Virus record (IMG/VR): IMGVR_UViG_3300046170_000112
Span: 1-27,634 of that record
Source of the DNA: a virus
Reading direction: 5' to 3' (one strand)
DNA: 27,634 nt
Of this stretch, positions 1-27,634 are shown in pieces. The notes beneath the pieces were generated by a model. The model had not been told where the DNA came from and did not search any database. It saw only the letters and a list, made by a program, of their open reading frames with translations. Position 1 is the stretch's first letter, and every line of letters starts with the position of its first letter. The translations under genes were made by a program, and so were the position numbers.

Positions 1-57
1 GTAAGTCCTAATGATAGACTACTTGGCTCATCGCAATTCGGCGGTGGGTTCAAGTAA
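1..57 (+). CDS. C-terminal fragment of an upstream replication-operon gene
   Basis: Frame 1 is open from the window edge and ends at a TAA at 55-57, giving an 18-residue tail that finishes GSSQFGGGFK. It lies on the same strand as the helicase, 26 bp before the next ATG, so it is best read as the end of the preceding gene in that operon. The Gly-rich end gives no family assignment. A chance open frame cannot be excluded, because only 18 codons are visible. Confidence 0.35.
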   Translation, partial: VSPNDRLLGSSQFGGGFK

Positions 58-83
58 TCTAATACCAATAATTAAAACCAAAA

Positions 84-254
84 ATGAACAACCTAAAAGA
101 AGCAACCGCCACTACACTTTCAATCCACGATGAGATTGATACACGCCGCCTCCCTCACGAGGTTCGGATTAAACATGATGCAGTTGGGCAGTGCTTACGT
201 TCATTGATTGAATTACTTGACAATGAACTTCGAGCATCCGAACCAACCACATAA
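84..254 (+). CDS. small hypothetical protein, 56 aa, upstream of the helicase
   Basis: An ATG at 84 opens a 56-codon frame ending in TAA at 252-254. The product begins MNNLKEATATTLSIHDEI and ends ELLDNELRASEPTT. It is charged, probably helical, and has no membrane segment or recognised motif. The A-rich leader before the ATG (AAAACCAAAAATG) has no clear Shine-Dalgarno sequence. The frame overlaps the helicase start at 223 by 32 bp, which suggests translational coupling. It fills the only gap between the upstream fragment and the helicase and runs on the same strand. I do not recognise the family. The alternative is a longer helicase leader using the TTG at 208, but that would still overlap this frame. 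Confidence 0.45.
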   Translation: MNNLKEATATTLSIHDEIDTRRLPHEVRIKHDAVGQCLRSLIELLDNELRASEPTT

Positions 255-1551
255 TCCAGAAGCGGAGCAACGTCTCCTAGCTACCTGCCTCCGTGACGGG
301 GACACAACCGTCTACGATGAGGTCAATCCATTGCTTGATTCCGAGGACTTCTTTGTCTTCAAGAACAAGCTTGTTTACCAGGCCATTGGCGAACTCTGTA
401 ACAAGGGCAAGCCATTGGACGAGGTATCCCTTCACGAGCATTTAAAAGCCACTGGTGGGGCTGATGAGGTCGGAGGCATGGCTGGCATATATGCCATCAT
501 GGAAGGAGCTTCTACGATGTCCCAGGCGGTCTTCTTTGCCAAGACAATAGTAGAGAAGTCCCGACTCCGTTCACTTCTGCGCTCATGCCGTATTGCGGCA
601 GAACAGGCAGAGAATGAATCCCCTACTTACGATGAGATTCGCAGCACCCTGGAGGCCGAGATAACAGCCAAGCCTAAGCTCAGTATCAATACCGCCAAGA
701 TTTCCACCAGCACGGAGGAAATTAAGAAAGAGATTCAGTTAATGAAGGACGGTGAATTTACCCCTGACGTTATACGAACTAACATCGGTAGACTGGATGA
801 CTTCCTTGGCAATCGGGGAATAGCGGCTGGCGAAGTGCTGACCCTTGGCGCACCAACGTCATGTGGTAAATCCGCTTGGGCTTTGTTCGTGGCTTTGAAC
901 GCAGTCAAGAAGGAGGAAAAGGCTTGCGCCATATTCTCGCTTGAGATGCCGCAGAAACAACTGACTAAGCGTATGACCCAAATCATTTCGGGGGTTAATA
1001 TCAGAACCATACAGGAGCGCACAGCTACCCCTGCGGAGAGTAAGCGTGTTGATGATGCGGTACATGAACTCGGCGAGATGCCGATTTATACATCGCATAG
1101 TGTCAAGAGTGCCGATGACCTAGTTAGCCAAGCTCGCTCATTCGTTAATAACCACGGGGTCAAGATGGTAATCGTGGACTACCTGCAGTTAATTCCATTT
1201 AACTCAAACAAGATGGGCAAGTCCGAAGGCATCGCCAACATCTCACACAAGATTAAACAGATGGCTCTGGATTTGAACATAGCTGTTATCCTTCTGGCTC
1301 AGGTCAATCGGGAGGGCGCAAAGCGTGGACCTCTGGAGTTATATGACCTCAAGGATTCTGGCGACATCGAGAATGATGCTGACGTTGTTATCCTCATGTA
1401 TCCGTCCAAGGGTAGCGTGGAGGAATCCAAGGACCAGGACTACCGAGGCTCTTATACCAGCCTCAGTTACAAACTAGCCAAGAACAGAGAGGGCGAGCGA
1501 GGTATCGGTTGCTTCTTTAAGTTCTATCACTGCACAGGGAGATTCGATTAA
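223..1551 (+). CDS. dnaB: DnaB-type replicative DNA helicase
   Basis: This is a hexameric 5'-3' helicase of the RecA/DnaB superfamily that unwinds phage DNA at the fork. Counting from the ATG at 223 (442 aa), residues 1-110 resemble the DnaB N-terminal helical domain (it opens with PHNPEAEQRLLATCL). The C-terminal ATPase domain carries Walker A GAPTSCGKS near 209-217, the DnaB signature SLEMP near 239-243, Walker B VIVDYLQL near 316-323, and an ILLAQVNREG segment followed by a GDIENDADVV stretch typical of the family. Length matches bacterial DnaB (about 450-470 aa). A TTG at 208 would add five residues; I prefer the ATG because family similarity begins just after it. There is no strong SD, and the start overlaps the 56-aa frame, so coupling is likely. 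No primase domain is fused, unlike T7 gp4. Confidence 0.95.
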   Translation: MNFEHPNQPHNPEAEQRLLATCLRDGDTTVYDEVNPLLDSEDFFVFKNKLVYQAIGELCNKGKPLDEVSLHEHLKATGGADEVGGMAGIYAIMEGASTMSQAVFFAKTIVEKSRLRSLLRSCRIAAEQAENESPTYDEIRSTLEAEITAKPKLSINTAKISTSTEEIKKEIQLMKDGEFTPDVIRTNIGRLDDFLGNRGIAAGEVLTLGAPTSCGKSAWALFVALNAVKKEEKACAIFSLEMPQKQLTKRMTQIISGVNIRTIQERTATPAESKRVDDAVHELGEMPIYTSHSVKSADDLVSQARSFVNNHGVKMVIVDYLQLIPFNSNKMGKSEGIANISHKIKQMALDLNIAVILLAQVNREGAKRGPLELYDLKDSGDIENDADVVILMYPSKGSVEESKDQDYRGSYTSLSYKLAKNREGERGIGCFFKFYHCTGRFD

Positions 1552-1552
1552 T

Positions 1553-2263
1553 ATGACTACACAAACAAAGACCAAATCAAAGACAATCCAGGTCAACGGA
1601 TACCCCGTTACCTGTCACTCGGACGGAAGCATTAACCTTATCGATAATCGCACGGGGAAACCTCGACGTTCCTTTGGCAATACCTGCGGCAACAAATACA
1701 GGGTGAGAAGGGTTGGAGGAAAGACAACACTTGTTCATCGCTTGATTGCCATAGCCTTCCACGGAAAGCCCCAGGATAAGATGGACGTTGACCACATTAA
1801 CGGAAACAGGTCCGACAATAGGCCAGAAAATCTTCGATGGACTAACCAATCACAGAACCTTCGGGGCGCAAGGCGTATTCATGGCGCACTCAATTACAGA
1901 GGGGTGGACACAAACCGAGGTCGATACAGAGCTAGGGTACTAGGGAACCATGTCGGTTCATTTGATGCCGAAATCGAAGCCGCCGAACGCTTTGATGATG
2001 TCGCATTCCATCAGCACAACTTCCCGATTGAGGGACTAAATTTTCCACAGCGTATACTTGACAAGATAGCCAAGAATGATACAGATAAAAGCATGACAAG
2101 TGAGCCAGAAAATATCGAGCGCATCCAAACACAGATTGAAATGATTCGACACGAATCCCGCATTCTTTCCTACCGCATTGAGCGTATGCAGGAACAGCGT
2201 AAGGGTCTATCGGAAGAGAAGCGCAATCTTAAACACAAACTCGAAACCCTTAGTGTAAAATAG
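1553..2263 (+). CDS. HNH homing endonuclease with AP2-like DNA-binding domain
   Basis: A 236-aa protein whose ATG lies 1 nt after the helicase stop. Residues 60-105 form an HNH_3-type nuclease: a first histidine in LVHRLIAIAF, then DVDHINGNRSDNRPENLRW, with D80, H81, N83 and N89 in the expected pattern. Residues 115-160 (YRGVDTNRGRYRARV, then GSFDAEIEAAERFDD) match the AP2/ERF-like domain that follows HNH in many phage free-standing homing endonucleases and gives sequence-specific DNA binding. From about 180 the chain is a charged, probably coiled-coil tail. It probably cleaves a related, uninvaded phage genome, and its placement directly behind the helicase suggests insertion at that gene boundary. 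I see no intron or split in the helicase. It is the last plus-strand gene before the terminator. Confidence 0.93.
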   Translation: MTTQTKTKSKTIQVNGYPVTCHSDGSINLIDNRTGKPRRSFGNTCGNKYRVRRVGGKTTLVHRLIAIAFHGKPQDKMDVDHINGNRSDNRPENLRWTNQSQNLRGARRIHGALNYRGVDTNRGRYRARVLGNHVGSFDAEIEAAERFDDVAFHQHNFPIEGLNFPQRILDKIAKNDTDKSMTSEPENIERIQTQIEMIRHESRILSYRIERMQEQRKGLSEEKRNLKHKLETLSVK

Positions 2264-2286
2264 TTACGTGTTAATTTCAGAGGTAA

Positions 2287-2307
2287 GCTCACGGAGTAAT
2301 CCTGAGC
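2287..2307 (+). other. hairpin downstream of the endonuclease gene
   Basis: GCTCA at 2287-2291 pairs with TGAGC at 2303-2307, and GGA pairs with TCC inside around a GTAA loop, with a bulged C at 2292. No T tract follows directly, so it is not a canonical terminator by itself. It may protect the 3' end of the plus-strand transcript or be part of the transcription-stop region with the stronger hairpin at 2355-2391. Confidence 0.3.
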
Positions 2308-2354
2308 GGGTGGGTATTTGTTTTCCTTCCTTATTAAATCCTTGCGTAAACGTA

Positions 2355-2391
2355 AGTCTCGTCCCCTTTTAGGTGGGGGGCGGGGCTTTTT
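2355..2391 (+). terminator. intrinsic terminator closing the plus-strand replication operon
   Basis: AGTCTCGTCCCC at 2355-2366 pairs with GGGGGCGGGGCT at 2376-2387 around a 9-nt loop (TTTTAGGTG), with three G-U wobbles, and is followed by a T tract and TAC. On the minus strand the wobbles become A-C mismatches and no T tract follows the stem, so it should stop mainly plus-strand transcription. It sits between the convergent endonuclease gene and the 1157-aa late gene, whose stop codon is at 2393-2395. Confidence 0.7.
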
Positions 2392-2392
2392 A

Positions 2393-5300
2393 CTATTTGG
2401 TAATTGCGCTTTTCAGAGATTCCGTCTCAAGTATCATGCGCTCGACACTTTTGGTAAGGATTCGCTTGTCACGCATCTCCTGAAGATAAGCAGGTATCTG
2501 CTCACGGGGCATCTCCTTGAGGCGTTCAGCAATAGTACGCGCTCTAGCCATCACACTAGCGCCCTTGAGCCGCTTGTCAAAGGATGTAATCCCAGCGGCA
2601 TCGTCCTTGATAAACTGGTCAATTCGGCGAACTACCGATTCAGTCACCTCAGGGTCAGCCTTGGCGTCATCAAGTATCCGTCTGCGCTCTGCATTAGTTG
2701 TTGCTTTTGCTAACTGTGATGTGTACTTGCTTGTTATGCGCTTGACTTTCTGTCGGGATGTGTTCTCGGCCTTCTCGATATTATCCAGGGATTGCTTTTC
2801 GTTGGTACGGAACTCAAAGGCTGTCGGATAGGTTTCACCGTAGAATCTACGCAAAATTGGAACCTGATTAGTGCTGATTCTTTTGCCATTCCACAAACTT
2901 GAGGTCACATCAAAGAGTCTTTCAACCGTTTTACCAGGTCCTCCAGTATACGTCTGGTACAAGTGCAACATATTAGCTGGCGATACTTCATATCCCATGT
3001 CAGCTAACTGTTCGGCGATACTCAGAGCTAACTCACCACCCTGTGTTCTAGCCGTCCAAGGATGTATCTTCTCCACATCGGATATGTTCTCTGACTCCAT
3101 CCAAGAGGGACGTATGTCCCGACCTAGGCCATCCTTGTTCTCGGCAATCTCCTGAATTGGGCGAAGGATAGTGGGTGTCAACGAACCGCCCATCGGATTG
3201 TAGGAATCAATCGTGTTCTTGGCTAGCGTTTGGGCTAACTCAGCACCACTGACCGTATCATCGCCAAAAATGATTCTCTGTGCGGTATCCGCAGCTATCT
3301 TGAACGGAACCATCGAATAGCCAATCGGAATCGAAACATATTTGAGGCTGCCGTCTGCATTCTTTCCAGTAACAAAAGTAAAGTGCTTGTTTAGCTTCCA
3401 TTCGGGAATCTTTTCCCTGTAATCGGGGTCAATGGATTTATTGTATTGGTCAACAGCTAGGGATATGCCAGTAAGCCCAGTCATTACCGATACCGCGACC
3501 TTTGGATTTGACATACTGCGAAGAAAGTTTTTAGCACCCTGAATCGCAGGATTACTGAACAGATAAAGCGCACGAAGCGTATCACCCTGTGAACCCTGCA
3601 ACCGTGGGTCAAAAGAACTATTCCGTGCAGCAAAGGCAGCCTGGTCAGCCGTCATTCCAGATGCACGACCTCTTCGGTAAGTGGCAAAACGGGTTGCGTT
3701 TTCAAACACATCATTGATGCCATTAACCAGATTGATGAACGTCTTGGCCTTTTGGGAGGTGGGTTGGTCTAACTTTTTAGCTAGTTTTGCGATATTCTCC
3801 TCAACGTCCTGCACCGTGCTGAGGCCTAGACCTCCAGTGGAGCCACCCGAATCAACAAACTCCTTGTAGATTTTATCCAACTCGATTCCACGTTCATCGG
3901 TAGCTTTTATACCGCGAAGGTTTCTCTGAATGGTATTCATGTCGCTACCAATAGTCGTGAACGGGTCAAGGGTTTTCAATGCTTGTCCGAATGGCATAAC
4001 CCGCATATTATTAACAAATGCCTCAGAGCGGTCGCGGATAAGATTGGGGGCGGCGAACTCAGGGCTGAATCGTGTGTACAGTCCACCAACAAATCTATTG
4101 TAGGCCAAGAGTCCCTTCATGATTGCTCCCACGGCGGCTTTGTTCTGACCCTTCATAGCGGCGGCCAGCTTGGGGTCCTTGAACTCAACAAACAACGGTT
4201 TGCCATTCTCAAAAACCGTCAGCGCATCTCGGTCGGCGCGTTCGTAGATTGGAACATTCTTTGATTTAACCTTCTTGCCAGCAGCCCGAAGTGCTTCGGC
4301 CTCTGCCGATACATCCTTGACTTGTCTGCTGCCGATAACCTTGGGCTTTCTTGCAACCGCAACATCTGCCGCAACATCAGGATTGTTTCTGATTAGTTTC
4401 ACAAAGGCTTGATTTGCCTTGTTTACTTCAGCCCTCCTTATGGATTGAATTAGGTTTTCGACAATGTTTTGGGATATTGCCTTAACTTCAAGTTCAGAAC
4501 CCTTAGCTCGGCGAACACCTGTTGAAAGGGTTTCATATCTGCCACCACGACCCGTAACGCTGGACGCAACGTCACCTAGTTCATCTGTTTCCATGATACG
4601 ATTCAATGGAACATAGTCAGGGAACTGTTTGCGTAACTTAGCTGCATCATCGGAAGATATAAGTCCACCATCCTCGATGGTGTCCAGGATGCGCTTTGAT
4701 AAATCCCTGCGTGATTCAATTACCTCCTTTAAGGCTTCGTCCATTTTTGAACCCTCAAACTTTTCAACGATACCTTCTAGTTCCTTAGTGCTTCGTCCAG
4801 CAGCCCCATCGCCTCCGAACTTGGCTCTGTTGGCTTTATTGTAAGCGATGCCGTGCTTGGCGTACAGATATTCATTCACGGCACGGGACAAGATTGGTAC
4901 TTCGGAGTCAAGCTCCCTAGCTTTACTTGCAAGGAAACCAGCATCTAGCTTAATTAAATCCTGAACCTCATTCTGCTTTGTGGACAATTTCTCTTCTGCT
5001 AATCGGCGTTGCAGGTAGAAGTCCATTTCATCAGAAGAAACCTTGAGGGGGGCGTTTTTGTTTTGGAGTTGACCACCTGCTACTATATCCTGAAGGGCTT
5101 TTGCCCTCGCAAGGGAATCGCTATATTTTTCACTTATGCCCAGTCTAATCTCCTTAAAGTTGTCACGGAGTGCATCTTCGTACTCCTTACCAGTACGCTC
5201 GATACCATCAACCAGAATCTTTGCATCGGGGTCGCCCACCTTGTAGGCTTCACTCAGGTCACGGGTTGGCATACCTCCGTACTTGGAGTAAGCCTTGCTG

Positions 5301-5866
5301 AATGCTTCACCACTCAATCCTAGACCAGCACCTAATGCTGCTCCAGTCAGGCCAGCCTGTGTTAGTTCTTCGGAGGTTGGCAGTCTTCCTTCATCAATAG
5401 CTTTCTCTGCCACTTGTGCGCCAGTTGAAATACCTGCGCCAGCACCAGCTTGTCGAGCAACTGCACTAGCAAGGGACTTCCCTCCTTTAGCTCCAGGGAT
5501 AAGGTTAATCAGAGCGTCAGCCACTACTTGTCCGTAGCTTATCGGAGCATCGGGGTTCAGCATTTGCTGTCTAAGTATCGAACCAGATGCCCCAGAACCT
5601 AATCCACCCACAACGTAACCAATAGCTGTACCAACGCCAGGAGCGATAGCAGTACCAATAGCAGCACCAGCTAAGCGTCCACCTTCGGACACAGCGATGT
5701 CAGCCCCAAAAGCAGCACCGTATTCAATGGCGGTATTTCTACCAGCCTTTGCTTGAAGTTCCTTCAGGCGTTTTTCCTGCTTAGGTGTCAAGCGTGATAC
5801 GGCTGTACCAGCAGCCTTGGCTTGAAGTTCTGCGAGCCTAGCTTCTTGTTCGAGTGAAAGTGCCAT
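2393..5866 (-). CDS. large internal virion protein with LPD38-like polyvalent-protein domain
   Basis: This 1157-aa protein is the last and largest gene of the late operon. Its start has the SD AAGGAGGT. The N-terminus carries two copies of a charged helix motif (RLAELQAKA at 10-18, RLKELQAKA at 33-41), then a Gly/Ala-rich, weakly hydrophobic stretch at about 46-160 that could insert into membrane. Around 700-800 the segments DVFENATRFATYRRGR and AAFAARNSSFDP match the LPD38 core as I know it from phage polyvalent proteins (Iyer and colleagues' family). The C-terminal 200 residues are charged helices. Size, position after the nozzle genes and absence of a tape measure suggest an ejected internal core protein, the role filled by gp14-gp16 in T7. 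I see no transglycosylase motif. Naming it an ejection protein is inference from position. Confidence 0.8.
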   Translation of the reverse strand: MALSLEQEARLAELQAKAAGTAVSRLTPKQEKRLKELQAKAGRNTAIEYGAAFGADIAVSEGGRLAGAAIGTAIAPGVGTAIGYVVGGLGSGASGSILRQQMLNPDAPISYGQVVADALINLIPGAKGGKSLASAVARQAGAGAGISTGAQVAEKAIDEGRLPTSEELTQAGLTGAALGAGLGLSGEAFSKAYSKYGGMPTRDLSEAYKVGDPDAKILVDGIERTGKEYEDALRDNFKEIRLGISEKYSDSLARAKALQDIVAGGQLQNKNAPLKVSSDEMDFYLQRRLAEEKLSTKQNEVQDLIKLDAGFLASKARELDSEVPILSRAVNEYLYAKHGIAYNKANRAKFGGDGAAGRSTKELEGIVEKFEGSKMDEALKEVIESRRDLSKRILDTIEDGGLISSDDAAKLRKQFPDYVPLNRIMETDELGDVASSVTGRGGRYETLSTGVRRAKGSELEVKAISQNIVENLIQSIRRAEVNKANQAFVKLIRNNPDVAADVAVARKPKVIGSRQVKDVSAEAEALRAAGKKVKSKNVPIYERADRDALTVFENGKPLFVEFKDPKLAAAMKGQNKAAVGAIMKGLLAYNRFVGGLYTRFSPEFAAPNLIRDRSEAFVNNMRVMPFGQALKTLDPFTTIGSDMNTIQRNLRGIKATDERGIELDKIYKEFVDSGGSTGGLGLSTVQDVEENIAKLAKKLDQPTSQKAKTFINLVNGINDVFENATRFATYRRGRASGMTADQAAFAARNSSFDPRLQGSQGDTLRALYLFSNPAIQGAKNFLRSMSNPKVAVSVMTGLTGISLAVDQYNKSIDPDYREKIPEWKLNKHFTFVTGKNADGSLKYVSIPIGYSMVPFKIAADTAQRIIFGDDTVSGAELAQTLAKNTIDSYNPMGGSLTPTILRPIQEIAENKDGLGRDIRPSWMESENISDVEKIHPWTARTQGGELALSIAEQLADMGYEVSPANMLHLYQTYTGGPGKTVERLFDVTSSLWNGKRISTNQVPILRRFYGETYPTAFEFRTNEKQSLDNIEKAENTSRQKVKRITSKYTSQLAKATTNAERRRILDDAKADPEVTESVVRRIDQFIKDDAAGITSFDKRLKGASVMARARTIAERLKEMPREQIPAYLQEMRDKRILTKSVERMILETESLKSAITK

Positions 5867-5869
5867 GAG

Positions 5870-6697
5870 TTACTGACCTCCTTGTAAACGTAGTAATTCA
5901 GCCAGTTCCTCTTGTTCTGATTGTGTTAATGCCTTGGCTAACCTTTCGCGCTCCTGCGCTTCCATGACGATTCTTTGTCGAGCAGATAAGGTTGGTCCCG
6001 CAATCTCTTCTTGGACTTCTTCTTGGACCTCGACTTCGGGTTCTACTACTGGCTCCGTGAGGGGCGGTGTAGCCCCCTCTCCGCCTGGGGTTTCTCCCGT
6101 TTCGCCAGAAAGAACGATGTCCTCAATTTTACTAACTTCACCTTCGGCTACCTTCTTAGATGCTCCAGGATAGGCCCTTTTAAGTGCATCCTCGACAGGC
6201 ATCCCCTGGTCTATCAAGAATAAATAGTTTCTTTGTGCTGTAGTAAGTCTGGGTTCATCCTCACTTAATACTTGAACCTGACCACGGCTTGTTCTGACGG
6301 CACGAACCGCATCCTCACCTTCTCCCAATGTAATAATCTCAGGTTGGAACTGTTGGCTCTCTGCTTCGATTTGCATTAGCATATTGAGAGTTGGCTGGAA
6401 CTTGTCACCAAGTGACTTTCGGGCAACTGCTGCTGTTTCCGCATCAACAATTCCTATTTCCCGAAGGGCTGCACCCATTGGAGAGTCAGGCTTTTGAGAG
6501 ATTCCGACAAGCACTTCATCGAAGGCTTTGTCCTGGGTTGCCTTTTCTTTCTTTTGGCGGTTTTCTGCAATCGCGCCACCTACTTGTGCGCCAAGGTTAG
6601 TCAACGCCTGTCCAGTAATCATACCAGCACGGGCGAATCCGCTTACGTCTGCTCGTCCCAGTTCTGGGCGTACTTGTGTTCCTGTTTGAAATGCCAT
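5870..6697 (-). CDS. putative internal virion protein, 275 aa
   Basis: The product begins MAFQTGTQVRPELGRADVSG and has a short Gly/Ala-rich segment (about 24-45) resembling the start of the 1157-aa neighbour, followed by helical Gln/Glu-rich sequence. Residues 195-235 form a low-complexity Pro/Glu/Val stretch (EPVVEPEVEVQEEVQEE) likely to be an extended linker. The C-terminal 40 residues are a charged helix (ARQRIVMEAQERERLAKAL). No enzyme motif is visible. It lies 3 bp before the 1157-aa gene and 6 bp after the 286-aa gene, so the three are cotranscribed and may assemble together as the internal core of the virion. The SD GGAGG is unusually far from the ATG, about 13 nt. I do not recognise a named family. 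Confidence 0.75.
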   Translation of the reverse strand: MAFQTGTQVRPELGRADVSGFARAGMITGQALTNLGAQVGGAIAENRQKKEKATQDKAFDEVLVGISQKPDSPMGAALREIGIVDAETAAVARKSLGDKFQPTLNMLMQIEAESQQFQPEIITLGEGEDAVRAVRTSRGQVQVLSEDEPRLTTAQRNYLFLIDQGMPVEDALKRAYPGASKKVAEGEVSKIEDIVLSGETGETPGGEGATPPLTEPVVEPEVEVQEEVQEEIAGPTLSARQRIVMEAQERERLAKALTQSEQEELAELLRLQGGQ

Positions 6698-6703
6698 AAT
6701 GTT

Positions 6704-7564
6704 TTAAAGTCCTCCGAATGCTGTTCCTATCCCACCGAATAAACCACCAAGCACTGAGCCACGACCCTGTGCCTGTGCTGCTGCAAACTCAGTGTCCTGC
6801 GCTCTTTGCGACAGTGCTAAGTTGATGCCCACGTTGGGGTCAAAGAGTTGTGGTCCAATTGGTTGGCCAGCCAGTCCAGTTGCCTGTCCTAGTGTTTGAC
6901 CACCCAGTTGAATAGCTTGTGAGGGACGACCAAGGATAGTCATACCCAAGTCCCCAGCCATTGCACGTTGCTGTCCGAATGCACCAGCACCAGCCTGACG
7001 AGCTTCTTGACGAAGGGCTGACTTGAACTGTTCGCGTCCGAGTAACTCGGCGGCAATCGAGGACTCATCCCCGATACGGCCACGGGCCAATGAACCAGCA
7101 CGAGCGGCTTGCTCTGCCATGCGTCTGCGCTCAGGTGATAGTGGACCAGCTGCTTCTCCAAACAAACTAAGGGCTTGCTGTTGGGCTGCGTCAGCTAGGG
7201 CTGCGCTACGTGGGTCAGCCGCACGATAAGCCTCGGTGACCTGCGGGGCGAACTCCTCTAGTGCGCCAACATCGGCGGCACGTTGGGCTTGTAGTTGCTC
7301 CTGTTGTAATTCAAAGGCTCGCTGTGATTGCTCCTCAAGCAAATCAAGAACTCCTGGGGTAGTTACCTCTCCTGTTACTGGGTCCTTAAGTCCCTCGGCA
7401 AAGGTCTGTATGTCCTTTAGCTCCAGTGCGGCATAACGTGGACGACCACGTTCTTCTGCGCCCAGTATCTTCTCCTGCAACACGGGGTCAGTAATGCCCT
7501 CGATGTATTCAAGTTGCGACTTCCCTGGGTCGATTGGTGGTGGTGGTGTTCCTTTTCCTCCCAT
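6704..7564 (-). CDS. Ala/Gln-rich virion protein, 286 aa
   Basis: The protein starts MGGKGTPPPPIDPGKSQLEY and is dominated by alanine, glutamine and arginine from about 80 to 200, predicting long amphipathic helices. It ends with a Gly-rich hydrophobic tail (GSVLGGLFGGIGTAFGG) of a kind seen in phage proteins that contact or cross membranes during DNA delivery. The ATG follows an AAGGAA SD. It sits between a gp13-like gene and two other internal virion protein candidates, so a structural role, probably internal core, is likely. Similar Gln/Ala-rich proteins occur next to the nozzle genes in marine podoviruses as I remember them, but I cannot give a family name. No catalytic motif is seen. Confidence 0.72.
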   Translation of the reverse strand: MGGKGTPPPPIDPGKSQLEYIEGITDPVLQEKILGAEERGRPRYAALELKDIQTFAEGLKDPVTGEVTTPGVLDLLEEQSQRAFELQQEQLQAQRAADVGALEEFAPQVTEAYRAADPRSAALADAAQQQALSLFGEAAGPLSPERRRMAEQAARAGSLARGRIGDESSIAAELLGREQFKSALRQEARQAGAGAFGQQRAMAGDLGMTILGRPSQAIQLGGQTLGQATGLAGQPIGPQLFDPNVGINLALSQRAQDTEFAAAQAQGRGSVLGGLFGGIGTAFGGL

Positions 7565-7572
7565 AATATTCC

Positions 7573-8067
7573 TTATTTAGCTTTTAAAATCTTTGCAAAC
7601 AGTTTAGTAGTGTATTCAACACGAGTCGGTTTGCCTTGGCGATGACGGACTCCAAGGAGTTTCTTCGTAAGGCAATCAGGTTCGCGTTCAATAAAAGTAA
7701 GTAGCATTTGTTTCCATGCCGATGTGTTGGATGCGAATAAGAAAGCCATGAAGATAGCGTCCCCATCCTTCTTGTCCTCATCCCAGTTGTAGACAAAACT
7801 CCACTGCTCGTCCTTGTCGCAATTATACCACATGAACACGCCCTGTATGTTGGCTTCGTCATCAGCCAAAGCAACCAGCGTTCCCTTCGCTTGGTGGTAT
7901 GCAACCAGTTGGCGTAGTGTTTCTTTATCCCAGTCCTCGAATACTTTTCCGTTCTCGTTCTCTATGCAGTAATCAACAATGCGGTCCACGTACGCAGTAA
8001 AGTGCGGCTGCTCTTTTGAGTTAAGGGCGGCTACTGCTGAGTTAAGGACTGGGTTATCGACTTCCAT
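7573..8067 (-). CDS. gp13-like virion protein with possible GNAT-type fold
   Basis: This 164-aa protein follows the tail-fibre gene with a one-base TAATG overlap at 8067. It has alternating strands and helices: VALADDEANIQGVFMWY, then DAIFMAFLFASNTSAWKQML, then a basic C-terminus ending TTKLFAKILKAK. This layout recalls the T7 gp13 family, which belongs to the acetyltransferase-like fold clan and is needed for T7 core assembly. The position agrees, after the nozzle and before the large internal proteins. I see no convincing acetyl-CoA-binding motif (R/QxxGxG/A), so enzymatic activity is doubtful. The assignment rests on fold impression and gene order, and it could be an unrelated small structural protein. 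Confidence 0.6.
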   Translation of the reverse strand: MEVDNPVLNSAVAALNSKEQPHFTAYVDRIVDYCIENENGKVFEDWDKETLRQLVAYHQAKGTLVALADDEANIQGVFMWYNCDKDEQWSFVYNWDEDKKDGDAIFMAFLFASNTSAWKQMLLTFIEREPDCLTKKLLGVRHRQGKPTRVEYTTKLFAKILKAK

Positions 8068-8762
8068 TAGTACCCGATGGCTTGCCAGTAAACGTCAGCA
8101 GTGCCACTCAAGTTGTTTATTGTTAGGCCCGTAGTTGAAACCGAACCGCCCTTAATATATACGGGATTAGTAAAGCTTGTATTTGTTGTTGACCAGCTTG
8201 CTTGGACGTTGATGATTGCGGTAGGGAATGCCGTCCCGAAGGTTACAATATTAACCCCTGTGTTGCCAGATGGAGAATCTTCCACAACACCCCATTTCAT
8301 GATTAACCCATTGGGAAGCGTAACACTTTCTTCTCCAGCATAGGTGCTAGGAACAAACGGGTCACTTGCGGAGGCATCCACATAGGCCTTGATGCTTTGC
8401 TGGGTGGCCAGGGAGGTATCGCTGTCCGATACCATGTCGTCCTCGTCCAGAACGCTAACCTCTTGCGGGGCAGTAGCCGAACCAGAAGTATTGCCAAGCA
8501 CTTTCATGTCATCGACATCTTCAATCTTGGCTTTGGTCACGTTGCTGTCCGCAATCTTGGCGGTAGTTACTGCGGTATCCGCAATCTTAGAAGTAGTAAT
8601 ACCACCGTCCTTGACCACGATTGCTCCGTTACTGTCAACAAAGGTGCTGGTTAAGTCAACGGCATCGTTACTGAAGGTTGCATTATCGAGCATGAGGTTC
8701 AGCTTGTCGGCTGAAAGCTGCTCGCCATTTGCGAAAGTTTTTCCTGTTGTAATTACTGACAT
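8067..8762 (-). CDS. tail fibre or spike protein with gp53-like C-terminal domain
   Basis: A 231-aa tail protein. Residues 45-90 contain short beta-helix-like repeats (GGITTSKIADTAVTTAKIADS, then NVTKAKIEDV) of the TxKIAD type found in trimeric fibre shafts. Residues 110-125 (SDTSLATQQSIKAYVD) are a typical linker in phage fibres. The C-terminal 90 residues (SVTLPNGLIMKWG, VTFGTAFPTAIINVQA, TADVYWQAIGY) match the gp53-like tail-fibre C-terminal domain, a receptor-contacting jelly-roll-like tip. It lies 4 bp after the collar-type gene and overlaps the gp13-like gene by one base. A second, much larger adhesin lies upstream, so this may be a short fibre attached to the nozzle. Confidence 0.82.
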   Translation of the reverse strand: MSVITTGKTFANGEQLSADKLNLMLDNATFSNDAVDLTSTFVDSNGAIVVKDGGITTSKIADTAVTTAKIADSNVTKAKIEDVDDMKVLGNTSGSATAPQEVSVLDEDDMVSDSDTSLATQQSIKAYVDASASDPFVPSTYAGEESVTLPNGLIMKWGVVEDSPSGNTGVNIVTFGTAFPTAIINVQASWSTTNTSFTNPVYIKGGSVSTTGLTINNLSGTADVYWQAIGY

Positions 8763-8766
8763 AATA

Positions 8767-9384
8767 TTAAGCGGTTCGTTTCCACATATGTACTACGATG
8801 TATGGCTGAAGATTGTTGTGGGGTGAAACGGATTGTCCAGTAATATCCCTATTGGAATCCGTATAGGTATCCTGCCTCATCTCAAATGAATTAGTGTATC
8901 CTGCTGGATTGCCAGAAGCATCCCAAGTGTTATCACTCCCCGTCTGTGGAGCCGAAATCATTTTTATATAATTGTCGGCAAAGGTGTTGCTACTATCTCT
9001 GTTGTTCCATTGGTGATTGTGATTCATTTCACCCTGTGTCAACGTATGCGTCTTAGCACCGCCAGTTTCTTCTGCTGTGTCGAAGTCAGTGTCTCCTGAA
9101 TCAATACCAACGGGTACACGACCAGCACCAAAGGCTACCCATGTCCCGAACCCTAACAGTGTAGCAGGGTTGGTTGAATCGCTGGCATTCATGTACACGG
9201 AGCCAACGGGATAAGCCGCAGAAAAAACATTTATGGCTAGTTTACTAGCATCAATATCAGCGGATGCCGATATGTCAGCATTCACAATATTGGTTACTGT
9301 GGCCGCATCCGCAATAGTATTGAGGACGGTATTAGTTACGGTATCGGTTGGTCCGACTGCTCCATTTGTGGTTACTGTTGCCAT
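8767..9384 (-). CDS. tail collar-type fibre protein (gp10/gp12 C-terminal-like)
   Basis: This 205-aa protein starts in a one-base TAATG overlap with the nozzle gene at 9384. The first 55 residues are Thr/Asn/Ala-rich with DADIDASKLA-type repeats, a short fibre shaft. From about 55 it has the collar signature YPVGSVYMNAS, then LLGFGTWVAFGAGRVPVGI, a histidine motif (GEMNHNHQW) and the ending HNNLQPYIVVHMWKRTA. This is the classic C-terminal domain of phage short tail fibres and T4 gp10/gp12-like proteins, where paired histidines can bind metal within the trimer. It probably works with the gp53-type fibre directly downstream as part of the adsorption apparatus at the tail tip. Confidence 0.88.
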   Translation of the reverse strand: MATVTTNGAVGPTDTVTNTVLNTIADAATVTNIVNADISASADIDASKLAINVFSAAYPVGSVYMNASDSTNPATLLGFGTWVAFGAGRVPVGIDSGDTDFDTAEETGGAKTHTLTQGEMNHNHQWNNRDSSNTFADNYIKMISAPQTGSDNTWDASGNPAGYTNSFEMRQDTYTDSNRDITGQSVSPHNNLQPYIVVHMWKRTA

Positions 9385-11951
9385 TAAATTGCTTTCTGTG
9401 TTGAACGCATTGCGGTACTTCCCTCAGTCTCGATTGCTCGAATACGGGGTCGTCCGCTGGTGTTGTTGATTGTAAATTGTAAGCCGTATCCACGGCGGTT
9501 CCCTATTCTACCACGTATAGAAACATCTTCGTCAATGTCCAGGGTTCCTCCGTTATATGTCGAAAGGGAGCCAAGGGACTCAACCGTATCGGGATTCTCT
9601 GTCTCAATACCAATATCAAAATCAGAGGTATTGTCCTTACTGGATTGAACATGAATATCAAAGTTCTTCCAGCGTTTGCGGTCCATACTTCCGAGGGTGT
9701 ACTGACGGGTCGTAAGGGCAGCAGGTATATCAATACCCTGAGCCTCGCCACCAATGAAGGTAACAATGCGGTCCTCTCCGTCCACGCGCTCATCCAGTTT
9801 ATGAATACCGCCGAATCGGTTAATTGCATACACGCCACGCTGTTCGCCGTCACCAGCCACCACGAGGTTCTCAATGTCCCAATCAGTATCACCAGTCGTA
9901 TCAATGGACTCCCATTGCTTGTTCAGGAAATTAAATACCAGGATTGCGTTGTTACGAACAGCATTGTCCAATGGGACAGCAATGAAGTAACGGTTATCAA
10001 AGTAAGCCGCAACGGATTGTTCCCATGCATCCTTGTTAATACGCTGAATGGTTTCGTTGATTGGTTCACTTAGCGGTGTTTCAGTACCACGAAGATTGTA
10101 TTCATCAAGGAATTGGGTTCCGTACACGCCGTTATCCGAAAGGAATATAACCTGATTACCAACCTGCCTAATGGACTTACGAGCTACGCACCCAACCTCG
10201 TTAGTAAGAAGCCGAGTACTTGCGCCCTGTAAGTTAGTGGTATTCTCGACAAGATGAATGCTGTTACGGTTAAACACCAGCAAACGGTCCTCAGCGAATG
10301 AGTGCAGACCCACAATGAAGTCAGCCGTACCTGCATTGAAACGGTACTGTGCGTAAATCTGGTCATAGGTATCACTGTCCAATATATCGGATGCGATTAT
10401 TTCATCAAGGGCATCCTTGGATGTAAAGCTGTTAAGTGCATCATTTACAGTGAATCTGTACGGCATTACCAACCTGCGTTGGTGATATACCGCAAACTCT
10501 GGTGCTGGCATATGGGTAAATCCTAAACCTACGGATACCTTGCGAGTAAATACTGGAGTAGATGTTAAACTTGCCCCATCGGTAATGTGTTCGTCAGTTT
10601 GGTTAGCGTCCACATAGAACTCGAATCCATGAGCCAGGGCTAGTGTTTCATCGCCACTGATTGTAATGCTTGGATTTTGCGGAACGTAGAAAACAATGTC
10701 ATCGCCTGATACATCAGAAACAAATCGGCTTCCGTCAATCTTGGTATCACCGAATCCCGCAATATCAATCGGGTCCCCTATGCTCCTGCCGTGACCCGCA
10801 GCAGTAATTGTAACCCTGTAAAGAGTATCGTACTCCCCACCAGAGATTAATTGCTTGGCCGCCGCCGTGATTGAAGTAGTAGGTCCACCCTCAAATATTT
10901 TTGCGACAGTGAACTCCGCGCCAATGGTCAGACCAGAGCTTTGGTCCGCATCCAATGTTTTGTCACCTACTACAGTAACAATGCTACCAACAGAAACACC
11001 ATCTTCCTGATGCACAACGCCACGGTTCTCGATTAATGCGAACTCGCCTGACGCGCACACAATTTGTACTGGCTGAGTGTACTCACCACTAGCTACCCTA
11101 GTGAACTCAGGTGTCCCAGAAAAGTCCCCGTCCCATTCAAGGGCAGTCTGACCATTGCGGAAAATAAACACCTTGTTAAAGGCTTGAATCATATCTGACG
11201 CCACGGGAACGGTTTCGCCTACTGGATAAACAATGTCGGTAGTCTCCCCCGTTTTGAGGTTCTTGGCTACTACTTTTGAATTGGATGCAATCAAGAGGTA
11301 CTGACTAGCATTGGAAGCTGGGTCACTGTACTCCGTGCTTGCGTAAACTTCGGTAACATTGGCTTGTTCCAGGACCATGTTGAATCCAACAACGGCCTGG
11401 GTTGTAATATCGTTCAAATCAAAAGGAAGTGTTTCGGGCAGGACAACGGCGGTTGTGTATACTTCATCAGCACCAGTAAGGGCATACGTAATTGTGCTAG
11501 TAGCACCTGCATCAGTAATGCCAGTAATTGTATGTGTGCCATTCGGGTCAGTAGTCACGAACTGAACACCATCAACGGTAATCTCATCGCCAACCTGGAA
11601 GTCATAACCTGGCTCCACTGCTGGCTCATCAAGAACAAGCGATACTACATTGCTCGTCAGGCTAGCGGACTCAATAGTAGTAGGCAGCATAGTAGTCACC
11701 CCATCGCCAATCTCGGCAGTAGTCGGAAGACGTAGTACATCACCACCTACCGCAAACGGAGCCTCGATAAGCTCGATGCCCTTGCGTACCTGCGCTTCAC
11801 CGTTACGGTCCAAGCGTATATTTTGGGCATCAGCAAGCATCCCCGCCTGAAGCTGGTCAGGACGAAGGCGATTATTGAAACCAACAAAACCGACATCACC
11901 ATCCTTGGCAACGCGGTCATCTCTTGCTCCGTATGAACGATATTCAGGCAT
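9384..11951 (-). CDS. tail nozzle protein, T7 gp12 (tail tubular protein B)-like
   Basis: An 855-aa virion protein, close in size to T7 gp12 (about 790 aa). It opens with GFVGFNNRLRPDQLQAGMLADAQNIRLDRNG, split here as GFVGFNNRLRPDQLQAGML and ADAQNIRLDRNG; the latter is a motif found at the start of podovirus nozzle-type proteins. The chain is beta-rich throughout. Segments such as DRLLVFNRNSIHLVEN, RQVGNQVIFLSDNGVYG and NRYFIAVPLDNAVRNNAILV look like blades of a beta-propeller. The predicted role is a hexameric nozzle at the tail end, channelling DNA and carrying the fibres encoded next to it. Its start forms a TAATG with the end of the 81-aa basic protein. Functional assignment rests on size, opening motif and gene order. 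Confidence 0.82.
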   Translation of the reverse strand: MPEYRSYGARDDRVAKDGDVGFVGFNNRLRPDQLQAGMLADAQNIRLDRNGEAQVRKGIELIEAPFAVGGDVLRLPTTAEIGDGVTTMLPTTIESASLTSNVVSLVLDEPAVEPGYDFQVGDEITVDGVQFVTTDPNGTHTITGITDAGATSTITYALTGADEVYTTAVVLPETLPFDLNDITTQAVVGFNMVLEQANVTEVYASTEYSDPASNASQYLLIASNSKVVAKNLKTGETTDIVYPVGETVPVASDMIQAFNKVFIFRNGQTALEWDGDFSGTPEFTRVASGEYTQPVQIVCASGEFALIENRGVVHQEDGVSVGSIVTVVGDKTLDADQSSGLTIGAEFTVAKIFEGGPTTSITAAAKQLISGGEYDTLYRVTITAAGHGRSIGDPIDIAGFGDTKIDGSRFVSDVSGDDIVFYVPQNPSITISGDETLALAHGFEFYVDANQTDEHITDGASLTSTPVFTRKVSVGLGFTHMPAPEFAVYHQRRLVMPYRFTVNDALNSFTSKDALDEIIASDILDSDTYDQIYAQYRFNAGTADFIVGLHSFAEDRLLVFNRNSIHLVENTTNLQGASTRLLTNEVGCVARKSIRQVGNQVIFLSDNGVYGTQFLDEYNLRGTETPLSEPINETIQRINKDAWEQSVAAYFDNRYFIAVPLDNAVRNNAILVFNFLNKQWESIDTTGDTDWDIENLVVAGDGEQRGVYAINRFGGIHKLDERVDGEDRIVTFIGGEAQGIDIPAALTTRQYTLGSMDRKRWKNFDIHVQSSKDNTSDFDIGIETENPDTVESLGSLSTYNGGTLDIDEDVSIRGRIGNRRGYGLQFTINNTSGRPRIRAIETEGSTAMRSTQKAI

Positions 11952-12196
11952 TAGCAGTTCCAGGCTCGGCGGCTCCAGTAGTTAGCGGATAGTTTGTTTG
12001 ACTTGCCCTTGATGCCAGCACTACGAGCGCAGTAGCTTTTCTTACGGGCAGGACGGTCCTTCTTGATTGTCATGTTAGCATCGCCGAAACGGACCAGCTT
12101 TTCCTTACCACCCTGGCAAGCCTTCACGACAAATTTCTTCCCGCCCTGGACTTCACGGCGTGGCACGTTGCACTTCATCTTGGATTTATCTGCCAT
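11951..12196 (-). CDS. small basic Cys-containing phage protein, 81 aa
   Basis: The protein is very basic with four cysteines, and carries VRFGDANMTIKKDRPARKKS followed by CARSAG and SANYWSRRAW. From memory, the pattern FGDPxMxIKKxxPxRRKS...YWSxxxW recurs in small structural-type proteins of myoviruses, podoviruses and large algal viruses. Its function is not known to me. Spaced cysteines and the basic charge would fit DNA or metal binding, but this is inference. Both ends are TAATG overlaps, with the 91-aa gene at 12196 and the nozzle gene at 11951, so its translation is tied to theirs. It is the last of four tiny basic proteins in a row. Confidence 0.78.
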   Translation of the reverse strand: MADKSKMKCNVPRREVQGGKKFVVKACQGGKEKLVRFGDANMTIKKDRPARKKSYCARSAGIKGKSNKLSANYWSRRAWNC

Positions 12197-12471
12197 TACT
12201 TTTTCCTTTTGACTGGTTTTACTCTTCGGGGTTTACCCGCTGGTTGTCCGAGACTTTTCTTCTCAGCTACTTTCTTTTTCTTCTGCGATGGGGTCAGTTC
12301 ACTCGCAGTCACAGGGGTTCTTGAGCTTACACGCTTCGATGGTCTGCAATATGGCGTACCTCGCTTTTCTCCCGCTCGTCTTCCGCAGGGCTTTCCTGAG
12401 CGGACATCCACCCATTCCTCCTTGAACCACCGCTTGAGGGCTGCTCCTTCTTTTGTTTTCCGTACAGCCAT
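12196..12471 (-). CDS. DUF5872-like small basic protein, 91 aa
   Basis: The sequence KTKEGAALKRWFKEEWVDV, then RSGKPCGRR, EKRGTPYCRPSKRV and a Lys-rich tail (SQKKKKVAEKKSLGQPAG) matches the small family I know as DUF5872, shared by phages and algal viruses. Function is unknown. Two cysteines and the high positive charge suggest nucleic-acid or capsid association, as inference only. The frame stays open upstream to 12522, but I choose the ATG at 12471: similarity starts there and it forms a TAATG overlap with the 44-aa gene. The earlier start would add 17 residues lying entirely within that gene. Confidence 0.8.
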   Translation of the reverse strand: MAVRKTKEGAALKRWFKEEWVDVRSGKPCGRRAGEKRGTPYCRPSKRVSSRTPVTASELTPSQKKKKVAEKKSLGQPAGKPRRVKPVKRKK

Positions 12472-12605
12472 TACTTTGCATTCTTTCGTTTGCCCCAGTT
12501 GGCGGCTCCTACCTTGCGGCACTTAGCGATTGCCCCACTTGCATAAGCAGATGGGAAGACCTTGTAACGGGCCTTTACTTTTTTATAACAAGCGTCCTTG
12601 GACAT
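12471..12605 (-). CDS. tiny conserved basic protein, 44 aa (PSAYASGA family)
   Basis: The 44-codon frame starts with ATG at 12605 and ends with TAA at 12471-12473. The product contains DACYKKVKARYKVFPSAYAS followed by GAIAKCRKVGAANWGKRK. The core YKVFPSAYASGAxxKCRKxGAxNWG is one I recognise as a recurrent small protein in marine phages and large algal viruses, often adjacent to other small basic proteins. Its role is unknown to me. Two cysteines in otherwise Lys/Arg-rich sequence resemble its two downstream neighbours. Both ends are TAATG overlaps, a strong sign of real, coupled translation. It is easily lost to a length cutoff. Confidence 0.85.
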   Translation of the reverse strand: MSKDACYKKVKARYKVFPSAYASGAIAKCRKVGAANWGKRKNAK

Positions 12606-12691
12606 TACTTTCTACCGTAGCCTTTACCTTTACCGCCAAGCTCGCCGCATGAACCCTTGCTTGATTTACCTGCCATTTTACGTCCGTACAT
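12605..12691 (-). CDS. tiny Gly/Lys-rich protein, 28 aa
   Basis: An ATG at 12691 with the SD AAAGGAA about 6 nt upstream opens a 28-codon frame rich in Gly, Lys and Ser (MYGRKMAGKSSKGSCGELGG, then KGKGYGRK). The TAA at 12605-12607 overlaps the next ATG by one base, as at the following three junctions. A second ATG at 12676 would give 23 residues starting MAGKSSK. It begins 10 bp after the stop of the 131-aa membrane-protein gene. With no homologue I can name, support comes only from the SD, the coupling and a composition like its neighbours. It could instead be a leader peptide that feeds ribosomes into the coupled chain. Confidence 0.5.
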   Translation of the reverse strand: MYGRKMAGKSSKGSCGELGGKGKGYGRK

Positions 12692-12700
12692 ATTATTCCT

Positions 12701-13096
12701 TTATTTTACTTGTGATGAACCAAAGTAGAATCCTACAATGGCGAGTGCTGTCTGGCGAACCTCTGGGAGTATAAGATAACCCTGCGTATGCACCAGTTTA
12801 GAGCCTTTAAATAGCCCTAGAAAGCCGTTTGATTTTTCTTGAAGGGTGACACCTATGTCGGTGAATGCAAAGACCGCAGGGAGGAATATAATGGCAACTA
12901 TGACGCTGCACGTTATAACCCTGCGCATCCATACTCCCCCACGAGCGGATGCTTTATCGGCAGAAATATCGGCAACCTCCTGCGCCTCCAGCATTTGCTG
13001 GAATAATCGGGTCTGGTTCTGCGCCTGTGAAGCAATCATTTTCATTACGAAACCTGATACGCCTCCGCCAAGCATAGCTAATAGTTCTGGTGTCAT
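12701..13096 (-). CDS. holin-like membrane protein, 131 aa
   Basis: This small protein has three candidate membrane segments: residues 5-22 (LLAMLGGGVSGFVMKMIA), 60-78 (VITCSVIVAIIFLPAVFAF) and 116-128 (TALAIVGFYFGSS). A charged helix with Gln-rich sequence lies at 25-55 between the first two. This resembles three-TM holins of the gene-transfer-agent type, which end in a similar FYFGSS-like helix, and a holin or antiholin role is plausible. The start overlaps the stop of the 53-aa gene as ATGA, so the two membrane proteins are produced together. No lysozyme is adjacent; the lytic enzyme is about 7 kb upstream in the same operon. Confidence 0.7.
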   Translation of the reverse strand: MTPELLAMLGGGVSGFVMKMIASQAQNQTRLFQQMLEAQEVADISADKASARGGVWMRRVITCSVIVAIIFLPAVFAFTDIGVTLQEKSNGFLGLFKGSKLVHTQGYLILPEVRQTALAIVGFYFGSSQVK

Positions 13097-13254
13097 TTCC
13101 TCAGTTCTTTAATTACCTTGATGGCTGATGCTGCCATGTAAACAAATGTAGCTACACCAACACAGAAGCCTAGTATCTCATTGATTGGACTAAGGCTCAG
13201 GGTGGCAAAGAAACCACCAGTGCCTATTACGCTTCTGTATATGATGTCTTCCAT
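13093..13254 (-). CDS. small holin-like membrane protein, 53 aa
   Basis: A 53-codon frame runs from ATG at 13254 to TGA at 13093-13095. The product, MEDIIYRSVIGTGGFFATLS then LSPINEILGFCVGVATFVYM and AASAIKVIKELRK, has a weakly hydrophobic segment at 8-22, a strong one at 24-45 and a basic C-terminal end. That layout is usual for class II-like holins, which have two TMs and a cationic tail. GAGG lies about 9 nt before the ATG. The stop overlaps the start of the 131-aa membrane protein (ATGA), and the preceding gene ends 1 bp upstream. Small size, topology and pairing suggest a holin with its partner or antagonist. Confidence 0.75.
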   Translation of the reverse strand: MEDIIYRSVIGTGGFFATLSLSPINEILGFCVGVATFVYMAASAIKVIKELRK

Positions 13255-13255
13255 T

Positions 13256-13501
13256 TTAGATTTCCTCTACTGGTGGGAAGGTTACTTCCTCTACTGCGCT
13301 GGATTGTTCCTCTTCTGTGAGGTTGTAACCCGCAACAGGCAAAGCCCACGAAGCTGCACCGATTAGTGGCTTCTTGGTAATGCTAGGGGAGGACACGTAA
13401 CGGGTTCCTGAACCTACCTTATGGTAAGCAAGCCCACGTGCGATGCCCTCTTGTTCTGAGCGTTCCATCGCTTCTTCTTTTGTTTCAAATAATAGGTACA
13501 T
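13256..13501 (-). CDS. small hypothetical protein, 81 aa
   Basis: The product begins MYLLFETKEEAMERSEQEGI, a helix-rich start, and has a middle segment (SGTRYVSSPSI, GAASWALPVAGY) and an acidic C-terminus ending EEVTFPPVEEI. I recognise no domain and see no signal peptide or membrane span. It starts 2 bp after the adhesin stop and ends 1 bp before the small holin-like gene. The pattern resembles small proteins next to tail-fibre genes in other phages, where they may assist fibre assembly, but nothing in the sequence proves that. Confidence 0.7.
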   Translation of the reverse strand: MYLLFETKEEAMERSEQEGIARGLAYHKVGSGTRYVSSPSITKKPLIGAASWALPVAGYNLTEEEQSSAVEEVTFPPVEEI

Positions 13502-13503
13502 AA

Positions 13504-16194
13504 TTAAGGTAAGGTTATGCCGTATGCTTCGGCAATGTTAGATTCGATGTCTGTGCGGTTAGCTGATTGGTCAGAGTTATATAAAACAATTTCGGTAATT
13601 TTAACTGTACCAGATACGCCAACAGTAAATGTGTCCCCAATGCGATTTTTGTCGGGGGGAGCAATAACATTCTGTGTTCCAGTAGCAGTGACTAAATCTC
13701 CCCCATCAATGTATGAGCTAAGTGAGAGGGAAGAATTATCCCAAAGGACTGTTCGTAAATTAACAATATCGTCATTAATAACTGAGTTATTGATTGATGC
13801 ACTGCCAGCAGATGCCCTTGGCTGTCTTGTTGCGCCGTTGTCGGACATACCAAAGGTTCCAGACAATCCTTGGTTGTTGTTATCGTAACCTAGTATTATA
13901 TTCCAGTCACTATTTAGTTCACGTTCTGTAACTACGAACGCACTAATGTCATCGCCAGTTGCAAAGAAAGGGTCAAACTCCAGATAGTTACGATTGGTAT
14001 TTGTGTGAAAAAATTGAATAGTAGGGGAACCATTTTCGTCAGTCATCAATGCACCTGAATCTACAATCTGTGGTTGCAGTGATAACACAGGGTGAACTGC
14101 ATTATTGCTATTACCTGATTGGTCATACCAAGTCTCAACATATCCGTCTTCGGCAGCCGTATAGATGTCGTGGTAGTTGTTGATGTTGGACTCAATCTTG
14201 AAGCGGTTGCTGGTCTGGTCGGACTTGTAGGTAATAAGTTCCGCAATCCTACCTGTATAAAAACCAGTATCTGCATTAGCACTCGAACCAATGTATGATT
14301 CTAATGATGTTTCCGTATTAACCGTAGCCGCTGTAGCTGTACCGTTTACTGCTCCATTAAGATAAGGCTGGAATGTAGTCTCGTTATATATAAATCCAGT
14401 AAGTGATTGAACACTTGGAGTCATTGGATTACCAATCAACGTAGTGTTTACCCACAAACCAGCCTCAGCAGCGGAACCATTAAGAATGAATTGCGACGAA
14501 TAAGGGGTCAAGGAGTCTCCCTCCGTTAATAAGTACTTTCCTGTATTACTAGGACCTGGAGTAGCTACAGCAAACACACTCGCTGGATTCTGTGATAACT
14601 CAACAATGTAACCGTTAGTTGTTTCCAGATAATTACCAACCCCATCAAAGTCAATACCATCAGCAAGCAATGCACCCGCCTCAGCAATCTTTGGCTGGTC
14701 GCCAGCAACAGTCTGCGTAGCGTGATTATCGTTTCCGCTTTGGTCGTACCAAGTGACTACTGATGCGCTGTGTTCAACAGCCTCTATCTTTAAATCTTTA
14801 ATGAATAGGTGGTCTCCAGTTGTGCCGTTGAATATACTTTTAGTCCCTCCTACTCCATCGGTTGCGGAAAGTTGCAGGTAAAACCTATTGGTGTTTCCAG
14901 AGCTTTGTTCAAAGGTGAAGTCTTCCCACGTGTCATCCGCTGTGAAGAATTGTGGACCAACATTTCCGCTTAAAATCCCACCAGCAAAAGAAATTCCCAG
15001 CTTGCCGCTATCAACATTACTTGATGGTCGGTAAGCCTTAAAGGTTATCTGAAAATTAGTTCCTGTTCCTATTGGAGAAATTATGTCATAAGTACGATGA
15101 ACAGTAGCGACAACAGTTTCTACTACTGACAGTTTTAAAGCATCGCTTTCTCCCCCTATGGATTGCCCAGCCGTAAGAGTAACATTGGCTGGAAATACAA
15201 AGCCATCGGTAGAAGAACTAAAGTCATACGCAATAAAGGTAGTATCCTCAGTCAAGAAGTCACCCAGAGTTGTAGGGACAATAACACTAAGCTGTGGGCT
15301 TCCGTTCACTGTCCAGCCCAAGGATTCAGCTTGTGATTGTTTTCCGTTCCAGCTTACTGCACCAACAGTAAGAGATTGTATCGAGCCTTTAAAGTTAGCT
15401 CCAGAATATCCATCCCCTATTTGAGAATTAACCTGCTGTGGCGAACCACTTGAAGTTTGTGTAGAAGCTGTGCCACCATTTAGAGTTAAAGAATAATCAT
15501 CACCGCTACGACTAAATACAATCGTGTTAATTTCATTTAAATTAAATGTATTAGAAGTTGTAAATGAACCTACTCCATTTAGGAATACAAATAATTGCCC
15601 ATCATTTTGAATTTGTAATACTGTTCTGCCAGTTCCACTGGCAGTTCCCTGACCTAAAATTGTAGCGTCAGAGGAAGGATACGCTGTAACGTATGCGTTA
15701 ATGGTCAACGTAAAGTCAGTGGTGGGAAGCAACGCAGTATTAACATCAATGTCATCATCAACTCCATCAAACAAAATAACTCCAGCCCTATTGAGACCTA
15801 ACTCTGCTTGCTCTATAAGCGAACTTGCGCTTACCTTATCGTTACTGTCGAACTGCACGTTTACCTCAACATCGTCAGAGGACCTACGGATGTGAACTGC
15901 GTCACCTGTGTAGGCACTACGCAACTTACGTAAGCCGTAAGCGGCTGCTGATGTCGCAATGTCAGCAGGGAGCGTTGTCTCCTGCTTGCCGTTTACCCAG
16001 TCCTCAACACCAGAAACTGATGTGAAGTCCAGTTCCGCTTGGTCCGAATCCCTGCGGACCTTTACGATTGGACCGCTGTATGCACTCCCAAGTCGGCGTA
16101 AAGAATAAGCGGCTGCGGAGCCACCGTATTCGTCAAGCAATCCTCGGAAGAATACTGCTGTTCTACCGAGGGCGTTCTTGAGTGCTAGAAACAT
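13504..16194 (-). CDS. large lectin/GH54-like adhesin, probable receptor-binding protein
   Basis: An 896-aa beta-rich virion protein. Two N-terminal repeats, at about 28-57 (AAAYSLRRLGSAYSGPIVKV) and 83-115 (AAAYGLRKLRSAYTGDAVHI), match a motif in the catalytic region of GH54 arabinofuranosidases and in many phage fibres. Residues 138-290 look like a concanavalin A-like (LamG) domain (VILFDGVDDDIDV, SLTLNGG). About 335-470 resembles a carbohydrate-binding jelly roll. Two further GH54/ConA-like modules each open with TWYDQSGN (481 and 688) and close with similar SDQ-SNR-IESN motifs (about 658-670 and at the C-terminus). I see no proof of hydrolase activity, so sugar binding at the host surface is the safer reading. 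Encoded between the adaptor block and the holin-like genes. Confidence 0.85.
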   Translation of the reverse strand: MFLALKNALGRTAVFFRGLLDEYGGSAAAYSLRRLGSAYSGPIVKVRRDSDQAELDFTSVSGVEDWVNGKQETTLPADIATSAAAYGLRKLRSAYTGDAVHIRRSSDDVEVNVQFDSNDKVSASSLIEQAELGLNRAGVILFDGVDDDIDVNTALLPTTDFTLTINAYVTAYPSSDATILGQGTASGTGRTVLQIQNDGQLFVFLNGVGSFTTSNTFNLNEINTIVFSRSGDDYSLTLNGGTASTQTSSGSPQQVNSQIGDGYSGANFKGSIQSLTVGAVSWNGKQSQAESLGWTVNGSPQLSVIVPTTLGDFLTEDTTFIAYDFSSSTDGFVFPANVTLTAGQSIGGESDALKLSVVETVVATVHRTYDIISPIGTGTNFQITFKAYRPSSNVDSGKLGISFAGGILSGNVGPQFFTADDTWEDFTFEQSSGNTNRFYLQLSATDGVGGTKSIFNGTTGDHLFIKDLKIEAVEHSASVVTWYDQSGNDNHATQTVAGDQPKIAEAGALLADGIDFDGVGNYLETTNGYIVELSQNPASVFAVATPGPSNTGKYLLTEGDSLTPYSSQFILNGSAAEAGLWVNTTLIGNPMTPSVQSLTGFIYNETTFQPYLNGAVNGTATAATVNTETSLESYIGSSANADTGFYTGRIAELITYKSDQTSNRFKIESNINNYHDIYTAAEDGYVETWYDQSGNSNNAVHPVLSLQPQIVDSGALMTDENGSPTIQFFHTNTNRNYLEFDPFFATGDDISAFVVTERELNSDWNIILGYDNNNQGLSGTFGMSDNGATRQPRASAGSASINNSVINDDIVNLRTVLWDNSSLSLSSYIDGGDLVTATGTQNVIAPPDKNRIGDTFTVGVSGTVKITEIVLYNSDQSANRTDIESNIAEAYGITLP

Positions 16195-16195
16195 C

Positions 16196-16456
16196 CTAGA
16201 CTCTGTGACAAGCTACCAATCCAGATGTAAGAACAACCGCCGAAAACTGACCGTAAAGAACGGTTCCAGCAGGAATGGTTGCTCCAGTAATTACCTGGAG
16301 ACTAGTGTCAACATTAGAAGATGTAAGGGTTCCAAACACGGCATCATTAAGCACTTGAATCGCACCGATTCGTGTGAGTGTAGCAGTGTCACCTGCGCCA
16401 AGAATTTGTGAGCCAGCAGAAGAGAACTCTAGTGTATTGTTTCGTGAACTTGCCAT
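16196..16456 (-). CDS. small virion protein, 86 aa, possible decoration or fibre-base protein
   Basis: The product is Ser/Thr/Ala-rich and beta-rich (LEFSSAGSQILGAGDTATLT, then VITGATIPAGTVLYGQFSAV), with no charged clusters. Small proteins of this style, with an ITGxTIPAGTVLYG-like strand and a VxLTSG end, occur beside head or tail genes in many phages and are thought to be decoration or joining proteins. The stop lies 1 bp before the adhesin start, so it may form the attachment site or chaperone of that adhesin. The assignment is inference from composition and position. Confidence 0.65.
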   Translation of the reverse strand: MASSRNNTLEFSSAGSQILGAGDTATLTRIGAIQVLNDAVFGTLTSSNVDTSLQVITGATIPAGTVLYGQFSAVVLTSGLVACHRV

Positions 16457-16482
16457 TTTTGTATTATATCACAGGGGTTTTG

Positions 16483-17115
16483 CTATCGGGCTTGCCGATT
16501 AACGTAAGTTGAAAAGCGTTGTTTTACATTCGTATTGTTATTGATTAAATCAATACGCTCAAGCTCTAGTGCCAGGTAGTTACCTGCGGTCTGCTCTTCG
16601 ATGAGAGCCTTGTCAGTCTGGCCATCCATACGAAGGAAGTCAGCATAAGCAGCGTGAGCAATGTAATGAAAGAACTCAGAAGGAACAGCAACCGTACTGG
16701 TTGTGTAATTAGATGTTACCGTAAACGGGGTGAACTCTTTCTTGTAAGTTACGAACACCGATGTAGCATCCGCAGTAACAAGGTTCATTATGTGCGCCCC
16801 ACTTCCGTCAACATAGAACTCGAACTCCAGGGCGGAGTTACGTAAGAATGGCTCAGTCCTATGAATGCGGATGAACTCACCAATGTTGTCCTTGCTGGTT
16901 TCGGCGTAAGGAACTGTCTGGGCTGGTGATGTAGCAATATCTCGTTGTTCGCCAGTTACCAAATAACGGGGCCACATTTGGCTTGTTTGGAAAGCCTCAG
17001 AGAAACGGCGGTTAATAAAATTAGCAACGTCATCCTGCTCGGAGGACGCAAAAGAACCAACCCCCGAAAGAGATTGGATTAATTTAAAAAGGTCGCCGTA
17101 TAGTCTAGTTTGCAT
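16483..17115 (-). CDS. head-tail adaptor, T7 gp11 (tail tubular protein A)-like
   Basis: A 210-aa protein, near the 196 aa of T7 gp11. The helical N-terminus (VANFINRRFSEAFQTSQMWP) and the C-terminal helix bundle (FFHYIAHAAYADFLRMDGQ, then DKALIEEQTAGNYLALELER) frame a central beta region (FLRNSALEFEFYVDG). This is the usual layout of podovirus adaptor/gatekeeper proteins, which form a dodecamer between the portal and the nozzle and keep packaged DNA inside. It starts within a TAATG overlap with the 102-aa gene and lies between the capsid gene and the adhesin, as expected. The 26 bp to the next gene leave room for its own SD. Confidence 0.78.
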   Translation of the reverse strand: MQTRLYGDLFKLIQSLSGVGSFASSEQDDVANFINRRFSEAFQTSQMWPRYLVTGEQRDIATSPAQTVPYAETSKDNIGEFIRIHRTEPFLRNSALEFEFYVDGSGAHIMNLVTADATSVFVTYKKEFTPFTVTSNYTTSTVAVPSEFFHYIAHAAYADFLRMDGQTDKALIEEQTAGNYLALELERIDLINNNTNVKQRFSTYVNRQAR

Positions 17116-17423
17116 TATACTTGGTTCGGGCTAAGTTCTGGGAACTTTTGATTGTAATACTTTAGAAATTTTTTGGAATGAATCTCGTCATGTCCGTATT
17201 TGTTTGTCAGCCTGAAAAACTCACGGGCTGGCATAGTGGCAACAGGTTTTCCGAGCACGGGATGTTCAGTTCCCTTGAGTGCGGTGGCTTCCTTGACTGC
17301 CTGATTGAGTCGTTGTTGTTCGGTGGCTTGCTCTAGTTTGAAACCATTCTTGATTTCGCGCATGAAAGCTCGGTCAATCTCGCCGTCCGAATACTTCTTT
17401 ATGTTGGGTACAATTATATCCAT
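17115..17423 (-). CDS. hypothetical structural-region protein, 102 aa
   Basis: A basic, mostly helical protein (SDGEIDRAFMREIKNGFKLE; AREFFRLTNKYGHDEIHSKK) placed directly after the capsid gene's terminator and overlapping the adaptor start by one base. I see no membrane segment, cysteine or catalytic motif. Because it separates the capsid gene from the adaptor, a head-completion or scaffolding-like role is possible. It lies beyond the hairpin at 17433-17461, so it should be made at lower levels than the capsid protein. Confidence 0.68.
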   Translation of the reverse strand: MDIIVPNIKKYSDGEIDRAFMREIKNGFKLEQATEQQRLNQAVKEATALKGTEHPVLGKPVATMPAREFFRLTNKYGHDEIHSKKFLKYYNQKFPELSPNQV

Positions 17424-17427
17424 ATAG

Positions 17428-17463
17428 AAAAAGGGCGGGGGGAACGCATCCCCCCCAACCCAG
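17428..17463 (-). terminator. intrinsic terminator or attenuator after the major capsid gene
   Basis: Read on the minus strand, GGGTTGGGGGG pairs with CCCCCCGCCC around a GATGCGTT loop, with a small TT/G bulge, directly followed by TTTTT (plus-strand A's at 17428-17432). It begins about 12 bp past the capsid stop. Placing a strong but leaky terminator there is a known phage way to raise capsid transcript levels over downstream tail genes; T7 has its terminator just after gene 10. No clear new promoter is seen between it and the 102-aa gene, so read-through is presumably needed. Confidence 0.78.
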
Positions 17464-17474
17464 ATTCAATTCGA

Positions 17475-18491
17475 TTAGCTTGCGGAAACGATTTTACCGT
17501 GCGCTCCTGGGTGGTAAACACCGAGGGTCAATGCACAGTCAACGTAACCACGCTCACCGCCACCTTGATTAGGTAGGCGAGTGCTTCCCATTGGGATAAG
17601 CTCGTGAACACCGTAGTAGTCAGGGTTGACCAAGTAACCAGACATTCCTGCGATACCAGCTTGTGCGGGCATACAGTCAGGGTTACCGTTTACGATAGAA
17701 ACGATACCGTGGTCGCTTTGGTACAGGTCAACGGAGAGCTTGATGCTACCGCTTTCGCCGTTGTAATTAACATTACGTACAGAAGAATCTGCGGAGTCAG
17801 AAACACGAGCGAAGTCACTGATGTCGTTACGAAGAGCAGTGTCAGCGACAAGCATAAGGCTGTCGGTGTTTCCAGTTACCTTGAAAATCGAGGTAATGAT
17901 GGAGTTAAGCTCGGACTCAGCGAAGTCACCTTCGGCAACAGTTACGTCAGCTTGTGAAGCAGCAGGAGTACGGAACGCGGCAGGGATGTCTGCGTCAGTT
18001 CCACCAATCCAGCGACCAAGACCACGAAGGGTGTAGGGCTGACCAGCACCGTCTTCGACATTCTTGTCGTTGTCGGAGCAAAGAGTGAACTCGATGTCAC
18101 GCTTTAGTTCGCGGATAGATTTAGCTTCGGCTTGTGCAATCTTGGCTGGGCCAACGGAGTCAACAGCTTCTTGAAGGTCCGAGACTTGGTAGTCACGGCG
18201 GAACTTCTGAACGTAGTTACCGAGGCGGCCACGGCCAGCGAACTTGTCGGAGGCAGCACTAAATGCAACGTCAGCACCTTCGGAGATACCAGCAGAGCTA
18301 GGAGCCGCAAGGCTGTCAACAGTCCACTCTACGTTAGTAGCAGAGGCACGTTGTTTGTTAGCACTTGAGAGAACGGGAGTTTCTTCGGGTGCGAGGATAG
18401 TGAGGACATCAGTGAGGTCTTCACGGTTAGAGACACCAGAACCTACGATAGCAGGTGAGATGGGGTCGAATGTATTTGAGAAGTTAGCCAT
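17475..18491 (-). CDS. major capsid protein, SU10-like (DUF5309 type)
   Basis: A 338-aa protein following the scaffold gene, with an N-terminal segment (NREDLTDVLTILAPEETPVL, then SSANKQRASATNVEWTVDSL at about 43-62, then GISEGADV) typical of the SU10 major head protein family, an HK97-fold capsid protein. The central part has the long helix and beta strands of the HK97 fold (KIAQAEAKSIRELKRDIEF; NYNGESGSIKLSVDLYQSDH). No protease-cleaved delta domain is evident. The position between scaffold and adaptor, and the strong downstream terminator, also fit. The leader before the ATG is A/T-rich with no clear SD, which is surprising for a very abundant protein and for this operon, where SDs are common. 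Confidence 0.92.
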   Translation of the reverse strand: MANFSNTFDPISPAIVGSGVSNREDLTDVLTILAPEETPVLSSANKQRASATNVEWTVDSLAAPSSAGISEGADVAFSAASDKFAGRGRLGNYVQKFRRDYQVSDLQEAVDSVGPAKIAQAEAKSIRELKRDIEFTLCSDNDKNVEDGAGQPYTLRGLGRWIGGTDADIPAAFRTPAASQADVTVAEGDFAESELNSIITSIFKVTGNTDSLMLVADTALRNDISDFARVSDSADSSVRNVNYNGESGSIKLSVDLYQSDHGIVSIVNGNPDCMPAQAGIAGMSGYLVNPDYYGVHELIPMGSTRLPNQGGGERGYVDCALTLGVYHPGAHGKIVSAS

Positions 18492-18527
18492 TTTAAGTAT
18501 TAAATGATTATAAGTGAATGATTGTAA

Positions 18528-19631
18528 TTAACGGCGGTTAGCCATTTTAAGTTTTCTAAGTTCGGCGAAATCGCGTGGGTTACCCGATTGTTTAAACCTA
18601 GCCTCTAATTCCTTAAGGGCTTTGGCTGTTCTTCCAGCAGCCTTTTCGGGCTGTGCAGCGGATGGATTGCCTGTCTTGGGTGGGTTAAGTTTTGGGCTTG
18701 ATGGCTTGGCACTTACAGCCTTGCGTCCATAGATACTGTTTACGCCATGAGCGAACCAGTAATCCAACTGAGATGCAATGTCAGGGGCTTCCTTTCTCAG
18801 AACCTTTTTAAGTTCCTTGAATCTTTCGTCCCCAACTACGGCCTCGTATTGTTTGCGGGTGTCGTTGTCCTCACCTTGTAGCCATTCTAGTTCATCTTTT
18901 GCTTTCGCTTCAAAGCCTTGAGCCATTTGCTCTGCTTCTTCTTGCGATTGAAGAACTCTTAACTGGTCAGGTAGGAATGTCTTTTGAGCCTTACGTGCTT
19001 GAAGCAATGCTTTCCGCACATCAGCCTTAGTCATATCCTTACCCTCTACTTCGGTTACTACATCGTCAGCAGCATAGTTGTCGCTTTCAAAAAGAACATC
19101 CTCTGCCCACTCCACAATATTGCTAACTTCATCCGCCTTATCTTGCAAACCTTCGATAGTCTCGATGTTGCCAAAGGGGTTGTTGTCAACCTTCTTGGGT
19201 GTGTCCAATGGGTTTTTCTTTTCTTTAAGCGAAGCCTCCAAGCTTGCTAACCTTTCCTCGGCTGACTTGCGTTTAGCTGTTAGCTCACCATAGCGAGCAA
19301 CCGCACGACTGCCTAGTTTATCGGCTAGTTCCCTTAACTCCTCCTCGGACATATCGTCCAGGTCCAACTGTGAAAGAACGTCTTCGGACGGTTCCTCGGT
19401 TGTTTCCTCAGTCTCCTCTTGAGTTTCCTCAACGGTTTCCTCGGCTACTTCCTCGGTTGCTTCTTCTTCAACTTCTTCATTTGCCACCTCAGCGGGTTCC
19501 GCCTCAGTTTGCATCTGTCCAAGTCTCCGATGAGCGAAGTCCGTAACGGATATATTAGTATTCTCCACTGAATTTGTGTCTGCCTCAGCGTTAGCAGTTG
19601 CGATTTCGTCAGTCATAATTTGTCCACTCAT
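18528..19631 (-). CDS. capsid scaffolding protein
   Basis: A 367-aa, highly charged, helix-rich protein immediately upstream of the capsid gene. Residues 43-100 are an extreme Glu/Thr-rich acidic run (for example EEVEEEATEEVAEETVEETQ), followed by coiled-coil-like helices (ELREL, AEERLASLEASLKEKK, KADVRKALLQARKAQK). The C-terminus is short and basic (KELEARFKQSG, LRKLKMANRR) and would bind the capsid protein, as in other phage scaffolds. It nucleates procapsid assembly and then leaves. The ATG at 19631 is the longest choice; the internal ATG at 19616 has a better spaced GGA and may be the true start, five residues shorter. Confidence 0.88.
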   Translation of the reverse strand: MSGQIMTDEIATANAEADTNSVENTNISVTDFAHRRLGQMQTEAEPAEVANEEVEEEATEEVAEETVEETQEETEETTEEPSEDVLSQLDLDDMSEEELRELADKLGSRAVARYGELTAKRKSAEERLASLEASLKEKKNPLDTPKKVDNNPFGNIETIEGLQDKADEVSNIVEWAEDVLFESDNYAADDVVTEVEGKDMTKADVRKALLQARKAQKTFLPDQLRVLQSQEEAEQMAQGFEAKAKDELEWLQGEDNDTRKQYEAVVGDERFKELKKVLRKEAPDIASQLDYWFAHGVNSIYGRKAVSAKPSSPKLNPPKTGNPSAAQPEKAAGRTAKALKELEARFKQSGNPRDFAELRKLKMANRR

Positions 19632-19673
19632 TTACGCCGAGCGATGGCGATGGACGCATTATAACACCTATGT

Positions 19674-19892
19674 TTACAAACTGTCTTTAAAACGTGAACG
19701 CAACTGTTCCCATCCAGCGAACTGTAAAATTTGGTCATAGGTAATAATCCTACCTGAGACTTGCTGGATATTATCCGTTGTGGATTCGTGAAGCTCACCA
19801 ATGGCTTCTTCACGGAGATTGTGTATCACTCCCATAAATCGAGCAAAATGCTCATGGTTGTGCAATGCTTGTAGGTCGTTTTCGATGCTCAT
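19674..19892 (-). CDS. small hypothetical protein, 72 aa
   Basis: The product begins MSIENDLQALHNHEHFARFM and continues with a helical, mostly acidic sequence (NLREEAIGELHES, IITYDQILQFAGWEQLRSRF). No domain is recognised with certainty. Similar small proteins with a GxxYDxILxxxGW-like end occur in podovirus head modules as I remember them. It starts 3 bp after the lysozyme stop and lies about 42 bp before the scaffold start. It has no signal sequence or cysteines. A role in the head or packaging module is possible from position only. Confidence 0.7.
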   Translation of the reverse strand: MSIENDLQALHNHEHFARFMGVIHNLREEAIGELHESTTDNIQQVSGRIITYDQILQFAGWEQLRSRFKDSL

Positions 19893-19895
19893 AAA

Positions 19896-20423
19896 TTATT
19901 TCGCCGCAGATGCCATCAATGATACGGTTCTTGGTCCTCTGGACTTAACCTGCTTGTACCAATTACTATCTACCATTTCGTCAGCGGCAGTCCTGTAATC
20001 ATTCTGAACTAACGCCGCTTTCATGTTCTTGAATTTATTTAACTTGGTTAGACCAAGATTAAACGCCATGTCCACAATGGCTTTTTTAACTGGCTCAGGT
20101 CTTTTATTGAACTGAGGGTCAAACTTGCGGGCATCATTGAAGGCTTGAGTAAGGCTGTGATTGTAGAGTGTGATTACTTCGTTCTTAGTAAGTTCACGAC
20201 CAGCAAGGACTTCCTTGAGGTCAATGCCTGACTTCTTCAAGAAGCTTTGGTTTCCAGCATCCTCAAGATTAAAACCGATACCAATAGTCCGATTGCCCTT
20301 GGTGTCCTTGTAGACCTTGCTTAGGTTGCCCTCGTTCTCTTCAAACATTGCTAAGTAATCCATCGAACGCTTTTCACGTGCGCGTTCCATAGCGTACTCC
20401 TGTGCTGTTTTGTTATCTGCCAT
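19896..20423 (-). CDS. T4-type lysozyme (GH24 endolysin), 175 aa
   Basis: This muramidase cleaves the glycan of peptidoglycan. From the chosen ATG the motif NEGNLSKVYKDTKGNRTIGI places E31, D40 and T46 with exactly the spacing of T4 lysozyme E11, D20 and T26. Later, MAFNLGLTKLNKF and SNWYKQVKSRGPRTVSLM match conserved parts of the family. At 175 aa it is close to T4's 164. The start at 20423 gives the 11-nt overlap ATGGCAGATAA with the preceding gene and an N-terminus MADNKTAQEYA identical to that neighbour's; it has no SD of its own. A longer frame from ATG at 20537 would add a 38-aa basic/hydrophobic leader and does have an SD (see findings). Its place inside the head module, not beside a holin, is unusual. 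Confidence 0.9.
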   Translation of the reverse strand: MADNKTAQEYAMERAREKRSMDYLAMFEENEGNLSKVYKDTKGNRTIGIGFNLEDAGNQSFLKKSGIDLKEVLAGRELTKNEVITLYNHSLTQAFNDARKFDPQFNKRPEPVKKAIVDMAFNLGLTKLNKFKNMKAALVQNDYRTAADEMVDSNWYKQVKSRGPRTVSLMASAAK

Positions 20424-20841
20424 CCGAAATGTATTGTTCAAGTGATTTGCGTTGTTCAGGCGTAGCCATTGCGCTAGGGTCGCCACTATAAATGCGAGCA
20501 AGAATAGTTTGGCGCATAGCCTTTGGATTCTTTTCATATTCAGTTCCTTTAAAAAACTGTTTCTGTTTATCCGTGACCTTTACCTTGGGGTCAAAATCAT
20601 CCTTCCGCATTTTTAAACGCAGTGCTTCATTTTGTGCCACGGCAGATAACTCACGTACGTTTAATCCGCTATAAGGGTTTAGGATAACCGTATCATCCTC
20701 GGCTGCCATTCCAGCAACCTCTGGTCGGCCACGAAAAAAATCATCCTCACCAGGAAATAACTTGGAGCGAACCTTAAAACCAAACATCTTTTCCGATGCT
20801 CTTTTTTGTGCGTACTCCTGTGCTGTCTTATTGTCTGCCAT
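20413..20841 (-). CDS. accessory-domain phage protein, 142 aa, sharing the lysozyme N-terminus
   Basis: The product begins MADNKTAQEYAQKRASEK, nearly the same as the downstream lysozyme (MADNKTAQEYAMERAREK). The rest includes DDTVILNPYSGLNVRELSAV, then KQKQFFKGTEYEKNPKAM and ARIYSGDPSAMATPEQRKSL. From memory, the VILNPYSxL and ARIxSGDPS pattern is a recurrent accessory module in phage polyvalent and virion proteins, here as a free-standing gene. No catalytic residues are evident. It starts in a TAATG overlap with the 100-aa gene and overlaps the lysozyme by 11 nt. Its last 42 codons also encode, in another frame, the possible lysozyme leader. Confidence 0.75.
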   Translation of the reverse strand: MADNKTAQEYAQKRASEKMFGFKVRSKLFPGEDDFFRGRPEVAGMAAEDDTVILNPYSGLNVRELSAVAQNEALRLKMRKDDFDPKVKVTDKQKQFFKGTEYEKNPKAMRQTILARIYSGDPSAMATPEQRKSLEQYISDGR

Positions 20842-21143
20842 TATTTTAAAAGGAATCCTTGTTCACTAATGCTGCCATGAATTTTCTTGGCGTAGGCATC
20901 AGCTTCTTCTTGTGTTTTAAATTTAGGATAACGGCTAAGGCCCATTTTTTTTGCAATCTCTACCGCCTCTTTGTTATCCAGTTGTTTGCCGCCAACCATT
21001 GTTGGCAAAAGAACATGAACAGTCTTGTCGCCTTCCCCAAAAGAAAAAGTGCCAATCTTGACGTTGCTTTGACTGCCATCCTTGTTTTTAACAAATGGAT
21101 GCTTCGTAGGAAAAATACGAATAGTGGGTTTCTTGTCAGGCAT
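20841..21143 (-). CDS. accessory-domain phage protein, 100 aa
   Basis: A small basic protein. The sequence KHPFVKNKDGSQSNVKIGTF, VHVLLPTMVGGKQLDNKEAV and KFKTQEEADAYAKKIHGSI matches, as I recall, a module common in large phage polyvalent proteins, where a beta-rich part built on NKDGSxS and VLLPT is followed by a helix with KFxTxEEADAYAxxLH. Here it stands alone. Its biochemical role is not known to me. Both ends are one-base TAATG overlaps, with the portal gene at 21143 and the 142-aa gene at 20841. Three genes of polyvalent-protein type therefore follow the portal: this one, the 142-aa one and the lysozyme. Confidence 0.75.
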   Translation of the reverse strand: MPDKKPTIRIFPTKHPFVKNKDGSQSNVKIGTFSFGEGDKTVHVLLPTMVGGKQLDNKEAVEIAKKMGLSRYPKFKTQEEADAYAKKIHGSISEQGFLLK

Positions 21144-23230
21144 TACTGCATTCCTTGTGTTTGGACATTACCCATCTGTGCTGGGGCTGTGCCTACACGA
21201 CCAATCTGAGCATTCTGTGCTTGTTGCATTTGGAAGGTATATTGACCAGCGTACTTCTCAAGGCGAGCAGCAAAGGCTTCATCGGTCTGCAAACGCTCCG
21301 CAATATCTGGCTGCTGTGCGTATTGCTGGATAACCTGCATTGCAATCTGCGCTCCCGCTGGACGGGCTGGCATTTCAATACCAGAGAATATCTTTGTAAG
21401 GTCATCGGTTACATCCTTGACCACTTGTTGCTGTGCGCTTTCAACTGGTTGTAGAACAGCGTCAGCCATGATTGGGTCAATGCTAGCGGCAGCAATATCC
21501 AGTAAGCTATCAACATTCATGCGACCATTCGCATTTAATTGATTCAACGCCACGAACTGCTGTAACTTGGACTGAACCGTTTCGGGGTCAGTGTTCTGCA
21601 CATCGAAGCTAATAAGGATGTCAAAGTTTTCGTCAGGGTTCCCCTTGTTGAGGACCTGCGGGTCAGGGATACCTGTTACGCGGAAGAAGACTTCATCGGG
21701 TCCAAAACGCTGGAAGCATTTGTAAGCCATACGAAGCACCTCGGCAGTGTGGCTAAGGAACTTGTCCACCAAGAACTGTTTACGAACTTGGCTGATGGAT
21801 GAGTTCTCGTCCAGTCCTACAAGGCGGTCAGCCAGTTGCAGTTGGGTATTCTCCATCTCAAGCGAGCCACTGTTATAAGCAGGGGTAGGAGCGAAGTCCA
21901 GGTCACCTTTGCGGCGATAAGGAATCATACGTCCTGGTCCCCAGTCACTTGGGGCTTGTCCAACGGGGTGCAGAATAGGCGGTAATGTCGCTAGGCTGTT
22001 TCTGTCAATGCGTGAATCCCGCTCAACCTTGACCTGATTCTGGATACCCCGAAGGACGGAAGGAATAGTAGTAGCATCATATAGACGCTTGCTGTCCTCG
22101 GATAAGCGAGTGACAACTACTGGATAATCTTCGTAGCCATTAAGAAGTTCAAACTTAGCGTAGCCCTGCGTGAACTCGTCACCGCTGAACTCCTTGTGGA
22201 ATACCGTGCAGTAAATGCCCTCTGCGCCGTCTTCTTGGTCAACTAGGCGTTGGTATCCGTAGCAGATTTCAATTAACTCTTCGGCTTCGTAAGCATTATC
22301 AGTAAGGCTAATAGAGCGGCGACCTTCTTGCTCGCGCTCAATACTGTCGATATTAACACCTCGGTATTTTTCAATAACGTGTTCAACAAATCCTTCATCC
22401 CATCCATCGGTTACAACTTTATTTTCTAGTTCTTGTGGTGTGTAGTAAGTACGCCAGAAACAATAGGGCGCACGTTGCGGGTCAGTAACGTATGGTGGGA
22501 AAAAGAAATCACCATCGGGCGCAAGTGTCTTAACATCTGGTGCATTGACTTGACGGCGAACAATAGGAAGTTCAGCTACTCCGCTTTTACGTAATTCTTT
22601 GATTGCTTTCTTGGCCCGCTTGGTAGTGCTACCTGGGAAAATATTTTGAATCAAAAGAACAAGCTCATCGTCCATTTCGCCTGAGTTAATCGCGTCAGCA
22701 ATCTCTGGTGACATCTCGGCAATCTGGTTCAGGTCAAGCGTTTGCAGGAACCTGCGGTCCTCGCGCTGCCATCCAACATAGGTAATCAGAATACCACGCT
22801 CAAGCAGATAGTTAGCACCGAGTTCCATTTCACGATAGAAACGTGGGATATAACCACTTGATACCATCCATTTCAAGAAACCAGATACTACCTTGCTGCG
22901 GGCAATGTCACCGCTCTCAACTGGGAAAGCACGGACGTTTGCACGATTTAATGATGCCATGAACAGCGATACTAGTCGAGTAATGCGCTCATCAATAACA
23001 TGGCACTCAGTGTCCGATGCACCCTCCCAAGGGAAAGCATCAGCACCGTGCTTGCGGTGGTCACGGCTCTTGCCAGGCCACCAGTTGCGGCGGTCGTCAT
23101 AGGACGTGCGGCACAGGTCAAAATACGCCTCAAGCTCATTAACCGTTTGGTCATAAGCATAGCGCAGGGTTGTAATATCGGGTTCGTCACTTACGTAAGT
23201 AAGGGACTCAGAAATTGAATCATTCTGCAT
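21143..23230 (-). CDS. portal protein
   Basis: A 695-aa protein directly downstream of the terminase genes, within the 530-730 aa range of podovirus portals. It forms the dodecameric ring at the capsid vertex through which TerL drives DNA. The N-terminal helical part (ELEAYFDLCRTSYDDRRNWW), the motif FPWEGASDTECHVIDERI, the long helical middle and the C-terminal barrel-like region ending in Gln-rich sequence (QQYAQQPDIAERL; FQMQQAQNAQIG) are as expected for portals with a T7- or P22-like tail. The start overlaps the HTH gene's stop by 11 nt (ATGCAGAATGA). The stop forms TAATG with the next gene. Confidence 0.92.
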   Translation of the reverse strand: MQNDSISESLTYVSDEPDITTLRYAYDQTVNELEAYFDLCRTSYDDRRNWWPGKSRDHRKHGADAFPWEGASDTECHVIDERITRLVSLFMASLNRANVRAFPVESGDIARSKVVSGFLKWMVSSGYIPRFYREMELGANYLLERGILITYVGWQREDRRFLQTLDLNQIAEMSPEIADAINSGEMDDELVLLIQNIFPGSTTKRAKKAIKELRKSGVAELPIVRRQVNAPDVKTLAPDGDFFFPPYVTDPQRAPYCFWRTYYTPQELENKVVTDGWDEGFVEHVIEKYRGVNIDSIEREQEGRRSISLTDNAYEAEELIEICYGYQRLVDQEDGAEGIYCTVFHKEFSGDEFTQGYAKFELLNGYEDYPVVVTRLSEDSKRLYDATTIPSVLRGIQNQVKVERDSRIDRNSLATLPPILHPVGQAPSDWGPGRMIPYRRKGDLDFAPTPAYNSGSLEMENTQLQLADRLVGLDENSSISQVRKQFLVDKFLSHTAEVLRMAYKCFQRFGPDEVFFRVTGIPDPQVLNKGNPDENFDILISFDVQNTDPETVQSKLQQFVALNQLNANGRMNVDSLLDIAAASIDPIMADAVLQPVESAQQQVVKDVTDDLTKIFSGIEMPARPAGAQIAMQVIQQYAQQPDIAERLQTDEAFAARLEKYAGQYTFQMQQAQNAQIGRVGTAPAQMGNVQTQGMQ

Positions 23231-23438
23231 CGTCAGGATTTATTCTCTTTTGAATTGAGTTAAGCAACCGAATAGTATAGGTCGAGGATACGCCTATTGT
23301 ATCACATAGCTCTGCATTGGTCATCGGTACTTCCGTCATGTGCAAAACATAGCGTCTAAGAATCTCCCATGAGGATAATCTATCGGCTTGTTCCCTGCAC
23401 CAATCCCTATTGAGGGTAATATCTTGCTTACATGACAT
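23220..23438 (-). CDS. small HTH-like protein, 72 aa
   Basis: Taken from the ATG at 23438, the product is MSCKQDITLNRDWCREQADR and onward, with a probable helix-turn-helix at 39-62 (MTNAELCDTIGVSSTYTIRL). Three cysteines are present. The frame is open to 23477, which would add 13 residues, but the 23438 start gives the same 11-nt overlap (ATGTCATGTAA) seen at two other junctions, so I prefer it. It lies between TerL's follower and the portal. A DNA-binding or packaging-linked role is possible, as is late-gene regulation. I cannot name a family. Confidence 0.65.
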   Translation of the reverse strand: MSCKQDITLNRDWCREQADRLSSWEILRRYVLHMTEVPMTNAELCDTIGVSSTYTIRLLNSIQKRINPDDAE

Positions 23439-23799
23439 GGCGATAGGTAACCCCCTGTGTGTCCTCGATTGCTTCAAAAATAATTACCTTACCCACGAGC
23501 CTACCTTGCCAGCGGCGGTGAATCAAAACGGGTACACGCTTATTTGTAACTGGATGCCTTACATAGTTCCACTTGGGGTTCGGTGCTTCTTGTAACACAA
23601 CTCCCTCAAAGTGCTTAGGAATAATCTCAGTAATACAAAAGGAATCCTCTAGTATTTTAGTTCCCTCTTCGGTAACCCAGGTGTTCTTGCCTGTCCCAGT
23701 AAGACTACCTTCGGGCAGTTTTTCCTGAGCCATCTCAAGAGCTTCATCGAACTCAATCTCGTGTTCCTCTACTATCTGTGTTAGTTTTTTCTTAGCCAT
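23428..23799 (-). CDS. hypothetical protein with HTH-like N-terminus, 123 aa
   Basis: The N-terminal half (LTQIVEEHEIEFDEALEMAQ, then EKLPEGSLTGTGKNTWVTEE, then GTKIL) looks like a winged-helix or HTH-like DNA-binding fold. The C-terminal half is beta-rich (KWNYVRHPVTNKRVPVLIHR; GKVIIFEAIEDTQGVTYRH). I remember proteins of this two-part type next to terminase genes in marine podoviruses, without known function. It has a strong SD (AAGGAGG) before the ATG, unlike most coupled genes here, and it also forms a TAATG overlap with the end of TerL. It may help packaging or act as a regulator. No catalytic residues are visible. Confidence 0.72.
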   Translation of the reverse strand: MAKKKLTQIVEEHEIEFDEALEMAQEKLPEGSLTGTGKNTWVTEEGTKILEDSFCITEIIPKHFEGVVLQEAPNPKWNYVRHPVTNKRVPVLIHRRWQGRLVGKVIIFEAIEDTQGVTYRHVM

Positions 23800-25445
23800 T
23801 AATATCCTCCTTGTCCTGTTGTGGTGGCGTACATATCATTTGAAGCGAAGTAATCAGGTCCGTAGCCACCATTGGACATTCGCAAGTAACGAAGAATATC
23901 GAAGAAGTCCTTAAGGGCCTCATCGTTCTTTCCTCGTGAGTTATAGTTAATCACACTTTCGATAAGGTTTCCGCAGTCCTCGTGTATGTAGCATTGAGGG
24001 CGGTTGGCCTCATCAATGTCATAGTTAGGATTATACGTGAACCACTCATCAAGGGCAGTGCAGCCAATCTGTTCAGTCTGACCATCGGAGGGCAAGAAGC
24101 TCAACCCGTAGTCATTAAATTTAGTAAAGAGGTCAATATTGTTCTCGTTCTCCTTGGCAAAGAAACGGGAGTCCCCGATTCTCTCCATTACATTAATCCC
24201 TAGTTCATCCTCAATCTCCTTGAATACTTCAGTATAACGCTCCACGTCATAGCCGAACTTCTTAGCTGCTGGGCCGTATCTCCACTTCGGGTCCCCGAAC
24301 AATGCCCACTCACCGTAACTACCCCTGTCAGGCCATTCTTTGCGGATATATATTTCACCTTCGGGGGATACACCAGCCCATAGTGCCACATAGTTCCTAG
24401 CAAAGGCTGGGTCAACTACCTGATACCATGTCAATGATTTTACATCTTCTGGGAATACCATCCCGTATTTATTGGGTTCCTTGTTTAGAACATTTATCTC
24501 TGGACTAAAGTTAGGCAGCAACGAAGTCATTGACTTAGTAGGCAAGCCATACGCACGGACCATTATCTTATCCTCGTTCTCGTTACGCAGGTCCTTGGCT
24601 ATACGGTCATAGCCCCCAAAAGGATTCTCGTCCGAGTGCAGGTAAACAACCCCAGCATCCCGCTCAGGGCTGTATTGCTCAACTGGAACCTCGCGTCCAA
24701 GCAGTTCTGCGTGGCGCGTCTTCAAGGTTTGTGAACCTTTCAGATACTCATTTACAAAAGGGGTATATCCGTCTATGGGTGTAAAGCCTAGAAGCATCTT
24801 ACTGTTTCGGGTAGCAAGCCTGAACCGTAAAGTATTAACTAACGCTGCATCGCCCAGGTATTCATCCAGCCATGCCCCGATGTTAAGGCCCGTGGGGTTC
24901 TTGAAGCCGAACTCAAAGCCCTCAAGGATAGTCTGGTTATTGCTGAACTGCGTATATGTCTTGAAGTCAACCCGTGTTCTGGTGTCGGGGAAGATGAAGC
25001 TACTGCCAGTGAACCCATTCTGCATTGAGAAGTTGATGTAGCCGTCAATGCTCTTAGTTTTGCGCCTGAACTCCTTGGGCATCATTTCCCACACCGCAGC
25101 CTGTTGGACCTTTACGGAGGTGTCAGCGTTCTGTGAGAAGCATACAACGTATCCGTCCATCTCATTAGTAACGGACTCCATTAACATCTTGGCGCAACCA
25201 GTGGTTTTACCTGAGCGGTTACCCCCGAAGGTAATTACTTCATCATATTTGGTAAGTGCAGTTCGCATTCGGGACCAGCCCGCCAAATCAAAGCCATGTC
25301 TAAGTGGGTCCTCTTCGGCCGCACGGATGCGTCCCTCGTGCGCCTCATGGAGCTTTTGAAGAAGTTTGGGGTCCAACTCCCCCAGGGATACTATCACCTC
25401 GTCAGAGGGAGCCTGGAGAATTGGGTGCTGTGTGAACTCAAGCAT
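23799..25445 (-). CDS. terminase large subunit (ATPase-nuclease)
   Basis: This 548-aa packaging motor drives DNA into the procapsid and cuts it. The ATPase part has Walker A FGGNRSGKTTGCAK (74-82 core) and an acidic Walker B-like LNIGAWLDE (188-195). Residues 310-350 begin the RNase H-like nuclease, with VVDPAFARNYVALWAG containing the first catalytic aspartate (about D345). IGDSRFFAKENE and the later LYLRMSN-like acidic region (KDFFDILRYLRMSNGG) hold further candidate acidic residues. Size is normal. The start overlaps the 45-aa gene by 8 nt and follows TAG-ATG. The stop makes TAATG with the next gene. Confidence 0.95.
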   Translation of the reverse strand: MLEFTQHPILQAPSDEVIVSLGELDPKLLQKLHEAHEGRIRAAEEDPLRHGFDLAGWSRMRTALTKYDEVITFGGNRSGKTTGCAKMLMESVTNEMDGYVVCFSQNADTSVKVQQAAVWEMMPKEFRRKTKSIDGYINFSMQNGFTGSSFIFPDTRTRVDFKTYTQFSNNQTILEGFEFGFKNPTGLNIGAWLDEYLGDAALVNTLRFRLATRNSKMLLGFTPIDGYTPFVNEYLKGSQTLKTRHAELLGREVPVEQYSPERDAGVVYLHSDENPFGGYDRIAKDLRNENEDKIMVRAYGLPTKSMTSLLPNFSPEINVLNKEPNKYGMVFPEDVKSLTWYQVVDPAFARNYVALWAGVSPEGEIYIRKEWPDRGSYGEWALFGDPKWRYGPAAKKFGYDVERYTEVFKEIEDELGINVMERIGDSRFFAKENENNIDLFTKFNDYGLSFLPSDGQTEQIGCTALDEWFTYNPNYDIDEANRPQCYIHEDCGNLIESVINYNSRGKNDEALKDFFDILRYLRMSNGGYGPDYFASNDMYATTTGQGGY

Positions 25446-25575
25446 CTACTTGTTTGCCGTTTACCCGCACGGTAACTTTGCGGTCCGTGGGCTTCTTGCT
25501 CCAGTCAATGTCATCGTGGTTCTTGCTTTGCTTTTCAGCGTTATGTCCCTTTCGGGGTGCGTGTCCTTTTCCCAT
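25438..25575 (-). CDS. small basic protein, 45 aa, between the terminase genes
   Basis: The ATG at 25575 is preceded by a very strong SD (GGAGG, 7 nt spacing). The frame runs 45 codons to a TGA at 25438-25440 that overlaps the TerL start by 8 nt. The product, MGKGHAPRKGHNAEKQSKNH then DDIDWSKKPTDRKVTVRVNG and KQVDA, is hydrophilic, with a basic start and a beta-like end. No family is recognised. It overlaps the end of the membrane protein gene by 35 bp. Position matches T7 gene 18.7 (Rz1), but there is no lipobox or signal peptide, so it is not a standard o-spanin. Confidence 0.7.
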   Translation of the reverse strand: MGKGHAPRKGHNAEKQSKNHDDIDWSKKPTDRKVTVRVNGKQVDA

Positions 25576-25822
25576 TTTTTACCTCCGTGTATAATCCGTT
25601 TAGTTTCTGAATGCTATATATCAAAGTGTCAATTAGCTGTGCCTGTTTCAGGATTACCTGATACTGGGCATCAATTCGGCGTTGCTGGCTGTCCATCTTT
25701 ATCTTAACCGAATCCAGCTCGTCCCAGATGTATTGGATTGAGAAGGCTGATGATAAAGCTATGGCTACTACCACGGCACGTGCAACATTGATAATCCTGC
25801 GGTTGATTAGTTCCTTGCTCAT
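25541..25822 (-). CDS. membrane-anchored coiled-coil protein, i-spanin-like, 93 aa
   Basis: From the ATG at 25822 the product has a short basic start, one membrane segment at 13-32 (VARAVVVAIALSSAFSIQYI) and then a long amphipathic helix (ELDSVKIKMDSQQRRIDAQY; QVILKQAQLIDTLIYSIQKL) to about 82, ending basic. This N-in single-TM plus periplasmic coiled coil is the architecture of i-spanins (Rz). The place between TerS and TerL is where T7 carries Rz (gene 18.5). An open frame reaches 25906, but its start would add a Thr/Arg-rich 28-residue extension lying wholly in the upstream gene, so I reject it. Small holins can also look like this. Confidence 0.7.
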   Translation of the reverse strand: MSKELINRRIINVARAVVVAIALSSAFSIQYIWDELDSVKIKMDSQQRRIDAQYQVILKQAQLIDTLIYSIQKLNGLYTEVKNGKRTRTPKGT

Positions 25823-25823
25823 G

Positions 25824-26078
25824 TTAGTCCTCGCTCTCGTCCTCATCCTGGTTTGAGTCATCCTCGTACTCGTAGTCCCAATCAATATCAAGCGGGTCAC
25901 TGGCATTTAAATCCTCCAACATCTCCTTAGCTAGCATTTTGCCTACTGGCGTGTTGGTGTAGTCATAGTACATATCTCCGTCATCGTCCATTACAATGAA
26001 CAAGAAGCTGGGGAAGTGTTCAGCTAATTGCGCCCTAATGTCGGCGTAAAGGTTGTCGTGTTCTTGGTCAAGTATCAT
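25824..26078 (-). CDS. acidic small protein, 84 aa
   Basis: The protein opens MILDQEHDNLYADIRAQLAE, has a beta-like core (FPSFLFIVMDDDGDMYYDYT) and ends in a strongly acidic tail (DIDWDYEYEDDSNQDEDESE). There is no membrane segment. The start overlaps the TerS stop as ATGA and is preceded by a strong SD (AAGGAGG). Acidic small proteins can mimic DNA or bind basic partners, and this one sits between two DNA-handling proteins, but no function can be assigned from sequence. The stop lies 1 bp before the next start. Confidence 0.75.
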   Translation of the reverse strand: MILDQEHDNLYADIRAQLAEHFPSFLFIVMDDDGDMYYDYTNTPVGKMLAKEMLEDLNASDPLDIDWDYEYEDDSNQDEDESED

Positions 26079-26632
26079 TGTTCCTCCTTGTTGATTATTT
26101 CTGCGTCAATTATCTTTGCCTTTTCAATGCGGTCCTTGGCGGCCTTGATGGTGGCATCGTAGTCCTCCTGGGTGTAAACCTTTCTGTCCTCAGTAATTTG
26201 CGTAGCTTCACCACGGGCTGTTAATGCCTCACGTGCGGCGTTAGCCTTTGCTATTGAGAGTTCCTTGAGGTCCTTGAAGCCAACCTCCATTTCGGGGTCA
26301 TTCTCCATGCGGTCACGCACCTTATCAATCAAGTCTTCCTCTAGGCTGCTGAGATTCAAATAAGCCTTTGCCGCAATCCTGCCGCTGAGGTCCTTGAACT
26401 TGCCCATGTGGTCGGCGTAGTCCGCAAGGACAGATATAACGGTCTCCCTCTCGAAGCCGTATTTGCGAACAAGTCTCGTTTGCGAACTCCCTGTGGAATA
26501 TAAGTAAAGTAACTTAGCCACCTTTTGCGGGTCATATACGCTTAGGCTTTTTACTTGCAGTGCCTCCTTCTGGGATGCTATCTCGCGGATGCTGTCCGCA
26601 ATCTCCTGCATTAGTTCTTCTTTTTCTTCCAT
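26075..26632 (-). CDS. terminase small subunit
   Basis: A 185-aa helical protein, first gene of the late operon. Residues 37-71 form a probable helix-turn-helix (KVAKLLYLYSTGSSQTRLVR, then KYGFERETVISVLAD). The middle is a helical oligomerisation region (AKAYLNLSSLEEDLIDKVRD) and the C-terminal part (DYDATIKAAKDRIEKAKIID) would contact TerL. It recognises the packaging site and loads TerL. The length and architecture fit phage TerS proteins. The 5' end lies only about 7-15 bp from a predicted promoter, so the transcript may be nearly leaderless; no clear SD is visible. Confidence 0.82.
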   Translation of the reverse strand: MEEKEELMQEIADSIREIASQKEALQVKSLSVYDPQKVAKLLYLYSTGSSQTRLVRKYGFERETVISVLADYADHMGKFKDLSGRIAAKAYLNLSSLEEDLIDKVRDRMENDPEMEVGFKDLKELSIAKANAAREALTARGEATQITEDRKVYTQEDYDATIKAAKDRIEKAKIIDAEIINKEEQ

Positions 26633-26638
26633 GATTAG

Positions 26639-26668
26639 ATATTAGTATAACTTATTGATTACTGTCAA
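26639..26668 (-). promoter_or_regulatory. candidate sigma70-type promoter for the late operon
   Basis: On the minus strand TTGACA (26668-26663), an exact -35 consensus, is followed after 18 bp by TAATAT (26644-26639; four of six bases match the -10 consensus). A nearby TATACT (26649-26644) is a better -10 but is only 13 bp from that -35. Transcription would start at about the TerS ATG. There is no other candidate within this gap that lies so close to the operon. Confidence 0.35.
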
Positions 26669-26693
26669 ATCAGGAATACAGTGTATTTCTTTC

Positions 26694-26721
26694 TTGACGG
26701 TGTAAGCGTCCATGATACAAT
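26694..26721 (+). promoter_or_regulatory. extended -10 sigma70 promoter, rightward
   Basis: TTGACG at 26694-26699, 16 bp, then TACAAT at 26716-26721, preceded by TG at 26713-26714, gives a good sigma70 promoter with an extended -10. Predicted start near 26728. It would transcribe the structured region that follows and, if not stopped, the early gene at 27295. Confidence 0.55.
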
Positions 26722-26727
26722 CAAAGC

Positions 26728-26834
26728 CTACCTTAAGGCAGCAACATCATACGGCTTCTACATCATAAGAAGTAATACAAAAGTAAGAGCCATACGGCTT
26801 GACTGACCAAAGGAAGGGCTACCTTAAGGAAGGG
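26728..26834. repeat. short direct repeats within the noncoding region
   Basis: Three short sequences occur twice: CTACCTTAAGG at 26728-26738 and 26819-26829 (91 bp apart, each with the palindrome CCTTAAGG), CATACGGCTT at 26748-26757 and 26791-26800 (43 bp apart), and AAGGAAGGG at 26810-26818 and 26826-26834. They may be protein-binding sites, or traces of duplication within the structured locus. Confidence 0.6.
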
Positions 26835-26951
26835 AGGCCATAAGGTAGGGGTGACTTGGGATTCGCCGAACTAAGGCCAGTCCAGCCCATGAGGAAACCT
26901 GCGGGTTCCGATACGTCCCCCCGAAGGGGGCCATGAGTGCTACTTTTTTTT
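26728..26951 (+). ncRNA. candidate structured noncoding RNA
   Basis: The segment starts at the promoter above and holds several nested complementary arms. GGCTTGACTGACC (26796-26808) pairs with GGCCAGTCCAGCC (26875-26887) at 11 of 13 positions, enclosing CTACCTTA (26819-26826) paired with TAAGGTAG (26841-26848). Farther right are GGAAACC/GGGTTCC (26893-26909) and CCCCC-CGAA-GGGGG (26917-26930). A T8 tract lies at 26944-26951, 13 nt after the last stem, so it is not a canonical terminator. On the left, CTTCT/AGAAG (26755-26772) may form. No convincing coding frame spans it; a 77-codon minus-strand frame at 26824-27057 is unsupported. The fold also works on the minus strand, where the last loop is UUCG. 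Family unknown. Confidence 0.4.
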
Positions 26952-27077
26952 GAGGGGTCCCTGATGTATATACTCTACAACGACCGCCCGAAAATCTGAC
27001 CCCCACCCCCCCCCTATAACTTTTGCTAATGCTGGCAGTAATTAGTATTAATGGCAATCAGGTGGCAAGTTTTCCCC

Positions 27078-27145
27078 GTGCATGAGTGTTTTTTCTTTTT
27101 GTCAAAGGGTGATGCATTGCGTGCATGATTGCGTGCATGATTGCC
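27078..27145. repeat. GTGCATGA iterons and 12-bp tandem repeat
   Basis: GTGCATGA occurs at 27078-27085, 27121-27128 and 27133-27140. The last two belong to a tandem 12-bp unit ATTGCGTGCATG at 27116-27127 and 27128-27139, followed by a partial copy ATTGCC at 27140-27145. TGCAT also occurs at 27113-27117. Regularly spaced short repeats like these often bind a replication initiator or repressor dimer. Confidence 0.65.
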
Positions 27146-27226
27146 AGCTTTAGACCCTCAAATTTAGGGGGCGGAAAGGGTTCAGTTATTTGGATTTTTG
27201 CGGGATAGGCGGTTCAAAACTAGTGA

Positions 27227-27255
27227 TTGCGCTGCGGTCTTATTTGTAGTAAATT
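27227..27255 (+). promoter_or_regulatory. weak candidate promoter for the early operon
   Basis: TTGCGC at 27227-27232 and TAAATT at 27250-27255 are separated by 17 bp, with a start expected about 30 bp before the ATG at 27295. Both boxes deviate from consensus, and the promoter at 26694 may serve instead. Confidence 0.25.
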
Positions 27256-27294
27256 GTAAGCCTAACATTAATTATTAACCAATAAATAAATATC

Positions 27295-27519
27295 ATGAAA
27301 AACACTATAAATAACCTAAACACCGCAATTTCAGCTCTCAATTCCGCCGCGCTGTTTCTGGACGATAATAACAAAGCGGCTGCTGAATCTATTGAAGCCG
27401 CAATTTTCACGCTTGTGGAATTGTTTGCCAGTCAGCATGACGCCATTTCAAATAATGGAACTGAAAAGGCGATTGAATTACTTACAGAAATTATTAATGA
27501 CGATTTAACCAACCTATAA
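27295..27519 (+). CDS. small early hypothetical protein, 74 aa
   Basis: First gene of the rightward operon. The product, MKNTINNLNTAISALNSAAL, then FLDDNNKAAAESIEAAIF and a C-terminal helix ending ELLTEIINDDLTNL, is acidic and almost wholly helical, with no cysteine, membrane segment or recognised motif. The ATG is preceded by an A/T-rich leader (AATAAATAAATATC), not an SD, and the same leader style precedes the next gene. Small acidic helical proteins are common as first early phage products that act on host proteins, but nothing here identifies a target. The TAA lies in the 12-bp tandem repeat. Confidence 0.75.
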   Translation: MKNTINNLNTAISALNSAALFLDDNNKAAAESIEAAIFTLVELFASQHDAISNNGTEKAIELLTEIINDDLTNL

Positions 27520-27544
27520 CTTAACCTATAACTTAACCTATAAA
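27511..27544. repeat. 12-bp tandem repeat between early genes
   Basis: AACCTATAACTT occurs at 27511-27522 and 27523-27534, followed by a partial AACCTATA at 27535-27542. The first copy includes the TAA stop of the 74-aa gene and the array ends 14 bp before the next ATG. TATAACTT is also read at 27014-27021 in the noncoding region. It could be an operator, a recombination scar or a translation-control element. Confidence 0.75.
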
Positions 27545-27556
27545 TAAATAAACATC

Positions 27557-27634
27557 ATGAAAAAAATTACTGAAACAATCGCAAACGCCTTTGCACAAGG
27601 CTCTAAAAAATCCATTGGTAACACGGAGACAGAC
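27557..27634 (+). CDS. early gene, 5' part only (cut by window edge)
   Basis: An ATG at 27557 opens a frame that continues to the window end, 26 codons: MKKITETIANAFAQGSKKSI then GNTETD. The leader AAATAAATAAACATC repeats that of the preceding gene, which supports the start. No function can be assigned from this fragment. The start is basic and amphipathic. Confidence 0.65.
   Translation, partial: MKKITETIANAFAQGSKKSIGNTETD

Follow-up and report, generated by a model that had tools for sequence, protein, structure and literature searches.

What does the gene-free DNA beside the terminase genes of this phage specify: an RNA, a set of DNA sites, or the mere spacing between two genes? The stretch concerned is an interval of 258 nt (26694-26951), which sits between a gene for a protein resembling a terminase small subunit and a rightward gene at 27295. 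We propose, at a probability of roughly 55%, that this interval encodes a new structured non-coding RNA of the phage, which is probably a stand-alone product with a regulatory or decoy role. The proposal is built on sequence comparison across related phages and concerns a module comprising a promoter, a long-range closing helix, a repeated motif and a variable 3′ part.

The phage locus

The window, i.e. the whole stretch of DNA analysed here, is a 27,634-base virus record of a tailed phage. Its left part encodes a DnaB helicase and an HNH endonuclease, and a capsid protein of the SU10 type is also encoded. The large terminase subunit (TerL; 23799-25445, minus strand) is recognized by a match to phrog_2 (E 1.9e-12). 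Upstream of it, on the same strand, lies the gene for a protein of 185 residues (26075-26632), which is predicted to form a helix-turn-helix and, after it, long helices. This protein had zero matches in comparisons to known families, and a fold search with it returned weak matches only, Sf6 TerS among them: we term it TerS-like, a provisional name taken from its position and shape only. The gene has a divergent promoter of its own (TTGACA, 18 nt, TAATAT; 26639-26668, minus strand).

A search for the host in genome contigs recovered no relative of either the TerS-like protein or TerL, a scan for tRNAs and tmRNA found none, and a DNA-level comparison with GenBank phages gave a single chance match. 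Contig ends near the locus were inspected visually in case they marked a fixed genome end; they were scattered.

Organization and promoter of the module

Relatives were gathered by searching IMG/VR with the TerS-like protein, which yielded 334 encoding contigs, 80 of which were kept; more came from two additional searches that used distant members as queries. A module is found at the same place in most of the relatives examined, and the usual order upstream of the TerS-like gene is as follows: the divergent TerS promoter, an outward-facing extended -10, an arm with the core CCWTAAGG, an inner part, the inverted arm, a variable stretch and a T-run element. The interval has no conserved coding frame, as 1-base indels and variable inserts break the frames even between near relatives.

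The initial annotation had placed an extended -10 promoter at the head of the interval, and a sigma-70-type promoter is indeed present there (26694-26721, plus strand): TTGACG is followed after 16 nt by TACAAT with TG before the -10, the extended -10 reading TGATACAAT. The distance from the extended -10 to the CCWTAAGG core downstream of it, in the first arm (arm A), is 4-11 nt in nearly all dissimilar relatives; modules of the L031/L041/L226 type are without a -10. From this promoter the host sigma-70 RNA polymerase would initiate on the plus strand at about 26725-26728. In several clades arm A starts just 1-2 nt after the -10, and because of this the outer pairs of the helix described below would lie upstream of a normal start site in these clades.

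A coevolving long-range helix

The conserved stem of the module, which had been missed by the initial annotation, is a long-range helix that we term P1. Its 5′ arm (arm A, CCTACCTTAAGGC, 26727-26739, plus strand) pairs at 12 of 13 positions with its 3′ arm (arm B, GCCATAAGGTAGG, 26837-26849, plus strand), and the two arms coevolve in the relatives. The 13-nt stem that had been singled out instead (26796-26808 with 26875-26887, plus strand) does exist, with 11 Watson-Crick pairs among its 13 positions, as does the 8-bp stem inside it (CTACCTTA/TAAGGTAG); the 13-nt stem, however, is broken in the near relatives L004, L006 and L100. A second copy of arm A (A′, 26818-26833, plus strand) can pair locally with arm B in place of A. 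A switch between the A:B and A′:B pairings was considered and discarded as a general property, since A′ is missing in L100.

To evaluate the pairing of P1, the best duplex for each copy was sought by one and the same procedure in its native 3′ part and in those taken from the remaining copies, a design in which the partner is not picked by complementarity. Across 37 modules the own-partner duplexes averaged -20.6 kcal/mol versus -16.3 kcal/mol for the swapped ones, a result that was equaled in none of 20,000 permutations. Many of the relatives are near copies, and the tests were run on dissimilar subsets: among 23 mutually dissimilar modules the corresponding means were -21.3 and -17.0 (0 of 50,000 permutations), and two control segments put through the 23-module permutation test gave p-values of 0.36 and 0.09. 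Arm A was chosen by its motif, and this choice and the distance limits were fixed after the sequences had been viewed.

The permutation tests alone are free of the bias introduced when the partner arm is chosen by its complementarity, as it was for the remaining measures. With the partner so picked, which biases the figures upward, changes on both sides are seen in 8 of the 13 P1 pairs and 84% of the cells pair; the covariation score, likewise obtained with a complementarity-chosen partner, is 0.39, as against 0.16 for shuffled data and at most 0.11 when the partner is slid. At 89% of sites the outer flanks of A and of B, the latter again picked in this way, are complementary to each other, whereas the left and right flanks of each arm, taken as a palindrome in its own right, mirror one another at only 42% and 38% of positions. 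The outer pairs of P1 are the most variable (C-G, U-A, G-C and A-U occur at one position, for example), and the core CCUUAAGG is nearly fixed. Within the full interval of the window the pairing probability of P1 is only about 0.22. As judged from the relatives, P1 is a conserved secondary structure backed by compensatory change, a hallmark of structured non-coding RNAs of phages; covariation, which had been suggested as a check on the idea of a structured RNA, thus came out in its favor, with P1 as the stem concerned.

Folding of the core and a repeated motif

Taken by itself, the 258-nt interval has a folding z-score of -1.2 on the plus strand, with 20 of 200 shuffles folding equally well, and of -2.1 on the minus strand. 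The earlier argument that so much pairing is unlikely to be only spacing therefore fails on its own, because the interval alone is not unusually structured; it is borne out by way of the relatives, and it is from these only that the significance of the structure comes. The core has a mean z of -3.2 on the plus strand, versus -0.3 for neighboring DNA. It folds just as well on the minus strand (z -3.05), and a comparison of GU with AC mismatches favors neither strand. Strong inner hairpins, with stems of unrelated sequence, occur in many relatives. In the window a possible inner hairpin, P2, joins GGCTTCTAC (26753-26761) to GTAAGAGCC (26783-26791) on the plus strand; the best inner hairpin there is no better than that of shuffled sequence.

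The core also contains an array of a short motif. In the window there are six copies of YCWTAMR on the plus strand between 26731 and 26844, with starts at 26731, 26747, 26763, 26790, 26822 and 26838 (spacings of 16, 16, 27, 32 and 16 nt), and among the modules many YCWTAAR motifs are 14 or 16 nt apart. In 25 modules (3.9 kb) the asymmetric form of the motif is found 37 times on the plus strand versus 6 times on the minus strand, along with 48 occurrences of YCTTAAR; neighboring DNA (3.3 kb) has 7, 1 and 0 of the same classes. These motifs could be binding sites in either RNA or DNA. Elsewhere in the window a lone sequence that closely resembles the arm (TACCATAAGGTAG on the minus strand, 13414-13427) lies within a late-gene reading frame.

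On balance, the complementarity of the flanks, the unrelated inner stems and the folding of the core favor pairing within one strand. As counterpoints there are the equal fold of the minus strand, the repetition of the motif, and the overlap of arm A with the expected start, or its position before it, in several clades.

The 3′ part and the adjoining DNA elements

Beyond P1 the modules are variable. The two terminal hairpins noted earlier are present on the plus strand (26893-26909, and CCCCC-CGAA-GGGGG at 26917-26930, CCCCCCGAAGGGGG), but they constitute an optional double-hairpin insert (26893-26930) between two copies of CCATGAG: comparable inserts are seen in L001 and L003 and in the distant L044, L045, L050, L058 and L067, and are absent in most other modules. 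Short units in the 3′ part (AACCTTAAGGAG, or GGCTACC-GAG-GGTAGGG hairpins) differ in copy number between close relatives (L031, L068, L070, L076; L013-L017).

The T8 tract that closes the interval (26944-26951), also noted earlier, is not supported as the end of the RNA. It belongs to a separate conserved DNA element (26931-27014) of the form CCATGAG-N6-T8-GAGG, TATATA and a C-tract (CCCCCACCCCCCCCC), which adjoins the TerS-like gene on its upstream side in phages both with and without the RNA module. Its general form is TGAG-N6-A-T7-RAGG, TATATATA, about 25 nt and GACCCCCNCCCCCC (in L082 at about 23092-23180). A pattern scan returned 80 matches: 67 of these are beside a TerS-like gene in the right orientation and 13 are chance matches in coding sequence. 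The element is a candidate origin or pac site. We rejected T8 as an intrinsic terminator, since no consistent stem adjoins it and the element exists without the RNA; no intrinsic terminator was found at a consistent place across the modules or before the right arm.

A second T-rich element, E2 (TGWGAR, a T-tract and GGATATATT), lies in the window at about 27081-27120 and is seen in L278, L290 and others. It resembles the first T-run element, is situated 125-280 nt to the right of it, and is common to module-positive and module-less phages. E2 could serve as a promoter for the right arm or belong to an origin.

Distribution and inheritance

Of 75 phages sampled from a deep tree, 44 carry the module, and in the contigs read a scan with the 22-base RNA core gave matches only in the setting upstream of the TerS-like gene. 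When 'module', 'other RNA' and 'none' are mapped as states on the tree of 75 TerS-like proteins, three changes suffice; the module is hence old and has been vertically kept, being lost or replaced along one lineage. Phages with TerS-like proteins of 53-65% identity that have neither the module nor its repeats are also found.

In a sister group (L181, L197, L198, L202 and L203) the same slot is occupied by a different conserved and foldable stretch of about 300 nt. This second RNA candidate is on the minus strand of its loci (L181 2030-2470; L202 50-440), is preceded by a possible extended -10, and had no match in a search of Rfam. Two matches to known RNA families were observed upstream of TerS-like genes, both on the minus strand: RAGATH-24 at L031 787-910 (65.5 bits), about 0.9 kb upstream, and a type II hammerhead ribozyme at L226 157-219 (42.2 bits). 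We advance, as a speculative extension, the idea that in this phage group the space bounded by the TerS promoter and the T-run element might be a dedicated site for non-coding RNAs, in which an ancient repeated-motif RNA gave way along one lineage to an unrelated one of about 300 nt, such RNAs acting early on the host as a multi-site decoy or switch.

Possible function and alternative explanations

In the proposed mechanism the 5′ end of the RNA would be locked into P1, which would close a core of about 125 nt, with the variable 3′ part beyond it. The core would display a series of YCWUAAR motifs, many of them 14 or 16 nt apart, to a partner. With a promoter of its own, the RNA would stand alone, and could in this way act in trans on an RNA-binding partner, to which it would offer a platform or decoy with multiple sites. 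The trans-acting decoy role is the weakest step of this proposal, and we regard it as possible though doubtful. Two more specific versions suggested by the look of the motif were set aside: for a CsrA sponge GGA is not conserved, and a Shine-Dalgarno decoy would leave the conserved YC before WTAAR unexplained by pairing with 16S rRNA. Hairpin promoters of the N4 type, with GAA triloops, are unsupported.

The main competitor, which we hold to be rather unlikely, is a cis-acting leader: the promoter would be a rightward early promoter and the RNA the folded 5′ leader of the right-arm operon, which would act on RNA polymerase by antitermination or attenuation in the manner of HK022 put. Consistent with it, the structure is promoter-proximal, the promoter points toward the right arm and its rightward gene at 27295, no consistent terminator intervenes, and the window has no other good sigma-70 promoter downstream. 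However, the first right-arm gene is about 570 nt away, and phages without the module, such as L137, L141 and L265, likewise have no good sigma-70 promoter visible for their right arms. Given this, and the occurrence of E2 in both types of phage, the right arm does not seem to be driven by the module promoter, and its genes probably use another one. Next in order, and a little less probable still, is an array acting at the level of DNA, in which the CCTTAAGG-like repeats would bind a phage regulator, a replication initiator or the TerS-like protein, the inverted arms being two sites around the promoter start. The near-invariant palindromic core CCTTAAGG, the 14- or 16-nt phasing of the copies, the strand symmetry of the folding and the overlap of arm A with the start site in some clades all fit such an array; against it, the outer flanks of the arms match each other and not their own mirror halves, strong inner hairpins are built from unrelated stems in many relatives, and the repeats are missing from phages with TerS-like proteins of 53-65% identity.

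An RNA linked to packaging or replication, among the roles first suggested for the interval, is improbable, whether it is conceived as a packaging RNA similar to the pRNA of phi29 or as a primer transcript for an origin in the T-run/TATA/C-tract element. The position of the module between the TerS-like gene and this shared element, a possible origin or pac site, would suit either version, yet no pRNA match was obtained at E<=10, TerL is an ordinary phrog_2 member, the DNA element is retained by phages that have no module, and module-less phages with neighboring proteins of 53-65% identity exist. That the interval is an ordinary spacer with chance pairing is scarcely credible: though by itself the interval in the window shows no significant structure on its plus strand, the coevolving P1, the excess folding and the conservation of the promoter in many divergent phages contradict it.

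If it is a stand-alone structured RNA, as we prefer, the module brings an uncatalogued and well-supported RNA to a large group of phages, hardly any of which have been cultured, and its exact coordinates, promoter and helix are now given for testing. Should it act in trans, it would represent a widespread phage tool that is invisible to protein annotation. The different RNA candidate in the same slot of the sister group makes the role of RNAs near terminase genes directly testable.

Comparison with known systems

The initial annotation had recognized no known RNA family in the interval, and Rfam 15 at the gathering cut-off likewise gave no match in the window. A relaxed search (E up to 10) gave only three matches near the interval, all far below the cut-off, and in 20 related loci the only matches were RAGATH-24 and the hammerhead ribozyme mentioned above, both outside the module. 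The module RNA thus appears to belong to no catalogued family; the accompanying literature search was narrow, so that it might conceivably have another name.

Some likenesses to characterized phage RNAs may nevertheless be drawn. The putRNA of HK022 is a cis-acting antitermination RNA (PMC9378689) and is similarly a structured phage RNA placed directly downstream of a promoter facing early genes. In the module, by comparison, there is a core of about 125 nt with one long-range closing helix and a repeated motif, so that the likeness is one of arrangement. The prohead or packaging RNA (pRNA) of phi29 (PMC6765105) is again a short structured phage RNA, and the module RNA is near packaging genes. 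The model of phi29-type pRNA, however, had no match at E<=10, and where phi29-type phages have a packaging ATPase without a terminase small subunit, this phage has the phrog_2 TerL with a TerS-like helix-turn-helix gene upstream.

GOLLD and ROOL are structured RNAs of bacteria and phages that were found by comparative genomics; to our knowledge, no function has been assigned to them. They are large structured RNAs (PMC12286853), much larger than the module RNA, and neither the latter nor the 300-nt RNA of the sister group has a match in Rfam. Phage C75C1 (OQ984151), the nearest GenBank phage, differs from the window in being entirely without the promoter-plus-RNA module, but its genes in the neighborhood of TerL and the TerS-like gene are arranged in the same order, and it has the same T-run/TATA/C-tract element.
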